The notes below the pieces were generated by a model. That model was not told the DNA's origin and searched no databases. It saw only the letters and a program-made list of their open reading frames with translations. 64,000 bases of DNA, taken from contig JAFKJB010000003.1 of NCBI GenBank assembly GCA_017306155.1, forward strand, positions 1-64,000, written 5' to 3'. Made by a program: the position numbers and the translations under genes. The DNA is from Nitrosospira multiformis (GTDB taxonomy: Bacteria; Pseudomonadota; Gammaproteobacteria; Burkholderiales; Nitrosomonadaceae). Below are positions 1 through 64,000 of this stretch, one piece after another. The first letter of the stretch is position 1, and each line of letters starts with the position of its first letter.

Positions 1-387
1 TGCCGGGTGATGCGCCAACCGTGCCGCCACCGCCTTCTCCGAAGCATTGCCCGGCAAGTCCACGATGTACAGGTTGCTCTGCCCGATCTTCCTGCCCTTG
101 CCGCCATGTTCGCCCAGAACCTTGGCCAGTTCCTTTTCCGGCAGCCCGGCGCGTGGCATCACCAGGATGCGGCCCTTCGCCCAGCCTAGCGGCTTGTGTA
201 CTCCAGGCCCCCTGCCCTCCGGAGGTTCTGCACTGGACATGACCGGAGCCAGCCCCAGCAAAACTCCCAGTATCGCCACTGCAAAGCGGGGGCGGGATGA
301 GGCAGTACCAGCGGGCAGGGTTGATGTGAGCCTCTCGGCAGGCTGGTCTGGTAAGATGGTCCGATCTTCCCTCTTGTCGGTGTTCAC
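1..387 (-). CDS. Subtilisin-family (S8) serine protease, N-terminal part (cut by window edge)
   Basis: Partial gene: 129 codons from a GTG start at 387 run without a stop to the window edge. The start is chosen for the AGGAG eight bases upstream. About 35 polar residues precede a hydrophobic stretch (FAVAILGVLLGLAPVMSSA), which looks like a Sec signal peptide with a long n-region. After it comes a segment of the pattern KGRILVMPRAGL...LGEHGGK...YIVDLPGNASEKAVAARLA, which I recognise as the fervidolysin-like propeptide found in front of secreted S8 proteases. The catalytic Asp/His/Ser domain lies outside the window, so the protease call rests on the prodomain alone. It is followed downstream of its promoter region by T2SS genes on the same strand, so it is a plausible T2SS substrate (inference). 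Confidence 0.68.
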   Translation of the reverse strand, partial: MNTDKREDRTILPDQPAERLTSTLPAGTASSRPRFAVAILGVLLGLAPVMSSAEPPEGRGPGVHKPLGWAKGRILVMPRAGLPEKELAKVLGEHGGKGRKIGQSNLYIVDLPGNASEKAVAARLAHHPA

Positions 388-779
388 GTTCGACTCCTTT
401 CTGATTGTGGAAAATCAAGTTTCAAAAAAGCAGCAGCTTCTGCCTTTCCAATAAATGATCAGCTTGAGCCCGTTTTAAGCATTTTCTATGCCAACCCTGC
501 TCTTTCAGCCAAAACAGATACTTGGGGGAAACGGGTCCCATGTGACCGTCGCCTTCCGGCGACGCGGAAATGACCGGCGGAGGATAGATTCCTGAGAACA
601 GGGGGATGTGAATGTCGTTGAAGAACGACTATAGCGAGTGGAGTGCGCGCGTAAGGAATATCTTCGGGGGTAAGGATTATCTTCTGGTGCAACTGCTATC
701 GCTTATTGATTACAGGCTGGTCAGAGGCTGGTCGCGGCTCGCCAGAAAACTCCATAACCGGCCGGGTCGCAATCGAGCG
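388..779. other. Intergenic region between gspM and the S8 protease gene
   Basis: About 390 bases with no gene I can support. It must hold the promoter of the leftward protease gene. A perfect 7-bp stem with a TTCC loop (CGTCGCC/GGCGACG, 547-564) is present but lacks a T-run, so it is not a clear terminator for gspM. No gspN gene is visible after gspM. Confidence 0.5.
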
Positions 780-1283
780 CTACTCTGGAGCGGCACGCAC
801 GAATGTTCCCGTCACGGTCACTATTCCCGGTTCGGGCAAGGCTTCAATCCGGCCCTTTTCAAAACGCACATGCTGTAACTGCATTGCCACGGCCCACTTC
901 AGCCAATCCGCGAACGGAACAGCCTGGAACGTGACCTGAACCTGATCATCGTCCAACGCATTGATACCATTCAAAGCATGTGAAACCCCCAGGGCATCCG
1001 CCTGGGTTTGCGCGAGCGCCTTCAAATCACCGGATGACGGGGACGCGGATGGAGTAATCTTTATGCGCTCATACCCAGCCGCCTGTCGCTCGAACTCTTC
1101 TGCCTGGACGCGCAGTTGCGGAAGGCTCGAGCGCAACCGGGTACGCGCCCTGTCCGCTGTGCTGACCAGCCACAGGTAAAGTACCACGCTCAAAATCACC
1201 CCCAATATCAGGAGGAGCCGCCGCTCCCGGGGAGAGCGTGCTTCCCATGCTTTCCGCAACCGTTCCCGCAACCATTCCCTCAT
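780..1283 (-). CDS. gspM: Type II secretion system inner-membrane protein GspM
   Basis: 167 residues. It is a bitopic inner-membrane component of the T2SS assembly platform that pairs with GspL. A short basic cytoplasmic N-terminus (MREWLRERLRKAWEARSPRERR) is followed by one membrane span at about residues 22-41 and a periplasmic coiled-coil/ferredoxin-like region, the standard GspM layout. Its ATG overlaps the gspL stop by four bases (ATGA type), so translation is likely coupled. It is the last gene of the leftward gspG-M arm. Sequence conservation of GspM is weak, so the call leans on size, topology and position, which agree well. Confidence 0.9.
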   Translation of the reverse strand: MREWLRERLRKAWEARSPRERRLLLILGVILSVVLYLWLVSTADRARTRLRSSLPQLRVQAEEFERQAAGYERIKITPSASPSSGDLKALAQTQADALGVSHALNGINALDDDQVQVTFQAVPFADWLKWAVAMQLQHVRFEKGRIEALPEPGIVTVTGTFVRAAPE

Positions 1284-2536
1284 GGGGCCGTCACCGCGAG
1301 CACAATGATTTCGCCCTCCGCATCTGCCGGAAGCGGATTGATATCGGCTCTCAGATCGTTTTCCCGCAGGTGGGCGGCAATACGATTCACGAGTCCTTCC
1401 TCGGCGGCCAGTTCAAGCGTCATTCTTTCGCTATCATAGGAAACCGCGCGCAGGCTGCCAGGAGCCAGTTCGCTCAATCCCGGCCCCACTGCTTTGATCA
1501 TGGGCAAGAAATCGGCGGTATCAGGCACTCCTGCCGCATGCCGCGCCTCGACGAGCTTCCGGCGCATCTGTAGCGCAGGATCCACGACCGCGACCGCAGC
1601 TGGAAACAGGGCGCGAAACCGGGTTTCCATTTGCTGATGCAAGGCACGCTCCTCATTGGCAAGCAATGCCCAGTCAGCGGCAACGGCCAGGGAATGAATC
1701 ACCAACGCTGCCGCGCCGATCCAGACTGCTGGCCGCAGGCGTGAGAAAAACCCCCTGAAAAGAGGCCAGCGCTTGCGTTCCTGCAGCAGGCTGATACTGG
1801 ATTGCGGTGCCCTGCGCCAATCCCAGGTTCCCGCGAGGTATACAGGAATACCAAGCACGCGTTGCCACGCTTCGATCTGCGGCGCTGTCGCAGGATTCTT
1901 CATGACCCCGGCGTCTCCCCCCTCAAAGGTCATTGCGCCTTCCGGCGCAATCGCGTAAAGCGCGATGGAGGCTGGTCTCGCTCCCTCCCTTTCCGCCTCT
2001 TCGAGCATAAGATGCAATGACAGCGGAGGAGACGCATCGTCTCCGCAATCTGTCGCCCCCCCTTCAAACTCGCCGGTGCGCACGAAACCTTCCTGGCCAT
2101 CCCAGGCAAGACTCCATTCTCCCGGTATCCATGGCAATAACAGTGTTTCACAGTAAATTTCATCCACCCGGATAGCAGCAGCCTGAAACGCATCGAGCCA
2201 CTCTGCCAGCCCTTTTTTATCCACCGCCGCGAGCACCCCCTCGTCTCCAGCGGAACCGATCCAGCTCACCTGATTGGCATCAGGCTCGCGCAGCATCTCT
2301 TCTTCCACAGCAAAAGCCAGTACCGATCCAGTCCGTCGCCTGGCAGCGTCGGGCACGCGAGCGCGTGTGAGCAAAGCCTGGGCAGCTGGAATGATCAGTT
2401 GGGCGGAACGCGCGTTTTTCGGCAGGTCAGCTATCCGCCCTTCCCCTGTCAAGGGCAGTCCATCATCGCCAATCCATATCCACTGGCAGTTCAATGGTTC
2501 CTCCAGAAGAGGGCAACGGATTCTGAGCAGGCTCAT
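1280..2536 (-). CDS. gspL: Type II secretion system protein GspL
   Basis: 418 residues, the usual GspL length. The protein has a cytoplasmic actin-like domain that recruits the ATPase GspE, one membrane span (about residues 268-288, around PAVWIGAAALVIHSLAVAA) and a periplasmic ferredoxin-like domain that contacts GspM. The N-terminus starts in typical style with a short beta-strand and WIWIGDDG. Start and stop overlap gspK and gspM respectively by four bases, showing a tightly coupled operon K-L-M. I see no frameshift or missing segment. Confidence 0.92.
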   Translation of the reverse strand: MSLLRIRCPLLEEPLNCQWIWIGDDGLPLTGEGRIADLPKNARSAQLIIPAAQALLTRARVPDAARRRTGSVLAFAVEEEMLREPDANQVSWIGSAGDEGVLAAVDKKGLAEWLDAFQAAAIRVDEIYCETLLLPWIPGEWSLAWDGQEGFVRTGEFEGGATDCGDDASPPLSLHLMLEEAEREGARPASIALYAIAPEGAMTFEGGDAGVMKNPATAPQIEAWQRVLGIPVYLAGTWDWRRAPQSSISLLQERKRWPLFRGFFSRLRPAVWIGAAALVIHSLAVAADWALLANEERALHQQMETRFRALFPAAVAVVDPALQMRRKLVEARHAAGVPDTADFLPMIKAVGPGLSELAPGSLRAVSYDSERMTLELAAEEGLVNRIAAHLRENDLRADINPLPADAEGEIIVLAVTAP

Positions 2537-3447
2537 GAATATTTACGCCAGACAATAGCGGGCCACCCGCCCTCCTCCCGGTTAAGGAGAACCACTCCGC
2601 CGGCCTGCGCTTCGCCGATGGCTACGCGGAGTGTCGCGAGAAAATAATTGCTGCTGGTTCCAATATCGCTTTCCTCTACCGCAACGCCTTGGGGAAGACG
2701 GTTGAGAAAGTCGGCGTGATCACGAAAATGGACGCGCGCGCGCTGTAGAGTCAATATGCGGGCATTTCCAATTCCCAGGCCCTCGACAATGGCAGCAAGC
2801 ACTTCGGGTGGCGCGGTATTGACATTGACAGTGGTAAAGCCTGGCAGGGCCGTCACGAACGGGCGCAAGCGGGCGCGGATATCCCTGTTGAAACCACGGA
2901 TACGGGCCAGTTCCGCTACATCGGTGAGGGGTCTGTTGGCAGTAAGGTACGAGGGGTTCAGCATACCGTAATATTCATCCTCGGCGCCGTGCTGCGGACG
3001 AGGTTCGCTGTCAACGTCTATCCAGTCAGCCAGTGCATCGGCAAGCGCATCCGGCAAATCGAGCAAGGCCAGCAAGCGCTTGAAGTGAGCAAGCTGTGCC
3101 GCACTGATTTTTCCATCGGGAGCCAGGTTGTTCAGATTGAACAAGCCCTGCTGGTCATGGATGTGCCCCGTGAGTTCACCGTTTTCAACCGGCATCGCCG
3201 GCATCTGCAATGCCCAGGGTTCGCCCAGGTGATCGATGCTGCCCATCCGGCTGTCATCGCTCAGCACGGCGCGAACCCAGTCCACCCCTGCCTTGACCAT
3301 CGCCTGCGCCTGAATGTAATCCTGCGCAAGCTGGCTTTGTCGTGACCAGATACCCTGAGAGGTAATGATGGCTGTTGCGGTTATCGACGCGAGGGCAACG
3401 ACCCCCATGGCAAGCACCACGGCTACCCCACGTTGTCCTGTTCTCAT
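2533..3447 (-). CDS. gspK: Type II secretion minor pseudopilin GspK
   Basis: 304 residues. GspK caps the pseudopilus tip together with GspI and GspJ. The N-terminus has a short basic leader ending in Gly followed by a hydrophobic helix (RG-VAVVLAMGVVALASITATAI), the prepilin-peptidase site and transmembrane segment. It lacks the Glu at +5 of the mature protein, which is characteristic of GspK. The body has the LFNLNNL...YLTANRPLTDVAEL...VNVNTAPPEVLAA pattern typical of the family's alpha-domain insertion. The stop overlaps the gspL start; the start is four bases after the gspJ stop. Confidence 0.94.
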   Translation of the reverse strand: MRTGQRGVAVVLAMGVVALASITATAIITSQGIWSRQSQLAQDYIQAQAMVKAGVDWVRAVLSDDSRMGSIDHLGEPWALQMPAMPVENGELTGHIHDQQGLFNLNNLAPDGKISAAQLAHFKRLLALLDLPDALADALADWIDVDSEPRPQHGAEDEYYGMLNPSYLTANRPLTDVAELARIRGFNRDIRARLRPFVTALPGFTTVNVNTAPPEVLAAIVEGLGIGNARILTLQRARVHFRDHADFLNRLPQGVAVEESDIGTSSNYFLATLRVAIGEAQAGGVVLLNREEGGWPAIVWRKYS

Positions 3448-3451
3448 GTTT

Positions 3452-4072
3452 TCATTGGAAAATGCGTTCTATTTCCTCTCCCGAGGCTAGCGTAATGCGC
3501 AGGCGCACGGCCCGGGGAACGGAAGAAATCGCAGACGCCGGAGAGTCAGGCGCTGCACTTGGCCACGCATTCACCCATGCACGATTTGCGGTAAGATAGT
3601 GCAGTTGCATTTTTGCCACTCCGGCCAATACCGGATAACGCATGGCTGCTGCCCCGGAACCGATGTCAAGACCTGGCCACAACCATAACTCGACTTCCCG
3701 TTTATCATTCAACAGGTAAGCTGTCCGCCGCGCGGCATCCGCTTCTTCGATGGAGCCCAGGCGGCTGAATTCCATGTAGGGCAACAAACCCCCATCGGAC
3801 GCCGCTTTTATCACTCCAAGCCAGGCCGGCGAAACGCCCGAGCCGGTTCGAACCGGCCGCGGTATCGCAAGCTGCACATCATGCTCAAACCGCATCAGGA
3901 ATAAATCTATGCGGCGCCACTTTTCAGTTTCCCGCTTCACATACTCTTGCGCATCGAGTATTGCCGCAAGTCCGCGATAAGACATCACTGCCAGCAAAGA
4001 CAGAACAGTCAGCGCAACCAGCAGCTCGATCAGGGTAAATCCCTGGAAACTGGTTTTACGCCTGGATTTCAT
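3452..4072 (-). CDS. gspJ: Type II secretion minor pseudopilin GspJ
   Basis: 206 residues. The class III leader MKSRRKTSFQG is followed by FTLIELLVALTVLSLLAVM, giving a prepilin peptidase site (G/F) with Glu+5 and a hydrophobic helix. The rest matches GspJ, with RIDLFLMRFEHDVQLAIPRPVR and a C-terminal RVRLRITLASGEEI-like ending. GspJ is part of the tip complex with GspI and GspK. There is a gap of about 120 bases to the gspI stop, unlike the overlaps elsewhere in the arm. No strong Shine-Dalgarno is visible at this ATG, so a slightly different start cannot be excluded, but the leader length fits. Confidence 0.92.
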   Translation of the reverse strand: MKSRRKTSFQGFTLIELLVALTVLSLLAVMSYRGLAAILDAQEYVKRETEKWRRIDLFLMRFEHDVQLAIPRPVRTGSGVSPAWLGVIKAASDGGLLPYMEFSRLGSIEEADAARRTAYLLNDKREVELWLWPGLDIGSGAAAMRYPVLAGVAKMQLHYLTANRAWVNAWPSAAPDSPASAISSVPRAVRLRITLASGEEIERIFQ

Positions 4073-4191
4073 GGAAATGGATTATGAACACTTCTTTCTG
4101 GAGGACATGAACGCAAGAAGGCACAGGAAAATCGGGCGGCGATCTTCCGCTCCCGCAAAACCGGCATCGCACTGTCTCCCGGCAAGCCTGC

Positions 4192-4599
4192 TCACGGATT
4201 CCCCGGAATTGCCGGTTGCGCCAGATATCCTGTCAGGTGCGCAAGCAGGTGCGATTCTCCGGCAGGCGCAAATACCGAAATATTGGCTCGCCGAAATGAG
4301 GGATTTGCGGTTTCCGCAATATCCGTCCGCCACGCAAAATCCATATTTCCTTGCTTTGCTGTCCCACGATATGTACCCGGCGGCAGCCATACACCCTGGG
4401 CACGCTGTTCTGCCAGGAGATTTTCCGCAACCCATCCCGCCAGCAGGCGCGAGCGCAGTTCGCCGGCATTGAGCGTCCCCTGCCCTGCGACACGCAATGC
4501 GGCCATGAGGGCAACCGCAATGATTGCCAATGCGACCAGAACCTCAACCAGCGTGAATCCGCGGCCTCTACCGCAGCTGCCCGGATATGATTTCACCAT
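4192..4599 (-). CDS. gspI: Type II secretion minor pseudopilin GspI
   Basis: 135 residues. The leader MVKSYPGSCGRGRG precedes FTLVEVLVALAIIAVALMAAL, a prepilin peptidase site followed by a hydrophobic helix with Glu+5. The following ENLLAEQRAQGVWLPPGTYRG segment is typical of GspI (family pattern ...A.NLLAE.R....WP..G). It nucleates the tip complex with GspJ and GspK. The 5' end overlaps the gspH 3' end by 32 bases in another frame, so both starts are constrained by an otherwise compact operon. Confidence 0.92.
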   Translation of the reverse strand: MVKSYPGSCGRGRGFTLVEVLVALAIIAVALMAALRVAGQGTLNAGELRSRLLAGWVAENLLAEQRAQGVWLPPGTYRGTAKQGNMDFAWRTDIAETANPSFRRANISVFAPAGESHLLAHLTGYLAQPAIPGNP

Positions 4600-5086
4600 T
4601 CACTCTTCCCTCTCCCGGCAATGCCTGCACCTCGCCAATCGGAGATCCTGTGACTGTATAGCGTTCCGTCCCAAAAGATATCTTTATGACATAAGCCGGC
4701 ATCGAACCGCGGGGACTGAACTCCAGTCGCATAAAATCTGCTGGCGACATTTCGATCAGCATGCCCGTGATCTTCATGCCCTGCGGAAACTTCCGCTCCC
4801 GGAAGAGATCATTATTGCGAATTTCTGACCAACCGGCGCCGCGTTGATTCCGCAAAAACCGATAGCTCGAGCCATCTGTTATCCAGGCGAGAGATCTTCC
4901 TGACATGCGCGCTTCAGTACCCGCCAGATCAAGGAGTTGCGCCAGCCGCTCCGCCTCGACACGAAGAAGAGTTCGTTCGTCCGGCCGCACTATGCTGCTG
5001 ATAAGCCCCGCAAAAAGCCCGATAATCACCAGTGCGACAAGCACTTCGATGAGCGTGAACCCGCCTCCGGCTCTTATCTCAGTCAC
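4568..5086 (-). CDS. gspH: Type II secretion minor pseudopilin GspH
   Basis: 172 residues from a GTG start with AGGATTC upstream. The leader MTEIRAGGG is followed by FTLIEVLVALVIIGLFAGLI, with the class III cleavage site and Glu+5. A GspH-type segment (ERLAQLLDLAGTEARMSGRSLAW...) follows. GspH links the GspG shaft to the tip complex. The gene sits 14 bases after gspG and overlaps gspI. Length is normal for the family. Confidence 0.92.
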   Translation of the reverse strand: MTEIRAGGGFTLIEVLVALVIIGLFAGLISSIVRPDERTLLRVEAERLAQLLDLAGTEARMSGRSLAWITDGSSYRFLRNQRGAGWSEIRNNDLFRERKFPQGMKITGMLIEMSPADFMRLEFSPRGSMPAYVIKISFGTERYTVTGSPIGEVQALPGEGRVNGEIISGQLR

Positions 5087-5100
5087 GAATCCTGTTGGCC

Positions 5101-5622
5101 TTACAGATTCCAGGAGCCAATATCCGCGTCATTACCGTCTCCTCCCCGGGCGCCATCCGCTCCGAAACTGAAAACGTCGATTTCGCCATGAACCCCAGGG
5201 TTCAGGTATTGATAAGGATTACCCCAGGGGTCCTTCGGAAGACGCTCGATATATCCTCCCGCTTTCCAGTTGGAGGGAATCGGCGGATCGGCCGGCTTCG
5301 TTACCAGTGCCTGCAATCCCTGCTCGGTCTTGGGATAGCGATGGTTGTCGAGACGGTACAGCTTGAGCATCTGCATCAGGCTGGCGACATCCTGCTTTGC
5401 TGCGATGATACGCGCTTCATCAGGACGGCTGATGATCTTCGGCACCACCATTACAGCAAGAATTCCAAGAATCACGACTACCACCATGACCTCAAGCAAA
5501 GTAAAGCCGCCCTGCCTTCCGCGCGGTTCATACTGGAGGGCAGTCCAAAAGCTTGGAGTTCGTTGTCTTTCAGAGAGTAGATTGGAACCAGGTTTCTCCA
5601 TCATTTTTACGTAAATACCCAT
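5101..5622 (-). CDS. gspG: Type II secretion major pseudopilin GspG
   Basis: Major shaft pseudopilin. The core GG-FTLLEVMVVVVILGILAVMVVPKI with a downstream C-terminal calcium-site region (WGNPYQYLNPG...GEIDVFSFGADG) is highly diagnostic of GspG. The odd feature is the leader. No in-frame ATG, GTG or TTG lies between the ATGs at 5601-5622 and the cleavage site, so the pre-sequence would be roughly 32-39 residues, whereas GspG leaders are usually 5-10. I give the first ATG at 5622; those at 5604 and 5601 are equally possible, since none has a clear Shine-Dalgarno. First gene of the leftward gspG-H-I-J-K-L-M arm. Confidence 0.93.
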   Translation of the reverse strand: MGIYVKMMEKPGSNLLSERQRTPSFWTALQYEPRGRQGGFTLLEVMVVVVILGILAVMVVPKIISRPDEARIIAAKQDVASLMQMLKLYRLDNHRYPKTEQGLQALVTKPADPPIPSNWKAGGYIERLPKDPWGNPYQYLNPGVHGEIDVFSFGADGARGGDGNDADIGSWNL

Positions 5623-5625
5623 CAA

Positions 5626-6241
5626 AAAACGGACAAAATGGAACGAAGATTACCCAAGAAACTGTTCATTGTCGACTGCGGTTTTGCACCGTGACACATG
5701 CCTCGCGGTTTGCCCCATAATACGCCCTCGACGCAACTTCTACTGACTCCGCCGGGAAAATTCTCAGTCACAGGAAATCGATACCAGCAATAATCCCAAA
5801 GAAAACATATTCCTTATTCGCCAAACAGGAACAAATTAACGCTTATTTTGCACGTTTAGAATCAGGAAAGCCGGAAAACAAATCAGGAGGCGACGACACA
5901 ATGGCGACAGTAAATTGATTCTCGTCAGACGGGAGCGTTGATTCGCGACTTGTCGGCAAAGGAAGTATCGGCTCACATGTTGACACGGACGGATACAGGT
6001 CAGTTTCATGTCACAGCGATGGTTATGCGCGAGCAGACTCGGTTATGGAACTTTATGCCACTTGCAACCGAGGTTAAACCCACTGACCGTGGGAATGATG
6101 CTGGATGCCACCAAGTATTATTTTCTGTTCTACATTCTAAATGGTTGCCCAAGGCAAATTGGCTGCGGCACTTTCGACAGTACTGTCTGGATGCCCCGGC
6201 AGCCACGGTACATCTTCCATTTCTCGCCGCGAGCAAACCGC
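5626..6241. other. Intergenic region upstream of gspG
   Basis: About 615 bases with no supportable gene. It should contain the promoter of the gspG-M arm. It also contains the sequence beyond the broken end of the S51 peptidase fragment. A good ribosome-binding site (AGGAGG near 5885) precedes an ATG that is followed by only four more codons before a stop, possibly the stub of a lost gene. I found no clear inverted repeats or IS ends. Confidence 0.4.
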
Positions 6242-6730
6242 TCAATAGATTCCGCCTCCTGGCTGAGACGAGACCAATGCACCGGTTTCAGCCGAGTCGC
6301 CGCCCGCGATAAACAAAATTTCCGCTTTTTTGATCCGGTCGAGCACGAACGGATCGCTGGCCGCCTCACGCGTCTTTATGACCAGAGTCTCAATGGAATC
6401 GATACCGCCCATGTCGTAGACATACTGGTTGTAGCCGTCGGCCCCGCTGGCGCGGATCACCACGAAATCGCCACCTCCCGCCTTCCGGATCATCCACTTG
6501 AACGCAGCGTCCACGTCGGGACCTCCGCCCATCAGGAGAGTTGACGGCGACCGTGGCCTTTGCGGCAGGACAGCATCGACCGCGTTGCCCGTTAGGTAAT
6601 ATTCGTAGCCTTTGGGCTTGGGCTCCGCCAATACTCCAAAGGCTGCGCAAACCGCAGCAGCGGCCAGGACAAGGCATGCAAAAAGCCGCGGGAAGGATCT
6701 ATCCCTGCCCTCTTCGATATCCCTATGCAT
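6242..6730 (-). pseudogene. Cyanophycinase-like S51 peptidase, truncated N-terminal half
   Basis: 162 residues with a signal-peptide-like N-terminus (LFACLVLAAAAVCAAFGVLA). A segment then matches the N-terminal half of secreted cyanophycinase-like S51 peptidases (LLMGGGPDVDAAFKWMIRKA, GGDFVVIRASGADGYN, AEILFIAGGD). Homology stops right after GGD: the tail SAETGALVSSQPGGGIY is unlike the family, and the nucleophile motif GxSAG that should follow is absent. I find no continuation in any frame down to 5900. The protein therefore lacks its catalytic half and is most likely non-functional. It lies between the two divergent T2SS arms, so intact relatives may have been exported cargo (speculative). 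Confidence 0.68.
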
Positions 6731-7181
6731 TAATCGCTCTTTAAAGAGAAGGATGGCGCCAAACAGGGCCTATCACTTATTTATTATTTATTTTGATCGA
6801 ATGATCCCTTGACGCCAAAATGCTTTCGAGCGAAAAGAAGATGAAAACAGGGTTTAATTCTGCTCCTGACAGAATACATAAAGGAGTATAAACATGTTCA
6901 TGTTAGCAGCAATTCAGCTCATGCACAGCCCGAAGCATAAAGTGGAATATACTCGCGCAACTTCGCCAAGCCTCAATACGCTTGAACAAGGTACAATTGC
7001 GGCTCATGAGCTATTCAGCGAAATCTGACCGATAGAAAGTGACATCACCGAATCTCGCTGAGTATGCAGCAATCTCCACCATGAACTATCGTTTCTTTCA
7101 GGAACTCGTCATAAGAATCATTCCCTGATCGAAACTTTCCGATTTTTACTTCAGCCGTATTGAAAAGTTAAGCATTAAAGA
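6731..7181. other. Intergenic region upstream of gspC
   Basis: About 450 bases holding the promoter region of the rightward gspC-F arm and of the leftward S51 remnant. It contains one short ORF with a good ribosome-binding site, listed separately, and is otherwise AT-rich non-coding sequence. Confidence 0.4.
6894..7028 (+). CDS. Possible small protein (44 residues), unrecognised
   Basis: A 44-codon ORF starting MFMLAAIQLMHSPKHKVEYT, preceded by AAAGGAG seven bases before the ATG, a good ribosome-binding site. The peptide has no membrane segment and no motif that I recognise. It ends about 150 bases before gspC on the same strand. The ribosome-binding site is the only positive evidence; it could equally be a chance ORF or the remnant of a larger gene. 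Confidence 0.22.
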   Translation: MFMLAAIQLMHSPKHKVEYTRATSPSLNTLEQGTIAAHELFSEI

Positions 7182-7712
7182 ATGCCGGAAATCTCGATCG
7201 ACCGGTCGAATCGTGCGCAAACAGTCCTTGTATACCTGATCATCCTCGCCGCACTCGCACTGCTTGGAGGGGTATTGTTGTACTGGACACGCCTTTGGTT
7301 CATTCCCCATCCTCCGCCCAATCTCGAGTCAGGCAGGCGTGCGGGCATGGGAGCGGCCGAAGATATATCGACTGTCAGCGACCTGTTCGGTATTGCACAG
7401 CCAGAACAACCCTCCGTTGCTGTTCCTGCCGGACCCGAGATCAGGCTGTTCGGGGTTGTTGCCGCTTCCGGGAGCGGGCGGGGATACGCGATCCTGCAAG
7501 TGGATGGAAAAGAGATGCTTGCGGTGCCAGAAGGTGAAAACATCGCTCCCGGCCTCCAGTTGGCTGAGGTTCATACCGAATATATTGTCCTGGAACGTGG
7601 CGGAATGCGGGAAACGCTTGCATTGCAGCGCCAGAGCCCGCCTGCAGGTCCTGCTCTTCCGGTGGAGACGGACCTGCCTGGCGAATTTCAGGCGCCGATC
7701 ATAATTGAATGA
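7182..7712 (+). CDS. gspC: Type II secretion system protein GspC
   Basis: 176 residues. GspC is the inner-membrane clamp that contacts the GspD secretin. A short cytoplasmic N-terminus is followed by one membrane span (about residues 14-34, VLVYLIILAALALLGGVLLYW). A periplasmic homology region comes next (SDLFGIAQPE...IRLFGVVAASGSGRGYAILQVDGKEMLAV...GLQLAEVHTEYIVLERGG). The C-terminus has no PDZ or coiled-coil domain, so this is the short form common in betaproteobacteria. It heads the rightward gspC-D-E-F arm, with gspD starting about 30 bases downstream. Some databases label this family GspN/GspC-like. Confidence 0.88.
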   Translation: MPEISIDRSNRAQTVLVYLIILAALALLGGVLLYWTRLWFIPHPPPNLESGRRAGMGAAEDISTVSDLFGIAQPEQPSVAVPAGPEIRLFGVVAASGSGRGYAILQVDGKEMLAVPEGENIAPGLQLAEVHTEYIVLERGGMRETLALQRQSPPAGPALPVETDLPGEFQAPIIIE

Positions 7713-7745
7713 TGCCGTCATCTCATGGGCTACAGAGGTAAAATC

Positions 7746-10097
7746 ATGCGGCATCGCTCGCTATGTGCAGTTTTTTTATGGATGGCGGTGGCGGGTTGGG
7801 CCACTGAGGCCTGGTCCGTAAATTCCTCTGCCGCCCTGCCAGCTGGGGAAATTGATGCCCCGCCGAAAACCCTGCCGGAAGGGGATTCCCTGCGCGCCAG
7901 TAAACCTAAGCCTCCTGTTGGCCAGGATCTCGTTACACTCAACTTCGTCAATGCCGATATTGAAGGCGTGGTGAAAGCGGTCAGCGAAATTACCCGGAAA
8001 AATTTCATGCTCGATCCGCGCGTCAAGGGTACGATCAACATCGTTTCAGCCAGGCCGGTGCCGAGATCGTCAGTTTACGAAGTATTTCTGTCGGCATTGC
8101 GATTGCACGGATATGCAGTTGTCGAGGATTATGGCATCATCAGGATCGTTCCGGAAAGTGATGCCAAATTATACCGGAGCCCGGCACTTGGCCCCGCGAA
8201 CCAGCGGCAGCCCGCAGGTGACCGCATCCAGACCCAGGTATTTACGCTGCAGTATGAATCCGCGGTGCAGATGGTGCCGATTCTGCGTCCGCTGATCGCT
8301 CCCAACAACAGTATCACTGCAAATCCCAACAGCAACACGCTGGTCATTACCGACTACGCGAGCAATCTTCAGCGCCTGGCAAAAATAATTGATTCGATGG
8401 ATCAGCCCAGTGGAACCGATCCCGTCTCGATACCCCTTCAGCACGCCTCGGCAATCGATGTCGCGCAAACCGTGAACCGGCTGTTTTCGGAATCGACGCA
8501 GTCCCAGGCCGAGGGCGTCGCGGACCCCACCCAGCAGCGCTTCACAGTCGTCGCCGATGCCCGCTCGAATACCCTCCTGGCACGCTCCGGAAACCGGGCA
8601 GCGCTTGCGCGCCTGCGCCAGCTGGTAACAGTGCTCGATTCTCCGACCAGCGCTGCCGGCAACATGCATGTCGTTTTTCTCAAGAATGCCGATGCAGTCA
8701 AGCTTGCCGAAACCCTCCGTGCGATCTATCACAACATGGCGTCCCCGGTTTCCTCATCTTCAGGGCTGAGTCAGGCAACCGGCACGGCTTTTGGAACGTC
8801 TTCCCTTGGGTCGTCCACCAGCGGCGGGATGGGTGCCTCGACAGGCGCCTCAATAGGCGGTTCGATGGGCACTTCCATGCCAGGCTCCAGCCTCGGCGCA
8901 GGGGCTGTTCCCGCTGCTTCCAGCATCACCCCCGCTCCGATGCAAACTGTCGCCACTTCCGCTGCACCCGGCATCATTCAGGCGGATGCGGCCACCAACT
9001 CGATCATTATTACTGCCCCGGATGCTATTTATAACAATTTGCGCGCGGTAATAGAGAAACTCGACGTGCGCCGCGTGCAGGTTTATATCGAAGCGCTGAT
9101 TGCCGAAATTACTGCCGACAGAGCCGCGGAATTCGGCATTCAGTGGCAAAACCTGAGCAATGCCGCGCAAGGCGGAACCCAGGTTTTCGGCGGCACCAAT
9201 TTCAATGCGGGCACTGCCGGGGGCGGCAGTATCATCTCCGCCGCCCAGAACCCGATAGCGAATGCAGCGTCGGGCCTGACCATCGGCATCATGAATGGGC
9301 TTGTCACGGCTATTCCCGGCATCGGCCCTGTTCTCAACATTCATACGCTCATCCGGGCGCTGGAAACGGATGCCAATGCCAACATTCTTTCCACCCCTAC
9401 CCTGCTGACACTGAATAACGAAGAAGCCAGGATCGTCATCGGGCAAAACGTTCCGATTCCCACCGGCCAGTTCATTCCGCCAGTGGGGGGTGCCGTTAGC
9501 TCCCCGTTTCAGACCGTTTCACGCCATGACGTAGGATTATCATTGAAGATCAAGCCGCTTATCTCGGAAGGCAATACTGTCCGTGTGCAGATTTTTCAGG
9601 AGGTCTCGAGCGTCGTTCCCGGCACAGTCAATGCCACCAACGGTTTGATTACCAATAAGCGCTCGATAGAATCGACAGTGCTGGTGGACGACGGGCAGAT
9701 TCTCGTGCTCGGCGGTCTGATGCAGGATACGGTAAATGACTCGGTTGAAAGAATTCCGCTGATCGGAGCGATTCCCCTGGTCGGGCAATTGTTCAGCTAC
9801 AACAAGCGGTCACGCAACAAAACCAATCTGATGGTATTCCTGCGGCCGACGCTGATGCGATCGGGCGACGCTGCCGATCCGCTTTCTGGCGCACAGTACG
9901 ATCGGGTGCTGAGCGAACAGAAAAAAGCCACGCCCGAATTCAATCTCGTGCTTCCGGATATGGAATCGCCTGCTTTGCCGCCGCGTCAACCGCTGCCTGT
10001 CATCCATGACAGCGTCACTCCCGATAATCCGGATATCTCCAATACCAACACTCAAGGCAACTGGGACACCGGGGGAGTGATGGATAATACCCCCTGA
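7746..10097 (+). CDS. gspD: Type II secretion outer-membrane secretin GspD
   Basis: 783 residues from the ATG at 7746, chosen over the in-frame ATG at 7725 because only it has a Shine-Dalgarno (AGAGG, about eight bases upstream). A signal peptide is followed by the N0 domain (LNFVNADIEGVVKAVSEITRKN), N1-N3 repeats, and a Ser/Gly-rich low-complexity loop at about residues 340-400. The secretin core (VYIEALIAEITADRAAEFGIQW, near residue 445) and the terminal RIPLIGAIPLVGQLF...KTNLMVFLRPTLM segment complete the family pattern. It forms the outer-membrane exit channel. No pilotin gene is visible nearby. Confidence 0.96.
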   Translation: MRHRSLCAVFLWMAVAGWATEAWSVNSSAALPAGEIDAPPKTLPEGDSLRASKPKPPVGQDLVTLNFVNADIEGVVKAVSEITRKNFMLDPRVKGTINIVSARPVPRSSVYEVFLSALRLHGYAVVEDYGIIRIVPESDAKLYRSPALGPANQRQPAGDRIQTQVFTLQYESAVQMVPILRPLIAPNNSITANPNSNTLVITDYASNLQRLAKIIDSMDQPSGTDPVSIPLQHASAIDVAQTVNRLFSESTQSQAEGVADPTQQRFTVVADARSNTLLARSGNRAALARLRQLVTVLDSPTSAAGNMHVVFLKNADAVKLAETLRAIYHNMASPVSSSSGLSQATGTAFGTSSLGSSTSGGMGASTGASIGGSMGTSMPGSSLGAGAVPAASSITPAPMQTVATSAAPGIIQADAATNSIIITAPDAIYNNLRAVIEKLDVRRVQVYIEALIAEITADRAAEFGIQWQNLSNAAQGGTQVFGGTNFNAGTAGGGSIISAAQNPIANAASGLTIGIMNGLVTAIPGIGPVLNIHTLIRALETDANANILSTPTLLTLNNEEARIVIGQNVPIPTGQFIPPVGGAVSSPFQTVSRHDVGLSLKIKPLISEGNTVRVQIFQEVSSVVPGTVNATNGLITNKRSIESTVLVDDGQILVLGGLMQDTVNDSVERIPLIGAIPLVGQLFSYNKRSRNKTNLMVFLRPTLMRSGDAADPLSGAQYDRVLSEQKKATPEFNLVLPDMESPALPPRQPLPVIHDSVTPDNPDISNTNTQGNWDTGGVMDNTP

Positions 10098-10112
10098 AAC
10101 CGGGTTGCAATA

Positions 10113-11591
10113 ATGTCGTCCGACAGGATTCCTTATGTCTTTGTCAAGGCAAATGGAGTGGCCGTGACAAGCGTCACAAGCAATCACGCAGAAGTGGTGG
10201 TCCGCGGCGAAGTCCGGGCCGGGGCGCTGGCGGAGCTGCGTCGCGTTCTGGGGGTGCCCCTGCGGGCGCGACGCATCGATACCGATGAGTTCAACGAGGT
10301 CGTTGCCGCGCTGTATAACGGCGCAAATGAAGGTGCCGCCGCACTCGCGGATGATCTTGCCCAGGATATAGACCTCTCGAGGTTATTGCAGGAACTGCCG
10401 AAGGTCGAGGACCTGCTCGAGAGCCAGGATGACGCTCCCGTCATCCGGCTGATCAATGCGCTCTTTACACAGGCGTTACGCAACGCGGCTTCCGATATCC
10501 ACATTGAACCTTATGAAACACGCTCGGTCGTGCGGTTGCGGGTGGACGGCACCTTGCGCGACCTGATCGAACCGGCGCGTGCATTGCATGCCGCCCTCAT
10601 CTCACGCATCAAGATCATGGCGCAGCTCGACATTGCGGAAAAACGCCTCCCGCAGGATGGACGGATTACGCTCAGGATGGCAGGCAGGCCAGTCGATGTA
10701 CGCGTATCCACCATTCCCACCGCACACGGCGAACGCGCTGTACTGCGTTTGCTGGACAAGCAGGCTGGCCGCCTGGATCTTCCCCGGCTTGGCATGGATG
10801 AAATCACGTTGGCTCGCATGGACAGGCTTATTCGCGAGCCCCATGGCATTATCCTCGTAACCGGTCCCACCGGTTCGGGTAAAACAACCACGCTTTACGC
10901 TGCCCTGTCGAGGCTGGACTCCGCGTCGCTCAACATCATGACGGTCGAGGACCCCATCGAGTACGATCTGGACGGCATCAGCCAGACCCAGGTCAACCCG
11001 CGAATCGAAATGACGTTTGCGCGAGCCTTGCGGACGATCCTGCGGCAAGATCCGGATGTCATCATGATCGGAGAGATTCGCGACCTCGAAACCGCGCAGA
11101 TCGCGGTACAGGCCAGCCTTACGGGTCATCTGGTATTTGCGACGCTGCATACCAATGATGCGATCAGTGCTGTCACCCGGCTTGTCGACATGGGAGTCGA
11201 GCCGTTTCTGCTGGCATCGAGTCTCATCGGCGTAGGCGCCCAGCGCCTGGTGCGGCGGCTCTGCCTGGACTGTCGCCAACCCTGGGACAAAGATATGGGA
11301 AACATGGGAAAATTCCCTTCCCTGGGTTCTTTTCCGGCTTCCAGAATTTTATACAAGGCACAGGGCTGTGCTGTTTGCAATCACTCCGGCTACCAGGGAC
11401 GCACCGGGATTTATGAATTGCTCGCGGTTGACAACGATCTGCGCCGGCGAATTCATGATCGCGCGTCCGAACAAGACCTGCGAGAATATGTGGTTTCCGC
11501 CGGAATGCGCTTGTTGCGTGACGATGGCATGCGCCTCGCTGCCCAGGGCATCACCAGCCCGGAGGAAGTCGTGCGTGTGACACGCGAATAG
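10113..11591 (+). CDS. gspE: Type II secretion ATPase GspE
   Basis: 492 residues. Cytoplasmic hexameric ATPase that powers pseudopilus assembly. Walker A GPTGSGKTTTLY lies near residue 250, the Asp box around EDPIEYDLDGISQTQVN, Walker B near 316 (VIMIGEIRD) and the His box TGHLVFATLHTNDA after it. A C-terminal tetracysteine zinc element is present: CxxC near 383 (CLDCRQPW) and CxxC near 419 (CAVCNHSGYQGRTGIYELL). Length and motif order are normal, so the enzyme should be active. It starts 15 bases after gspD. Confidence 0.96.
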   Translation: MSSDRIPYVFVKANGVAVTSVTSNHAEVVVRGEVRAGALAELRRVLGVPLRARRIDTDEFNEVVAALYNGANEGAAALADDLAQDIDLSRLLQELPKVEDLLESQDDAPVIRLINALFTQALRNAASDIHIEPYETRSVVRLRVDGTLRDLIEPARALHAALISRIKIMAQLDIAEKRLPQDGRITLRMAGRPVDVRVSTIPTAHGERAVLRLLDKQAGRLDLPRLGMDEITLARMDRLIREPHGIILVTGPTGSGKTTTLYAALSRLDSASLNIMTVEDPIEYDLDGISQTQVNPRIEMTFARALRTILRQDPDVIMIGEIRDLETAQIAVQASLTGHLVFATLHTNDAISAVTRLVDMGVEPFLLASSLIGVGAQRLVRRLCLDCRQPWDKDMGNMGKFPSLGSFPASRILYKAQGCAVCNHSGYQGRTGIYELLAVDNDLRRRIHDRASEQDLREYVVSAGMRLLRDDGMRLAAQGITSPEEVVRVTRE

Positions 11592-11600
11592 CAGTTCCAT

Positions 11601-12806
11601 ATGGAAGCGTACCGCTACGAAGCGCTTGATCCCGAAGGCCGCACGGTAAGGGGCGTGCTGCAGGCGGATACTGCGCGCCAGGCGCGGGCGCAGTTGCGCG
11701 CGCAGGGTTTGCTGCCTTCGACCGTCAATCAGGTTCGCGCGCGCGAGGGCAGCCAGGCGTCCTGGGTCCGAGGCTTGCGCCCGGAAGAACTGAGCCTGCT
11801 GACACGACAGATGGCTACCCTGCTGACCGCCGGCCTGACAGTCGAGCAGTCGCTTGCTGCGCTGATCGAATCCGCCGAAGAGCCGATGACACGCGAAGTG
11901 CTGGGCGGTGTCAAAACAGACGTGATGGCCGGCCTCTCCCTCTCCGCCGCGCTGGGCAGCTATAGCAAGAGTTTTCCCGATTTCTACCGGGCGCTGGTAC
12001 ATGGCGGAGAGGAATCCGGCACCTTGCCGCTGGTACTGCGACATCTTGCCGAGTATCTCGATGCGCGCCAGACACTAAAGCAAAAAACCAGCCTGGCGCT
12101 CCTTTACCCGGCACTGGTGACCATTATTGCCATCATCATTGTTGCCGGCCTGCTTATGTATGTGGTTCCCCAGGTAGTGCAGGTATTTCAGCATTCCCGC
12201 CAGAGCCTGCCCCTCCTGACCCGCGCGCTGATCGGGTTGAGCGATTTCCTTCTCATGTCGTGGCCTTATCTGATTATCGCCATTACCGCTGCCGGATTTT
12301 CCGCACGCGCCGCCCTGCGGCGCGATGACATCAGATACCGATGGCATGCCCTGCTGCTGCGCACCGCATGGCTGGGATCGTTGATTCGCAGCAGCAACAC
12401 TTCCCGTTTCGCCAGCACCCTTTCCATTCTGATCGGAGGAGGCGTGCCGCTTCTTAAAGCGCTCAGTTCCGGCGCGCGCGTGATGAGCAACCTGGTCATG
12501 CGCAGAGCGATCGAAAATACCATCGAACAGGTCCGCGAAGGCGCGAGCCTCTCCAGAGCGCTGCGGGAAACCCGCGTGTTTCCGCCACTGCTCGTGCATC
12601 TGGTCGCAAGCGGAGAAATGAGCGGCAAGCTGAAGGAAATGCTCGAACGCGCTGCCCAGCTCGAAGCCCAGGCGCTGGAGCGGCGACTGGGCGTCTTCCT
12701 AACGCTGCTGGAACCGATAATGATCCTGGTAATGGGAGGCGTGGTGCTGATGATCGTTCTTGCCATACTGCTCCCCATCATGGAAATCAATCAACTGGTG
12801 CATTAA
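11601..12806 (+). CDS. gspF: Type II secretion inner-membrane platform protein GspF
   Basis: 401 residues. The N-terminus MEAYRYEALDPEGRTVRGVLQADTAR is typical of GspF. Two repeated T2SSF cytoplasmic domains follow (LTRQMATLLTAGLTVEQSL and SRFASTLSILIGGGVPLLKAL), with three membrane spans, the last near ILVMGGVVLMIVLAILLPI close to the C-terminus. It anchors GspE to the membrane platform. The start is ten bases after the gspE stop. It is the last gene of this arm and converges on metZ. Confidence 0.95.
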   Translation: MEAYRYEALDPEGRTVRGVLQADTARQARAQLRAQGLLPSTVNQVRAREGSQASWVRGLRPEELSLLTRQMATLLTAGLTVEQSLAALIESAEEPMTREVLGGVKTDVMAGLSLSAALGSYSKSFPDFYRALVHGGEESGTLPLVLRHLAEYLDARQTLKQKTSLALLYPALVTIIAIIIVAGLLMYVVPQVVQVFQHSRQSLPLLTRALIGLSDFLLMSWPYLIIAITAAGFSARAALRRDDIRYRWHALLLRTAWLGSLIRSSNTSRFASTLSILIGGGVPLLKALSSGARVMSNLVMRRAIENTIEQVREGASLSRALRETRVFPPLLVHLVASGEMSGKLKEMLERAAQLEAQALERRLGVFLTLLEPIMILVMGGVVLMIVLAILLPIMEINQLVH

Positions 12807-12966
12807 CGATGATCCGGCCTGAAAAACAACACCTTTACTCGACGACAGGCGTAGAAAAGAGACTGATACCATAGAACTGATAGAAGGAAACCTGTCCGTC
12901 TGGCTCAATACAGGGGACCCAGGGCGACGGCGCGCCCCTGAAAATGCTGATTCCTTGCACTATCCC

Positions 12967-14145
12967 CTATTGAATCAAACCCCTTGCGAGATCGGCCTTT
13001 ATGTCTTTTACCGCTTCAAGCCCCACTGCAATGCGCAGCAAACCCTCGGTAATGCCGGCTGCATCGCGGTTTTCCTGGCTGATCCGCCCATGCGTGGTGG
13101 TGGCAGGATGGGTAAGAGTGCTCTTGGCATCCCCCAGGTTGGCGGTAATCGAAATCATGCGAACGGAATCCACCACTCTCCATGCCGCTTCTCTTCCCTT
13201 CTTCAATTCGAATGAAACGATTCCACCCCCGGTTTTCTGCTGGCGGCTGGCAAGCGCGTGCTGCGGATGCGATGGCAAACCGGGATAATGGACTCTGGCT
13301 ACGCCGGGTTGCGCTTCCAGCCAGCGCGCAATCTCCAGGGCATTTTCCGAATGCCTTTCCATCCGCAGGTTCAGGGTTTCCATTCCCTTCAGGATCACCC
13401 AGGCATTGAACGGACTCAGGCTCGGCCCGGCCGTGCGGAGAAAACCGAAGATTCCCCCGTCCATCACCAGGTCGCGCTTGCCCAGCACCGCACCACCCAG
13501 CACCCGGCCCTGGCCTTCAAGATATTTGGTTGCAGAGTGAATCACGAGGTCTGCTCCCAGTTCCAGCGGGCGCTGCAGAGCCGGAGAGCAGAAGCAATTG
13601 TCCACGGCGAGCCATGCTCCTGCTTTTTTCGCTATAGCAGCCAGTGCGGCAATATCGGAAATCTCGGTCAGCGGATTGGAGGGCGTTTCCATGAAAAGCA
13701 GCCTGGTGGCAGGGCTTACCGCTGCTTCCCAGGCGGAAACGTCCGTAGCGGAAACAAATGTCGTTTCGATGTTGAAGCGCTTGAGGATATTGTTGAACAG
13801 GCTGACCGTCGCACCGAACAGGCTGCGGGAAGCCACGATATGGTCCCCCGCGCGGAGAAGTCCCATCGTGCAGGCTAGAATGGCCGACATGCCGGAAGAG
13901 GTGGCGACACAGGCTTCCGCGCCCTCCAGGGCAGCCAGCCTTTCCTGAAAAGCGGTAACCGTGGGGTTGGTAAAGCGCGAATAGATATTGCCCGGTTCCA
14001 CATCGGAAAAGCGTGCTGCGGCCTGTGCGGCGCTGTCGAAGACGAAGCTTGAAGTAAGGAATAAAGCTTCCGAGTGCTCATTGAATTGGCTGCGATGTAT
14101 GCCCGTATGCAGCGCCAGTGTTTCCAGTTCGAAATCGTCAGACAT
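12967..14145 (-). CDS. metZ: O-succinylhomoserine sulfhydrylase
   Basis: 392 residues from the ATG at 14145, which has GGGGGA about nine bases upstream; a longer reading to 14199 runs through a terminator hairpin and is unlikely. This PLP enzyme of the Cys/Met metabolism family makes homocysteine from O-succinylhomoserine and sulfide. LVIHSATKYLEGQGRVLGG carries the PLP lysine (SATK), and NIYSRFTNPT and ATSSGMSA are family signatures. In this family the GQGRVLGG context after the lysine favours MetZ over MetB/MetC. It follows purF on the same strand, as in many betaproteobacteria, but an intrinsic terminator separates them. Confidence 0.92.
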   Translation of the reverse strand: MSDDFELETLALHTGIHRSQFNEHSEALFLTSSFVFDSAAQAAARFSDVEPGNIYSRFTNPTVTAFQERLAALEGAEACVATSSGMSAILACTMGLLRAGDHIVASRSLFGATVSLFNNILKRFNIETTFVSATDVSAWEAAVSPATRLLFMETPSNPLTEISDIAALAAIAKKAGAWLAVDNCFCSPALQRPLELGADLVIHSATKYLEGQGRVLGGAVLGKRDLVMDGGIFGFLRTAGPSLSPFNAWVILKGMETLNLRMERHSENALEIARWLEAQPGVARVHYPGLPSHPQHALASRQQKTGGGIVSFELKKGREAAWRVVDSVRMISITANLGDAKSTLTHPATTTHGRISQENRDAAGITEGLLRIAVGLEAVKDIKADLARGLIQ

Positions 14146-14176
14146 GCCAGATATCCCCCTCAAATTCCCCAAATAA

Positions 14177-14210
14177 AAAACCCGCTCAGCATTCGCCAAA
14201 AACGGGTTTT
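14177..14210 (-). terminator. Intrinsic terminator after purF / in the metZ leader
   Basis: On the minus strand AAAACCCG pairs with CGGGTTTT across an 18-base loop and is followed by TTTTTTATTT, a standard rho-independent terminator. It ends only about 31 bases before the metZ ATG, so it also lies inside the probable metZ leader. The upstream CGGGAAAACCCGTTTTT (14198-14214) can form a competing hairpin using the same CCCG. Confidence 0.75.
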
Positions 14211-14225
14211 CCCGCTTTAGCTGAA

Positions 14226-14255
14226 TTTATACTGCGCCCGCAAGCTGAAGATCAA
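14226..14255 (-). promoter_or_regulatory. Candidate sigma-70 promoter for metZ
   Basis: On the minus strand TTGATC and TATAAA are separated by 18 bases. Transcription would start near 14219, just ahead of the terminator hairpin in the metZ leader and downstream of the purF stop. The match is by eye only. Confidence 0.4.
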
Positions 14256-14307
14256 ATCGGCGCCTGCCGTGAAGGTACGCTCGGTACCTGCTTTTGTCAA
14301 ACCTTCA

Positions 14308-15825
14308 TCAATTCGCCGTTACCAGGTTCAGGTCGAGCTGCGTGCTGGAACGTTTCTCCATGAGAGGAGCGCCACTGCGTTGCGCCTCCAGAACGGCCAG
14401 ATATTCCGGCGTTACATCCCCGGTAATGTAGCGCCCGTCGAAACACGAAGTCTCGTACTGCGCGATCGACGGATTGACGCGGCGCACATCTTTAATGAGA
14501 GAATCGAGCTCCTGATACACCAGATGATCGGCGCCAATTTCCCGGCATATTTCCTCGTTATCCCGCCCCGTGGCAATGAGTTCGTGACGCGTAGGCATAT
14601 CGATGCCATAAACGTTGGGAAACCGCACGGGGGGTGCGGCAGAAGCAAAAAACACCTTGTTCGCGCCGGCCTCCTTCGCCATCTGGACGATTTCACGGCT
14701 GGTAGTGCCGCGTACGATGGAATCATCGACCAGCAGCACATTTTTTCCGCGAAACTCCACGCCCATGGCATTGAGCTTCTGGCGGACCGATTTGCGGCGC
14801 AGTTGCTGGCCCGGCATGATAAAGGTTCGCCCGATGTAGCGGTTTTTTACGAAACCTTCACGAAAACTTATGCCCAGGCGGTTGGCAAGCTGCAAGGCAC
14901 TGGGGCGGCTGGAATCGGGAATCGGAATGACCACATCGATATCGAGATGACTCATCGTGGCTTTGACTTTATCGGCCAGACTCTCTCCCATGTTGAGCCG
15001 GGTTTCATAGACTGAAATTCCGTCTATGACCGAATCCGGGCGTGCGAGATAGACATACTCGAAGATGCAGGGATTGTGCGAGGGGCTGGATGCACACTGC
15101 TTATTGTAAAAATTGCCGCTGTCATCAATAAAAATTGCCTCGCCCGGCGCAACATCCCTCACCAGCTTGAATCCCAGGGTATCGAGCGCCACACTCTCGG
15201 ACGCTACCAGATACTCCGCCCCATGCTCGGCTTCCGCGCACCCGAACACAAGGGGACGAATGCCATAAGGATCGCGGAACGCGAGCAGTCCGTAACCTGC
15301 AATCATTGCTATGACAGCATAGGCGCCTTTGCAGCGCTCGTGCACGCCGGATACGGCGGCAAAAATAGCGGCGGGATCGAGCTGGTGGTTTTTCGTGCTC
15401 CTCTGCAACTCGTGCGCCAGCACATTAAGGAGCACTTCCGAATCCGAATTGGTATTGACGTGCCGCAAATCCTCGCGGAACAGCTCATCTTTGAGTTGTG
15501 CGGAATTGGTCAGATTGCCGTTATGCGCGAGTACGATTCCGAATGGCGAGTTGACATAAAACGGCTGTGCCTCTGCGGGAGACTCGGCGGAACCGGCAGT
15601 GGGATAACGCACCTGGCCGATCCCCATGTTCCCGAGCAAAGCACGCATATTCCGCGTGCGAAACACGTCGCGCACGAGGCCGCTGTTCTTGTGCATGTGG
15701 AAGGTATTTCCCTGGGCGGTAACAATACCGGCCGCATCCTGCCCGCGATGCTGCAGCACCAGCAACCCGTCATAGAGTAACTGGTTTACGGGAACATGCG
15801 AGACTAAACCCAGAATTCCACACAT
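14308..15825 (-). CDS. purF: Amidophosphoribosyltransferase (PurF)
   Basis: 505 residues from the ATG at 15825, chosen so that the catalytic cysteine is residue 2 (MCGILGLV) and becomes N-terminal after Met removal; GGAGTG lies upstream. It catalyses the first step of purine synthesis, PRPP plus glutamine to phosphoribosylamine. The N-terminal glutamine amidotransferase domain shows [10 protein letters not shown] and the C-terminal phosphoribosyltransferase domain shows the PRPP motif [13 protein letters not shown]. It follows cvpA on the same strand, the conserved cvpA-purF pair, and ends at an intrinsic terminator. Confidence 0.97.
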
Positions 15826-15916
15826 GAACGCACTCCGCAAAAATGACTTAGATCGACGCTATACGAAAAGTTGCACGAGTTCATTGAGTGGAATCCGATG
15901 CATCCGGTTTACTGTC

Positions 15917-16441
15917 CTATTGCTTGCGCTTCAGTTCCGCATAGTGGATACGCCTGGACAAATCCTGCGGCAACCACGGCAGCACCACCATTGCTGCAGC
16001 CTCCAGGTGCTTGCTCAGCACCGCTTTTCGCCAGAAGGGCTCCTGCGGCAGAGCGGTAAGGCCGGCTGCCAGCACGATTACCAGCACCACCACCAACCCG
16101 CGGATAAAACCGAACAGGGAGCCGAAGAATCTGTCGGTGAAGCCCAATCCTATCGTCTGAACCAAAGCTGAAATCAGCATGGTCACGAGACCCATCGCCA
16201 CCAGGGTTGTCAGGAATAATGCAATGAAAGCCAGCAGGATGCGCAGCGATTCTCCGCCGATAGCTGAAGGCACCATGGGCGCGAATTCTGCGGCCAAAGA
16301 ATTCGCCACCATGAATGCAACTATCCAGCTGACCAGGGACAATATTTCTCGCACGACGCCGCGCGATACGCTGAGCAGGATCGACACAATCAGTATCGCC
16401 AGGACAGCATAATCGAAACCGGTCAGATCAGCGGTAAACAT
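15917..16441 (-). CDS. cvpA: CvpA family inner-membrane protein
   Basis: 174 residues with about four membrane spans (for example YAVLAILIVSILLSVSRG, LVSWIVAFMVANSLA, LLAFIALFLTTLVAMGLV, FIRGLVVVLVIVLAAGLTAL) and the family signature SRGVVREILSLVSW. In Escherichia coli CvpA is needed for colicin V export and has envelope-related roles; its molecular function is not settled. It sits between the SPOR-domain gene and purF, the standard arrangement in proteobacteria. Confidence 0.93.
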   Translation of the reverse strand: MFTADLTGFDYAVLAILIVSILLSVSRGVVREILSLVSWIVAFMVANSLAAEFAPMVPSAIGGESLRILLAFIALFLTTLVAMGLVTMLISALVQTIGLGFTDRFFGSLFGFIRGLVVVLVIVLAAGLTALPQEPFWRKAVLSKHLEAAAMVVLPWLPQDLSRRIHYAELKRKQ

Positions 16442-16487
16442 GGCAGAATGCGATACAGCCTTGTGTAAAGGATTTCATGATCCTCAC

Positions 16488-17174
16488 CTACTTTTCTGTA
16501 ACCACACCTTCGAATCCCAGGTTCTTCAGTTTTTCCCGTGTTTTCTCAGCCTCCTCGCGTGTCGCGAAAGGACCGACGCGTACGCGGGTTACTTCTTCCT
16601 TGCCGGATTTCACGATTTCAGTATAGGCGGAGAAATTCTGTGAAGCGACTTTTTCCGATTGCCGGGCTGCTTTTGCCGGCGTAGAAAAAGCGCCTAATTG
16701 CACCACAAAGGATATTTCCCGGGAAGCAACCGGCGCAGCGTTTTTAATGGCTTTTTCCATTCGAAAAGCGGCGGGAGGGGCGTTCGTAGCCGTCGCTTCG
16801 TTGCGCGGAGCAGCAGGCGCAGGGCTTGCGCCGGTCTTTTCATTGGGGGGGGCAGGCGTCTCACGAGGGGGCACAGCCGTTATATTCTTGCCAGAGGCCG
16901 CGTTTGCCTGCTCCGGTCCGCCCTCAGTCCAAAGCATGGATGAAGAGGTTGCAGGAGGCGTATTCGCTGGGGAAACAGATTCGGCGGCAAACTCTTCCAC
17001 TGAATCCTCAGACGGGATGTGTATGTCTATTTCATGACCGCGCCGGTCAGGCCTGCTGTCGAGGATCATCGGCAATACCACCACTGCCGCGGTTGCCAGT
17101 ACGATTGCGCCGACCAGACGCCGTCTGGCACGCTTTCTTAGCTGAATCTCTTCTTCGCTGATGGTCTTTGCCAT
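16488..17174 (-). CDS. dedD: DedD-like SPOR-domain cell-division protein
   Basis: 228 residues. A short cytoplasmic basic stretch is followed by one membrane span near residues 18-38 (LVGAIVLATAAVVVLPMIL). A long Pro/Ala-rich periplasmic linker leads to a C-terminal SPOR domain (ISFVVQLGAFSTPAKAARQ...TRVRVGPFATREEAEKTREKL). SPOR domains bind denuded glycan strands at the septum, so it probably assists cell division. The folC-dedD-cvpA-purF order is conserved. The symbol is by position and architecture, since linker sequences do not align. Confidence 0.9.
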   Translation of the reverse strand: MAKTISEEEIQLRKRARRRLVGAIVLATAAVVVLPMILDSRPDRRGHEIDIHIPSEDSVEEFAAESVSPANTPPATSSSMLWTEGGPEQANAASGKNITAVPPRETPAPPNEKTGASPAPAAPRNEATATNAPPAAFRMEKAIKNAAPVASREISFVVQLGAFSTPAKAARQSEKVASQNFSAYTEIVKSGKEEVTRVRVGPFATREEAEKTREKLKNLGFEGVVTEK

Positions 17175-17189
17175 TAAATATCGGGAAGT

Positions 17190-18518
17190 CTACCTGCGCT
17201 CAACCATATTCTTTAACACTTCAGCCACGGTATGGAATGAGCCGAAAACACAAATTCTATCATTTCTGGCTGCCTGCTCACAGGCGTAGGCATATGCCTC
17301 GGATGGATTGCGGAACTTGCGGATGGTATGCACGGCGACTTCACCTGCATCCCCCGCGCCCGGCTCGGCGGTTTGCAGCGCCTGGGCAACTTGCGCGGCG
17401 ACTTCATCCACTGTCGCACCTCTTGGAGCGTCAATGCCCGATACCAGCCAGACATCCACTCTGGACCTCAGCTCCCGCACCACGCCGGCGATATCCTTAT
17501 CCCTGAGCATCGCGAATACCGCATACGTTCGAGGATAACGCTCCATGCTATCGAGGCTGGCGGCAAACGCTCGCGCTGCACCTGGATTATGGGCAACATC
17601 GAGCACCGTGACCGGCCGCCCGGGCAAGACCTGAAACCGTCCTGGCCAAACCACCTCCAGCAACCCATAGCGAATGTCGCTCAGGGTGACCGGGAAGGTA
17701 TCTTTCAGGGAATCCAGCGCGGCGAGACATGCACTGGCGTTTTTCAACTGACAGGCGCCGCGCAGGGCTGGATAAGGGAGTGCATGTCTGCTCTCGCCGT
17801 TCCACCAGTAGCTCCAGGATTGTGGAGCGGTTGAATAACCGAAGTGCTCCCCGATATGCATGAGGTTGGCGCCGATCGATTGCGCATGACGGCGCACGCT
17901 TGCAGGCAAATCCGGTTCGGAACAGATCGCCGCCTTTCCCGGCCTGAAAATTCCGGCCTTTTCGAATCCGATCTGTTCACGCGTGCTGCCCAGATAATCC
18001 ATATGATCGAAGTCTATGCTGGTAAGGACCGCACAATCGGCGTCGAATACATTGACCGCATCCAGCCGCCCCCCTAGCCCCACCTCCAGAATTGCGATTT
18101 CCACTTCGGTCTGGCTGAACAAGTACATGGCCGCCAGAGTGCCAAACTCGAAATAAGTCAGGGATACGCCGCTATTCATCCGTGCCGACTCGACAGCGCG
18201 GAAAGCCTCGCGCAATTCCTCGTCGCCTGCTTCCCTCCGGTTGATCCGCACACGTTCGTTATATCGCAGCAAGTGGGGCGAGGTATAGCATCCGACGCGA
18301 TATCCGGCATGGCTCAGGATGGCTTCCAGCATCATGCATGTCGATCCCTTCCCGTTGGTGCCCGCAATGGAAATGATGGAAAATGAAGGCTCGGGCTCCA
18401 GCTCCTCCTGAACGCGCCGTATCCGCTCCAGGCCCATTTCGATAGTTGTGGGATGCATGCGCTCCAGATAGTCCAGCCACTCTGGCAACGTTGCAGAAGC
18501 AAAGGAGAAAGTGCTCAT
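17190..18518 (-). CDS. folC: Bifunctional dihydrofolate/folylpolyglutamate synthase
   Basis: 442 residues. It joins glutamate to dihydropteroate and extends folylpolyglutamate tails using ATP. The Mur-ligase-type P-loop GTNGKGST lies near residue 54. The motifs SPHLLRYNERVRI, LEVGLGGRLDAVN and the C-terminal DVAHNPGAA are FolC signatures. It begins 46 bases after the accD stop and is followed closely by the dedD-like gene. Full length, with nothing unusual. Confidence 0.96.
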   Translation of the reverse strand: MSTFSFASATLPEWLDYLERMHPTTIEMGLERIRRVQEELEPEPSFSIISIAGTNGKGSTCMMLEAILSHAGYRVGCYTSPHLLRYNERVRINRREAGDEELREAFRAVESARMNSGVSLTYFEFGTLAAMYLFSQTEVEIAILEVGLGGRLDAVNVFDADCAVLTSIDFDHMDYLGSTREQIGFEKAGIFRPGKAAICSEPDLPASVRRHAQSIGANLMHIGEHFGYSTAPQSWSYWWNGESRHALPYPALRGACQLKNASACLAALDSLKDTFPVTLSDIRYGLLEVVWPGRFQVLPGRPVTVLDVAHNPGAARAFAASLDSMERYPRTYAVFAMLRDKDIAGVVRELRSRVDVWLVSGIDAPRGATVDEVAAQVAQALQTAEPGAGDAGEVAVHTIRKFRNPSEAYAYACEQAARNDRICVFGSFHTVAEVLKNMVERR

Positions 18519-18564
18519 GCCTGTGATGGCACGGTAAGTGTGATTGTGCGTTGAACGAAAATGC

Positions 18565-19434
18565 TCAGGATGCGGGAGAGGAAGTGCGCATCAGCAAAGT
18601 ACACAGGTTGGCGACCTTGTCGCGCATGCGCCGTCGATCGACGATCATGTCTATCGCTCCATGCTCCAGCAGGAACTCGGAGCGCTGGAAGCCTTCCGGC
18701 AGGGTCTGCCGCACTGTCTGCTCGATCACTCTCGGTCCCGCAAAACCGATCAGGGCGCCTGGTTCAGCAATCACTACATCCCCAATGAAAGCAAAACTGG
18801 CAGACACGCCGCCCATGGTAGGGTCCGTCAGGACCGAAATAAACGGGAGTCCTTCGCGGCTCAGCCGGGTCAGTACGGCAGTGGTTTTGGCCATCTGCAT
18901 GAGCGACAGCAGGCCCTCCTGCATGCGCGCACCGCCGCTCGCTGCGAAGCATACAAAGGCCAGACGTCGGTCGACGCACGTTTGCACACCACGCATGAAG
19001 CGTTCGCCGACCACGGACCCCATCGATCCCCCCATGAAACCGAATTCGAATGCTGCGACAACGACGGGAACCGTCTTGACGCTGCCTTGCATCACGACCA
19101 GGGCATCATCTTCGTCAGTCTCTCTTTTCGCCTCCGCCAGCCTGTCGGAGTAACGCTTGTTATCCTTGAATTTAAGGGGATCGAGCGGATGGACTTCCGC
19201 CCCGATTTCACGCCGGTTCTCCGGATCCAGAAACAGATCGAGCCGCACGCGCGCGGAGATCCGGTTGTGATGACCGCACTTGGGGCAGACGTTGAGATTG
19301 TTTCCCAGATCGGAATAGTAAAGCACTGCCTCACAGGAGGCGCACTTGCTCCACAGTCCCTCAGGCACCGCTTTCTTTTCACCGCTTTCCTTGCGCTTGA
19401 TCTTGGGCGGGAGAAGTTTCTGAAACCAGCTCAT
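18565..19434 (-). CDS. accD: Acetyl-CoA carboxylase carboxyltransferase subunit beta
   Basis: 289 residues. It transfers carboxyl from carboxybiotin to acetyl-CoA together with AccA, the first committed step of fatty acid synthesis. The N-terminal zinc ribbon is intact (C31, C34, C50, C53: CASC...CPKC). The crotonase-like core shows [20 protein letters not shown] and [16 protein letters not shown]. Its ATG overlaps the trpA stop by four bases, so it is translationally linked to the trp genes, a common arrangement in proteobacteria. Confidence 0.97.
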
Positions 19435-20270
19435 AAGTGTGTAAGTTTAACGGTGGCTGATGGTTCAGGGCTTGGCGCGTCTATTGCAATTCGCAGACTT
19501 TTTACCAGACGATGGACATTTGTCAGCACCTCCGCCTTGGGCGATCTTTCAATTTCCTCGATGATGCGGCTTCCCACCACCACTGCATCGGCAAGCTCCG
19601 CCACTGCCCGCGCGGTTGTGCCGTCACGTATGCCAAAACCCACTCCGATGGGAATGGAAATGTGGGAACGCAGTCCGTCGAGTTTCTCCGCCACATCACG
19701 CAGGTCGAGGTGAAGCGAACCGGTAACGCCTTTCAGCGAAACGTAGTACACATATCCTTCCGCGAGGGACGCCACCCTCTCGACACGCTGCTGTGGCGTA
19801 GTCGGAGAAAGCAGGAAAATGGGAGCGATATTCTGGCGTTTCAGGCATTTCACCCACTCCACCGATTCCTCCGGAGGATAATCCACAATCAGCACGCCAT
19901 CTACGCCGCACGCTTGTGCTCTTGCCGTGAATGCATCATAGCCCATCGCTTCGACCGGATTGGCGTAACCCATCAGCACAATCGGCGTGCTGGAATCACT
20001 TTCCCTGAATTCTCCCACCATTGTCAGCACATCCTGCAATGAAACGCGATGCTTCAGCGCACGCTCGGAAGAACGCTGAATCGTCGGCCCATCCGCCATC
20101 GGATCGGAAAATGGAACGCCCAGCTCGATGATGTCAGCGCCAGCCTGCACCAGTTCATGCATCAGTGGCACCATCATTCCGGGTTCGGGATCGCCGGCAG
20201 TGATAAAAGGAATGAGTGCCTTTCTCCGATTCTGACGCAGTTTGCCAAACAGTGTGGAAATACGGGACAT
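19431..20270 (-). CDS. trpA: Tryptophan synthase alpha chain
   Basis: 279 residues from the ATG at 20270 ([13 protein letters not shown]); a longer reading upstream has no family similarity. It cleaves indole-3-glycerol phosphate to indole, which passes to TrpB. The catalytic Glu and Asp sit in the motif [19 protein letters not shown], and [26 protein letters not shown] is the phosphate-binding region. It lies between trpB and accD, the latter overlapping by four bases. Confidence 0.97.
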
Positions 20271-20286
20271 GGACAGACTTTGCAGG

Positions 20287-21483
20287 TTAGAAGGTGATAT
20301 GCGAAGCGCGCGCAACGGTAGACATATCCTTGTCGCCACGACCCGACAGGTTCACCAGCAACAGCTTATCGGAAGTGAGCGCAGGTGCGAGCCGGGCCGC
20401 GTAAGCCAGCGCATGACTGGATTCGAGCGCGGGAATGATTCCTTCGTAATGGCACAGCGCATGGAATGCTTCCAGAGCCTGCTCATCGGTTATTCCGCTA
20501 TATTCAGCACGGCCGCTGTCCTTGAGCCAGGCATGCTCCGGCCCTACGCCAGGATAATCCAGGCCTGCCGAAATGGAATGTGTTTCAATGATCTGTCCAT
20601 TCTCGTCCTGAATGAGGTAAGTACGATTGCCGTGCAGCACGCCAGGCCGTCCCTTCGTCAGGGTGGCGGCATGCTGATCCGTCTCCACTCCGTGTCCGGC
20701 CGCCTCCACTCCGATCATCCGGGTACTGCTGTCGAGATACGGATAAAAAAGCCCAATGGCATTCGAGCCGCCGCCCACGCAGGCGATCAGGGCATCGGGC
20801 TGCCGTCCATAATCCTCCTGCATCTGGATTATTGCCTCGCGCCCGATAATCGCCTGGAAATCACGTACCATCATGGGATAGGGATGAGGTCCGGCCACAG
20901 TGCCGATGATGTAAAAAGTATCTGCAACATTGGTCACCCAGTCGCGCATGGCCTCGTTCAAGGCATCCTTCAGCGTGCGTGAACCGGATTCGACCGGTAT
21001 GACCTCCGCACCCAGAAGCTTCATCCGGTAAACATTGGCGGCCTGACGCTCCACATCGACCGATCCCATGTAGATGACGCACTCCATCCCGTAACGCGCT
21101 GCCACCGTGGCCGTGGCAACACCATGCTGGCCTGCGCCGGTTTCGGCTATTACCCGCGATTTGCCCATTCGCCTGGCCAGTAGCGCCTGTCCCATCGCAT
21201 TATTGATTTTGTGTGCACCCGTATGATTCAGGTCCTCGCGCTTAAGCAGGATCTGGGCGCCCCCCAGATGCGCCGACCATCGTTTTGCATGATAAATGGG
21301 AGTGGGGCGTCCTACATAATGCTTGAGTTCATGGGCAAATTCTCCCTGAAAGTCAGCATCGCTGCGATAGCGCTCATATTGTACGCGCAAATCCTCCAGG
21401 GCCGAGATCAGCGTTTCAGCGACAAAGATGCCGCCGTACGGACCAAAGTGACCGTGACTATCCGGAAGATCATAGACTTTCAC
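20287..21483 (-). CDS. trpB: Tryptophan synthase beta chain
   Basis: 398 residues from a GTG at 21483, chosen because GAGGAG lies upstream at good spacing and the protein then begins [18 protein letters not shown] as expected. It condenses indole with serine using PLP. The PLP lysine is in [17 protein letters not shown], and [10 protein letters not shown] binds the cofactor phosphate. The start overlaps the trpF stop by 14 bases. Longer readings upstream to 21564 are artefacts. Confidence 0.96.
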
Positions 21484-22096
21484 TGATTCCAACTCCTCGC
21501 ATGAATGCTGCAATTTTTTCCGAATCCTTAATGCCCTTCGCGGCTTCCACGCCACTGGACACATCTACCGCCCATGGATGCGCCTGCTGGATCGCGCGCG
21601 TAATGTTGCCTGCGTTTAATCCCCCCGAAAGAATCAGCGGCAGCGGCAGATTGCGCGGAATCAGATTCCAGTCGAATGCTTCTCCGGTGCCCCCCGGCTC
21701 GCCTTCCACATACGTATCCAGCAGCAAACCGATGGCTCCTGCATAAAGGGATGCGTATTGTAGCAAATCCAGCCCCGGCCTGACTCTTACCGCCTTTATA
21801 TAGGGAAGTGAGAATTGCCGGCAGAACTCGGGGCTTTCGCTGCCGTGAAATTGGAGCAGGTTCAGGCCGGCAACCGAGATGCTTTCATCCACCCACTTTG
21901 CCTCGGGGTCGACATAGACCCCCACTGAAGTAATGAATGGCGGCAACGCGGACACGATTCCGCAGGCTCCGGCAGGTGAAATATAACGCGCGCTCCGCTC
22001 CCAGAAGACAAGGCCCACGGCGCTCGCTCCGAGATGCACTGCCGCAAGCGCATCTTCCACGCGGGTTATACCGCAAACTTTTACTCGAATCGACAT
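21470..22096 (-). CDS. trpF: Phosphoribosylanthranilate isomerase
   Basis: 208 residues. It is a TIM-barrel enzyme of tryptophan synthesis (Amadori rearrangement). The start [17 protein letters not shown] contains the catalytic Cys (KVCGIT), and the general acid Asp lies further on in the GVYVDPE region. The C-terminal [16 protein letters not shown] and [15 protein letters not shown] are the phosphate-binding signatures. It overlaps trpB. The other trp genes (trpE, G, D, C) are not in the window. Confidence 0.96.
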
Positions 22097-22150
22097 ATAT
22101 CCCTGACTTCCGGTTTTGCTGCCGAAACCCGGTTTCCTGCCGCTTGTCGC

Positions 22151-22969
22151 TTATGATGTGACGACAGCCGACCTGGTCGTGCCAGGCATTATTGCGGCAA
22201 GAGAGGGTTCGACAAAAGGCGGGAGCTTCCAGCGCGCATCATAGGCAACCCCTGCCAAGTATAACCCGGAAGCGGAAAAAGTCGGCGCAGCTTCGCTGCG
22301 CTTCCCGTTTTCAAGCAGTTTCCCTATCCAGTCAGGGCGAAATTTACCTTTACCCACATAGATCAGGCAACCGACGATATTACGTACCATGTGGTGCAAA
22401 AATGCATTGGCGCGCAACTCAAACGCAACAATGTTTCCCACTCGCGCAATTTCCAGTTTCGTCACGGTGCGCACCGGCGATTTGGCCTGGCATTCAGCAG
22501 CGCGAAAGGCGCTGAAATCGTGCTCGCCCACCAGCATCCGGGCCGCCATTTGCATCGATTCGAGATGGAGCGGCTGATGAAACCAGCCGACTTTGTGTTG
22601 ATGAAGCCCCGGCCGCACCGGATGGTTCAGCAGCAGATAGAGGTAGCAGCGCTCGATTGCACAGTAGCGGGCATGAAAATCATCCGCCGTCCGGGATGCC
22701 CATAGCATGGCGATGCCGCCGGGCAGCAGCGCGTTGGTACCCCGCACCCACGCGCTCATGGGTCGTTCCGCCCGAGTATCGAAATGCAGCACCTGGTGGA
22801 TAGCATGGACTCCTGCATCAGTTCTGCCTGCCGTGATTACGCGGATGGCCTCGCCCGCAATTTCCGACAGGGCCGCTTCCACGGCATCCTGCACGGTATT
22901 TCCCCCTGGCTGGCTTTGCCAGCCATAGAAACTGCTGCCGTCATACTCCAGCACCATTGCGATTCTCAC
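22151..22969 (-). CDS. truA: tRNA pseudouridine(38-40) synthase TruA
   Basis: 272 residues from a GTG at 22969 (MRIAMVLEYDGSSFYGWQ). It isomerises uridines 38-40 in the tRNA anticodon stem. The catalytic Asp is residue 51 in TAGRTDAGVHA. The C-terminal FLHHMVRNIVGCLIYVGKGK matches the family. It sits between fimV and trpF in the conserved asd-fimV-truA-trpF order. No strong Shine-Dalgarno is visible at this start, but no better one exists. Confidence 0.95.
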   Translation of the reverse strand: MRIAMVLEYDGSSFYGWQSQPGGNTVQDAVEAALSEIAGEAIRVITAGRTDAGVHAIHQVLHFDTRAERPMSAWVRGTNALLPGGIAMLWASRTADDFHARYCAIERCYLYLLLNHPVRPGLHQHKVGWFHQPLHLESMQMAARMLVGEHDFSAFRAAECQAKSPVRTVTKLEIARVGNIVAFELRANAFLHHMVRNIVGCLIYVGKGKFRPDWIGKLLENGKRSEAAPTFSASGLYLAGVAYDARWKLPPFVEPSLAAIMPGTTRSAVVTS

Positions 22970-23164
22970 GATAAAACCACCATCGTGATTTTGGCGATAC
23001 TTGTACCGGATCTGCCCAGGGAATTTTTAAACACGCTTCGGAAAACAGAGGTAGTGACGTATAAACAGACGCTTTCCAGCGCAACAGTGGAGTACTGATT
23101 GACTAGGCCATCATCGACCATCGCTTCCACGCAGGATATTCTGCAGGAATCTTGCGCTTTCCTG

Positions 23165-24058
23165 CTACAGAACAAGTGCCCACGGCAACGGCCTCCATTC
23201 TTTCTCCCCGTCTTCTGTTTTGGAAGATCGTTTTTTATGCCATTCAGCAGTATGTGTCCTCACTTCCTGATCGGCTTCCGCTATAGGTATTGTATTGATT
23301 TCATTGTTATCAGGTATTCTCAGGACGAGCCCTGCCTTGAGTTGATGCATGTTGTTGCCGGAAAATGCTTCGCGGTTCGCGCGAAACAGTGCGACCAGCA
23401 CCTGATTGAAGCTTGCTTCAGGAGGAAGTGTGATATTTTTTGCGATTCCTGACAGGGTATCGCCTGATTTTACGGGCCCATAGGTCCGATAGAACGGGCT
23501 TGACGGGGCTGTCCCTGGAAGGAGTCTGTCCTGTCCTGAGGAGACGCTATCGCGCGCTATAGCTGAATCTGTTTTACCATCTGCGGGGTCAATACGAGGG
23601 TAGCACTGCGATGCCTGTTGAGCTGACTCATTTTCCCGAGAGGGCGCGCCCGTTTCGACAAGCGGTAGCAAGGCTGTATATTCGCGCAACAGACGTCCCG
23701 ATGCCCAGTTCAGCTCAACAAGGATATTCAGGAACGGCTCGTCAACGGGCTGCGGGGAAGTAATCCGGATATAAGGCTGACCATCTGGATGGGTTTCAAT
23801 CGTGGTTTTAAACGTGGATAAAAGCGGAGAATAATCGACATTTACCTTGCGGAAGACATCATGTGATGCAAGATGAGCATTCAGTGAAGATTTCTCTTCT
23901 GTTGTTACCGTCACCAGATCGATTTCCGCCTTGAACGGCTGCCCTTGCACAGAATTGACAGTGAGTCTTCCCAGATCTGCTGCGTGACTGCCTTCCACCG
24001 ACATCACAGCGGCCAGAAATGAAAAAAACAGACTGCATTTAAACCTCGGCTTCTGCAC
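23165..24058 (-). CDS. fimV: FimV-like LysM protein, unusually short
   Basis: 297 residues. A signal peptide precedes the FimV N-terminal domain (ADLGRLTVNSVQGQPFKAEIDLV, then a domain ending LVELNWASGRLLREYTALL). A LysM repeat follows (YGPVKSGDTLSGIAKNITLPPEASFNQVLVALFRANREAF) and then GLVLRIPD. Typical FimV proteins are 700-1000 residues, with a membrane span and a cytoplasmic TPR region after this point. Here the protein stops about 50 residues after the LysM, and the next 195 bases to truA show no continuation. FimV affects type IV pili, polarity and T2SS in other bacteria. The position between asd and truA supports the identity. Confidence 0.82.
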   Translation of the reverse strand: MQKPRFKCSLFFSFLAAVMSVEGSHAADLGRLTVNSVQGQPFKAEIDLVTVTTEEKSSLNAHLASHDVFRKVNVDYSPLLSTFKTTIETHPDGQPYIRITSPQPVDEPFLNILVELNWASGRLLREYTALLPLVETGAPSRENESAQQASQCYPRIDPADGKTDSAIARDSVSSGQDRLLPGTAPSSPFYRTYGPVKSGDTLSGIAKNITLPPEASFNQVLVALFRANREAFSGNNMHQLKAGLVLRIPDNNEINTIPIAEADQEVRTHTAEWHKKRSSKTEDGEKEWRPLPWALVL

Positions 24059-24327
24059 GGCAGTATACTCTCAGGGAGGAATAATGCCCTATCCCCTGAT
24101 GAAGATCGGGAACCCGATCAGACACGGGCTGCAGGCATGCAAAACGTGCCCCAGGGTTTCGTTCACGAAGAAAGCGGGTTGCCATCGAACGACAGCCAAT
24201 CTTCAATCGGGCGATTGCGGAAAAATAACTCTCGAAAAGGCGCAGGGGAAACTCCAGAAGATGGAAATCAGACAGCAGATGGCTTGTTTCACCGTGCGCC
24301 CTTTACCGCTTCCGCTTCTATCGGTTC

Positions 24328-25440
24328 TCAGGCCGCCACCAGGATTCTAAGCATTCTGCGCAGCGGCTCGGCAGCACCCCAGAGCAACTGGTCTCCCACG
24401 GTAAAGGCGGAAAGATACTCGCTGCCCATGGCAAGCTTGCGCAATCGGCCAACCGGTACTGTCAGCTTGCCGGTAACCGCAGCAGGAGTCAACTCTTTCA
24501 ATGTATGCTCCCGCTCATTGGGAACGACCCTTACCCAACTGTTCGAAGCGGCAAGCACGTCTTCAACTTCATCCAGGGGAACATCCTTCTTCAGTTTCAC
24601 GGTCAGCGCCTGGCTATGGCATCGCATGGCGCCTACGCGAACACAGATACCATCCACGGGAACCGTTCGTTCACCGCGCCCCAGTATCTTGTTCGTCTCG
24701 GATTGCCCCTTCCATTCTTCCCGTGTCTGCCCGTTGCCCAAATCCCTGTCTATCCAGGGAATAAGGCTGCCTGCGAGCGGCACACCGAAATTCCCGGTTG
24801 GAAAATTTTCATCACGAAGTGTTCCCGCCACTTCACGGTCGATATCGAGTATGCCGGCCGCGGGGTCATCCAGCAGATTTTTCGCCACGCGATGCGCTTC
24901 GCCCATTTGCAGAAGCAATTCCCGCATGTTCTGCGCGCCGGCGCCGGAAGCTGCCTGATACGTCATCGCGCTCATCCATTCCACCAGTTCTTCCTTGAAA
25001 AGTCCGTTCATGGCCATCAGCATCAGGCTGACAGTGCAATTGCCTCCGATATAATTTTTTATCCCATCGTGCAGCGCCTGCTCGATAACCGGCATGTTGA
25101 CCGGGTCCAGTATGATGACAGCATCATCTTTCATCCGCAGCGTGGAGGCTGCATCGATCCAGTAACCCTGCCAGCCTGCTTCCCGCAGCCGGGGAAAAAT
25201 CGCGCCGGTATAATCCCCCCCCTGGCAGGAAACCAGGACATCCATGGACTTGAGCTCGTCTATATCATTCGCGTCCTTCAGTGGCGGGGCCTCCTGGCCG
25301 ATATCCGGTGCTTTGCCGCCCTTCTGCGAAGTGGAAAAGAAAGTGGGCTCCACCAGTGCAAAATCATTTTCTTCCCGCATGCGTTGCATGAGAACCGACC
25401 CTACCATGCCACGCCAACCGATAAAACCGACTCGTTTCAT
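24328..25440 (-). CDS. asd: Aspartate-semialdehyde dehydrogenase
   Basis: 370 residues from the ATG at 25440 ([21 protein letters not shown]), matching the proteobacterial Asd N-terminus with the GxxGxxG-like NADP loop. It reduces aspartyl phosphate in the lysine/threonine/methionine pathway. The catalytic Cys is residue 135 ([12 protein letters not shown]), the same number as in Escherichia coli. The longer reading to 25479 has no family support. It lies in leuB-asd-fimV order. Confidence 0.97.
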
Positions 25441-25502
25441 TGATATCTCTCTTCTGGAAGCAATCCTGGTTTGATTCAACTGCAGGATATGAAGTTCTGT
25501 AT

Positions 25503-26564
25503 CTATAAACTCCCCAGAACCGCATCCCCCATTGCTGCGGTTCCGATTTTCATCTTTCCCGGCTCATAAATATCCGCAGTCCGGTATCCATCAGCCAGCA
25601 CTTTTTTCACTGCCCGTTCGATTCGGGATGCCTCTTCCTCCAGATCAAAGGTATAGCGCAACATCATCGCGACCGAGAGTATGGTTGCCAGAGGATTCGC
25701 CATGTCCTTGCCGGCAATATCCGGAGCAGAACCATGTATGGGTTCGTAAAGCCCCTTGTTCTGCTCGTCGAGCGATGCCGAAGGCAGCATGCCTATCGAG
25801 CCGGTCAGCATGGATGCCTCATCCGAGAGGATGTCGCCGAACATGTTGCCTGTCACAACCACATCGAACTGCCTTGGATTGCGTACAAGCTGCATGGCTG
25901 CATTGTCCACCAGCATGTGCGAAAGTTCCACGTCCGGATATTCATCCGCCGTTTCGGTCACCACGTCGCGCCACAGCTGGGTCGATTCCAGTACGTTCAT
26001 CTTGTCGACAGAGCACAGCCTGCGACTGCGCTTGCGGGCTGCCTGGAAAGCTACCCGCGCTATTCTCCGGATCTCGGCTTCACTGTATATCATGGTATTG
26101 TAGCCGATGCGCTGACCATTCCGTAATTCAATACCACGCGGCTCGCCAAAGTAAATATCCCCGGTCAACTCGCGCACGATCAGGATATCAAGCCCCGACA
26201 CCACCTCGGGCTTGAGCGTGGAAGCATCGGCAAGCTCAGGATAAAGTACCGCAGGCCGGAGATTGGCAAACAGGTTCAAGGCCTTCCGTATGCCGAGAAG
26301 GCCCTGCTCCGGCCTGAGCTGCCGGGGCAGCGCGTCATACCGGGGACCGCCCACCGCCCCCAGGATTACGGCATCTGCCTCCGCCACCAGCCTGCGCGTT
26401 GCTTCCGGAAAAGGCTCGCCCGCTGCATCTACCGCACACCCGCCCAGCAACCCCTGTTCCAGTTCCAGCTTCAATCCATCGCTTCTCAGCGCTTCCAGCA
26501 CGCGCCCGGCCTGCGCGACAATTTCCGGTCCGATACCATCTCCGGCCAGAATTGCTATTTTCAT
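25503..26564 (-). CDS. leuB: 3-isopropylmalate dehydrogenase
   Basis: 353 residues. NAD-dependent oxidative decarboxylation of 3-isopropylmalate in leucine synthesis. The start [19 protein letters not shown] and the core motifs [39 protein letters not shown] and [21 protein letters not shown] are all present. It is 26 bases downstream of leuD. Full length with intact active-site segments. Confidence 0.97.
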
Positions 26565-26590
26565 AAAATCCTTTTAAAGAGAGAAGCCTG

Positions 26591-27229
26591 TCAGACGAAC
26601 AGCCATGGCTGCTCTACGCGGCGTTTTTCTTCGAACGCCCGGATTTTGTCCGCATGCTGCAACGTGAGGCCGATTTCGTCCAGACCATTCAAAAGACTAT
26701 GCTTGCGGAAAGGATCGATATCGAAAGAGAAAGATTCTCCGGCAGGAGTGGTCACCGATTGCTGTTCCAGATTGACGAGCAATCGGTACCCTTCGATAGC
26801 CTCGACTTCGCGGAACAGTTGATCCACTTGTGAGATGTCGAGCACAATGGGAAGCAAGCCGATTTTGAAGCAGTTGTTGAAAAAAATATCGGCAAAACTG
26901 GGGGCGATGATTACCTCAAAGCCGTAATCCTGCAAGGCCCAGGGAGCATGTTCGCGGCTGGATCCGCAACCGAAATTGGCGCGTGCAAGAAGTATCCGGG
27001 CATCGCGGTAACGCGGCAGGTTAAGCACAAAATCGGGGTTGAGTTTACGGGCGGCAGGGTCGACACCCGGTTCGCCATGATCCAGGTATCGCCATTCATC
27101 GAAGAGGTTCTGTCCGAAACCGGACCTCTTGATGGATTTCAGAAATTGCTTGGGAATGATGGCGTCAGTGTCGATATTGGCCCGATCCAGCGGTGCCACC
27201 AGCTCCTCGCATGAATGAAATTTTTTCAC
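26591..27229 (-). CDS. leuD: 3-isopropylmalate dehydratase small subunit
   Basis: 212 residues, a normal length. It forms isopropylmalate isomerase with LeuC. Signatures include [35 protein letters not shown] and [17 protein letters not shown]. It lies between the entericidin-like gene and leuB. The start has AAGATAATCAGCAG upstream without an obvious Shine-Dalgarno, but the N-terminus aligns with the family. Confidence 0.97.
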
Positions 27230-27249
27230 TGCTGATTATCTTTTTGCAG

Positions 27250-27375
27250 TTATTTTGCAGATTTTTCCAGGGCTTCTCCCCCGCTTTGAACGTCTTTGCC
27301 CACGCCCTGAATGGTGTGGCAGGCAGATAAGCCAAAAACGGTGATCAAGGCAGCCATTACTGTCAGCATTCTCAT
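27250..27375 (-). CDS. Entericidin-type small lipoprotein
   Basis: 41 residues (MRMLTVMAALITVFGLSACH... ending ...GGEALEKSAK). The second of two adjacent ATGs is chosen because AGGGAG then has about five bases of spacing. The lipobox LSAC lies after a hydrophobic stretch, and the mature part TIQGVGKDVQSGGEALEKS is the entericidin A/B family pattern. Entericidins are small outer-envelope lipoproteins linked to stress or toxin-antitoxin behaviour in enterobacteria; function here is unknown. A copy between leuC and leuD is common in betaproteobacteria. Confidence 0.85.
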   Translation of the reverse strand: MRMLTVMAALITVFGLSACHTIQGVGKDVQSGGEALEKSAK

Positions 27376-27421
27376 CATAACTCCCTGTAGTGTAATAAAA
27401 CTGTTATCGGGGCACTGGATT

Positions 27422-28831
27422 CTAATATATTTCCCTGACATCCACAAAATGTCCTGCAACCGCGGCGGCGGCGGCCATTGCAGGACTCACCAGGTGAGTA
27501 CGTCCCGCGGGGCCCTGCCTGCCCTCGAAGTTACGATTGGAAGTGGAAGCGCAGCGCTCGCCGGGCTCCAGCCTGTCGTCATTCATGGCGAGGCACATCG
27601 AGCAGCCCGGTTCGCGCCATTCAAATCCCGCATCGCGGAATATCCTGTCGAGCCCCTCCTGCTCCGCCTGATGCTTGACCAGGCCGGATCCCGGCACGAC
27701 CATCGCAAGCTTGATGCTCTTTGCAATACGACGCCCCCTTACCACCTCGGCGGCAGCCCGCAAATCTTCTATGCGGGCGTTCGTGCAGGAGCCGATGAAT
27801 ATCTTGTCGGGACGAATTTCACTGATCGGGGTATTGGGGGTCAGCGCCATATATTTGAGCGCCCGCTCCATGTCATGACGCTTCACTGCGTCCGCGATTT
27901 CTGCCGGATCAGGCACCTTTCCATCCACTGTCGTAACCATTTCCGGGGAGGTCCCCCAGGTTACCTGCGGCTTGATCGAGGGTGCGTCCAGTTGAACAAC
28001 CTTATCGAAACTCGCGCCCTCATCACTCTTCAGAGTACGCCAATAGGCAACCGCTTTTTCCCATGGATCGCCTTTAGGTGCAAAGGGACGGTCGCGGAGA
28101 TATTCAATGGTGACATCATCCACCGCCACCATTCCCGCGCGCGCGCCGGCTTCGATCGCCATGTTGCAGAGCGTCATGCGTCCTTCCATCGACAGTCCGC
28201 GAATCGCGCTGCCCGCAAACTCGATTGCATAGCCTGTACCCCCGGCGGTACCGATCCTGCCGATAACGGCAAGCGCAATGTCCTTCGCCGTAATGCCATG
28301 GCCCAGATTGCCCTCTACTGCGATCTGCATCGCTTTTGATTTCTTTGCCAATAAGCACTGTGTCGCCAGCACATGCTCCACCTCGGAAGTGCCTATGCCA
28401 AAAGCAAGGCATGCAAAAGCCCCATGCGTGCTGGTATGCGAGTCGCCGCAAACCACTGTCATTCCAGGCAAAGTGGCACCCTGTTCCGGTCCGATGACAT
28501 GCACGATACCTTGGCGCCGATCGTTCATTCTGAATTCGGTAATGCCCAATTCCTCGCAATTCTGGTCGAGCGTTTCCACTTGCAGGCGAGATACCGGATC
28601 GCTGATGCCGTGATCCCGCCCGGTGGTCGGCACATTGTGGTCTGCTACTGCCAGAATGGAACTGAGGCGCCACGGCTTGCGCCCAACCAGCTTCAACCCT
28701 TCGAACGCCTGGGGGCTGGTCACCTCGTGTACGAGGTGACGATCGATATAAAGCAGCGTCATGCCGCCGGGATCATTGGATTCTTCGTGCACCACGTGGC
28801 TTTGCCAGAGTTTGTCGTATAACGTTTGCAT
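27422..28831 (-). CDS. leuC: 3-isopropylmalate dehydratase large subunit
   Basis: 469 residues from the ATG at 28831 ([17 protein letters not shown]). Aconitase-family 4Fe-4S enzyme that isomerises isopropylmalate. Cluster ligands are visible in [14 protein letters not shown] and the CSMC pair ([13 protein letters not shown]). [25 protein letters not shown] is a family signature. It is first of the leuC-(entericidin)-leuD-leuB run; the reading upstream to 28903 is not supported by family length. Confidence 0.97.
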
Positions 28832-28916
28832 GTGCGAAATGGGAATGACGGCTTCAAATCTCAATTTTTCATTATCCCATAACAGGATTTCGAGGAACAG
28901 CAAGAGGAGGCAATTG

Positions 28917-30065
28917 TCACGCGGAGCGGTCGATGTCCATTTTCCAGATTACCAGTCCCAGACCGAGCAACACGGCCATCGCACTGATCGTAAAAGTGAG
29001 ACCTGCCCCCAGCCAGTCCCACGAGTAACCGCTGAATATGCCGCCGATAGTGCCGCCGAGCCCGAACGTAAGGCTGGTGTAGAGCGCTTGCCCCTTCGCC
29101 TGGTGGCGCCCGCCGAAGAGCCGGTGCACCACCATCATGGCGGTGGCATGATGCGCGCCGTAGGTTGCGGCGTGCAGTACCTGTGCCAGCAATATGACGA
29201 ATGGCCATTCCACGCCCCAGCCTATCATCAGGAAGCGTGCTACGGCACAACCGAAACTGAACACCATGATCTGTTTCATGCGAAATCGGCGCATCAGCTG
29301 CGGCATCAGGAAAAATATGCCGATCTCGCAGATGACGCCTGTGGCCCACAACCAGCCTACGAGACTTTTGCTGTATCCGTACTCGACAAGATAAATCGAA
29401 TAAAAGGTGTAGTAGGGGCCATGCGCAAACACCATCAGCAGGCACGCTGCAAAAAAGGCCAGTACTTCCGGTCGTCGGAATATTTGCGGAATGGAATGCC
29501 CGGTGGCGGGATGCGTTACTGATCCGACTTCAGGGATCAGGCGTGAAAAAAAGACAATGCCGAACTTGAAGCCAAGGACAGCCCATAGCAGCGAACCGAT
29601 ACTGGTTGCATCCAGCAGATAACCGACACCGGTTACCGCCAGAATGAATCCTACTGAACCCCAGACCCGGATGAGTCCGTATTTTGTGATGCTTTCTCCA
29701 AGATATGAAAGCGTCGTTGCCTCGATCAGCGGCAGGGAAGCGCTCCAGAAAAAGCTCATCAGCGCCATGACCACAAACAGCCAGCTATAGGACTCGTCGA
29801 TAAAAACGCCGCAGTAGCTGATCAAGCCTGCGATTGCAGCCCATCGTACAATGAGCATGCGTTTGCCGATGTGATCTGCAAGCCAGCCCCAGGCAGCTGG
29901 AGCAAAGATGCGAGTGACATGCAGCAGGGACATGAGCACGCCGATCTGAAAGGAAGCGAAGGAAAGGGATTTGAGGTAAAGAGTCCAGTAAGGAGCAAAA
30001 GCGCCAATAAAGGCAAAATGGAAGAAATAGAAGCCGGAAAGACGCCAATAGGGGATGGATTGCAT
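28917..30065 (-). CDS. MFS transporter of the HcaT/LacY-like group
   Basis: 382 residues with about twelve hydrophobic segments. The N-terminus [29 protein letters not shown] and the loop [12 protein letters not shown] (MFS motif A variant) are typical of the MFS_1-like group that includes the phenylpropionate transporter HcaT. The substrate cannot be inferred. It lies upstream of leuC on the same strand with an 85-base gap, and downstream of a terminator, so it is probably its own unit or the first gene before the leu genes. Confidence 0.85.
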
Positions 30066-30190
30066 TTATGCGAGTTTACAGGCTATTTAACGAATCATTT
30101 AATCAGCCTGTAACGGATAGTGTTTTAAAGCGTGATGTTCTCCGCCTGTTGCCTGTGTGGTGGAAGGTCGAGCAGCATGCAATCCCATAA

Positions 30191-30225
30191 AACAAGGGGT
30201 GCAGGATAATCCTGCACCCCTTGTT
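30191..30225 (-). terminator. Intrinsic terminator after the PRC-barrel gene
   Basis: A perfect 16-bp stem (AACAAGGGGTGCAGGA with its complement) and three-base loop. On the minus strand it is followed by a T-rich run reading TTGTTTTAT. It lies about 25 bases after the stop of the leftward PRC-barrel gene and isolates it from the MFS gene. Confidence 0.85.
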
Positions 30226-30248
30226 CACTTGACACTACCTAAAAGTTT

Positions 30249-30797
30249 TTACTTGTGCGTGTGAAAGGTATCGTCGGTTTTGTCTTTCACATGGTCAGCG
30301 CCGACCGGTGCAACCGGGATAATTCTTTCATTATTTCGATGAGTAGGTGTCGCATAGTCTTTCTTGGAGCTGGTTTCGTAGCTTGTATCCATGTAAGACT
30401 TCGTTCCATAGTAGGAATGGATGGTATTCTGCCAGGACGGGTCCGCCATATCCGGCCAGTTATCCTTATCGAATCCCGGCGCGGAGTTGAGGCGTGCCTT
30501 CTCCACATCAAGGATGAAGCGCTTGTTCTCCGTATCGAGTGTCAGCGCGTTCCAGGGCACTGCGAAGAGCTTATCTCCCATTCCCAGAAATCCGCCGAAA
30601 GACAGCACGGCATAAGCGATTTTGCCGTTGTTCATGTCGAGCATGATTTCCTGGATGTCGCCAAGATCTTCGTCCCTGGTGTTGTATACATCCTCGCCAA
30701 TGAGAGTATCCGCACCCATCAGACGAGGCCCGGGACCCTTTCCTTCCTTGTCATGCTTCTTGTACATGCCGTAGGTATCGCGATCTGTATAAGCCAT
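30249..30797 (-). CDS. PRC-barrel domain protein
   Basis: 182 residues. The segment RLMGADTLIGEDVYNTRDEDLGDIQEIMLDMNNGKIAYAVLSFGG is a PRC-barrel domain, the small beta-barrel named for photosynthetic reaction-centre H subunits. It continues into LFAVPWNALTLDTENKRFILDVEKARL, the rest of the standard single-domain family. The C-terminus is polar, rich in Tyr, Ser and His. There is no signal peptide. Such stand-alone proteins are often stress-related in proteobacteria but have no defined activity. Monocistronic, with its own terminator. Confidence 0.88.
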   Translation of the reverse strand: MAYTDRDTYGMYKKHDKEGKGPGPRLMGADTLIGEDVYNTRDEDLGDIQEIMLDMNNGKIAYAVLSFGGFLGMGDKLFAVPWNALTLDTENKRFILDVEKARLNSAPGFDKDNWPDMADPSWQNTIHSYYGTKSYMDTSYETSSKKDYATPTHRNNERIIPVAPVGADHVKDKTDDTFHTHK

Positions 30798-31244
30798 GAT
30801 TATCTCCTATGAAAGTATGAAATTAGTAAATTCTTAAAGGCTGCTGCTTGAATTTCCTGTTAAGAACTTCTCTTCATTCACCCTCGCCGCTTCGATCCGG
30901 CTTCTGCCACTTCCTGCCAGTGTGCCGGTCCTTCCTCGAAGCACTTCAGACACGTGCAGGATGCTCCAACCGGCAAAGAGAGTCAGTACGGTATCGAACA
31001 AAAACGGACTTTTCTGCATATCGCATGCAATTCACCCTTATCAGAACTTTATATGTCTGAAAGCGTACAGAAGCGCCCTTTCTATTTGAGGAAAATTGCA
31101 ATAGCAATTCGTCATCGATAAGAGATAAGGAATGAAGGGAAAATGAAGGAATACAAGGACAGGCTGTTCTACGAAAGGTAAGGCCTCCCCTCCGCTCGAA
31201 ATGAGCAGCGTCACGCTGCGTAAATGTCACATAGATAAATAATC
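30798..31244. other. Divergent promoter region between the PRC-barrel gene and egtB
   Basis: About 450 bases that must hold promoters for both flanking genes. A short hairpin GCAGCG-TCA-CGCTGC (31205-31219) lies in the egtB leader. No gene is supportable here. Confidence 0.4.
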
Positions 31245-32564
31245 ATGCTGAAAACACTCGATCGCCCTGTCGAATTACCGTCATTGCCGGCATGGCTTCA
31301 ACGATATCGTGAAGTTCGCAGCCAGACATTGAAACTCGTTGAAACACTTGGGCCGGATGATCAGATGGTCCAGTCCATGGCCGATGCGAGTCCATCCAAA
31401 TGGCATCTCGCCCATACCACGTGGTTCTTCGAGGAATTCATCCTCGCGCAGCATTTTCACCGTTATGCCCGTTTCGATGAGCGGTTCAGCTTTCTCTTCA
31501 ATTCGTACTACAAACGGCTGGGAGGGCATCCCCATCGCTCTATTCGGGGTACGTTTTCCCGTCCCAACCTCGATCAGGTTCGTCTTTATCGTGTCTGCGT
31601 AGACAATGCCATGGAGGAGTTGCTCGCGCGCGAAGCTTCAGCCGAAGTTTTACGATTGCTTGAGCTAGGGTTGAATCATGAGCAGCAACATCAGGAACTG
31701 ATCGTTACGGATATCAAGCATGCCTTCTGGATCAATCCTCTGCGGCCCAGCTATCAGCCGGAACGAATGCGCGTTGTTGCAGCAACCGCGACGACTGTTC
31801 CATCGCTGGAATGGTATTGTTTTGACGAAGGCCTCTACCAGACAGGGCACGATACGCCTGATTTTGCCTTTGATAATGAATTACCCCGGCATCCCACTTA
31901 TCTGAGTCCCTTCTGCATTGCCTCCCGTCTTGTAACGAACGGGGAATACCTGGAATTCATGGCCGACGGAGGCTATACGCGGCCGGAATTATGGCTGTCG
32001 GATGCCTGGGATCATGTATGCGAGAATCAATGGACAGCGCCGCTCTACTGGGAACAGATGGGCGATGGCTGGAGCCAGTTCACCTGCCGCGGTACCGTGC
32101 CGCTCGACCCGGGCGAACCGGTATGTCATGTGAGCTTTTATGAAGCGGACGCGTTCGCGCGCTGGGCAGGCGTCCGCCTGCCAACGGAATCCGAATGGGA
32201 AGTCGCTGCGAAATCCAGCGGATGCACGGCCATTTCTGCAAACCTGCTTGAAAGCGGAATTTATCATCCCGCGCCCACCGTTCATTCCAGATCGCAACGA
32301 CCGGGCATGCAACAGATGCTGGGCGATGCGTGGGAATGGACGTCAAGTCCTTATTCCGCCTATCCTGGTTATTGTCCGCCAGCGGGGGCGGAAGGAGAAT
32401 ATAACGGGAAATTCATGTGTAACCAGATGGTCCTGCGCGGCGGTTCCTGCGTGACACCTCGATCTCATATACGAGAGTCATACCGCAATTTCTTTCTGCC
32501 GCAGAAGCGCTGGCAGTTCTCCGGGATACGCCTGGCTAATGACCGTAATGACAAGGCTGCATGA
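31245..32564 (+). CDS. egtB: Ergothioneine-type sulfoxide synthase EgtB
   Basis: 439 residues. The N-terminal DinB-like domain carries HLAHTTWFFEEF and the iron-binding HX3HXE motif (NHEQQHQELIVTD, near residues 145-151). The C-terminal formylglycine-generating-enzyme-like domain (about 200-437) shows HPVYLSPF-type strands, RLPTESEWEVAA, GDAWEWTSSPY and GGSCVTPRSHIRESYRNFF. Family members couple a sulfur donor to hercynine with oxygen. It overlaps egtD by four bases, giving hercynine synthesis and sulfoxidation in one transcript. EgtA, EgtC and EgtE are not nearby, so the sulfur donor (cysteine or gamma-glutamylcysteine) is open. Confidence 0.93.
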   Translation: MLKTLDRPVELPSLPAWLQRYREVRSQTLKLVETLGPDDQMVQSMADASPSKWHLAHTTWFFEEFILAQHFHRYARFDERFSFLFNSYYKRLGGHPHRSIRGTFSRPNLDQVRLYRVCVDNAMEELLAREASAEVLRLLELGLNHEQQHQELIVTDIKHAFWINPLRPSYQPERMRVVAATATTVPSLEWYCFDEGLYQTGHDTPDFAFDNELPRHPTYLSPFCIASRLVTNGEYLEFMADGGYTRPELWLSDAWDHVCENQWTAPLYWEQMGDGWSQFTCRGTVPLDPGEPVCHVSFYEADAFARWAGVRLPTESEWEVAAKSSGCTAISANLLESGIYHPAPTVHSRSQRPGMQQMLGDAWEWTSSPYSAYPGYCPPAGAEGEYNGKFMCNQMVLRGGSCVTPRSHIRESYRNFFLPQKRWQFSGIRLANDRNDKAA

Positions 32565-33538
32565 TGATCATATCGAAATACCTAAACCGGAAACCAGCTC
32601 CTGCTCCGCTCCCTTCCATCGCCGAGGATGTGCTGGCAGGCTTTTCTCGCACACCCAAAAGCCTGCCACCGAAGCTTCTTTACGATGCGACGGGATCCGC
32701 CTTGTTTGAACAGATCACCTGTCTGCCGGAATATTATCCCACGCGAACGGAAGCAGGCATCCTGACAGCCCATGCGGAGGAGATATGCAGCCATCTTCGC
32801 CGCAATGTCTCGGTCAGCGAACTTGGGGCCGGCGCCGCCACCAAGACCCGCATTCTGCTGCGTTCTCTTGTGCAACGGCAATTCGGCGTGAACTATTTTC
32901 CGCTCGATGTCTCCGATGCCGCCTTGCGGTTGGCCAAGGATGAGGTGGAAGGCGAATTGAGGACAGTGAAAGTTCACCCGCAGCTTGGAGATTTCGACAA
33001 CCTGGCATTTCTTGAACATCAGACTCCGCCACGCCTTGTTCTTTATATCGGTTCCAGTATCGGAAACCTGGAAAATGATCAAGCGGTAGCTCTGCTGCAA
33101 AACATTGCACTGAATCTGTCAATCGGAGATAAACTGCTGCTCGGGGCAGATCTCGTCAAGGATGCCGAAGTCATGCGCGCGGCGTATGACGATGGAGAGG
33201 GAGTGACCGCTTTATTCAATAAAAACCTTCTTGCCCGGATCAACCGGGAACTAGGCGGGCACTTCGATCCCGAATCGTTTTGCCATGTCTCATTCTGGAA
33301 TGAGGCAGAATCACGCATTGAACTGCATCTTGAAAGCGCTTACCGGCAGGCGATCAGGATAGATGCGCTTGATATGGCATTCCACTTTGATCGGGGCGAA
33401 CGGATTCATACGGAAAACAGTTACAAATACACCGTTGAGCATCTCGAAAACCTGCTCCGATCCGGCGGCTTCCAGGTCGAGCATACCTGGACGGACCCTG
33501 ATTCCTGGTTTGCGGTCAGCCTTGGCGTAATAACATGA
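32561..33538 (+). CDS. egtD: L-histidine N(alpha)-methyltransferase EgtD
   Basis: 325 residues. It trimethylates histidine to hercynine with S-adenosylmethionine. Family signatures are PPKLLYDATGSALFEQIT, LPEYYPTRTEAGIL, the SAM loop ELGAGAATKTRILL and LYIGSSIGNLE. The end ...WTDPDSWFAVSLGV is also typical. Start overlaps the egtB stop (ATGATGA). Full length, so a complete two-gene thiol-histidine module is present. Confidence 0.95.
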   Translation: MMIISKYLNRKPAPAPLPSIAEDVLAGFSRTPKSLPPKLLYDATGSALFEQITCLPEYYPTRTEAGILTAHAEEICSHLRRNVSVSELGAGAATKTRILLRSLVQRQFGVNYFPLDVSDAALRLAKDEVEGELRTVKVHPQLGDFDNLAFLEHQTPPRLVLYIGSSIGNLENDQAVALLQNIALNLSIGDKLLLGADLVKDAEVMRAAYDDGEGVTALFNKNLLARINRELGGHFDPESFCHVSFWNEAESRIELHLESAYRQAIRIDALDMAFHFDRGERIHTENSYKYTVEHLENLLRSGGFQVEHTWTDPDSWFAVSLGVIT

Positions 33539-33739
33539 AAAACCGCTCGGATTTATGATCCGATTGATGTGATCTCGATTCCGGTATGATTTCCATTTCC
33601 GAGTTGCAACTCGCGGCACTCGGGTAGCTCGTCCATTCGCTGTATCAGTATCAAAGACGGGGCCAAACAGTAAAATTACAGGAAGACAAATGTGTTCGGA
33701 TAAAAAATCCGCGCCGGGAATCGAGAATGAGGAACATGA

Positions 33740-34489
33740 ATGTTTGAGTGGCTGACAAGTCCGGAAGCATGGGTTGCATTAGTGACGTTGACGGCGCTGG
33801 AAATCGTTCTGGGTATCGACAACATTATCTTCATCTCAATACTGGTAGGGCGTCTTCCCGAAGCCCGGCGAAATTTTGCCAGGAGGATGGGCCTTGGTCT
33901 CGCGATGCTGAGCCGGCTTGCGCTCTTGTTCTCGATCTCCTGGGTAATGGGCCTGACCAAACCCTGGTTTGCTGTTTTCGGTAATTCCATTTCAGGGCGC
34001 GATGTCGTCCTGATCGGAGGAGGACTGTTTCTCCTGTTCAAGGCCACCCATGAAATACATAACAGTCTGGAAGGCACGGACAACAGCAGCAGGAACATCT
34101 CCGCCACGAGCGTAGGCATGGTCCTGCTACAGATTGCCATCCTTGATATTGTGTTCTCGCTGGATTCCGTCATAACGGCTGTCGGCCTGGTCGACCACAT
34201 TACATTGATGGCTATTGCCATCATTCTCGCGGTTCTGGTCATGCTCCTGGCAGCCAAGCCGATAGGAGATTTCGTAGAGAACCATCCGACAATCAAAATC
34301 CTTGCCCTTTCCTTCCTGATACTGGTCGGCGTTACCCTCATCGTCGAGGGGTTCGACGTCCATGTTCCGAAAGGCTACATCTACTTTGCCATGGCTTTCT
34401 CGGTCACTGTGGAATTTCTCAACCTTCGGCTACGCAAGAAAACGGTGGAACCGGTCAGGTTGCACCGGCATATAGACAATGTCGACTGA
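33740..34489 (+). CDS. TerC family integral membrane protein
   Basis: 249 residues with about seven membrane spans. It carries the two conserved TerC motifs with paired acidic residues, ALEIVLGIDNIIFISILVGRLP (residues ~20-41) and DIVFSLDSVITAVGLVDHI. TerC proteins (Escherichia coli YgaP-neighbour/Alx-type, YoaE) are linked to manganese or metal handling and tellurite resistance; transport of Mn is shown for some. There is no visible yybP-ykoY riboswitch in the 200-base leader, although a 14-bp palindrome (CGAGTTGCAACTCG, 33600-33613) lies there. mnmC follows after 48 bases. Confidence 0.9.
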   Translation: MFEWLTSPEAWVALVTLTALEIVLGIDNIIFISILVGRLPEARRNFARRMGLGLAMLSRLALLFSISWVMGLTKPWFAVFGNSISGRDVVLIGGGLFLLFKATHEIHNSLEGTDNSSRNISATSVGMVLLQIAILDIVFSLDSVITAVGLVDHITLMAIAIILAVLVMLLAAKPIGDFVENHPTIKILALSFLILVGVTLIVEGFDVHVPKGYIYFAMAFSVTVEFLNLRLRKKTVEPVRLHRHIDNVD

Positions 34490-34537
34490 CGATGGACCCC
34501 GGCTTTTCGCCAGCGTATCGGCTGGATCTTCGCTCGC

Positions 34538-36394
34538 ATGCTTGACTGGCAAAACGGACACCTGTATTCCGCCCGCTTCGGGGACGTCTATTTCTCAAGG
34601 GATTCGGGACTGGAAGAAAAACGGTACGTCTTCCTGCGAGGCAACCGGCTGGCCGACCGGTTCGGATCGTTGCAGCCCGGCACCGCGTTTTCCATTGGAG
34701 AAACGGGGTTCGGCACAGGACTGAGCTTTTTATGTGCCTGGCAGCTATTCGATGCAGTTGCATCACCTGGAGCCAGCCTCGATTTTTTCAGCATTGAAAA
34801 ATATCCGCTCGATGAAGAAGAACTGAGCGCAGCGCTCGCACTCTGGCCCCAACTGCGCCCATATACCGCTGGGCTCATGCTGCGCTGGCGGCGGCGCGTA
34901 CCCGGATGGAATCGATGGAGTTTTGCCGGGGGAAGGGTACGTCTCACGCTGGCAATAGAAGACGTGGCCGAAGCGCTGCCTGAAACGCATGGTATCGATG
35001 CATGGTTTCTTGACGGCTTTTCACCCGCGCGAAATCCGGAAATGTGGACACAGCAGATTTTCCACTGCATTGCACGCGCATCGCGGGCAGGCGCAAGCTT
35101 TGCGACCTATACCTGTGCCGGCGTTGTTCGTCGCGCTTTAGAGCAAGCAGGGTTTCAGGTCAGAAAAATATCCGGCTTTGGCCGTAAGCGTGAAATGCTG
35201 CAGGGTGAGCTTCCTGGCCCGTTTCCCGTTCGACCTGCTCCCTCCACCGCGATCGTTATCGGAGGGGGAGTAGCGGGATGTGCCGCTGCTTCGGCGCTGG
35301 CCGACCGTGGGCTTGTAGTTGAACTCCTGGAATCGGAGCCCTTCCTCGCGGCCGGCGCATCAGGCAACCCGATTGGCATACTGCATGCCCGCCTGAGTGC
35401 AGGAATGAATGCCCTGCACCGTTTCGTGCTGGCCTCCTACGGACATGCGCTCACCTTGCTTGACGAGAAGCTGCCCGTCGACGATGTCATGCGAAGTGAA
35501 TGCGGAGAGCTACAGTTGTCATTCTCCGCCGAAGAAGCAAGACGGATCGAGAAGCTTGCGGCCCTCAATTGGCCCTCGCATGTATTCCGGTCAGTAGATG
35601 CGGCCGAAGCATCGGCCCTTGCGGGAATTGAGCTTGCATACGGCGGCCTCTGGTTCCCCGGCAGCGGCTGGCTCGCTCCGCCGCAACTTTGTGCAGCATT
35701 GCTTGGCAGTCCGCTTATCACCCTGTATACCGGTCGTACGGTAAAATCACTTATTCGAACGGGTCACGGCTGGTGTGTGCAGACAGAAGATCAGAGGGAG
35801 CAAGTGTCGTCCCTGGAGGCTGAGATAGTTGTTGTTTGCACCGGGTACCAGGTGAAATCGCTTCCGGCGTTGGCAAACCTGCCGCTAACCCCGGTACGCG
35901 GGCAGCTTACGTTGATTCCTGCAACGCCCGCAAGCCGGAATCTCCGCACCATCGTATGCGGGAGCGGCTATCTCGCTCCTGTTGTTGCAGGACGGCATGT
36001 GGCGGGAGCAACCCATCGTTTCAACGATACATCGATTAACCTGAATGTACCGGAGCATGCTGAAAACTTATCCAGACTACGCGAAATCTCTCCCGTGCTC
36101 CAAAGGCTGAGTGACGATGTAATTCAAGATGCCAGGCAGCTTGAGCAACTGGAGGGACGCGCCTCTATCAGGGGATCTGCTCCAGGCGCCATGCCGCTCG
36201 TCGGGAAACTTCTGCCCGGACTGTATACCAGCCTCGGCCATGGAACGCGGGGACTGATTACCGCGGGACTTTCAGCCGAATCGGTTGCGGCAACTGCGTG
36301 CGCGCAATTACTGCCACTGCCATTGTCTGTGGTCAATGCGCTCTCGCCTGCCCGGAGGATTTCTACCGCTGCTCCGGTTTCAGACAAGGGATAA
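34538..36394 (+). CDS. mnmC: Bifunctional tRNA mnm5s2U34 biosynthesis protein MnmC
   Basis: 618 residues. The N-terminal half is a SAM-dependent methyltransferase (MnmC2) with FGDVYFSRDSGLEE, GETGFGTGLSFL and WFLDGFSPARNPEMW. The C-terminal half is an FAD-dependent oxidase (MnmC1) beginning AIVIGGGVAGCAAASAL near residue 238, with GAASGNPIGILH-type and LGHGTRGL motifs. The enzyme finishes the 5-methylaminomethyl-2-thiouridine wobble base. No earlier in-frame start exists after the TGA at 34487, so the N-terminus is a few residues shorter than in Escherichia coli. No strong Shine-Dalgarno is seen. Confidence 0.95.
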   Translation: MLDWQNGHLYSARFGDVYFSRDSGLEEKRYVFLRGNRLADRFGSLQPGTAFSIGETGFGTGLSFLCAWQLFDAVASPGASLDFFSIEKYPLDEEELSAALALWPQLRPYTAGLMLRWRRRVPGWNRWSFAGGRVRLTLAIEDVAEALPETHGIDAWFLDGFSPARNPEMWTQQIFHCIARASRAGASFATYTCAGVVRRALEQAGFQVRKISGFGRKREMLQGELPGPFPVRPAPSTAIVIGGGVAGCAAASALADRGLVVELLESEPFLAAGASGNPIGILHARLSAGMNALHRFVLASYGHALTLLDEKLPVDDVMRSECGELQLSFSAEEARRIEKLAALNWPSHVFRSVDAAEASALAGIELAYGGLWFPGSGWLAPPQLCAALLGSPLITLYTGRTVKSLIRTGHGWCVQTEDQREQVSSLEAEIVVVCTGYQVKSLPALANLPLTPVRGQLTLIPATPASRNLRTIVCGSGYLAPVVAGRHVAGATHRFNDTSINLNVPEHAENLSRLREISPVLQRLSDDVIQDARQLEQLEGRASIRGSAPGAMPLVGKLLPGLYTSLGHGTRGLITAGLSAESVAATACAQLLPLPLSVVNALSPARRISTAAPVSDKG

Positions 36395-36587
36395 AGTGTA
36401 CTAGAGTCCAATGGGCAACGTGATTGAAAACCAGTAGAATACGCTCGCATCTCTCTCGGATGATTCCCTTTACACCGCTCTTGACATGGTTTGCTCTGTA
36501 CAAGGAAACCGATCCCGGGCTGTTCTATCCGTTGGCAGAGAGAGCGAGTTTTGAACGCTGGCAGGAACGCTCTTACAGAGGAATCTT

Positions 36588-36971
36588 ATGAACGCAAAAC
36601 CCAAGCCCGAGCCGCTAAAAGGCGCGCAGCCCAATCCTCAGCCGACGCAGCCACCCATGCCGATCAGCTGCTGGACGAGCGCTGCCATCGGCATTACTAC
36701 CTACATATTCGAGGAATCGGAGGAAGCTCTGCGTCAATCCGGCCTCGTACCCGATTGGCTCGGTTATCCCGCGGATCCGGGTCACGGCGTGGCCGTGCCT
36801 GCTCATCCCGACTTCCCTAACTACCTGAAGCTCCTGAGGCTGAAAAATGGCCATTTGCGTCTCACAATCGACGTTCGTGCCGTATGGAAAGCAGACGGTC
36901 AATTTCAGCGTTTTCTGGGCGGCCTGACAGCCGATGCAAACCTTTCCCTGGTTAAAAGAGAGTCGGCCTGA
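36588..36971 (+). CDS. Unrecognised 127-residue protein
   Basis: Starts at an ATG with GAGG seven bases upstream and ends 45 bases before an intrinsic terminator, so it looks like a genuine single-gene transcript. The first 24 residues are Pro/Lys/Gln-rich and disordered-looking. The rest (ISCWTSAAIGITTYIFEESEEALRQ...) is a mixed alpha/beta globular pattern with no membrane segment, signal peptide or motif I know. One Cys is present, near residue 28. Function unknown; likely cytoplasmic. Confidence 0.6.
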   Translation: MNAKPKPEPLKGAQPNPQPTQPPMPISCWTSAAIGITTYIFEESEEALRQSGLVPDWLGYPADPGHGVAVPAHPDFPNYLKLLRLKNGHLRLTIDVRAVWKADGQFQRFLGGLTADANLSLVKRESA

Positions 36972-37016
36972 TATCAAGGCACCTTCTTCATTCGAAGAAT
37001 CTCCGATACAAAAAAG

Positions 37017-37044
37017 AAGGGTTGGGCAAAACTGCCCAACCCTT
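37017..37044. terminator. Bidirectional intrinsic terminator
   Basis: A 12-bp perfect stem AAGGGTTGGGCA / TGCCCAACCCTT with loop AAAC. On the minus strand it is followed by TCTTTTTTG, a good U-tract; on the plus strand the T-run is short (TTTCTC). It separates the convergent 127-residue protein gene and the small lipoprotein gene. Confidence 0.8.
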
Positions 37045-37113
37045 TCTCATGCACGGAGAGTGTGCATGCTCCAGGTGTTTAGTCCCTTCGCAGAACCACT
37101 CGCCAAAATTTTC

Positions 37114-37272
37114 TCAAGTTTTTTCCTGGGGATCCTGATGCTCTTCCGGGACGTGATGGTCGGGAGTAATAACTTTCCCGTAGGACGACGGGTCAGGTGA
37201 TTCCGGGATGGAAGGTTTGCAGCCGGCAGCAGTAAACAATATCAGTGCGGCAGCCAGAAATGTGAGTTTCAT
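37114..37272 (-). CDS. Small lipoprotein (52 residues), unrecognised
   Basis: ATG at 37272 with GGAGAA upstream at good spacing. The sequence begins MKLTFLAAALILFTAAGCKP, a signal peptide with lipobox TAAGC, and continues as a short hydrophilic, Pro- and acid-rich tail ending HQDPQEKT. The mature part is only about 35 residues. The gene is closed by an intrinsic terminator at 37017-37044 and preceded by an FNR-type box at 37356-37369, so it looks like a complete, regulated transcription unit. I do not recognise the family; it resembles the many tiny envelope lipoproteins of proteobacteria. Confidence 0.72.
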   Translation of the reverse strand: MKLTFLAAALILFTAAGCKPSIPESPDPSSYGKVITPDHHVPEEHQDPQEKT

Positions 37273-37355
37273 TTATCCGTTCTCCGTAAGAAATGGAATA
37301 TTTGCTCTTGTAATTGTTACGGAAAGAATAATGTTCCCTTCTGCCATTTACTGTT

Positions 37356-37369
37356 TTGATCCAGATCAA
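37356..37369. promoter_or_regulatory. FNR/Anr-type binding site
   Basis: TTGATCCAGATCAA is an exact match to the TTGAT-N4-ATCAA consensus of FNR/Anr/Dnr regulators. Its centre is 90 bases upstream of the small lipoprotein ATG. If it acts as a class II site at about -41, transcription would start near 37321, leaving a leader of about 50 bases. Confidence 0.6.
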
Positions 37370-37399
37370 CTCGGGGAGTGATATCTCGGGGAGCGATAT
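37370..37399. repeat. Tandem 15-bp direct repeat
   Basis: CTCGGGGAGTGATAT is followed directly by CTCGGGGAGCGATAT (14 of 15 identical), abutting the FNR-type box. It could be a second regulator's operator or a simple duplication. Confidence 0.7.
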
Positions 37400-37794
37400 A
37401 TTCGGGTTACTCCCGATAAAATGAAAGCGGCCGCACTACGCTTATATTTTTGATCGTCAGCCAGTCCAGGTCATCTTCATGGTAGAACCTGCTGCGTATC
37501 CATCCCCCTTGTACGATATAAGACTTCTGCATAAGTATTGCAACAACCCTGTGTAATAATAAAACGCTTCAATAAAACCTGAAATGGATCGGCCTGGCTA
37601 CACCCTTTATGTGAAACCAATCGCAGGGCATGTCATACGAGTAAGAGATTTTTCAGCAATTACCCCTATCACCTTCTAAAACTCTGTTTTCACCAGAGAT
37701 TGCTTGCTGATTTTCCCGAGAAAACAGTATCCTGGACAAACAGGGAAGGCTGGAGTACGGGTTTGACGCTACGCTCGAACAACCCCTGCTTTCA

Positions 37795-38484
37795 TTATAA
37801 AGTGCCCTGAACCGAACCTTCTGCACGTCTGTTCACGCGGGAAACCATAAATATACCCAAAGCACCGATCATGATAAGCGCGAGAACGGTAGGCTCCGGA
37901 ACTGCGCCGCCAGGCAATTGAGTCGGTGCAGGATCAAAATACGTCTGGTTCGTCAGCCCCTGGTTACCCACGTTCAGATACCCGGATGCAACAAGCTGCG
38001 AGGAAGAATTACTTTTTAACCAATTCATGGTCCAGCTCGCACCCTGCATGTCGAGTTCGTAAGTTTTTCCGTCGACCACGAAATCTTTCACGAAGGAAAA
38101 CCCACTGAATACGCCGTTCTCGAACTGTATGGAAGGTCCTCCTAAAATACCCGCGTCTCCAAATTCAAACTCCAGTGGGGCACTCCCAAATTCCATACCG
38201 AAGATAGTACTGTTTGATGCGCCGGCAACTGCTGCGAGTGCAATGGTCACGGCGCCAGTACCGGGTATGAGACTTTGATCGAATAACACATTGCCGCTGA
38301 CGCTGCCGGCGGCACAGCCGCTGCATGTACTGGTCCCCTGCAAGCCCAGGCTGTTAGCCAGTCCGCCCGTGGCGAGAATCCCGCCGGAGAAATCGGCAGT
38401 CATATAAATAGGCGCTGCCTGAGCAGCCGATACAGCTGCCGCAAGAATCCCGGATACAATTGTGCTGTGAAGAAATTTATTCAT
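37795..38484 (-). CDS. PEP-CTERM sorting-domain protein
   Basis: 229 residues from the ATG at 38484, which has GGGGGGAG just upstream. A signal peptide (STIVSGILAAAVSAAQA) precedes a Gly/Ser-rich extracellular body with a CSGC pair near residue 54. The C-terminus has the exosortase signal VPEP (about residues 195-198), a hydrophobic helix (TVLALIMIGALGIFMV) and a basic tail (SRVNRRAEG). Such proteins are cut by exosortase and go to the cell surface or exopolysaccharide matrix. The body has no enzyme motif I recognise. The exosortase is not in the window; a related acyltransferase gene lies at 54.2 kb. Upstream are tandem regulatory-type repeats. Confidence 0.9.
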   Translation of the reverse strand: MNKFLHSTIVSGILAAAVSAAQAAPIYMTADFSGGILATGGLANSLGLQGTSTCSGCAAGSVSGNVLFDQSLIPGTGAVTIALAAVAGASNSTIFGMEFGSAPLEFEFGDAGILGGPSIQFENGVFSGFSFVKDFVVDGKTYELDMQGASWTMNWLKSNSSSQLVASGYLNVGNQGLTNQTYFDPAPTQLPGGAVPEPTVLALIMIGALGIFMVSRVNRRAEGSVQGTL

Positions 38485-39242
38485 ACTCCCCCCTGAATAT
38501 TGAAAAGAAAACAATAGAATCGGACGCCATCTTACCTAAGGCATGTCATATCGCTATTGGACCTAAGTACATCCTGTACTTTGGTACAGGGGGAAACACT
38601 TTGGTACAGGGGGAAAACGCGGGCCTCGGCTTTATCGGAACAGAGCCGGAAGGTGATCAAGCTGCTGATAGAGAGATGCGATTGATTCTCAGGAAAGGAA
38701 TGGGGGATAAAGGACACATGGAAGCTTTCACGAAGACAGTCGGACTGACTGCGATTATCCGGTGAATCTGGGCATCACGTACACGGTTAAAAGCTCTGGA
38801 TTCTATTCTGTTTCCTCTCCATACATCTCGGCTCCCATGAGCCAGTACGCACCGGTGCTGACATAATCCGCCCAAGCGGAAAATAGAGGTGATATGTAAT
38901 ATATGGCAATCTTCCAAAATGAAAATCAGGAACGGGGAATCGAGAAGTTGATTCTCTCGCTCAGCTCAGGCGTGATTATGGACTCCGTGAAAGAATACTC
39001 GGGGTCATCCGGCAGAATCGCCGGTCCACGATCTGGCAACGCCTGTAACGATCAGTCGAGCCGTTCGAAAGAATGCGGAAGGCGTTATGAACACAACCGA
39101 GGTCGCGAGGAGGCATTGAAATACCATTGAACCGCGGAAAAAAGCAGGGGTACTTCAATTGCACAACAACTTTCTGATTTACCCATGAAGAACCAAAATA
39201 AAAACGGTTTACTGGAATTACCCAATAAACCGTTGATTTTTA
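38485..39242. other. Non-coding region between the PEP-CTERM gene and tRNA-Arg
   Basis: About 760 bases. The left 140 bases hold the PEP-CTERM gene leader and its repeat sites. A 75-codon ORF at 38903-39130 has no recognisable similarity. Nothing else is supportable. Confidence 0.45.
38561..38617 (-). promoter_or_regulatory. Tandem TGTAC-type operator sites upstream of the PEP-CTERM gene
   Basis: Read on the gene's strand, two copies of CCCCCTGTACCAAAGT occur 20 bases apart (TGTACCAAAGT at 38598-38608 and 38578-38588). A related ATGTACTTAGGT ends at 38561, 17 bases further on. The last two also form the inverted repeat AAGTAC-N5-GTACTT (38565-38581). The sites lie about 77-135 bases before the ATG, a suitable place for activator binding. 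Confidence 0.55.
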
Positions 39243-39319
39243 TGGCGCGCCCGGCAGGATTCGAACCCACGACCCCTTGGTTCGTAGCCAAGTACTCTAT
39301 CCAACTGAGCTACGGGCGC
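39243..39319 (-). tRNA. tRNA-Arg(ACG)
   Basis: 77 bases including an encoded CCA. It folds as a cloverleaf: acceptor GCGCCCG/CGGGCGC, D-loop AGCTCAGTTGGATAGAGT, anticodon stem CTTGG/CCAAG with loop CTACGAA (anticodon ACG), and T-arm GTGGGTTCGAATCCTGC. ACG is read as inosine-CG for CGN arginine codons. Strongly similar in layout to Escherichia coli tRNA-Arg(ACG). Confidence 0.97.
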
Positions 39320-39354
39320 TATGACTGTAAGTTCTGGTTATTCAGTCGTGCGTG

Positions 39355-39385
39355 ATTATATCAGACTGGTGCGCTTGAGAGTCAA
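39355..39385 (-). promoter_or_regulatory. Probable promoter of tRNA-Arg
   Basis: On the minus strand a perfect TATAAT (39355-39360) with TTGACT upstream at a long 19-base spacing, about 36 bases before the tRNA 5' end. A register two bases upstream (GATATA) would give 17-base spacing. Confidence 0.5.
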
Positions 39386-39574
39386 AGCATTGGAGCATTT
39401 CATCCGATCCTGAAATTTTGCCCTAATCACGGTTTGTTCTGAGATTCCATGTTTTGATTACATCTTCTCGAAAACCACTACGAATGAAGGCGATGTAGCA
39501 GAACTGATCATGATATTTCATAATCCATAAATAAGCTCGTTCCCGTTTGGAGGGGAGCGAGGACGCCCGGATGA

Positions 39575-40585
39575 CTACCGGTCGGGGATGAGCACTGCGG
39601 CACCCGTCAATTTCCCTTCCCGCAATCTTGTCAAAGCCGTATTCGCCTGACTGAGCGGAAAGGATTCCGTAGTAACATGGATTGGCACTTGCGGTGCCAG
39701 TTTTAAGAATTCCTCGGCATCTTGGCGGGTAAGGTTGGCAACGGAGACCAGACGTTTTTCCCGCCACAGGATGTCATAAGGAAAAGCGGGAATGTCACTC
39801 ATGTGAATTCCTCCGCAGACGACGATTCCGCCGGGACAAATAGCGCGCAGAGCGATAGGCACAAGGGCTCCTACCGGAGCAAAGATGATGGCCGCGTCGA
39901 GTTCTTCGGGGGGCGTCGTATTCGAGCTTCCCGCCCAGTCCGCGCCCATCTTGCAGGCGAATTCTTGGGCGGCTGCATCGCCCGGACGTGTAAACGCGAA
40001 CAGTTTGCGTCCCTGGTAATGCAGAATTTGAGCCGCAATGTGCGCCGCGGCGCCAAAGCCGTAGATACCTACCCGCGCGGCATTGCCCGCCATCTTGAGT
40101 GCGCGGTATCCGATCAAGCCGGCGCATAGCAGCGGAGCAGCTTCCGCGTCGCTATAACGGTCCGGAATGCGAAAACAATAGCGGGCATCCGCGACCGTAT
40201 ATTCCGCGTAACCGCCGTCGATCTGATACCCGGTGAATCTGGCATTCGAACACAGATTTTCCCGCCCGCTGAGACAATAGCGGCAGTGCCCGCATGTCCA
40301 GCCCAGCCAAGGGATACCGACCCTTTCACCCACTGCGAAATCCCGAACCTCCACTCCGCGTGCAATCACGCGTCCCACGATTTCATGCCCCGGGATAACA
40401 GGCAGTTTCGGATGAGGCAGTTCTCCGTCCACCACGTGCAGGTCAGTGCGGCAGACTGCACAGGCCGCAATCTCGATCAATAACTGACCAGGACCCGGCT
40501 GGGGACGCGGGATACAGCGCATCTGAATCTTTTTCCGGGGGACCTCCAGTACCATTGCCTGCATCAAGTCGTTTGAGGTACTCAT
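39575..40585 (-). CDS. Zinc-dependent alcohol dehydrogenase family protein
   Basis: 336 residues. Medium-chain dehydrogenase with catalytic zinc ligands C45 and H67-E68 (VCRTD, GHEIV). The structural zinc site has C98, C101, C104 and C112 (CGHCRYCLSGRENLC). A Rossmann segment is present, although its nucleotide loop reads VGIYGFGAAAHIA. GYQIDGGYAEYTVADARYC matches the 'adh family 2' group of zinc alcohol dehydrogenases, whose substrate is unsettled. Monocistronic, with a 330-base region upstream. In an autotrophic nitrifier it could serve in alcohol or aldehyde detoxification (inference). Confidence 0.9.
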   Translation of the reverse strand: MSTSNDLMQAMVLEVPRKKIQMRCIPRPQPGPGQLLIEIAACAVCRTDLHVVDGELPHPKLPVIPGHEIVGRVIARGVEVRDFAVGERVGIPWLGWTCGHCRYCLSGRENLCSNARFTGYQIDGGYAEYTVADARYCFRIPDRYSDAEAAPLLCAGLIGYRALKMAGNAARVGIYGFGAAAHIAAQILHYQGRKLFAFTRPGDAAAQEFACKMGADWAGSSNTTPPEELDAAIIFAPVGALVPIALRAICPGGIVVCGGIHMSDIPAFPYDILWREKRLVSVANLTRQDAEEFLKLAPQVPIHVTTESFPLSQANTALTRLREGKLTGAAVLIPDR

Positions 40586-40916
40586 CTTAAAAAAACAAAA
40601 AGTTGAAAGTACCGAGAGGGTCGCCTCCGCTTACGCAACCATCGCACCAGAAAAGGCGACATGAAAACACCTCCGTTCAAGTCCACCCTCGAATGCTTTA
40701 ACCAGCGTATTTCCTTATGCTATACCCTTTTCCGCACAATCAAATCATTTTTCTGTTCAAGAATAACGGAGAAGACAGTTATGCCGCTGCAAGGGATAAG
40801 TTCATTACTCTGCTTTTGGGCCAGCGACCTCACGAGATAGCACTATCGTGATTGACCCTGATCAAGCTCCCGCCCGTACGTGAACCCTCATTCTCCCGGC
40901 TTCTCATTCCTGGGTG
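40586..40916. other. Upstream region of the alcohol dehydrogenase gene
   Basis: About 330 bases without a supportable gene. It contains TTGACCCTGATCAA at 40852-40865, one mismatch from an FNR-type box, but 267 bases from the dehydrogenase start. It also contains a 19-codon ORF with GGAGAAG upstream (from 40781), too short to call. Confidence 0.4.
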
Positions 40917-41144
40917 TCAACGAGTAATTTGAGCTGCGGAGCGGTTCTCCCGATGCACGTCGGTGAACAGCTTGCTGCATAAGGGCGTGTCTACACCCGG
41001 CACACCCAACCTGCACTTTATGCCCGCAGGCAGCCTGGAATCCTCATTAGCAATTTCCATTCGTACTCCAAAAGTACCGCTCGCTGTATCCATGACTTTA
41101 TCTACGATTTTCACCCGAGACTTTTTATCATTAACGGGAGACAA
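40917..41144 (-). pseudogene. RND efflux periplasmic adaptor, C-terminal fragment
   Basis: 75 codons open from a TTG just after a stop at 41151. The segment VKIVDKVMDTASGTFGVRMEIANEDSRLPAGIKCRLGV matches the last beta-barrel/membrane-proximal part of HlyD/AcrA-type adaptors (pattern VDKVIDxASGTFGVRLELxNxDxxLPAG). The remaining roughly 300 residues of an adaptor are missing upstream and no RND pump or outer-membrane gene is beside it. It is thus a remnant, directly next to a transposase fragment that may have been involved in the loss. Confidence 0.62.
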
Positions 41145-41201
41145 GGGTATTCATTAGACTTGTTTTTGCGAAGAACATGTTTAATGGAGGCAATACCCTA
41201 A

Positions 41202-41546
41202 TACCCCGTGCTCCAATCGCTTTATTTTGCCAGACAGCAACTGGCTGCCCTTCTGCTGCTCAAGACCGTACAGGCCAAACGAGCCAGAAAGATGTTGCCC
41301 CAATTGCTCATGCTGCTTGAACAGTTCGCTCACAGCCCAGCCCAGACATTGGCCAGCACCTTACGTTCATGGCTCGAGCCCATTGTCAGAATGGGGCGCT
41401 TCTCGAAGTCCAACGGGATTACCGAGGACTTCCACACTAAAATGGAAATGCTCTCGCGTCGTGCGTATGGGTTCAGGAATTTTGAGAATTACCGCATGAG
41501 GGTCCTGGCTCAATGCGGTTGGAACGGTGTGATCAACCGTGTCTGA
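41202..41546 (+). pseudogene. ISL3-family transposase, C-terminal fragment
   Basis: An open frame from just after a stop at 41199 encodes about 114 residues. They match the C-terminal end of ISL3-family DDE transposases: SNGITEDFHTKMEMLSRRAYGFRNFENYRMRV and CGWNGVINRV, including the last catalytic Glu region. The N-terminal three quarters is absent. The sequence after the stop, ending TAATGGGAAAGAGCC near 41579, resembles an ISL3 right terminal inverted repeat (GGCTCTTTCCCATTA when read inward). The octamer AAAGAGCC then occurs twice in a row (41572-41587). The element is dead. Confidence 0.75.
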
Positions 41547-41560
41547 TGAATGACCCATCC

Positions 41561-41579
41561 CCGTTAATGGGAAAGAGCC
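41561..41579. repeat. Probable right end of the decayed ISL3 element
   Basis: CCGTTAATGGGAAAGAGCC lies just after the transposase stop. Its reverse complement begins GGCTCTTTCCCATTAACGG, in the style of ISL3-family terminal repeats. No matching left end was found, consistent with a deletion of the left part. Confidence 0.45.
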
Positions 41580-41598
41580 AAAGAGCCTTAGGATTTGG

Positions 41599-41691
41599 TG
41601 GCGGAGAGAGAGGGATTCGAACCCTCGATAAGCTTTTTGAGCCTATACTCCCTTAGCAGGGGAGCGCCTTCGACCACTCGGCCATCTCTCC
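41599..41691 (-). tRNA. tRNA-Ser(GCT)
   Basis: 93 bases with encoded CCA and the long variable arm of class II tRNAs. The acceptor GGAGAGA pairs with TCTCTCC, the anticodon loop is CTGCTAA with anticodon GCT (reads AGC/AGU serine codons), and the T-arm is GAGGGTTCGAATCCCTC. The decayed ISL3 element ends about 20 bases from its 3' end. Confidence 0.97.
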
Positions 41692-41705
41692 AACAAAGCC
41701 GCATT

Positions 41706-41734
41706 AGGATAGCGGTTTAGAACTTCCGGGTCAA
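41706..41734 (-). promoter_or_regulatory. Probable promoter of tRNA-Ser
   Basis: On the minus strand TTGACC and TATCCT are separated by 17 bases, with the -10 box 15 bases from the tRNA 5' end. Confidence 0.55.
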
Positions 41735-41765
41735 ACAAAGGTTATGAAACTCGGCAAGTGGAATA

Positions 41766-42995
41766 TCACGATGCCTGGTCGAGTTCGAATATCTTGTGCA
41801 ATACGCGCACCGCCAGTTCCATGTATTTTTCATCCACGACCACTGAAATCTTTATTTCGGAAGTGGAGATCATCTGGATGTTGATGCCTTCTTCTGCCAG
41901 CGTACGGAACATTTTGCTGGCAATGCCCACGTGCGAGCGCATGCCGACGCCCACCACCGAGACTTTTGCGATTCTGTCGCCCCCGATCACACCCCGGGCG
42001 CCGATGTGGGGCTGCACCTGGTTTTCCAGGATATCCATGGTTCTCGCAAATTCATTGCGATTCACGGTGAATGAAAAATCGGTCATGCCATCATGGCCAA
42101 CATTCTGGATGATCATGTCTACATCGATATTCGCGTCCGCCACGGGACCGAGAATCTGATAGGCGATGCCGGGACGGTCCGGCACACCCAGCACCGTAAT
42201 CTTGGCTTCGTCGCGATTGAATGCGATGCCTGAAATAATCGCCCGCTCCATGTTTTTTTCTTCCTCGAAAGTGATGAGGGTACCCTCTCCTTCCTCCTCG
42301 AAACTGGAGAGCACCCGCAATTTAACCTTGTATTTTCCTGCGAACTCCACTGCGCGGATTTGCAGCACCTTGGAACCGAGGCTTGCCATTTCAAGCATTT
42401 CTTCAAAGGTAACCGTCTTCAGCCTGCGCGCTTCGGGCACGATGCGGGGATCGGTCGTATAAACCCCGTCTACATCCGTATATATCTGGCATTCATCCGC
42501 CTTGAGCGCTGCCGCGAGGGCAACGGCCGTGGTGTCGGAACCACCTCGGCCCAATGTGGTGATACTGCCTGTCTCGTCCACTCCCTGAAAGCCCGCTACC
42601 GCCACTACATATCCCGCATCGAGGTCGGCGCGTATTTTGTCCTCATCAATTTTGAGTATGCGCGCCTTGGTATAAGCGCTGTCGGTGTGAATGCGCACCT
42701 GGGGGCCGGTATAGCTCTTCGCCTTGATGCCCAGATCCATCAGCGCCATTGATAGCAGGGCGACGGAAACCTGCTCGCCGGTGGAAACCATGACATCCAG
42801 TTCCCGGGGGTCCGGATGAGCCTGGAATTCCCTGGCCAGCGCAATAAGACGGTTTGTCTCTCCGCTCATGGCGGACACCACGACCACTACCTGATCGCCT
42901 CGCGCCTGGAATCTCGCCACCCGGCGCGCGACATTCTTGATGCGCTCCGTACTGCCCACCGATGTGCCGCCGTATTTTTGAACAATAAATGTCAC
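41766..42995 (-). CDS. lysC: Aspartate kinase
   Basis: 409 residues from a GTG at 42995, giving MTFIVQKYGGTSVGSTERI as expected. It phosphorylates aspartate at the head of the lysine/threonine/methionine pathway. The kinase signature KYGGTSVG and the domain with VVVVVSAMSGETNRL, GFQGVDETGSITTLGRGGSDTTAVALA are intact. Two ACT domains follow (VTVLGVPDRPGIAYQIL-type and VSVVGVGMRSHVGIASKMF), so feedback control by lysine and/or threonine is likely. The start at 43034 is not needed. Confidence 0.96.
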   Translation of the reverse strand: MTFIVQKYGGTSVGSTERIKNVARRVARFQARGDQVVVVVSAMSGETNRLIALAREFQAHPDPRELDVMVSTGEQVSVALLSMALMDLGIKAKSYTGPQVRIHTDSAYTKARILKIDEDKIRADLDAGYVVAVAGFQGVDETGSITTLGRGGSDTTAVALAAALKADECQIYTDVDGVYTTDPRIVPEARRLKTVTFEEMLEMASLGSKVLQIRAVEFAGKYKVKLRVLSSFEEEGEGTLITFEEEKNMERAIISGIAFNRDEAKITVLGVPDRPGIAYQILGPVADANIDVDMIIQNVGHDGMTDFSFTVNRNEFARTMDILENQVQPHIGARGVIGGDRIAKVSVVGVGMRSHVGIASKMFRTLAEEGINIQMISTSEIKISVVVDEKYMELAVRVLHKIFELDQAS

Positions 42996-43369
42996 GATAA
43001 CCTGCTTGACTGAAAATGGCAAAGCCGCGGGCAAAACCCCGTATGCCGGATCAATTCAGGGATTTAAGGTCCCGCTATGGATATTGTGTTCGAATTTTAC
43101 CTTATTACCGGAAAGAAAACCCGAGAACCTTCGCAGGAGCTTTTTCCAGGTTCGGTGATATGCAAAATGATAAACGGGAAAACCTCCAGAATATTGACGC
43201 AGGTCAAATTCAGGGCCGGGAGCCGCTCCGTTCAGGGAAAACCTGATTGATTAAGGGGTTTCTTAATACTTGCATAGAATAAAAAAACAAATTAAATTTA
43301 TGTATGTGCAATACTCCTATAACATAAAAGCACGTTTATACTAATTACATAACCTGTCGGGGTGCCTCA
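42996..43369. other. Divergent promoter region between lysC and the XRE-type gene
   Basis: About 370 bases. The right part (43250-43350) is strikingly AT-rich and probably holds the promoter of the regulator gene. No gene is supportable. Confidence 0.4.
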
Positions 43370-43657
43370 ATGAAACTCTTCGAAGAAATATCCAATCCTC
43401 GTGAAATTCGGCGCAAGCTGGGTCTCAATCAGCATGATTTCTGGAGCAAGGTCGGTGTCACCCAAAGCGGTGGTTCCCGTTATGAGAGCGGAAGAAATAT
43501 GCCCAGGCCGGTAAGGGAACTGGTACGGCTCGTGCATATCGAGCACATCGATCTTTCCAAGATCAAGAAAGACGATCTGGCCGTTGCGGCCTTACTGAAA
43601 AGCAAGGATCCTGAACTGTACAAGAGCCTGAAGAAAGCCTCCAAGGCCAAGCAGTAG
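43370..43657 (+). CDS. Small XRE-type helix-turn-helix protein
   Basis: 95 residues, ATG with GGGGTG upstream. Residues about 10-45 (NPREIRRKLGLNQHDFWSKVGVTQSGGSRYESG) form a lambda-repressor-like helix-turn-helix in which VTQSGGSRYESGR corresponds to the recognition helix region. A second helix pair (PVRELVRLVHIEHIDLSKI) follows, with a Lys-rich tail (KKASKAKQ). This is a DNA-binding regulator, possibly autoregulatory. No toxin or partner gene lies beside it; the next gene is convergent radical SAM. The targets are unknown. Confidence 0.82.
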   Translation: MKLFEEISNPREIRRKLGLNQHDFWSKVGVTQSGGSRYESGRNMPRPVRELVRLVHIEHIDLSKIKKDDLAVAALLKSKDPELYKSLKKASKAKQ

Positions 43658-43728
43658 GACAATACCGGAAACCTGTCCGGATCACTGCTCAAGCTTTCAT
43701 CGGAGAGTCAGGAAGGAGAAAAATCAAG

Positions 43729-44532
43729 CTATGGATTCAGCTTTACAGCGAGTCCCCGGCGTCTTATTTGTCCCGAAAATGCCTCCATCCACTCCTGCCT
43801 GATCTTCGTGAGTCGCGGTCCCTCCGGCTGCAAGGATGGACGCGCAAGACCATACAGAAGCACCCCTTCGAGTACCCCCCCCTCGCTCAGGAATTCCTCG
43901 ATAAATCTCAAATACGCTTCAGATTCGTTTCTGGAAGGTGGCATCCCGTCGATCTGAAATACGCAGGTCTGCAACCATGTAGGACACAGGGATGCAGACA
44001 GTTGCAGATTTCCGCGCATCTTTTTCAAGCTCATGCGCGTGTTATTGATCAGCTGCCTCCCCTCCCGGGTAACGCTGTCCAGCTTGAACCATACTTCGCC
44101 ATTGAACGTTGCCATCCGGCTCAACCCGCGCTGGACACTGTCGCGATCTATCAGGCTGCCATTTGTGATCAATACCAGCTTGAGCGCTTCAGGCAGGGTG
44201 TAATCGGCTTTTACCCGTCCGAGCAGTTCGATGACCTGCTCGAATTCCCTGGCGCTGGTCGACTCGCCATTGCCGGATAAAGCGATATCATGGAGACACC
44301 TTGCCTCGGCAGGCACTTGCCTTTGCATGAAATCACCATATACGATTTCGTGCAGCAATGCCCGCAACTCGGCTTCAAGTTTGGCCAGGTCAATCGCAGG
44401 AGCAGTACCTCGCGAGAGATTCGGCACCTGACAGTAGATGCAGCGCCAGTTGCATGCATTGTTCGGATTAAGATTGATTCCGATCGACACGCCCCCGGCA
44501 CGGCGCGAAATAACAGGATAAACATAGGTCAT
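43729..44532 (-). CDS. Radical SAM protein (COG0731-like)
   Basis: 267 residues from the ATG at 44532 (MTYVYPVISRRAGGVSIGIN), the first ATG in frame; longer readings need a TTG. The 4Fe-4S motif CxxxCxxC is intact (C27, C31, C34: CNWRCIYC). The flanks (GVSIGINLNPNNACNWRCIYCQVPNLSRG and ALSGNGESTSAREFEQVIELL) match the uncharacterised bacterial group annotated near wyosine-type radical SAM enzymes. It lies head-to-head with queD, with 72 bases between starts. It is not QueE: too long and with the wrong motif. The reaction is unknown. Confidence 0.82.
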   Translation of the reverse strand: MTYVYPVISRRAGGVSIGINLNPNNACNWRCIYCQVPNLSRGTAPAIDLAKLEAELRALLHEIVYGDFMQRQVPAEARCLHDIALSGNGESTSAREFEQVIELLGRVKADYTLPEALKLVLITNGSLIDRDSVQRGLSRMATFNGEVWFKLDSVTREGRQLINNTRMSLKKMRGNLQLSASLCPTWLQTCVFQIDGMPPSRNESEAYLRFIEEFLSEGGVLEGVLLYGLARPSLQPEGPRLTKIRQEWMEAFSGQIRRRGLAVKLNP

Positions 44533-44604
44533 CCCGGTTATATCGCGGCTATGATCTGCCACATCCAATCGTTTGGAAATTTGCTGCAATGCTACAATCC
44601 CATA

Positions 44605-45054
44605 ATGTTAATCACACGCAGACTGGAATTCGATGCCGGCCATCGTATACCTTTCCACAAGAGTCAGTGCCGGCATCTGCACGGCCATCGTTACGCCATA
44701 GAAATCACCCTGTCAGGCGAAATTATCACTGAACCCGGTGTCTCCGAGCAAGGCATGGTCATGGATTATTCGGAGGTCAAGCGTATCGCGAAAAAAGTGC
44801 TGGTGGATAAATGGGACCATGCGTTCCTTGCATTTGCGGAAGACCACAAGTTGCTGGAATTCCTCCAGTCCCTGGAGGACCATAAGACCGTGGTGCTGGA
44901 TACGCCGCCCACGGCGGAAAATCTAGCTCTCACCGCTTTCCGCATACTCGATGAGGCATATCAGGATCACTATGGCAATCATCTCAGGCTGGAGCAGGTG
45001 CGCCTGTTCGAAACGCCCAACTGCTGGGCCGATGCAGTGCGAGGGCGACTTTGA
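44605..45054 (+). CDS. queD: 6-carboxytetrahydropterin synthase QueD
   Basis: 149 residues from the ATG at 44605. It converts dihydroneopterin triphosphate to 6-carboxytetrahydropterin in queuosine/7-deazaguanine synthesis. Zinc ligands H13, H26 and H28 and the catalytic C22 sit in FDAGHRIPFHKSQCRHLHGHRY-type order. VMDYSEVKRIAKKVLVDKWDHAFL and PTAENLALTAFRIL follow, ending with the ETPNCWADA catalytic Glu segment. No queC, queE or queF is in the window and no preQ1 riboswitch is apparent in the short leader. Confidence 0.94.
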   Translation: MLITRRLEFDAGHRIPFHKSQCRHLHGHRYAIEITLSGEIITEPGVSEQGMVMDYSEVKRIAKKVLVDKWDHAFLAFAEDHKLLEFLQSLEDHKTVVLDTPPTAENLALTAFRILDEAYQDHYGNHLRLEQVRLFETPNCWADAVRGRL

Positions 45055-45219
45055 TTGTCCATTTCATCCATACCCATTGTTTGATGATCGGTCACAGCCT
45101 GGCACATGAAATCAAGAGGATCGAGACCGCCTGTTTTGAAGATGAGGATATTCCCTTCATTGCAACCGCACATGCTTTTTTTGCTAACATGACATCGCGA
45201 GTAACCACTGAGGATTGAA

Positions 45220-45696
45220 ATGCTGAATCAGCCCGTTCCCGATTTTGAACTTCCTTCGACCAGTAACAAGATATTTCGTTTATCAGCAGCTCACGGAAAA
45301 AACCTGGTCATCTATTTTTACCCCAAGGACGACACTCCGGGATGCACCACAGAGGGCCAGGAATTCCGGGATGCTTACGCCGAATTTACCGACGCCGATT
45401 GCGACATAGTGGGTATTTCGCGTGACAACATCAAGTCCCACGAGAAATTCAAGGCAAAAATGAATTTTCCGTTCGAGTTGCTGAGCGACACGGACGAGAC
45501 GGTTTGCAATCTGTTCGGTGTGATGAAGATGAAAAACATGTACGGCAAGCAGGTCCGCGGCATCGACCGGAGTACATTCGTAGTCGATACGAAAGGGATA
45601 CTCCGGCGCGAATGGCGAAGTGTCAAAGTGTCAGGACATGTCCAGGAAGTCCTGGAGTTTGTGAAAACCCTGCCCAGCCAGAATCATGAGCCCTAG
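45220..45696 (+). CDS. bcp: Bcp-type thiol peroxidase (peroxiredoxin)
   Basis: 158 residues. AhpC/TSA fold with the peroxidatic Cys at residue 42 in DDTPGCTTEGQEFRD. The position five residues on, where Escherichia coli Bcp has its resolving Cys, is Gln47, so this is a one-Cys type or uses another cysteine (candidates at about 68 and 91). It reduces peroxides with thioredoxin or a small thiol. Its end overlaps the phoH-like start by 11 bases. Confidence 0.93.
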   Translation: MLNQPVPDFELPSTSNKIFRLSAAHGKNLVIYFYPKDDTPGCTTEGQEFRDAYAEFTDADCDIVGISRDNIKSHEKFKAKMNFPFELLSDTDETVCNLFGVMKMKNMYGKQVRGIDRSTFVVDTKGILRREWRSVKVSGHVQEVLEFVKTLPSQNHEP

Positions 45697-47137
45697 AAAG
45701 TCCGGTTCTTCCACGGCTTCCAAGTCATCCGCTTCCGTCGCTCCGGCCACCCGCGTGATGCCGAAGCTGTTCGTGCTCGACAGCAATGTGCTGATGCACG
45801 ATCCCACCAGCCTGTTCCGTTTCCAGGAGCATGACATCTACATCACGATGACCACGCTCGAGGAACTCGACAACAACAAGAAAGGGATGTCGGAGGTTGC
45901 CCGCAATGCGCGCCAGACCAGCCGTTTTCTGGACGAAATCGTCAGCAGCGCGATAACCGACATCGACGAGGGCATTCCCTTGCAGCCGCATGGCACCAAG
46001 AATGCAACTGGCAGGCTGTTCCTCCAGACGCAGGCGATCACAAACGTTCTGCCGGTATATCTGGCAAGCGGCAGCGCGGACAACCAGATTATTGGGGCAG
46101 TCAAGTTTTTGCACGATACCCACCAGAACCGTGTCGTCACACTGGTCTCCAAAGACATCAACATGCGCATCAAGGCGCGCGCCCTGGGACTGGCGGCCGA
46201 GGATTATTTCAATGACAAGGTTCTGGAAGACACCGATGTCCTCTTTTCAGGCATTCAGGAACTGCCAGAGGATTTCTGGGAAGAACATGACAAGGACATG
46301 GAGTCCTGGCAGCAGTCGGGGCAGACATTCTATCGTGTGACCGGCCCCCTTGCCGGCGGCTTCGTAATCAATCAGTTCGTTTATCTGGAGCATGACAAAC
46401 CGTTTTACGCGCAGGTCAAGGAGACCAGCGGGAGAACAGCCGTTCTGCAGACGCTGAAGGATTTTACTCATCAAAAAAACAATGTCTGGGGCATCACGGC
46501 GCGCAATCGCGAGCAGAATTTCGCGCTCAATCTTCTGATGAATCCGGAAGTGGATTTTGTCACCCTGCTGGGACAGGCAGGTACCGGCAAAACATTGCTT
46601 ACACTGGCAGCGGGGCTGATGCAGACACTGGAGTACAAGGTGTACTCCGAAATCATCATGACGCGCGTGACAGTCCCGGTGGGTGAGGATATCGGGTTTC
46701 TGCCCGGCACCGAAGAAGAAAAGATGACTCCCTGGATGGGCGCCCTGGAAGACAACCTGGACGTGCTCAACAAGACAGATAACAGCGCCGGAGAATGGGG
46801 ACGAGCCGCAACGCTCGATCTGATTCGCTCCCGCATCAAGATAAAATCGCTCAATTTCATGCGGGGGCGCACTTTCATCAACAAGTTCCTGATAATCGAC
46901 GAAGCGCAGAACCTGACACCCAAGCAGATGAAAACGCTTATTACCCGTGCCGGCCCTGCCACCAAGGTCGTATGCCTGGGTAACATCGCGCAGATAGATA
47001 CGCCCTATTTATCGGAGGGAAGTTCAGGGTTGACCTATGTGGTGGACCGGTTCAAGGGATGGAATCACAGCGGTCACGTGACGCTGCAACGCGGCGAGCG
47101 TTCCAGGCTGGCGGATTACGCTGCGGAAATACTGTAA
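45686..47137 (+). CDS. PIN-PhoH family ATPase
   Basis: 483 residues. After a Ser/Ala-rich N-terminus, a PIN ribonuclease-like domain (about 25-150) shows KLFVLDSNVLMHDP, EELDNNKKG and later LVSKDINMRIKA. A PhoH-type P-loop ATPase domain follows, with Walker A LLGQAGTGKTLLTLAAG near residue 295 and IIDEAQNLTPKQMKTLITRAG. PIN-PhoH proteins (YlaK, mycobacterial PhoH2) act as RNA helicase/RNases. The name PhoH does not imply phosphate control. It overlaps bcp, so the two are co-transcribed. Confidence 0.93.
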   Translation: MSPRKSGSSTASKSSASVAPATRVMPKLFVLDSNVLMHDPTSLFRFQEHDIYITMTTLEELDNNKKGMSEVARNARQTSRFLDEIVSSAITDIDEGIPLQPHGTKNATGRLFLQTQAITNVLPVYLASGSADNQIIGAVKFLHDTHQNRVVTLVSKDINMRIKARALGLAAEDYFNDKVLEDTDVLFSGIQELPEDFWEEHDKDMESWQQSGQTFYRVTGPLAGGFVINQFVYLEHDKPFYAQVKETSGRTAVLQTLKDFTHQKNNVWGITARNREQNFALNLLMNPEVDFVTLLGQAGTGKTLLTLAAGLMQTLEYKVYSEIIMTRVTVPVGEDIGFLPGTEEEKMTPWMGALEDNLDVLNKTDNSAGEWGRAATLDLIRSRIKIKSLNFMRGRTFINKFLIIDEAQNLTPKQMKTLITRAGPATKVVCLGNIAQIDTPYLSEGSSGLTYVVDRFKGWNHSGHVTLQRGERSRLADYAAEIL

Positions 47138-47288
47138 GGGTTATTGCCGGCAAGACCTGCGCGCGCCGCCTCCCGGTCTTATAGACAGGCCGAGCCATGC
47201 CGGATAAGTCGCCAGGCAGAGCCTGACCTGCACCTGCACTTCCAGAAACGTGTTCTGACAACAGCGAAAGACAGTCGAACCGGCAGCC

Positions 47289-48677
47289 TTAATAATGCCC
47301 TGATCTGGCGTAGCTTTCGAATCGGGTATATTCGCCCAGAAAAGTCAGATCGACCTTGCCGATCGGCCCGTTCCGCTGCTTTCCTATAATGATTTCGGCG
47401 ATTCCCTTGTCCTGTGTCTCCGGGTTATAGACTTCGTCCCGGTAGATGAAAAGAATCAGATCGGCATCCTGCTCGATTGCGCCGGACTCGCGCAAATCGG
47501 ACATGACCGGACGCTTGTTCGGACGCTGCTCAAGACTTCGATTCAACTGGGATAAGGCGACAACGGGCACATGCAGTTCTTTTGCCAGTGCCTTGAGGGA
47601 GCGGGATATTTCGGAAATCTCCGTGGCGCGGTTCTCGCCCTGGCTGGCGGCCGACATCAACTGGAGATAATCCACCACGATCAATCCCAGGTCCCCATGC
47701 TGGCGATGCAGACGGCGGGCGCGCGCCCTTAATTCCAGGGCATTCAAAGCGGCACTTTCATCAATAAAAAGCGGAGCGTCGTTCAGCTTTCCAAGCGCAT
47801 GCGTCAGGCGGGACCAATCCTCGTCCAGCAGGCGTCCGGTACGCACCTTGTGCTGATCCAGCCTTCCGACGGAGCCCAGCATGCGCATCGCCAGTTGCGC
47901 ACCCCCCATTTCCATGCTGAAGACCGCTACCGGCTTTTGGAGCGTGAGTGCGACATGCTCGGCAATATTGAGCGAAAAGGCGGTCTTGCCCATCGATGGC
48001 CGGCCGGCGACAATGACAAGATCGCCCGGCTGAAAGCCCGAAGTCTTTTCATCCAGATCATGGAAGCCGGTTGCGATTCCGGTAACATCGCTTTGATTAT
48101 CCTGGTTGTAGAGCGTCTCTATACGCTCCACAACCTCCTTCAACAGGGGCTGGATATCGATAAAACCCTGCTTGCCCCGCGCACCCGCCTCGGCAATTTC
48201 AAAAACCCTGGCCTCGGCTTCATCCAGCAGGGTGGCGGCTGAACGCCCGGCCGGATTGTACGCCGAATCGGTAATGCCGGTGCCCACCTGGGCAAGCTTG
48301 CGCATGATCGACCGTTCACGCACGATTTCCGCATAGCGCCGGATATTTGCAGCCGAGGGCGTGTTCTGTACGATGACCCCGACGTAAGCGAGCCCCCCGA
48401 CCCCCTGCAATTCCGCGGATATCTCAAGGGATTCCGCTACCGTGATGACATCGGCCGGTTTGCTATGCTCGACCAGTTTGCAGATATGTCGATAGATGAG
48501 CCTGTGATCCTGTCGGTAAAAGTCCTCTTCCGTGATCACATCAGCCACTTTATCCCATGCGTGATTGTCCAGCATCAAGCCGCCCAGTACCGATTGCTCC
48601 GCTTCAACCGAATGCGGTGGCAATTTATATGATTCGAGCGATTGGTCGTTTGAAGCTGCCGTGAGAAATTGGGCCAT
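47289..48677 (-). CDS. dnaB: Replicative DNA helicase DnaB
   Basis: 462 residues. The N-terminal domain starts LPPHSVEAEQSVLGGLMLD. The RecA-like domain carries Walker A near residues 222-232 (VIVAGRPSMGKTAFSLN) and GLIVVDYLQLMSA, QLNRSLEQRPNKRPVMSDLRESGAIEQDAD. Full length and intein-free. It lies downstream of rpsF-priB-rpsR-rplI on the same strand, separated from rplI by an intrinsic terminator, a widespread gene order. Confidence 0.97.
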   Translation of the reverse strand: MAQFLTAASNDQSLESYKLPPHSVEAEQSVLGGLMLDNHAWDKVADVITEEDFYRQDHRLIYRHICKLVEHSKPADVITVAESLEISAELQGVGGLAYVGVIVQNTPSAANIRRYAEIVRERSIMRKLAQVGTGITDSAYNPAGRSAATLLDEAEARVFEIAEAGARGKQGFIDIQPLLKEVVERIETLYNQDNQSDVTGIATGFHDLDEKTSGFQPGDLVIVAGRPSMGKTAFSLNIAEHVALTLQKPVAVFSMEMGGAQLAMRMLGSVGRLDQHKVRTGRLLDEDWSRLTHALGKLNDAPLFIDESAALNALELRARARRLHRQHGDLGLIVVDYLQLMSAASQGENRATEISEISRSLKALAKELHVPVVALSQLNRSLEQRPNKRPVMSDLRESGAIEQDADLILFIYRDEVYNPETQDKGIAEIIIGKQRNGPIGKVDLTFLGEYTRFESYARSGHY

Positions 48678-48745
48678 GGAGTTACGGGACGTTAGCGTTA
48701 CGGACGTGTCCGGATTTTAACACTGCTTGCAGTGCACCAAAAATG

Positions 48746-48772
48746 AAAAAGGGCTGTTGCCAGCCCCTTTTT
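48746..48772 (-). terminator. Intrinsic terminator after rplI
   Basis: On the minus strand AAAAAGGGGCTG pairs with CAGCCCTTTTT (one bulged base) across a four-base loop, followed by CATTTTT. It closes the rpsF-priB-rpsR-rplI transcript ahead of dnaB. Confidence 0.8.
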
Positions 48773-48795
48773 GAAGATGAAAAACAGAAACCTTT

Positions 48796-49251
48796 TCAGG
48801 ATGTCGATTCGCCCAGAACGGATACGACGATATGTGCAGCCACATCCGTGTGCAGCACGACCGTCACCGGGTGGTCGCCCACCTGCTTCAACGAGCCCTG
48901 CGGCATGCGTATCATGGACCTTTCAACTTCAAACCCTTGGGCTTTCAGCGCATCCTCGATATCCGCATTGGTAACTGAACCGAACAGCTTGCCATCCACG
49001 CCTGCCTTTTGCGTGATCTGCAGCATCAACCCTTCCAGTTTGGCAGCACGAGCCTGGGCGGCGGCCAGGATATCCGCCTGGGTTTTCTCCAGTTCCGCGC
49101 GCTTTGCCTCGAACTCGGCAATAGCCGCCTGGGTGGCGCGCTTTGCCTTGCCCTGCGGGATAAGGAAATTGCGCGCGTAACCATTTTTAACCTTTACAAC
49201 GTCACCCAACTGGCCCAGGTTGACAACTTTCTCCATCAGTATGATCTGCAT
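48796..49251 (-). CDS. rplI: 50S ribosomal protein L9
   Basis: 151 residues. [36 protein letters not shown] is the conserved L9 N-terminal domain, followed by the long connecting helix and the C-terminal domain ending [15 protein letters not shown]. It is last in the S6-PriB-S18-L9 operon, 11 bases after rpsR. Confidence 0.98.
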
Positions 49252-49262
49252 ATCAGCTCTCC

Positions 49263-49547
49263 TCAGTGCAAATCAGTATAAGGAAGCAATGCCAGAAAGC
49301 GGGCGCGCTCCACGGCAGTACTCAGTTGACGCTGGTATCTGGACTTCGTCCCCGTTATGCGCGCAGGGATGATCCTGCCGTTCTCGTTGATGAAATCCTT
49401 CAATAACTCGATGTCCTTGTAATCGACTGTCTTGATGCCTTCCGCGGTAAAGCGGCAGAACTTCCTGCGTTTGAACAGAGGGCGGTTGGCCTTCTTGTCC
49501 TTGTCCTTGTCCTTGCCATCCTTACGTTTAGAAAAAAAACGTGCCAT
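49263..49547 (-). CDS. rpsR: 30S ribosomal protein S18
   Basis: 94 residues. The core [41 protein letters not shown] is standard S18. Between MARFFSKRK and FKRRKF there is an extra Asp/Lys stretch ([10 protein letters not shown]...), making the protein about 18 residues longer than the usual 75-80. The insert is encoded by near-perfect 6-base tandem repeats (49495-49512). S18 pairs with S6 on the 30S platform and in mRNA autoregulation. Confidence 0.97.
49495..49512. repeat. Hexanucleotide tandem repeat inside rpsR
   Basis: Three exact copies of TTGTCC followed by a degenerate fourth (TTGCCA). On the coding strand they give Lys-Asp dipeptides in the N-terminal extension of S18. The repeat stays in frame if its copy number changes. 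Confidence 0.75.
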
Positions 49548-49587
49548 AATTTTTCCTGTCTATATTCCTGTCTATAAATGAGATCCG

Positions 49588-49884
49588 TCAGATAGGATCG
49601 ATCCGGTTTACATGCAGCGCCAACTGCAAACTCATGCGGCTTTTTCTTGCAAGAAATCCGGCCAGCTTTACTGTCGCCCCTGGAACCAGGCCTGCGACAG
49701 TTTCGGCCATCTGCGCCAGGGCTACGGCGAAAACTTCACACTCCACCTGCCTGGGCTTCCCCGCTTCGATTTGGCGGGAAACGTGCCTGATCTTGAGTTC
49801 GACTACTGCCACTCCAGCCGGGCTATAACGCAAGCTGCCGATTTCCGTGATCGTTCCGCAAATTTCAGTCCGATTGCAATCCAA
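49588..49884 (-). CDS. priB: Primosomal replication protein PriB
   Basis: 98 residues, with a TTG start at 49884 because no ATG or GTG precedes the conserved part. OB-fold single-strand DNA-binding protein of the restart primosome, seen in NRTEICGTITEIGSLRYSPAGVAVVELKIRHVS and the end MSLQLALHVNRIDPI. The location between rpsF (stop 12 bases upstream) and rpsR is the classic position for priB. The unusual start codon may lower its translation relative to the ribosomal genes. Confidence 0.92.
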   Translation of the reverse strand: MDCNRTEICGTITEIGSLRYSPAGVAVVELKIRHVSRQIEAGKPRQVECEVFAVALAQMAETVAGLVPGATVKLAGFLARKSRMSLQLALHVNRIDPI

Positions 49885-49896
49885 CGACTTGGCAGC

Positions 49897-50274
49897 CTAG
49901 GTCGCAAGCGTCGTTTCCCTGGCTTCCTCTGCGGGCTGCGGAGCGGGTTTGGCTTTCTCTTCGCGCATCATGGGTGAGGGTGCGGTAATCGGCTCATCCA
50001 TTTTGATGGTGAGGTGGCGCAATATGGCGTCATTGAATTTGAATGCGTGTTCCAGCTCGTCCAGCGTTTCCTGATCACATTCAATGTTCATGAGCACATA
50101 ATGCGCCTTGTGAACCTTCTGGATCAGGTACGCGAGCTGGCGCCGTCCCCAGTCTTCCAGGCGATGCACCTGCCCGTTTCTGGCGGTTACGATGCTGCGA
50201 TACCGCTCGATCATTGCGGATACCTGCTCGCTTTGATCGGGATGAACAATGAATATGATTTCGTAATGTCGCAT
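49897..50274 (-). CDS. rpsF: 30S ribosomal protein S6
   Basis: 125 residues. [53 protein letters not shown] and [21 protein letters not shown] are S6 signatures, followed by a polar Pro/Ala/Glu tail. AAGGAG lies seven bases before the ATG. It is the first gene of the rpsF-priB-rpsR-rplI operon and is preceded by a hairpin that fits the S6:S18 autoregulatory element. Confidence 0.98.
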
Positions 50275-50294
50275 GCAGTCTCCTTATGGGTAAA

Positions 50295-50322
50295 GCCTCC
50301 CGCGATGCGGGCACGGTGAGGC
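50295..50322 (-). promoter_or_regulatory. Probable S6:S18-binding autoregulatory hairpin in the rpsF leader
   Basis: On the mRNA strand GCCTC-ACCG-TGCCCGC-ATC-GCGGG-AGGC folds as two stacked stems with a one-sided bulge containing CCG. This is the geometry described for the S6:S18 mRNA site, which mimics its 16S rRNA site. It ends about 20 bases before the rpsF start, where binding would hide the ribosome-binding site. Identified by eye from fold and position. Confidence 0.6.
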
Positions 50323-50380
50323 AAGGTCGAATGTTTCAAAGAGGCCGGTACTATACTCAACCCGCCGGGAAATATCAATT

Positions 50381-51142
50381 TTAATCGGGGGTTATATCGA
50401 GCCCGGGAGCATATCTCTGGCGGTGCGTTTCAAACAGGCAGATGCCCGCGCTCACGGAAACGTTGAGGCTCTCTACGCTGCCCAGCATGGGAATCGAAAC
50501 AAGCTGATCGCAGTTCTCCCGCGTCAACCGGCGCATTCCTTTCTCTTCCGAACCCAGTACCCATGCGACGGGTCCATCAAGCTTGAGGACGCCAAGCTCC
50601 ATATCGGCATCGGCAGCTGTTCCCAGGATTGTTACCCCCCGCTCCTTCACTCCGCGCAGAGTACGGGCGAGATTCGTCACGGAAATGTAGGGTACGTTAT
50701 CCGCCGCCCCGCTTGCCACCTTGTGCACCGCGGCGGTTAACCCCACAGCGCGGTCTTTCGGTGCAATCACGGCATGAACACCGAAAGCATCCGCGACACG
50801 CAGGCAGGCACCGAGGTTATGGGGATCCTGGATTCCATCCAGCACCAGAAGCAGCGCGGGTTCAGTTAGGGTATCGAGCACATCGTCGATATCCACATAC
50901 GCACGGGCGGGGTCGATACGCGCAACTACGCCCTGGTGCCGGGCACTGCCCGCCAAAGCCATGAGCCTCGCGGTGTCGCATGCAATCAGCCGTATGCCCT
51001 GGGTTTCCGCCAGTGCTGCCAGATCGCGGGCACGCTGATCCCTTCGCTCCGCATCGAGGAAAATCTCCCGGACGCTGGCCGGATTCTGGCGCAGCCGGCT
51101 GGTAATCGCATGAAAACCGAATATAAAACGCGAGCCGGACAT
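50381..51142 (-). CDS. rlmB: 23S rRNA (guanosine(2251)-2'-O)-methyltransferase RlmB
   Basis: 253 residues. SPOUT/TrmH-type methyltransferase. The N-terminal substrate-binding domain ([24 protein letters not shown]) and the knotted SAM domain with [65 protein letters not shown] and [18 protein letters not shown] are all present. It lies 50 bases downstream of rnr, the usual rnr-rlmB pair. Confidence 0.96.
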
Positions 51143-51191
51143 CTATGGCAAGGTAGCAAGAAAGATAAGCGGAGTGACATTCACGATGAAA

Positions 51192-53399
51192 TCAACTCGC
51201 TGCCCCGGTTTTTATTTTCCCTGCGGCCAGAGCGTTTTCGGCGAGCACAAAATCTATCTTGCTGGATTCCAGGTCGACTCTGACCAGCTTGATTCTGAGC
51301 CGGTCGCCCAGTCGATAGCGCTTCCCGGTGCGCTCTCCCAGCAACATGTGCCTGACTGCGTCAAAATGGAAATAATCGCTGGGCAGTTCTGAAACATGCA
51401 CGAGTCCTTCGACATAAATTCCATCCAATGCTACAAAAAGGCCAAAACTTGCGACACCGCTGACAACTCCCTCAAAGCATTCTCCGATCCTGTCCTGCAT
51501 GTAATAGCATTTGAGCCATGTCTCGACATCGCGCGTGGCCTCATCCGCTCGCCGCTCCGTCTGTGAACAATGCTCGCCCAGTTCATGCCAGTTGCCGGGA
51601 GAGTATGCTGCCTTGTTCAGGACAGCCTTGATGGCTCGATGTACCAGCAGATCGGGATAACGCCTGATGGGCGACGTAAAGTGCGTGTAGGATTCATATG
51701 CCAGGCCGAAATGGCCGACATTGTCAGGACTGTACACCGCCTGGCGCAAGGAGCGAAGCATGACGGTCTGCAGCAGTTGCGCATCGGGCCGATCCTTTAT
51801 TGTAGATAACGTACGAGCATAATCTTTCGCCTTGGGAGCGTCCCCTCCGCCTAACTGAACACCGAATTCCTTGAGAAAATCACGCAGGGCAACCAGTTTT
51901 TCCGGTGTCGGACCTTCATGGATGCGATAGAGAGTCGCCTGCTTGTGCCTCTGCAGAAAATCGGAAGCGCACACATTGGCGGCGAGCATGCATTCTTCGA
52001 TGATGCGATGCGCGTCATTGCGTTGTATCGGCAGGATGCGCTCGATTTTGCCCTCCTCGTTGAAGATCATGTGCGTTTCGATCGTTTCAAAATCAATTGC
52101 CCCACGCTGGTTGCGCGCGTTCAGCAATACCTTGAATAATTTGTAGAGCAACTGGAGGTGCGGCAGAAGATCCTTGTATTGTTTCGCTTCCTCTCCCTTG
52201 GGATTCTCCAGCATGGCCGCCACTTTTGTATAGGTAAGCCGGGCGTGCGAAAACATGACTGCAGGATAAAAACGATAGTCCCTGAAGTCGCCTGCAAAAT
52301 CCAGGCTTATTTCGCATACCATAGATAAACGATCCACTTCCGGATTGAGCGAACAGAGCCCGTTCGATAGCGCTTCCGGCAGCATGGGGATGACGCGTCG
52401 TGGAAAATAGACAGAGTTCCCACGATTGTATGCCTCCTGATCAAGTGCATCGCCCGGCTTTACATAATGGCTGACGTCGGCGATGGCAACATAAAGCTTA
52501 TAGTCCTTCCCGTCGCGCTCGCAATATACGGCGTCATCGAAATCCCGCGCGGTTTCGCCATCTATGGTCACCAATGGGAGATGACGGAGGTCCTCCCTCT
52601 TGACCAGGTCTTTTTTTAACACCCTGGATGGAAGACGTTTCGAAAGCTTTTCCACTTCCTGTGGAAACTGGTAAGGCAAGTCGTGCTTGCGAAGCGCAAT
52701 TTCGATCTCCATTCCGGGAGCCGTATACTCGCCCAGAATCTCCTTGATGCGGCCGATAGGCTGCGCATGTTTGCTTGGCTGCCGGAGGATTTCCACCATG
52801 ACCACCTGACCTGCCCTTGCGTTGATCGATTCTTCTATGGGGATCAGAATATCCTGACTGATACGTCTGTTCTCCGCCTCCACGTAAAGAATTCCGTGAT
52901 CCGCATGTAGTCGCCCCACCAGTTGCGTTACCGCACGTTCCAGCACCTCCACAATAACCCCTTCCCTGCGGCCTCGCCGGTCAACCCCGATTTCACGCAC
53001 CATCACGCGATCACCATGCAGCGCCTTGCGCATTTCCTTGGCGCTCAAAAACAAATCGGGACTGCCATCGTCGGGCACCAGAAAACCAAATTCATCCGGG
53101 TGGCCCTGAACCCTGCCTTTGATAAGATCAAGCTTCTCCACCATGCAGATATCGCCCTTCCGGTTGCGCATGATCTGGCCTTCACGCAACATGGCAGAAA
53201 GACGACGGCTGAAGATTTCATCTTCTTCTTCGGTGATCCCCAGCAGATTCTGCAATGCTTCCTCAGGCACTGGAACGCCCTGCTCTTCAAGTATCTGGAG
53301 TATGAATTCCCGGCTGGGCAGCGCATGCCCATAACGCTCTTTTTCCCGTTCAAGATAAGGGTCAAGCTTGCGGAGCTTTTGTTTCTTCTTGATTGTCAA
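51192..53399 (-). CDS. rnr: Ribonuclease R
   Basis: 735 residues with a TTG start at 53399 (AGGAAA seven bases upstream). Processive 3'-5' exoribonuclease that degrades structured RNA. Order: N-terminal helix-turn-helix, cold-shock domains, RNB catalytic domain with VTIDGETARDFDDAVYC (acidic metal ligands) and HFTSPIRRYPDLLVHRAI, then a C-terminal S1 domain (GVVSGVASFGLFVALDGIYVEGLVHVSELP). The start region overlaps the tRNA-Leu promoter on the opposite strand, so the two units face away from each other. Confidence 0.96.
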   Translation of the reverse strand: MTIKKKQKLRKLDPYLEREKERYGHALPSREFILQILEEQGVPVPEEALQNLLGITEEEDEIFSRRLSAMLREGQIMRNRKGDICMVEKLDLIKGRVQGHPDEFGFLVPDDGSPDLFLSAKEMRKALHGDRVMVREIGVDRRGRREGVIVEVLERAVTQLVGRLHADHGILYVEAENRRISQDILIPIEESINARAGQVVMVEILRQPSKHAQPIGRIKEILGEYTAPGMEIEIALRKHDLPYQFPQEVEKLSKRLPSRVLKKDLVKREDLRHLPLVTIDGETARDFDDAVYCERDGKDYKLYVAIADVSHYVKPGDALDQEAYNRGNSVYFPRRVIPMLPEALSNGLCSLNPEVDRLSMVCEISLDFAGDFRDYRFYPAVMFSHARLTYTKVAAMLENPKGEEAKQYKDLLPHLQLLYKLFKVLLNARNQRGAIDFETIETHMIFNEEGKIERILPIQRNDAHRIIEECMLAANVCASDFLQRHKQATLYRIHEGPTPEKLVALRDFLKEFGVQLGGGDAPKAKDYARTLSTIKDRPDAQLLQTVMLRSLRQAVYSPDNVGHFGLAYESYTHFTSPIRRYPDLLVHRAIKAVLNKAAYSPGNWHELGEHCSQTERRADEATRDVETWLKCYYMQDRIGECFEGVVSGVASFGLFVALDGIYVEGLVHVSELPSDYFHFDAVRHMLLGERTGKRYRLGDRLRIKLVRVDLESSKIDFVLAENALAAGKIKTGAAS

Positions 53400-53416
53400 A
53401 GCTGATTTCCTATAGA
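53389..53416 (+). promoter_or_regulatory. Probable promoter of tRNA-Leu
   Basis: TTGATT and TATAGA separated by 16 bases, 40 bases before the tRNA 5' end. It overlaps the rnr start codon on the other strand. Confidence 0.45.
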
Positions 53417-53455
53417 ATTGCGCCTCTGTCCCATCATTGGACAGATTCGCTCATT

Positions 53456-53542
53456 GCCCAGATGGCGGAATTGGTAGACGCACTAGGTTCAGGTCCTAGC
53501 GGTGGCAACACTGTGGAGGTTCGAGTCCTCTTCTGGGCACCA
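53456..53542 (+). tRNA. tRNA-Leu(CAG)
   Basis: 87 bases with encoded CCA and a class II variable arm. The acceptor GCCCAGA pairs with TCTGGGC, the anticodon loop is TTCAGGT with anticodon CAG (reads CUG), and the T-arm is GAGGTTCGAGTCCTC. Confidence 0.97.
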
Positions 53543-54208
53543 ATCAAAACATTCCCGCCGATCCCCTGTACTGACTGCCCAAATGGCACAGGAAGCGCTG
53601 CTTTTCTCAGTATAGCAGGACAGTGCATCGCACTCCGGAATTACCCCTATCCCCCATTTCTTCCTTTCGTTACCCTCAGGTCCTGCAGCGATTTCAGCCA
53701 GGAGATTTCAAGGAATATCTAGCTGTAAAATTTTACAGCTATCCATGCCTGGTGATCCGTTGTTTCATAACATATGCGCTGACACAAACCATTCAGACGT
53801 ACTGGAGAAGAGCGACAAGAACTCCCGGTAGACTTTTTGGGCTATCAAGAATAACAGATGACAATCCCGCTTCCCCCGCAGGCCATACGCACGGACCGAT
53901 CGACAAACCTAAAGATAGCCTTTTCAATCCTTGGAAAAGGACGGCAAGGGGTTCTTTTCTTGATGATTCGATGGATAAAGTGGAGCGAATTACTGCCGTT
54001 AAAGAACTGTCTTCAAGAAATAGGACATGTTCCAGTATGTTCCGCAACCGTATTCCCGGCATTCTGTTATCTGACGTCATTCCCTCCAGCACGAGATCCG
54101 ATAAGACGAAAATGTATCGGGAAGGATATTCCGGGGAGAACTGTTATCCGTTTTCCGCGCGATTTTAAATTCTTCCGGCTTAGATTACAGTTGCCTGAGC
54201 TCATCCAG
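53543..54208. other. Region between tRNA-Leu and the exosortase acyltransferase
   Basis: About 665 bases. ORFs of 180 codons (53623-54168) and an N-terminal extension of the next gene (from 53858) exist but have no recognisable protein character. The most distinct feature is a 22-bp perfect palindrome at 53720-53741, listed separately. Confidence 0.45.
53720..53741. promoter_or_regulatory. Lux-box-like perfect palindrome
   Basis: The core AGCTGTAAAATTTTACAGCT (53721-53740) is a perfect 20-bp palindrome, extended by one more T/A pair at the ends. It has the CTGTA-N6-TACAG geometry of LuxR-type lux boxes. It lies 468 bases upstream of the acyltransferase ATG, far for a direct promoter element. 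The AT-rich centre could also just form a hairpin. Confidence 0.4.
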
Positions 54209-54994
54209 ATGAACGATATTGTGGCCGCCTTTAACGAATATTTCGAAGTTATCGATGTCGACACTCCGGAATTATTGCGTGAGGCATTCCGGGTTCGCTA
54301 TCAAGTGCTATGTGTCGAACAACGTGCTCCAGGTTTTCCAGCATCGCGCTATCCAGATAAAATGGAAAGCGATGACTATGACCGCCACTCGTCCCATATA
54401 CTTCTGCGTCACTGTCCTTCTGGCGCCATTGTCGGAACGGCTCGCCTGATTTTGGCAGATCCGCTCGACCCCGAAAAACCGTTTCCGACTGAGCGATACA
54501 TGACGCTCAATTCAGATCCTGTCGACATCGCTAGCATCCCCCGGCAGAACATAGGGGAAATATCACGTCTTCATATTACCCGCGAATTTCGCCGTCGCAA
54601 GGAGGATCATGAGGGAAGCGAAGCAGGAGTGACTTTTGAAGAAAACGGGATAAAAATGCGACGACGTTTCCCTCACCCGATTCTGGCCCTTGCCGTTGGT
54701 CTCATACGGATATCCGCCTCCCATGGCATTACCCATTGGATTTCGATCATGGATCCCGCGCTGAACAGATTGTTAAGTGCCTACGGATTACAGCATGACT
54801 CCATTGGTCCGCTAACCGAGTACTACGGTCAGCGAGGGCCCTATTATGCCAACCTTACCCACATGCTGGATAGGATGAATAAAAAACATAAAGATATCTG
54901 GGAGTTGGTTACTGATTACGGCAGGGTCATTCCAAAGCGCCAGAGGGATGTGATTTCACCGGCACCTCATCCTTCTGCTCTTGCCAATATTTAA
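54209..54994 (+). CDS. PEP-CTERM/exosortase system-associated acyltransferase
   Basis: 261 residues from the ATG at 54209. GNAT/autoinducer-synthase-like fold: FEVIDVDTPELLREAFRVRYQVLCVEQRAPGF aligns with the N-terminal substrate region of LuxI-like proteins. CPSGAIVGTARLILAD and IGEISRLHITREFRRRK match their core strands. The overall pattern and length fit the family tied to exosortase/exopolysaccharide loci rather than true LuxI (about 200 residues). The product is unknown; an N-acyl compound for export or signalling is a guess. It supports an exosortase system elsewhere in the genome, in line with the PEP-CTERM gene at 37.8 kb. Confidence 0.85.
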   Translation: MNDIVAAFNEYFEVIDVDTPELLREAFRVRYQVLCVEQRAPGFPASRYPDKMESDDYDRHSSHILLRHCPSGAIVGTARLILADPLDPEKPFPTERYMTLNSDPVDIASIPRQNIGEISRLHITREFRRRKEDHEGSEAGVTFEENGIKMRRRFPHPILALAVGLIRISASHGITHWISIMDPALNRLLSAYGLQHDSIGPLTEYYGQRGPYYANLTHMLDRMNKKHKDIWELVTDYGRVIPKRQRDVISPAPHPSALANI

Positions 54995-55008
54995 AGCGGT
55001 GGCGCCCG

Positions 55009-55034
55009 AGCCACGCTCACGATAAAGCGTGGCT
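55009..55034 (+). terminator. Probable intrinsic terminator after the acyltransferase gene
   Basis: AGCCACGCT pairs with AGCGTGGCT across an 8-base loop and is followed by TTCTC. The stem is strong but the T-run is weak. It starts 15 bases after the stop codon. Confidence 0.55.
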
Positions 55035-55122
55035 TTCTCGCAATTATGACGCTATCATTTTTCATCGAACATCCCAACGACCCAAGCTGTCCTGAGCACT
55101 CCCCGTGACGTAACGCAAGGTA

Positions 55123-55596
55123 ATGTCTGCGGGGCAGATAAAAATTGTGACCATTAAAATAAGAATCAGTCATCTGGTTTCGTCTATATGCCTGCTGCTC
55201 GGCCTTTTATTCATGGCGAGTAAAACTTGGGCAGTCGAGCCCTACGAGATCGTCACGAACTCCGGCGTCAGCGAAAAAAACCTCTCCAAAAGCTCCTTGC
55301 GTGCCATCTTCGGCATGCGCCTGCATACGTGGCCGGATGGCAACCCCATTCATGTGTTCGTGCTTCCGGATGATGCCCCCTTGCATATCGCGTTCTCCAA
55401 GGAAAAACTGAATATTTTTCCCTATCAACTCCGCGCAGCATGGGACCGGCTGGTGTTCTCGGGCACGGGACAGGCGCCGGAAACGGTCGCTTCTCTAGAG
55501 GAAATGCTTGCAAAAGTCGGTAGCACCCCCGGAGCCATTGGCTATTTAACCCGATCCAGAATGAATGGCAGTGTCAATGTTCTGCACGTCAAGTAA
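55123..55596 (+). CDS. PstS-like periplasmic substrate-binding protein (small)
   Basis: 157 residues. A signal peptide/membrane segment (ISHLVSSICLLLGLLFMASKTWA) is followed by a short periplasmic-binding-like domain. Features are YEIVTNSGVSEKNLSKSSLRAIFGMRLHTWPDGNPIHVFVLP and a C-terminal GSTPGAIGYLTRSRM, the pattern of phosphate ABC transporter PstS-like single-lobe proteins. At about 130 mature residues it is half the size of true PstS, and no pstCAB genes are present. It is immediately followed by a porin and a GGDEF-EAL gene. It may sense or pass an anion (inference). Confidence 0.78.
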   Translation: MSAGQIKIVTIKIRISHLVSSICLLLGLLFMASKTWAVEPYEIVTNSGVSEKNLSKSSLRAIFGMRLHTWPDGNPIHVFVLPDDAPLHIAFSKEKLNIFPYQLRAAWDRLVFSGTGQAPETVASLEEMLAKVGSTPGAIGYLTRSRMNGSVNVLHVK

Positions 55597-55615
55597 CCCC
55601 ATTCGCCGCTATTGG

Positions 55616-56824
55616 ATGCGAGATGCTGTCCGGCTCGCCGTGGTGTCTGCCATCCTTTCGAATTGTGTTGCTTACGCGCAGAAACTGCCGATTCCTCAGA
55701 ACCTGCCGAACAACCTGCAAATACATGGCTTTGCCAGCCAGAGCTGGCTCAAGAGCACGGACAACAATAACGTTTTCGGGAAAAGCAGTTCCGATAGCGG
55801 AAGTTTTGACTTCAGGGAACTGGGGCTGAATGCTTCCATGAGGCCCAGGCCCAACCTCCAGCTTTCGGCTCAGATGATTTCCCGCACTGCGGGAAAAGGG
55901 AGTCCAGGCAATATCCGGCTCGATTACGGATTCATTGACTATACATTTCTATCGGAAGAAAACAGCAAGATAGGAATACGTCTTGGCAGAATGAAGAATC
56001 CGCTCGGCTTTTACAATGACACGCGCGACGTTCCCTTCACGCGGCCCAGCATACTTTTACCTCAATCCATCTATTTTGATCGCGTACGCAAGGTTGCAAT
56101 TGCTGCGGACGGAGTACATTTATACGGTGAATACCGTTTCGATCACGGGGTCCTATCTTTCCAGGGTGGACCGGTACGTCCATTGGTCAGAGGTGCTGAA
56201 GCAGAAGTAGCGCTGTTGGGCCCGGGGATAGCAGGCCATTTTGCTCCAGATATCTCCTATATTGGCCGTATAAGCTATGAACTCGATGAGGGCCGGCTTC
56301 GTTTTGCATTCAGCGGAACGGATTTGAACATAGATTATGATCCCGTGAGCGGCGACCGGCTTGGCCCGGGCTCAATTCGCTTTACGCCTCTCATTTTCTC
56401 CGCGCAATATAATGCAGAACGCTGGAGTTTCACTTCGGAATACGCACTCCGCCATTTCGAATATAAAAATTTTAACGTAGCGTCCCTTAATCTGGATTTC
56501 TTTGGCGAGAGTTATTACTTTCAGGGGGCTTATCGAATCACACCGGAATGGGAAGCGGTTGCCCGTTACGATGTACTGTATACGGACAGCGATGACCGCA
56601 GCGGAAAAAAATGGGCGGCAGCTACAGGCGGCGATGCGCATCGGCGATATGCCAAAGACATTACCGTGGGACTGCGCTGGAATGTCACGCCCGAGTTCAT
56701 GTTGCGTGCCGAGTATCATCGCGTAAATGGGACAGCCTGGCTTTCGACTCTCGATAATCCCAACTCGGGAGACCTGTCGCCGCATTGGAATCTGTTTTCC
56801 ATCCTCGGTTCCTACCGGTTCTAG
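55616..56824 (+). CDS. Outer-membrane porin-like beta-barrel protein
   Basis: 402 residues from the ATG at 55616, which gives a compact signal peptide (MRDAVRLAVVSAILSNCVAYA); an in-frame ATG at 55565 would add 17 residues and overlap the upstream gene. The mature part has alternating amphipathic strands throughout (for example LQIHGFASQSWLKST, FDFRELGLNASMRPRPNLQLSAQM). It ends in a C-terminal aromatic (LGSYRF), the classic outer-membrane barrel signature. It resembles anion-type porins in style, but the substrate is undefined. Co-oriented with, and three bases before, the GGDEF-EAL gene. Confidence 0.8.
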   Translation: MRDAVRLAVVSAILSNCVAYAQKLPIPQNLPNNLQIHGFASQSWLKSTDNNNVFGKSSSDSGSFDFRELGLNASMRPRPNLQLSAQMISRTAGKGSPGNIRLDYGFIDYTFLSEENSKIGIRLGRMKNPLGFYNDTRDVPFTRPSILLPQSIYFDRVRKVAIAADGVHLYGEYRFDHGVLSFQGGPVRPLVRGAEAEVALLGPGIAGHFAPDISYIGRISYELDEGRLRFAFSGTDLNIDYDPVSGDRLGPGSIRFTPLIFSAQYNAERWSFTSEYALRHFEYKNFNVASLNLDFFGESYYFQGAYRITPEWEAVARYDVLYTDSDDRSGKKWAAATGGDAHRRYAKDITVGLRWNVTPEFMLRAEYHRVNGTAWLSTLDNPNSGDLSPHWNLFSILGSYRF

Positions 56825-56826
56825 CC

Positions 56827-59754
56827 ATGCTGCAGGATAAGTATTTTCATAATCAGGCTACGCAGAGAAATGGAGCGATAGCACCTGAAAAGCCCCAGAA
56901 ATTCCTGGGGCTGAAGTGGAAAGTTCTGCTGCTGAGCAGTCTCATACTGATTGCCATCGTGGTTTCATTCACGGGAATTACCTACCTGAGCCTGATGGAT
57001 GACTTCGAAAGCCAGAGAAACGCCCAGCACCAGCGCTATGCCAAGGAAGTTGAAGGGCTGATTGACCAGGTTTCGATAAATTTGCATCAACTCGCCGGAT
57101 TGGTTCCTTTCCTGGAAGGAATGGGTAAAAGCCTGCTCTCCGGTAACAAAAAATACGTCACTCAGGCATTTGATCCATATTGGATGCCTTTGCAGCTCCA
57201 CAAGGGTATCGAATTGCTGCGTTTTTACGATAGCTCAAATCAGCAACTGGCAAGTTGGGGAATTTCCCAGCCTGTCACTCATGACGCGTTGATATCCGCC
57301 TGGGTACACGAAGTGAATGCGCAGGAAAAGCCGATGAGTCACCTCAGCTGCCCCAGCAGCTGCATGCAATTTGCCGTGGCGCCCCTGCTCGTGGAAGGTA
57401 ACAATGTAGGGGTGATCGTCATCGGGACCCCCCTGGTCGATGTGATCCTGGGTTTCAAGGATATCTCGGGCGCTGATATCGCCTTGCTGGTGAGCGAAAA
57501 AGGCGATTTGCCCAAAAGCAGCCAGGTAAAAATTGCAAACTGGAATGTTACGATTGCTGCACACAGCAGAGAAATGAACACTGTTGTCCTGGATGACGCT
57601 GCAGCGAATTATCCGGACATGGAAAACCTCGAGGAGGGTATCCTGGTTTCGTGGCGCGACAGGCACCTGCAGATAAAGCCCCTGTTTCTGGAGAGAATGG
57701 CCGTGTCGGAAGATGATGCTCATTTCATGGTTGTAACTGACATCACTTCCACGATCCGCACCATTCACAACTCGACACAGCAAAACATGATAATTGGCCT
57801 GGTCGGGCTCATACTCTCTGAAATACTGTTGTTCATCATTCTCACCAAGCCGCTGTCGCGGCTCAAGCACATCGTTTTTACTCTTCCTCTTCTGGCCCGC
57901 AGCAGTTTCAAGAATTTTCGCCTGGAACTTCGCTCTGCCAGCCAGAAACGATGGGTGAAAGATGAGATTGACCTGCTGGATGAAACAGCGGTGGCCCTGT
58001 CGCATCAACTGGAGAAGCTCGAGGATCAGGTAGCGGACAGGACCCGTATACTGGCGAGCAAGATGCACGAGCTAGGCAAGGAGAGAGATTTCATCAACAA
58101 TCTGCTGGACATTGCGCAAGTGATCGTAATCACGCAAAAGTCGGATAGTGAAATTCTCACACTCAATGCCTATGGTGAAACGCTTATTCAGTATACCGAA
58201 AAAGAACTGCAGGGAACGCCCTTCCTCCATCTTCTGGCGCTCGACGGGAATCTGCACGATCTTCCCGTTCACCTGGAAGAGGTGCGATGCCAACGAAGAG
58301 ACCAGCTTCGGCACGAAGCGAATATCGTATGCAAGGACGCTTCCATTCGTAATATTCTGTGGCTGCATTCACGCTTGACCCGACACACCGAGGATGACCC
58401 CGCAATGTTATCGGTAGGCCTCGACATGACGGAACACAAGCGCGCTGAAGGACGTCTTGCCTGGCTGGCGGATCATGATCCGCTCACGGATCTTTTCAAT
58501 CGCCGCCGCTTCCAGGAAGAACTGGAACAGATGCTGAATCTTGCCGCGCGCTACGGGTATTCCGGAGCCTTACTCTTTTTCGATCTGGACCAGTTCAAGT
58601 ACATCAACGATACCAGCGGGCATCAGGCGGGGGATGCCTTGCTTAAAATGGTGGCGCGCTTGCTGCTTGGCAACATCCGCAGCGTCGATATACTCGGGCG
58701 CCTGGGAGGCGATGAATTCGCGGTGATTTTGCCCCAAACCACAGCCGAAGGGGCGATAGAAGTGGCAAAAAATACGCTTGCGAGCCTGAATCAGGGAAAG
58801 ATTACGATAAATGGCCGCACTCATAAAGCATCAGCCAGCATTGGTATTGCGCTTTTCCCGGAGCATGGCAGCAATGTCCACGACCTCCTGGCCGCGGCCG
58901 ACCTTGCCATGTATCAGGCAAAGGAAGCCGGACGAGGAGGATGGCATTTGTTTTCTGACGAAGAGAAAACACGTGAACGCATGCACACGCTCGTCTATTG
59001 GAAGGAAAAGATTGAGTATGCCCTTTCACACGAACGCTTCCTGTTCTATTTCCAGCCCATCATGCATGTTCGGCGCAGGACCATCGATCATTACGAGGTG
59101 CTGCTGCGCATGATCGACAATGATGGAACCATTCTTGCGCCCCAGTTTTTCATTCCCGCCGCAGAACAGACCGGACTTATCCATGCCATTGACCACATGG
59201 TTTTACGTAAATCGATTGCGCAATCGGCTGAAATACAGCGTGCCGGTCAGCGCATCCGTTTTTCCATAAACTTGTCGGCGCATGCATTTCACGATCCGGA
59301 GCTGCTGCCGATACTGAAAGATGCATTTGCCGAGCATGGCGCGGATCCATCGAATTTCATGTTTGAAATAACCGAGACAGCAGCACTGGAAGATTTGCCC
59401 GCGGCACGGGAACTCATGGAGATGATCAAGAAGCTGGGCTGCAGTTTCACGCTGGATGATTTCGGAGTCGGTTTCTCCTCCTTCTACTACATCCGGCAAC
59501 TGCCGATCGATGTCGTAAAGATCGATGGCTCATTCATACGAAATCTGGCGGACAGCCCCGATGACCAGATACTGGTGCAGGCTTTGTGCGATGTGGCAAG
59601 AGGATTCGGAAAGAAGACAACAGCGGAGTTCGTGGAAAATGCAGCGACTTTTTCAATCCTTGAGAAAATGCAAATCGACTATGCCCAGGGATTCCTGATT
59701 GGGACACCCTCCCCCGCTTACAACACATCATTCGGTAATTTCTTGAAGATGTGA
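56827..59754 (+). CDS. Membrane-bound GGDEF-EAL c-di-GMP enzyme with periplasmic sensor
   Basis: 975 residues from the ATG two bases after the porin stop; an upstream reading needs a TTG inside the porin gene. Membrane span at about 32-56, a large periplasmic Cache-like sensor domain (to about 320), and a second span near 325-345. A HAMP-like/coiled-coil linker, a PAS-like domain (about 420-538), GGDEF and EAL follow. The cyclase motif is intact (RLGGDEFAV, near 626). The EAL domain has EVLLR (near 756), DDFGVGFSS (near 877) and the later Glu region, so both activities are possible. The gene is tightly linked to a porin and PstS-like protein. Confidence 0.92.
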   Translation: MLQDKYFHNQATQRNGAIAPEKPQKFLGLKWKVLLLSSLILIAIVVSFTGITYLSLMDDFESQRNAQHQRYAKEVEGLIDQVSINLHQLAGLVPFLEGMGKSLLSGNKKYVTQAFDPYWMPLQLHKGIELLRFYDSSNQQLASWGISQPVTHDALISAWVHEVNAQEKPMSHLSCPSSCMQFAVAPLLVEGNNVGVIVIGTPLVDVILGFKDISGADIALLVSEKGDLPKSSQVKIANWNVTIAAHSREMNTVVLDDAAANYPDMENLEEGILVSWRDRHLQIKPLFLERMAVSEDDAHFMVVTDITSTIRTIHNSTQQNMIIGLVGLILSEILLFIILTKPLSRLKHIVFTLPLLARSSFKNFRLELRSASQKRWVKDEIDLLDETAVALSHQLEKLEDQVADRTRILASKMHELGKERDFINNLLDIAQVIVITQKSDSEILTLNAYGETLIQYTEKELQGTPFLHLLALDGNLHDLPVHLEEVRCQRRDQLRHEANIVCKDASIRNILWLHSRLTRHTEDDPAMLSVGLDMTEHKRAEGRLAWLADHDPLTDLFNRRRFQEELEQMLNLAARYGYSGALLFFDLDQFKYINDTSGHQAGDALLKMVARLLLGNIRSVDILGRLGGDEFAVILPQTTAEGAIEVAKNTLASLNQGKITINGRTHKASASIGIALFPEHGSNVHDLLAAADLAMYQAKEAGRGGWHLFSDEEKTRERMHTLVYWKEKIEYALSHERFLFYFQPIMHVRRRTIDHYEVLLRMIDNDGTILAPQFFIPAAEQTGLIHAIDHMVLRKSIAQSAEIQRAGQRIRFSINLSAHAFHDPELLPILKDAFAEHGADPSNFMFEITETAALEDLPAARELMEMIKKLGCSFTLDDFGVGFSSFYYIRQLPIDVVKIDGSFIRNLADSPDDQILVQALCDVARGFGKKTTAEFVENAATFSILEKMQIDYAQGFLIGTPSPAYNTSFGNFLKM

Positions 59755-59848
59755 CGGAACGCGTGCTGGCATTCCGGGGAATGTGTTGAAGAAACAGGCC
59801 GTTGATCCCCATCCATCGGCCCTTGGCCTATTGGAAGCGCTGCATCTT

Positions 59849-61030
59849 TCACGCTTCGTCCGGCTCGGGATCCTCGGTAAACCCTACTTTTGTGTCGCTA
59901 TCGGCTGAGTCTTCTTTCTGGCTTTGCTTGCAACCGGCTTTGCCGGGAATTTTTGGAGTTGTGCAGACGACATCCGCGTTTTGTGCCCTATGGCGCAGCG
60001 CATGGTCCATCAGTACCAGTGCGAGCATTGCTTCCGCGATGGGCGTGGCCCGGATACCGACACACGGGTCATGCCTGCCGTGAGTTTCCACCATTGCCGG
60101 ATTGCCCGTCTTGTCTACTGAGCATCGCGGCAGGCGTATGCTGGAAGTAGGCTTGACGGCGATGTTCACGACGATATCCTGTCCCGTCGAAATACCGCCC
60201 AATATGCCTCCTGCATTGTTGCTGAGGAAACCTCCTGGGCTGATTTCATCGGAGTGCTCGGTTCCCTTCTGGCTCACAGCAGCAAATCCAGCTCCGATTT
60301 CGACCCCTTTAACCGCGTTGATGCTCATCATGGCATAGGCGATTTCAGCATCCAGCCGGTCATATACCGGCTCGCCCCAACCCACAGGCACACCTTCGGC
60401 AACGACACGAATCCTGGCCCCCACCGAATCGCCCGATTTTCGCAGCTTGTCCATGAATTCTTCCAGGCTTGGCACGATGTCCGGATCAGCCGAAAAAAAA
60501 GGGTTCTCCCCCACCGCTTCCCATTGCTTGAATGGAATCTCGACAGGTCCCAGTTGCGCCATGTGACCTCGTACTACCACTCCGTATTTTGCATGCAGCC
60601 ATTTTTTCGCTATGGCTGCGGCCGCCACGCGTACGGCAGTTTCGCGCGCGGATGAACGCCCCCCGCCCCGGTAATCGCGTACGCCGTATTTTTGCCAATA
60701 AACATAGTCCGCGTGCCCCGGGCGGAAAGTGTCCATGATTTTGCTGTAGTCCTTGCTGCGCTGGTCTTCGTTGCGAATCAACAGCGCAATCGGAGTACCC
60801 GTAGTTTTTCCCTCGAACACACCTGATAGAATTTCTACAGTGTCCGACTCGCGCCTCTGGGTCACGTGACGGGAGGTACCGGGCTTGCGCCGGTCCAGAT
60901 CCTGCTGGATATCCTCAGCGGACAGCGCCATCCCCGGGGGACAACCATCCACTACGCACCCTATGGCAGGACCATGGGATTCCCCGAAAGATGTGACGCA
61001 AAACAGTTTGCCAAAAGTATTGCCAGACAT
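59849..61030 (-). CDS. aroC: Chorismate synthase
   Basis: 393 residues. Converts EPSP to chorismate with reduced [54 protein letters not shown] and [18 protein letters not shown] are conserved signatures, as is [17 protein letters not shown]. The C-terminal tail after the last conserved helix is polar and about 25 residues longer than the minimum. Monocistronic and convergent with the GGDEF-EAL gene. Confidence 0.97.
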
Positions 61031-61180
61031 TTCACTTTTCTAGCCAAATCAAGGCCCGAAGTTTAACATATCCCCATAGCTTACCGTCCCCCGGTACGTC
61101 CTTCATTCCTGTTCCACCATAGCCGGAGAATCAGTGCGTATTATCGCTCAGCAATCCAGAAAGAAGAATAAAGGGAAATC

Positions 61181-62182
61181 ATGAAAGCCATCCTGATGAG
61201 TGCTCCGGGCGCGCCCGAGGTATTGAGACCGGCCGATGTTCCCGTGCCCGATCTTGCCGGCGCGTTCGATGTCCGGGTGAAATTGCATGCGGCAGGCGTA
61301 AACCCGATCGATACCAAAGTGCGCAAGGCCAATACGTATTACCCGGACAGGCTTCCATCCATCCTCGGGTGTGACGGGGCAGGCGTGGTTGAAGCGGTTG
61401 GCAGTTCAGTGACTCGGGTGCGCACAGGCGATGAAGTCTTCTTTTTCAATAACGGCCTGGGTGGCGCACCTGGAAACTATGCGGAATACGCGGTCGTGCA
61501 TGAAGATTATCTGGCATCGAAACCCCGGAATCTGTCAATGGTGGAAGCAGCTGCCGTTCCGTTGGCCCTGATTACCGCATGGGAAGCCCTGATAAAGCGT
61601 GGCCATCTCAAGGAAGGCCAGACCGCGCTGATTCATGCAGGCGCAGGCGGAGTGGGACATATCGCCATCCAGCTTGCCCGCTACCTGAAAGCGCGGGTTG
61701 CCACGACGATTTCGACCGAGGAAAAAGCCGTCTTCGTACAATCTCTAGGCACCGAACTTGCAATCGATTATCGTCGTCATGATTTCGTTGACACAGCGCT
61801 CGACTGGACGCAGGGGCTGGGCGTGAACTTCGCCCTGGATACTGTCGGTGGAGAAACATTCTGCAAATCCTTTTCCGCCATCCGGCTGTATGGCAGGATA
61901 GTGTCGCTGCTCTCAACATCCTGTGATGCAAAGCAACTCAATATTGCCCGGCTGCGCAACCTGAGCATCGGCTACGTGCAAATGGCTGCTCCCCTTTACT
62001 TCGGTTTACATCCCGCGCGTGTCGTGCAAACCGGCATACTGGAGCAAGGCGCGAGGTTGCTCGAACAAGGCATCCTCAAGGTTCATGTCAGCCGGACGCT
62101 CCCCTTGGCAGAAGCGGCCGAAGCGCACCGTTTGATCGAAGCAGGACATACCCTGGGCAAGATAGTGCTGAAGATTGCGTAG
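61181..62182 (+). CDS. Quinone oxidoreductase-like MDR protein
   Basis: 333 residues, ATG with AAGGGAAATC upstream. Medium-chain reductase without zinc ligands. The start MKAILMSAPGAPEVLRPADVP, the substrate region VNPIDTKVRKANTYYPDRLPSILGCDGAG and the NADPH loop LIHAGAGGVGHIAIQLARYLKA match the zinc-independent quinone oxidoreductase (QOR) group. EEKAVFVQSLGTELAIDYR follows as usual. It likely reduces quinones or enones with NADPH; the physiological substrate is unknown. Its promoter region is divergent from aroC. Confidence 0.9.
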   Translation: MKAILMSAPGAPEVLRPADVPVPDLAGAFDVRVKLHAAGVNPIDTKVRKANTYYPDRLPSILGCDGAGVVEAVGSSVTRVRTGDEVFFFNNGLGGAPGNYAEYAVVHEDYLASKPRNLSMVEAAAVPLALITAWEALIKRGHLKEGQTALIHAGAGGVGHIAIQLARYLKARVATTISTEEKAVFVQSLGTELAIDYRRHDFVDTALDWTQGLGVNFALDTVGGETFCKSFSAIRLYGRIVSLLSTSCDAKQLNIARLRNLSIGYVQMAAPLYFGLHPARVVQTGILEQGARLLEQGILKVHVSRTLPLAEAAEAHRLIEAGHTLGKIVLKIA

Positions 62183-62269
62183 CGGTTTCATTCTTCCAAG
62201 GCAGTTCGCCACTTGCCCGAGGTCGGGTTTTCAAGAAAAATCCTGAATTTCCACAGTTCCTCCCGATTT

Positions 62270-63364
62270 TCAGCTTTTTCCCTCGCCGGTTGAAATCCCC
62301 ACTTCCGATCCCAGGTCGATTGCAAGACGCTGGAGTGCTTCGCCTTCATCCAGACCATCGAGGAAGCGCCGGGGTATCCCCGATAAGCCGACCTGGGCTC
62401 CAACGAGTGCACCGGTCAAAGCAGCCCGCGCCTGATTTTCGCCGCCGCCATTCACTGCGTGGAGCACAGCGGATTCGAAATCATTCGGAAAACGGGCAGT
62501 GAGATGATAGGCCGCGGGAAGCTGATGATAAATGGCGCAGGTCATGCCATAAACAATGGAGACTTTCCATGCGGGTTCTATCCGGATATCCGGGTCCAGC
62601 GCGGCGGCTGCCACATATGAGGGCGTGAGCAGGGCATCCGGAGAGATGAAGTATCCGCTTTCGCACGGAATATCCTCTTGAGGCGGCTGCAAGTCGGTAT
62701 GCGCCATCGTATGGAAAGGTAATTTTCCCGCTCTTGCCAATCGCATGAGCTTGCCGGAAAGACTCCTGTTGAGCTGATGCCCCTGCACCAGGAGACTCAA
62801 TACCGATCCATACGCGACAGTCAGGGCAATAACAGTATCGTCGATCTGGGTAAGCCGGGTATTGCTGGAGATGGCGGCTGCCATCTCCTGCGGCTGGAAG
62901 GTGTAACGGACCGCCAGGGCCAACGTGCGTCCTATCGCTTCGGTGGTATCGGCCTGACCTCCCGTTTGACCCCATGGCAGGTTCTGCTGGACACGCCTGC
63001 GCCAGGCGTCTCGTATCGACTGCTGGGTATATCCGCCCGGACCATTCACAGGCATGCCGTTCAGAAACGGGAATATTTCCTCATCCATCCGCCTGCAGAA
63101 ATCCGCTTCATCATAACCGCCCCGCTCGATGAGCGAGCGCAGCATGAGCCGAAGAAGGATACCGGTCTGGGAGAACTGGCCTGCCTTGAGATTGCTGTGG
63201 TAGCGGCCGGGCTTGGGATCGGCATAGGTCGTGATCCAGTCGCCATAATCGCGGCGCAGCACCGCCAGATCGTAGTACCAGTGGGGGCCGAGGCCCAGGG
63301 CATCTCCGATAAAAGCGCCCATGATGGCGCCGGCGGCGCGGTTCTGTATGGCGGGGTCGAACAT
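62270..63364 (-). CDS. ADP-ribosylglycohydrolase (DraG/ARH) family protein
   Basis: 364 residues from the ATG at 63364, with GAGGAG eight bases upstream. The N-terminal helix AAGAIMGAFIGDALGLGPHWYYD carries the family metal-binding Asp region. Later helices give SNTRLTQIDDTVIALTVAYG and AVNGGGENQARAALTGALVGAQVGLSGIPRRFLDG, the second metal site (GG.N.ARA.L.GA..GA). The fold hydrolyses ADP-ribose linkages in DraG and ARH proteins. No dinitrogenase reductase or ADP-ribosyltransferase gene is beside it, so the substrate is unknown. Confidence 0.88.
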   Translation of the reverse strand: MFDPAIQNRAAGAIMGAFIGDALGLGPHWYYDLAVLRRDYGDWITTYADPKPGRYHSNLKAGQFSQTGILLRLMLRSLIERGGYDEADFCRRMDEEIFPFLNGMPVNGPGGYTQQSIRDAWRRRVQQNLPWGQTGGQADTTEAIGRTLALAVRYTFQPQEMAAAISSNTRLTQIDDTVIALTVAYGSVLSLLVQGHQLNRSLSGKLMRLARAGKLPFHTMAHTDLQPPQEDIPCESGYFISPDALLTPSYVAAAALDPDIRIEPAWKVSIVYGMTCAIYHQLPAAYHLTARFPNDFESAVLHAVNGGGENQARAALTGALVGAQVGLSGIPRRFLDGLDEGEALQRLAIDLGSEVGISTGEGKS

Positions 63365-63538
63365 GTTCTGATCCTCCTCTTCGCAGGAAATGCTTGCGAT
63401 GCACAAATTTCAGCTTCGAATCGTGAAGCGCAACATCAGGCGAAAGAGCCGTTTTGTTACACCGATCGCATGAGGGATGTATCCGAACATTCTCGATAAG
63501 TGGGAGCAAGGTATGACCTGCATCCCCCTATCCAGCTG

Positions 63539-64000
63539 TTAAAGGTTGAAGGGAGTCTGAAAAAAAGTCCTGAGCATCTCCACACCCCACGCCACACCGA
63601 ATCCGGTTACCGGACTGCCAACCGCGCCCAACCCTTCCTTGTGGTTGCTCGCAGAAAGGTCCATGTGCAACCAGGGGATGTTATCCACGAAGCGGTTGAG
63701 AAATCTGGCGGCAAGAATGTGATCCGCCTCGTTCTCCAGGGTGCATTGCCTGATATCGGCAATCTTGCTTTCCAGTTCGACATCATAATCGGCATCGAGG
63801 GGAAATCTCCAGACCCGTTCGCCTGTCACCCTCCCTGCGGTCAGCGCCTTCTGCATCAACTCTTCGCGATTGCTGAAAATACCACTGTAGCGCGATCCCA
63901 GCGCCGCGCGCATGCTTCCTGTCAGCGTTGCAAAATCCATCATCATGTCGGGCCTCTCTCTCGCCGCCATCGTCAGGGTATCCGCAAGCACCATCCGTCC
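63539..64000 (-). CDS. M17 leucyl-aminopeptidase family protein, C-terminal part (cut by window edge)
   Basis: Partial gene: 153 residues open to the window edge. The reading begins GRMVLADTL, the end of the M17 NTDAEGR(L/M)VLAD active-site motif. It continues with MMDFATLTGSMRAALGSRYSGIFSNREEL and WRFPLDADYDVELESKIADI, then FVDNIPWLHMDLSASNHKEGLGAVGSPVTGFGVAWGVEML. These are the zinc-dependent cytosolic aminopeptidase signatures. The start and N-terminal regulatory domain lie outside the window. pepA cannot be distinguished from related M17 members here. Confidence 0.9.
   Translation of the reverse strand, partial: GRMVLADTLTMAARERPDMMMDFATLTGSMRAALGSRYSGIFSNREELMQKALTAGRVTGERVWRFPLDADYDVELESKIADIRQCTLENEADHILAARFLNRFVDNIPWLHMDLSASNHKEGLGAVGSPVTGFGVAWGVEMLRTFFQTPFNL

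Follow-up and report, generated by a model that had tools for sequence, protein, structure and literature searches.

A porin and a one-lobe PstS-like protein as an apparent front end of c-di-GMP enzymes and other signalling proteins in ammonia oxidisers and further Gram-negative bacteria

Background

In the LuxI-LuxR system, a synthase is paired with its receptor, and LuxR is a cytoplasmic transcription factor. The YfiB-YfiR-YfiN system of Pseudomonas unites an outer-membrane protein, a small periplasmic protein and a membrane diguanylate cyclase in one relay, in which YfiB is an OmpA-like lipoprotein and not a porin. NspS belongs to the classical binding proteins and presumably has two lobes. 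In the polyamine-sensing NspS-MbaA system of Vibrio cholerae, this binding protein drives a GGDEF-EAL enzyme (main text of PMC8079147). Fusions of N-acyl amino acid synthases with PilZ exist, and the physiological role of N-acyl amino acids was called not clear in 2016 (sections of PMC4897644).

Here, we analysed a gene set in a 64,000-nucleotide stretch of Nitrosospira multiformis DNA (contig JAFKJB010000003.1), hereafter the window, which encodes an acyltransferase, a small PstS-like protein, a porin and a GGDEF-EAL sensor (Table 1). The latter three have the same three-part relay layout as YfiB-YfiR-YfiN, although the families differ and no acyltransferase belongs to the Pseudomonas system. 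As in LuxI-LuxR, a synthase of the same fold is encoded beside a putative receptor, but here the putative receptor is a trans-envelope c-di-GMP enzyme. The set also has the layout of NspS-MbaA, in which the gene of the periplasmic binding protein lies directly upstream of the membrane GGDEF-EAL enzyme under its control (main text of PMC8079147): a binding-protein-like gene is found near a GGDEF-EAL sensor with a periplasmic domain. Unlike in V. cholerae, however, a porin gene is located between the two; the word porin has 0 occurrences in the main text of PMC8079147 (16 were counted in a longer text), and no such synthase is mentioned in its passages on the system. In the part of the open-licence literature that was surveyed, we recognised no published description of the set.

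Results and discussion

Structure of the locus

The sequence-only reading had described a unit of three co-oriented genes separated by about 20 and 2 bases, and this spacing was confirmed. The ORFs cover 55123-55596, 55565-56824 and 56785-59754 (all +), and the gaps are 19 and 2 bases, assuming the likely starts GTG 55147 (or ATG 55123), ATG 55616 and ATG 56827. The three genes and their placement stand, but the unit was incomplete as described: the acyltransferase gene directly upstream had been overlooked. No ABC permease or ATPase was seen among the flanking ORFs in the window, as had been stated, and no pstC, pstA or pstB adjoins the set; its neighbours are unrelated and comprise a tRNA-Leu, a minus-strand ORF read as RNase R, chorismate synthase and a zinc-type dehydrogenase. 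The set is probably co-transcribed, and the locations of its products are those predicted in Table 1. Over 6.7 kb, the search for an upstream c-di-GMP riboswitch or other RNA gave nothing but the tRNA and, below the threshold, a single snoRNA match that was taken as chance. Consensus promoters numbered 6 (6.4 expected from shuffles) and terminator-like sites 10 (6.1 expected).

Table 1 Features of the gene set in the window
Feature	Coordinates	Strand	Length	Remarks
Acyltransferase of the TIGR03694 'PEP-CTERM/exosortase system-associated acyltransferase' subfamily; proposed N-acyl amino acid synthase	54209..54994	+	261 aa	
Small periplasmic one-lobe PstS-like protein	55147..55596	+	149 aa	Length from GTG 55147; alternative start ATG 55123
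Outer-membrane beta-barrel porin, Porin_O_P-like	55616..56824	+	402 aa	Overlapping upstream ATG 55565 possible
Inner-membrane sensor: TM - periplasmic dCache_3 - TM - cytoplasmic linker - GGDEF - EAL	56827..59754	+	975 aa	

The small protein and its possible ligand

The small protein matched Pfam PBP_like_2 with E 4.3e-5 and 23.8 bits, under the curated cut-off of 27, and the match spans only positions 96-187 of the 267 in the profile. Its predicted 149-residue structure covers one lobe of PstS (104 residues aligned of a 260-residue chain), and comparison of the model revealed no two-lobed periplasmic binding fold. The relatives of the small protein were aligned by hand with a shared Phe as the anchor. 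At the position of the PstS S-G-T loop, whose residues presumably contact phosphate, S-G-T was present in 0/31 rows, the consensus being x-P-L-H with His in 30/31. The PstS of the same genome is a distinct full-length protein encoded on another contig, and it gave no significant match to the small-protein profile; the kinship of the small protein to PstS is therefore based on distant matches in Pfam, in PDB sequences and in fold.

Is phosphate or another inorganic anion the ligand? The sequence-only reading had suggested that the porin admits an anion, which the small protein binds and presents to the sensor, and both the PstS fold family of the small protein and the Porin_O_P family of the barrel are in line with this. 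However, a single PstS lobe with a replaced phosphate loop makes phosphate unlikely as the ligand, and a full-length PstS is encoded elsewhere in the genome. Thus, the proposed anion binding is weakened, and we regard anion sensing as the least probable of the readings considered here. Since one lobe lacks the usual closing cleft, ligand binding of any kind by the small protein is not assured.

Several long ORFs that include the small protein (L072, L088, L090, L092 and L094) were rejected as Rosetta-stone fusions because the six-frame caller extends ORFs; those of L072, L090, L092 and L094 contained no Pfam output domain.

The porin and the sensor

The second protein matched Porin_O_P with 24.9 bits (cut-off 20.9), the alignment being restricted to residues 309-388, and it ends in a C-terminal Phe. 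A selectivity for phosphate or other anions is putative and follows the family name. Long-chain acyl amino acids would not be expected to cross an ordinary porin easily, which counts against the acyl cue considered below.

In the sensor, dCache_3 (64.7 bits), GGDEF (164.2) and EAL (230.7) all exceeded their Pfam cut-offs, and hydrophobic spans were found at 26-58 and 319-346 (strong) and at 182-213 (borderline); a PDB sequence search with the sensor domain yielded nothing useful. Judged by its residues, the GGDEF-EAL sensor of the window has intact catalytic motifs. Among 88 aligned sensor-domain proteins, GGDEF was exact in 77, DDFG was kept in 85 and the remaining EAL residues considered in 82-85; an EAL motif was absent from three, namely the kinases of L058 and L165 and one ORF of L079. 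The third gene usually retains dCache_3, while the output combined with this pair of small protein and porin varies: besides GGDEF-EAL, we found a hybrid histidine kinase (L058 and L165) and an HD domain of the HD-GYP type (L251). More distant pairs of small protein and porin adjoin MCP, SpoIIE, GGDEF-only or kinase genes.

Conservation of the set

Adjacency of the genes beyond close relatives had been named beforehand as a test of the proposed module, and the result was positive. A class-wide draw of 276 genomes, the window genome included, had porin homologues beside a small protein at 26/28 places and close small-protein homologues beside the porin at 25/26 (the lists of co-presence and pairing were transcribed by hand from the search outputs). 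The two porin exceptions are short fragments with frames of 159 and 73 aa, one of them at a contig start; the lone small-protein exception has an internal stop, as do three adjacent small proteins. In a draw over the phylum, both a porin and a sensor-domain homologue were present at all 15 places examined, taken from 20 scoring at least 110 bits. Among the loci with room within the best 80 of 181 matches, mostly from Nitrosomonadaceae, a porin was found at 79/79 and a sensor-domain homologue at 73/74; the latter count takes in truncated copies at contig ends and at least one kinase (L165). When matches were collected more widely at the order level, 34 of 47 small-protein matches had a porin-labelled ORF no more than two genes away. 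This label is partly circular, five of the query barrels having come from the same loci, and a contig edge and overlapping ORFs are among the 13 misses. By the models used, no adjoining sensor was present at L051, L230, L231 or L170.

The genome of the window contains 13 GGDEF matches in 3.0 Mb. Given this number of GGDEF matches and the recurrence of the association across families, the grouping exceeds chance. A self-contained signalling module from the outer membrane to the cytoplasm, independent of pstCAB, as had been proposed earlier, is thus well supported by conservation and by the exchange of output domains behind the same front end. The porin and the one-lobe binding-protein fragment apparently form this front end in ammonia oxidisers and other Gram-negative bacteria.

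How could such a module work? Our main reading, to which we assign a rough probability of 0.45 (the nature of the ligand set aside), is a trans-envelope receptor in which an external cue is passed on to a c-di-GMP enzyme by the porin and the half binding protein. The cue would enter through the dedicated porin or act on it, and the one-lobe protein might serve the porin as a cap, carrier or coupling subunit. It would then convey its state to dCache_3 in the inner-membrane sensor, which may shift the balance between GGDEF and EAL and thereby the c-di-GMP level and surface growth. NspS-MbaA, the PilZ fusions of N-acyl amino acid synthases and the polysaccharide phenotype of the LW13 synthase mutant mentioned below serve as precedents. 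If true, this reading would add an outer-membrane component to binding-protein-driven signalling.

Alternatively, the set could sense the state of the envelope with no diffusible ligand, the small protein shuttling between porin and sensor so that the sensor reads porin assembly, porin occupancy or outer-membrane stress, a mode of action that has been proposed for YfiB-YfiR-YfiN. The near-obligate pairing of porin and small protein is consistent with this, a protein that lacks the second lobe and the phosphate loop is more easily seen as an adaptor between proteins than as a ligand binder, and the outputs are swappable. Nevertheless, the small protein gave only PBP_like_2 at Pfam E values up to 1 and no match to the YfiR family, which Pfam presumably includes, and the repeated acyltransferase linkage described below would be left unexplained. 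We therefore consider envelope sensing unlikely, with perhaps a quarter of the weight.

The linked acyltransferase

The acyltransferase scored 267.1 bits against TIGR03694 (cut-off 111.95). A PDB sequence search with it yielded nothing useful, the best biological lead being an acyl-homoserine lactone (AHL) synthase at E 0.16; the predicted structure (pLDDT 87.8), in turn, had AHL synthases as its closest PDB folds, with FeeM within the top ten. The family carries an invariant Glu within an E-x-S-R motif, which we read as the equivalent of the catalytic Glu of FeeM, and an N-acyl amino acid or a relative is proposed as the product. Fold, family score and, on this reading, the Glu are common to the window protein, FeeM, Nas343/354 and the TIGR03694 subfamily. 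Unlike FeeM and Nas343/354, the window-type acyltransferase is linked to the set of porin, half binding protein and receptor, and some of its hosts have no exosortase match.

Within the best 80 of 181 matches, the acyltransferase gene preceded that of the small protein in the same orientation at 67 of the 72 loci with room, and it belongs to the set in Nitrosomonadaceae and several other lineages. Across the linked loci, it was first in the row (L174, the same DNA as L194), divergent from the set (L201, L209 and L214), placed between the genes of sensor and small protein (L206), at the end of the row behind the sensor (L224, L248, L249, L250 and L267) or linked in other arrangements (L170 and L215). 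In a careful tree of 74 acyltransferase rows, the linked label had a best count of 7 changes, at least three of them forced by starred branches, after removal of a single long-branch row and inclusion of five more linked ones, with a bootstrap that had not settled; an earlier quick tree (70 rows) gave a best count of 5 and at least two forced changes. L201 is the same DNA as L169, and, as with L174 and L194, such duplicates entered the trees once. Rows were counted as unlinked if the small protein was absent within 5.5 kb of the region examined (L198, one of 41, has less than 1.5 kb of DNA on one side), and the linked rows outside L095-L174 stem from few loci. Inheritance of a frozen operon was rejected as the sole cause of the linkage, because the acyltransferase varies in position, orientation and tree clade.

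TIGR03694 matches over the cut-off were present in 15/23 small-protein genomes and in 38/276 overall (Fisher p 1.8e-9, uncorrected for phylogeny). In these 15 genomes of the class draw, the two genes were linked in 10 and on different contigs in 5, matches outside the examined stretches being judged by coordinates only. Of 40 acyltransferase-centred stretches, one of them around a second copy in the window genome, 8 had small protein and porin nearby and 32 did not. The acyltransferase was found near 0/7 of the Burkholderiales loci L055-L061 (with no match over the cut-off anywhere in G125, G142, G356 and G298, four of those seven genomes), and, in the phylum draw, at none of ten f171 loci (L252-L260 and L262) within the stretch examined. 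As many sets are devoid of the acyltransferase, the ligand may differ between them or not be its product.

The linked synthase-like gene suggests an as yet undescribed route by which an outside molecule is sensed and c-di-GMP is adjusted inside. Within the trans-envelope receptor reading, the acyltransferase product (an N-acyl amino acid or a related compound) is the preferred cue, at a chance of about one in three. If true, N-acyl amino acids would gain a candidate function and receptor, and ammonia oxidisers a candidate biofilm switch. A bolder and still tentative extension would be a quorum-sensing-like system, in which the N-acyl signal of an enzyme with the AHL-synthase fold is read by the porin, the one-lobe protein and the dCache GGDEF-EAL sensor, coupling cell density or surface confinement to c-di-GMP; more widely, porin and half binding protein would be an interchangeable front end for c-di-GMP enzymes, kinases, phosphatases and chemoreceptors. 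This we consider somewhat unlikely in its entirety.

Another possibility is that the acyltransferase helps an extracellular-polysaccharide or exosortase system, while the sensor controls polysaccharide or biofilm by an unrelated cue and the linkage reflects shared regulation. The subfamily name of TIGR03694 agrees with this, as do the two exosortases of the window genome, the exosortase matches in 23 of 28 unlinked-only genomes and a synthase mutant in strain LW13 that has lost a polysaccharide band (sections of PMC11072679). Yet the exosortase matches of the window genome lie on another contig or ~115 kb from the acyltransferase copies, and no exosortase match was found in 8 of the 12 other linked-copy genomes, against 5/28 of the unlinked-only ones (p 0.0075; 8/13 and p 0.010 with the window genome added), p values that are loose because four of the eight exosortase-free genomes are from one family. 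We thus hold this explanation to be improbable.

Among plasmid records matched by the small protein, 7/10 were named 'phosphate ABC transporter substrate-binding protein'; the trans-envelope receptor reading, if true, suggests that small genes so named encode sensory adaptors, not transport proteins.

Conservation of the three-gene set

The three co-oriented ORFs described in the sequence-only reading were confirmed; if the likeliest starts are taken, 19 and 2 bases separate them. In Pfam comparisons, the small PstS-like protein gives a weak match to PBP_like_2 that is confined to the profile's central part. The second protein is Porin_O_P-like, and the third has a dCache_3-GGDEF-EAL architecture with two strong hydrophobic spans. 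The small protein shares 91% identity with its best named match, which places the source organism near Nitrosospira multiformis. In the window, the set is flanked by genes for tRNA-Leu, chorismate synthase and a dehydrogenase, and by a minus-strand ORF interpreted as RNase R.

Coordinates of the features in the window and in loci (L) fetched from other genomes or other contigs
Feature	Location	Coordinates	Strand
Acyltransferase (TIGR03694)	window	54209..54994	+
Small one-lobe PstS-like protein	window	55147..55596	+
Porin	window	55616..56824	+
dCache_3-GGDEF-EAL sensor	window	56827..59754	+
Tandem acyltransferase genes	L135	4548-5333 and 5982-6899	
Second TIGR03694 acyltransferase	L178	6184-7068	
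Porin/small-protein series	L236	3306-9789	
Distant small-protein copy with GGDEF-only protein	L054	4987-5421 and 3420-4997	
Distant small-protein copy	L053	3700-4146	
Distant small PstS-like protein with csf1-csf3	L268	4902-9745	

The small protein is present in 84 of the 100 genomes of the family draw, the window genome included, and the order small protein, porin, sensor was found in 17 of the 20 family loci fetched; among these 20, no sensor was found beside the pair at L051, and L053 and L054 carry a more distant small-protein copy. For the closest 80 of 181 named loci, counting only loci with room on the contig, a porin lies downstream of the small protein in 79 of 79 and a sensor-domain homologue lies downstream in 73 of 74, one of the 73 (L165) having a kinase as its C-terminal output. 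Across the class-wide draw of 276 genomes, porin homologues adjoin the small protein in 26 of 28 cases, and small proteins scoring at least 110 bits do so with a porin in 25 of 26. The phylum draw yielded small-protein matches at E 1e-20 in 20 of 299 genomes, and both a porin and a sensor-domain homologue were present in all 15 loci fetched from the 20 places with at least 110 bits. This conservation supports the proposal that the three genes form a signalling module reaching from the outer membrane to the cytoplasm, a module now enlarged by an acyltransferase.

An acyltransferase gene associated with the set

The acyltransferase, a protein of 261 residues matching TIGR03694 at 267 bits, is encoded directly upstream of the set. 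In structure comparison, an ordinary GNAT acetyltransferase gives a similar score. Residues D55, D58, R79, E117 and R120, which we take to correspond to the LuxI catalytic set, are invariant in the alignment. Among the closest 80 of 181 named loci, 72 have room on the contig, and 67 of these carry the acyltransferase upstream in the same orientation; 39 of the 67 copies overlap the small-protein ORF or lie within 50 bases of it. At other loci the gene points away from the set, lies amid its genes or comes last in the row. The acyltransferase occurs in 15 of the 23 class-draw genomes that have the small protein, as against 38 of all 276, and the two genes are linked in 10 of the 15 genomes holding both. 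On the acyltransferase tree, the label for linkage to a small protein requires seven changes, at least three of them forced by starred branches. Two observations, however, count against linkage: 32 of the 40 stretches fetched around acyltransferases had no small protein nearby, and many sets lack the acyltransferase.

Tandem duplicated acyltransferase genes were observed at L135, where both copies lie upstream of the small protein, and at L180, L181 and L182. The window genome itself holds a second TIGR03694 acyltransferase (L178, from G000:C4) adjoining LolA-like, DUF1302 and ABC ATPase genes; the scan of its neighbours showed no exosortase.

Sensor motifs and exchange of outputs

Among 88 aligned sensor-domain proteins, 77 have an exact GGDEF motif and 85 retain DDFG, the other three being two kinases and one other ORF; therefore, judging from these motifs, both GGDEF and EAL activities are plausible. 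This is a likeness to MbaA, the balance of whose two activities is switched by NspS (PMC8079147). The sensor gene is in two ORFs at L037/L101, L046, L146, L224 and L249, which may reflect sequencing error or inactivation.

Among the orthologous sets observed, the dCache_3 sensor mostly ends in GGDEF-EAL; it has a kinase output at L058 and L165 and an HD domain of the HD-GYP type at L251. Other pairs adjoin kinases with different input domains (L233, L263 and L070), GGDEF alone (L075), HAMP-SpoIIE (L071) or MCPs (L080 and L265). The element common to all these arrangements is the porin together with the half binding protein.

Proposed mechanism and known systems

The porin and half binding protein would constitute the front end of the module, and the sensor would turn their state into c-di-GMP. 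Because the acyltransferase linkage recurs, the product of this enzyme is our preferred candidate for the ligand, with a probability of about one in three; phosphate is an unlikely cue. Binding proteins are recognised activators of c-di-GMP enzymes, chemoreceptors and kinases (PMC9602780); the word porin gave no hits in the text of that paper searched. The module is composed of parts already known in a combination that appears to be new.

Distant and expanded copies

In the distant group, 5 of the 9 neighbouring barrel candidates scanned match Porin_4, while Pfam gave nothing at E 0.01 for the remaining 4. A second, distant copy of the small protein occurs in some Nitrosomonadaceae genomes (L053 and L054); the L054 copy adjoins a GGDEF-only protein, and at both loci a porin-labelled ORF lies upstream of the copy. 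At L236 (class genome G397), three porin-model matches each adjoin a small-protein match, which suggests expansion of the pair. Finally, on plasmid MRG65-300 of Alteromonas mediterranea (L268), the type IV CRISPR genes csf1-csf3 have as neighbours a hypothetical protein of 386 residues and a distant small PstS-like protein.
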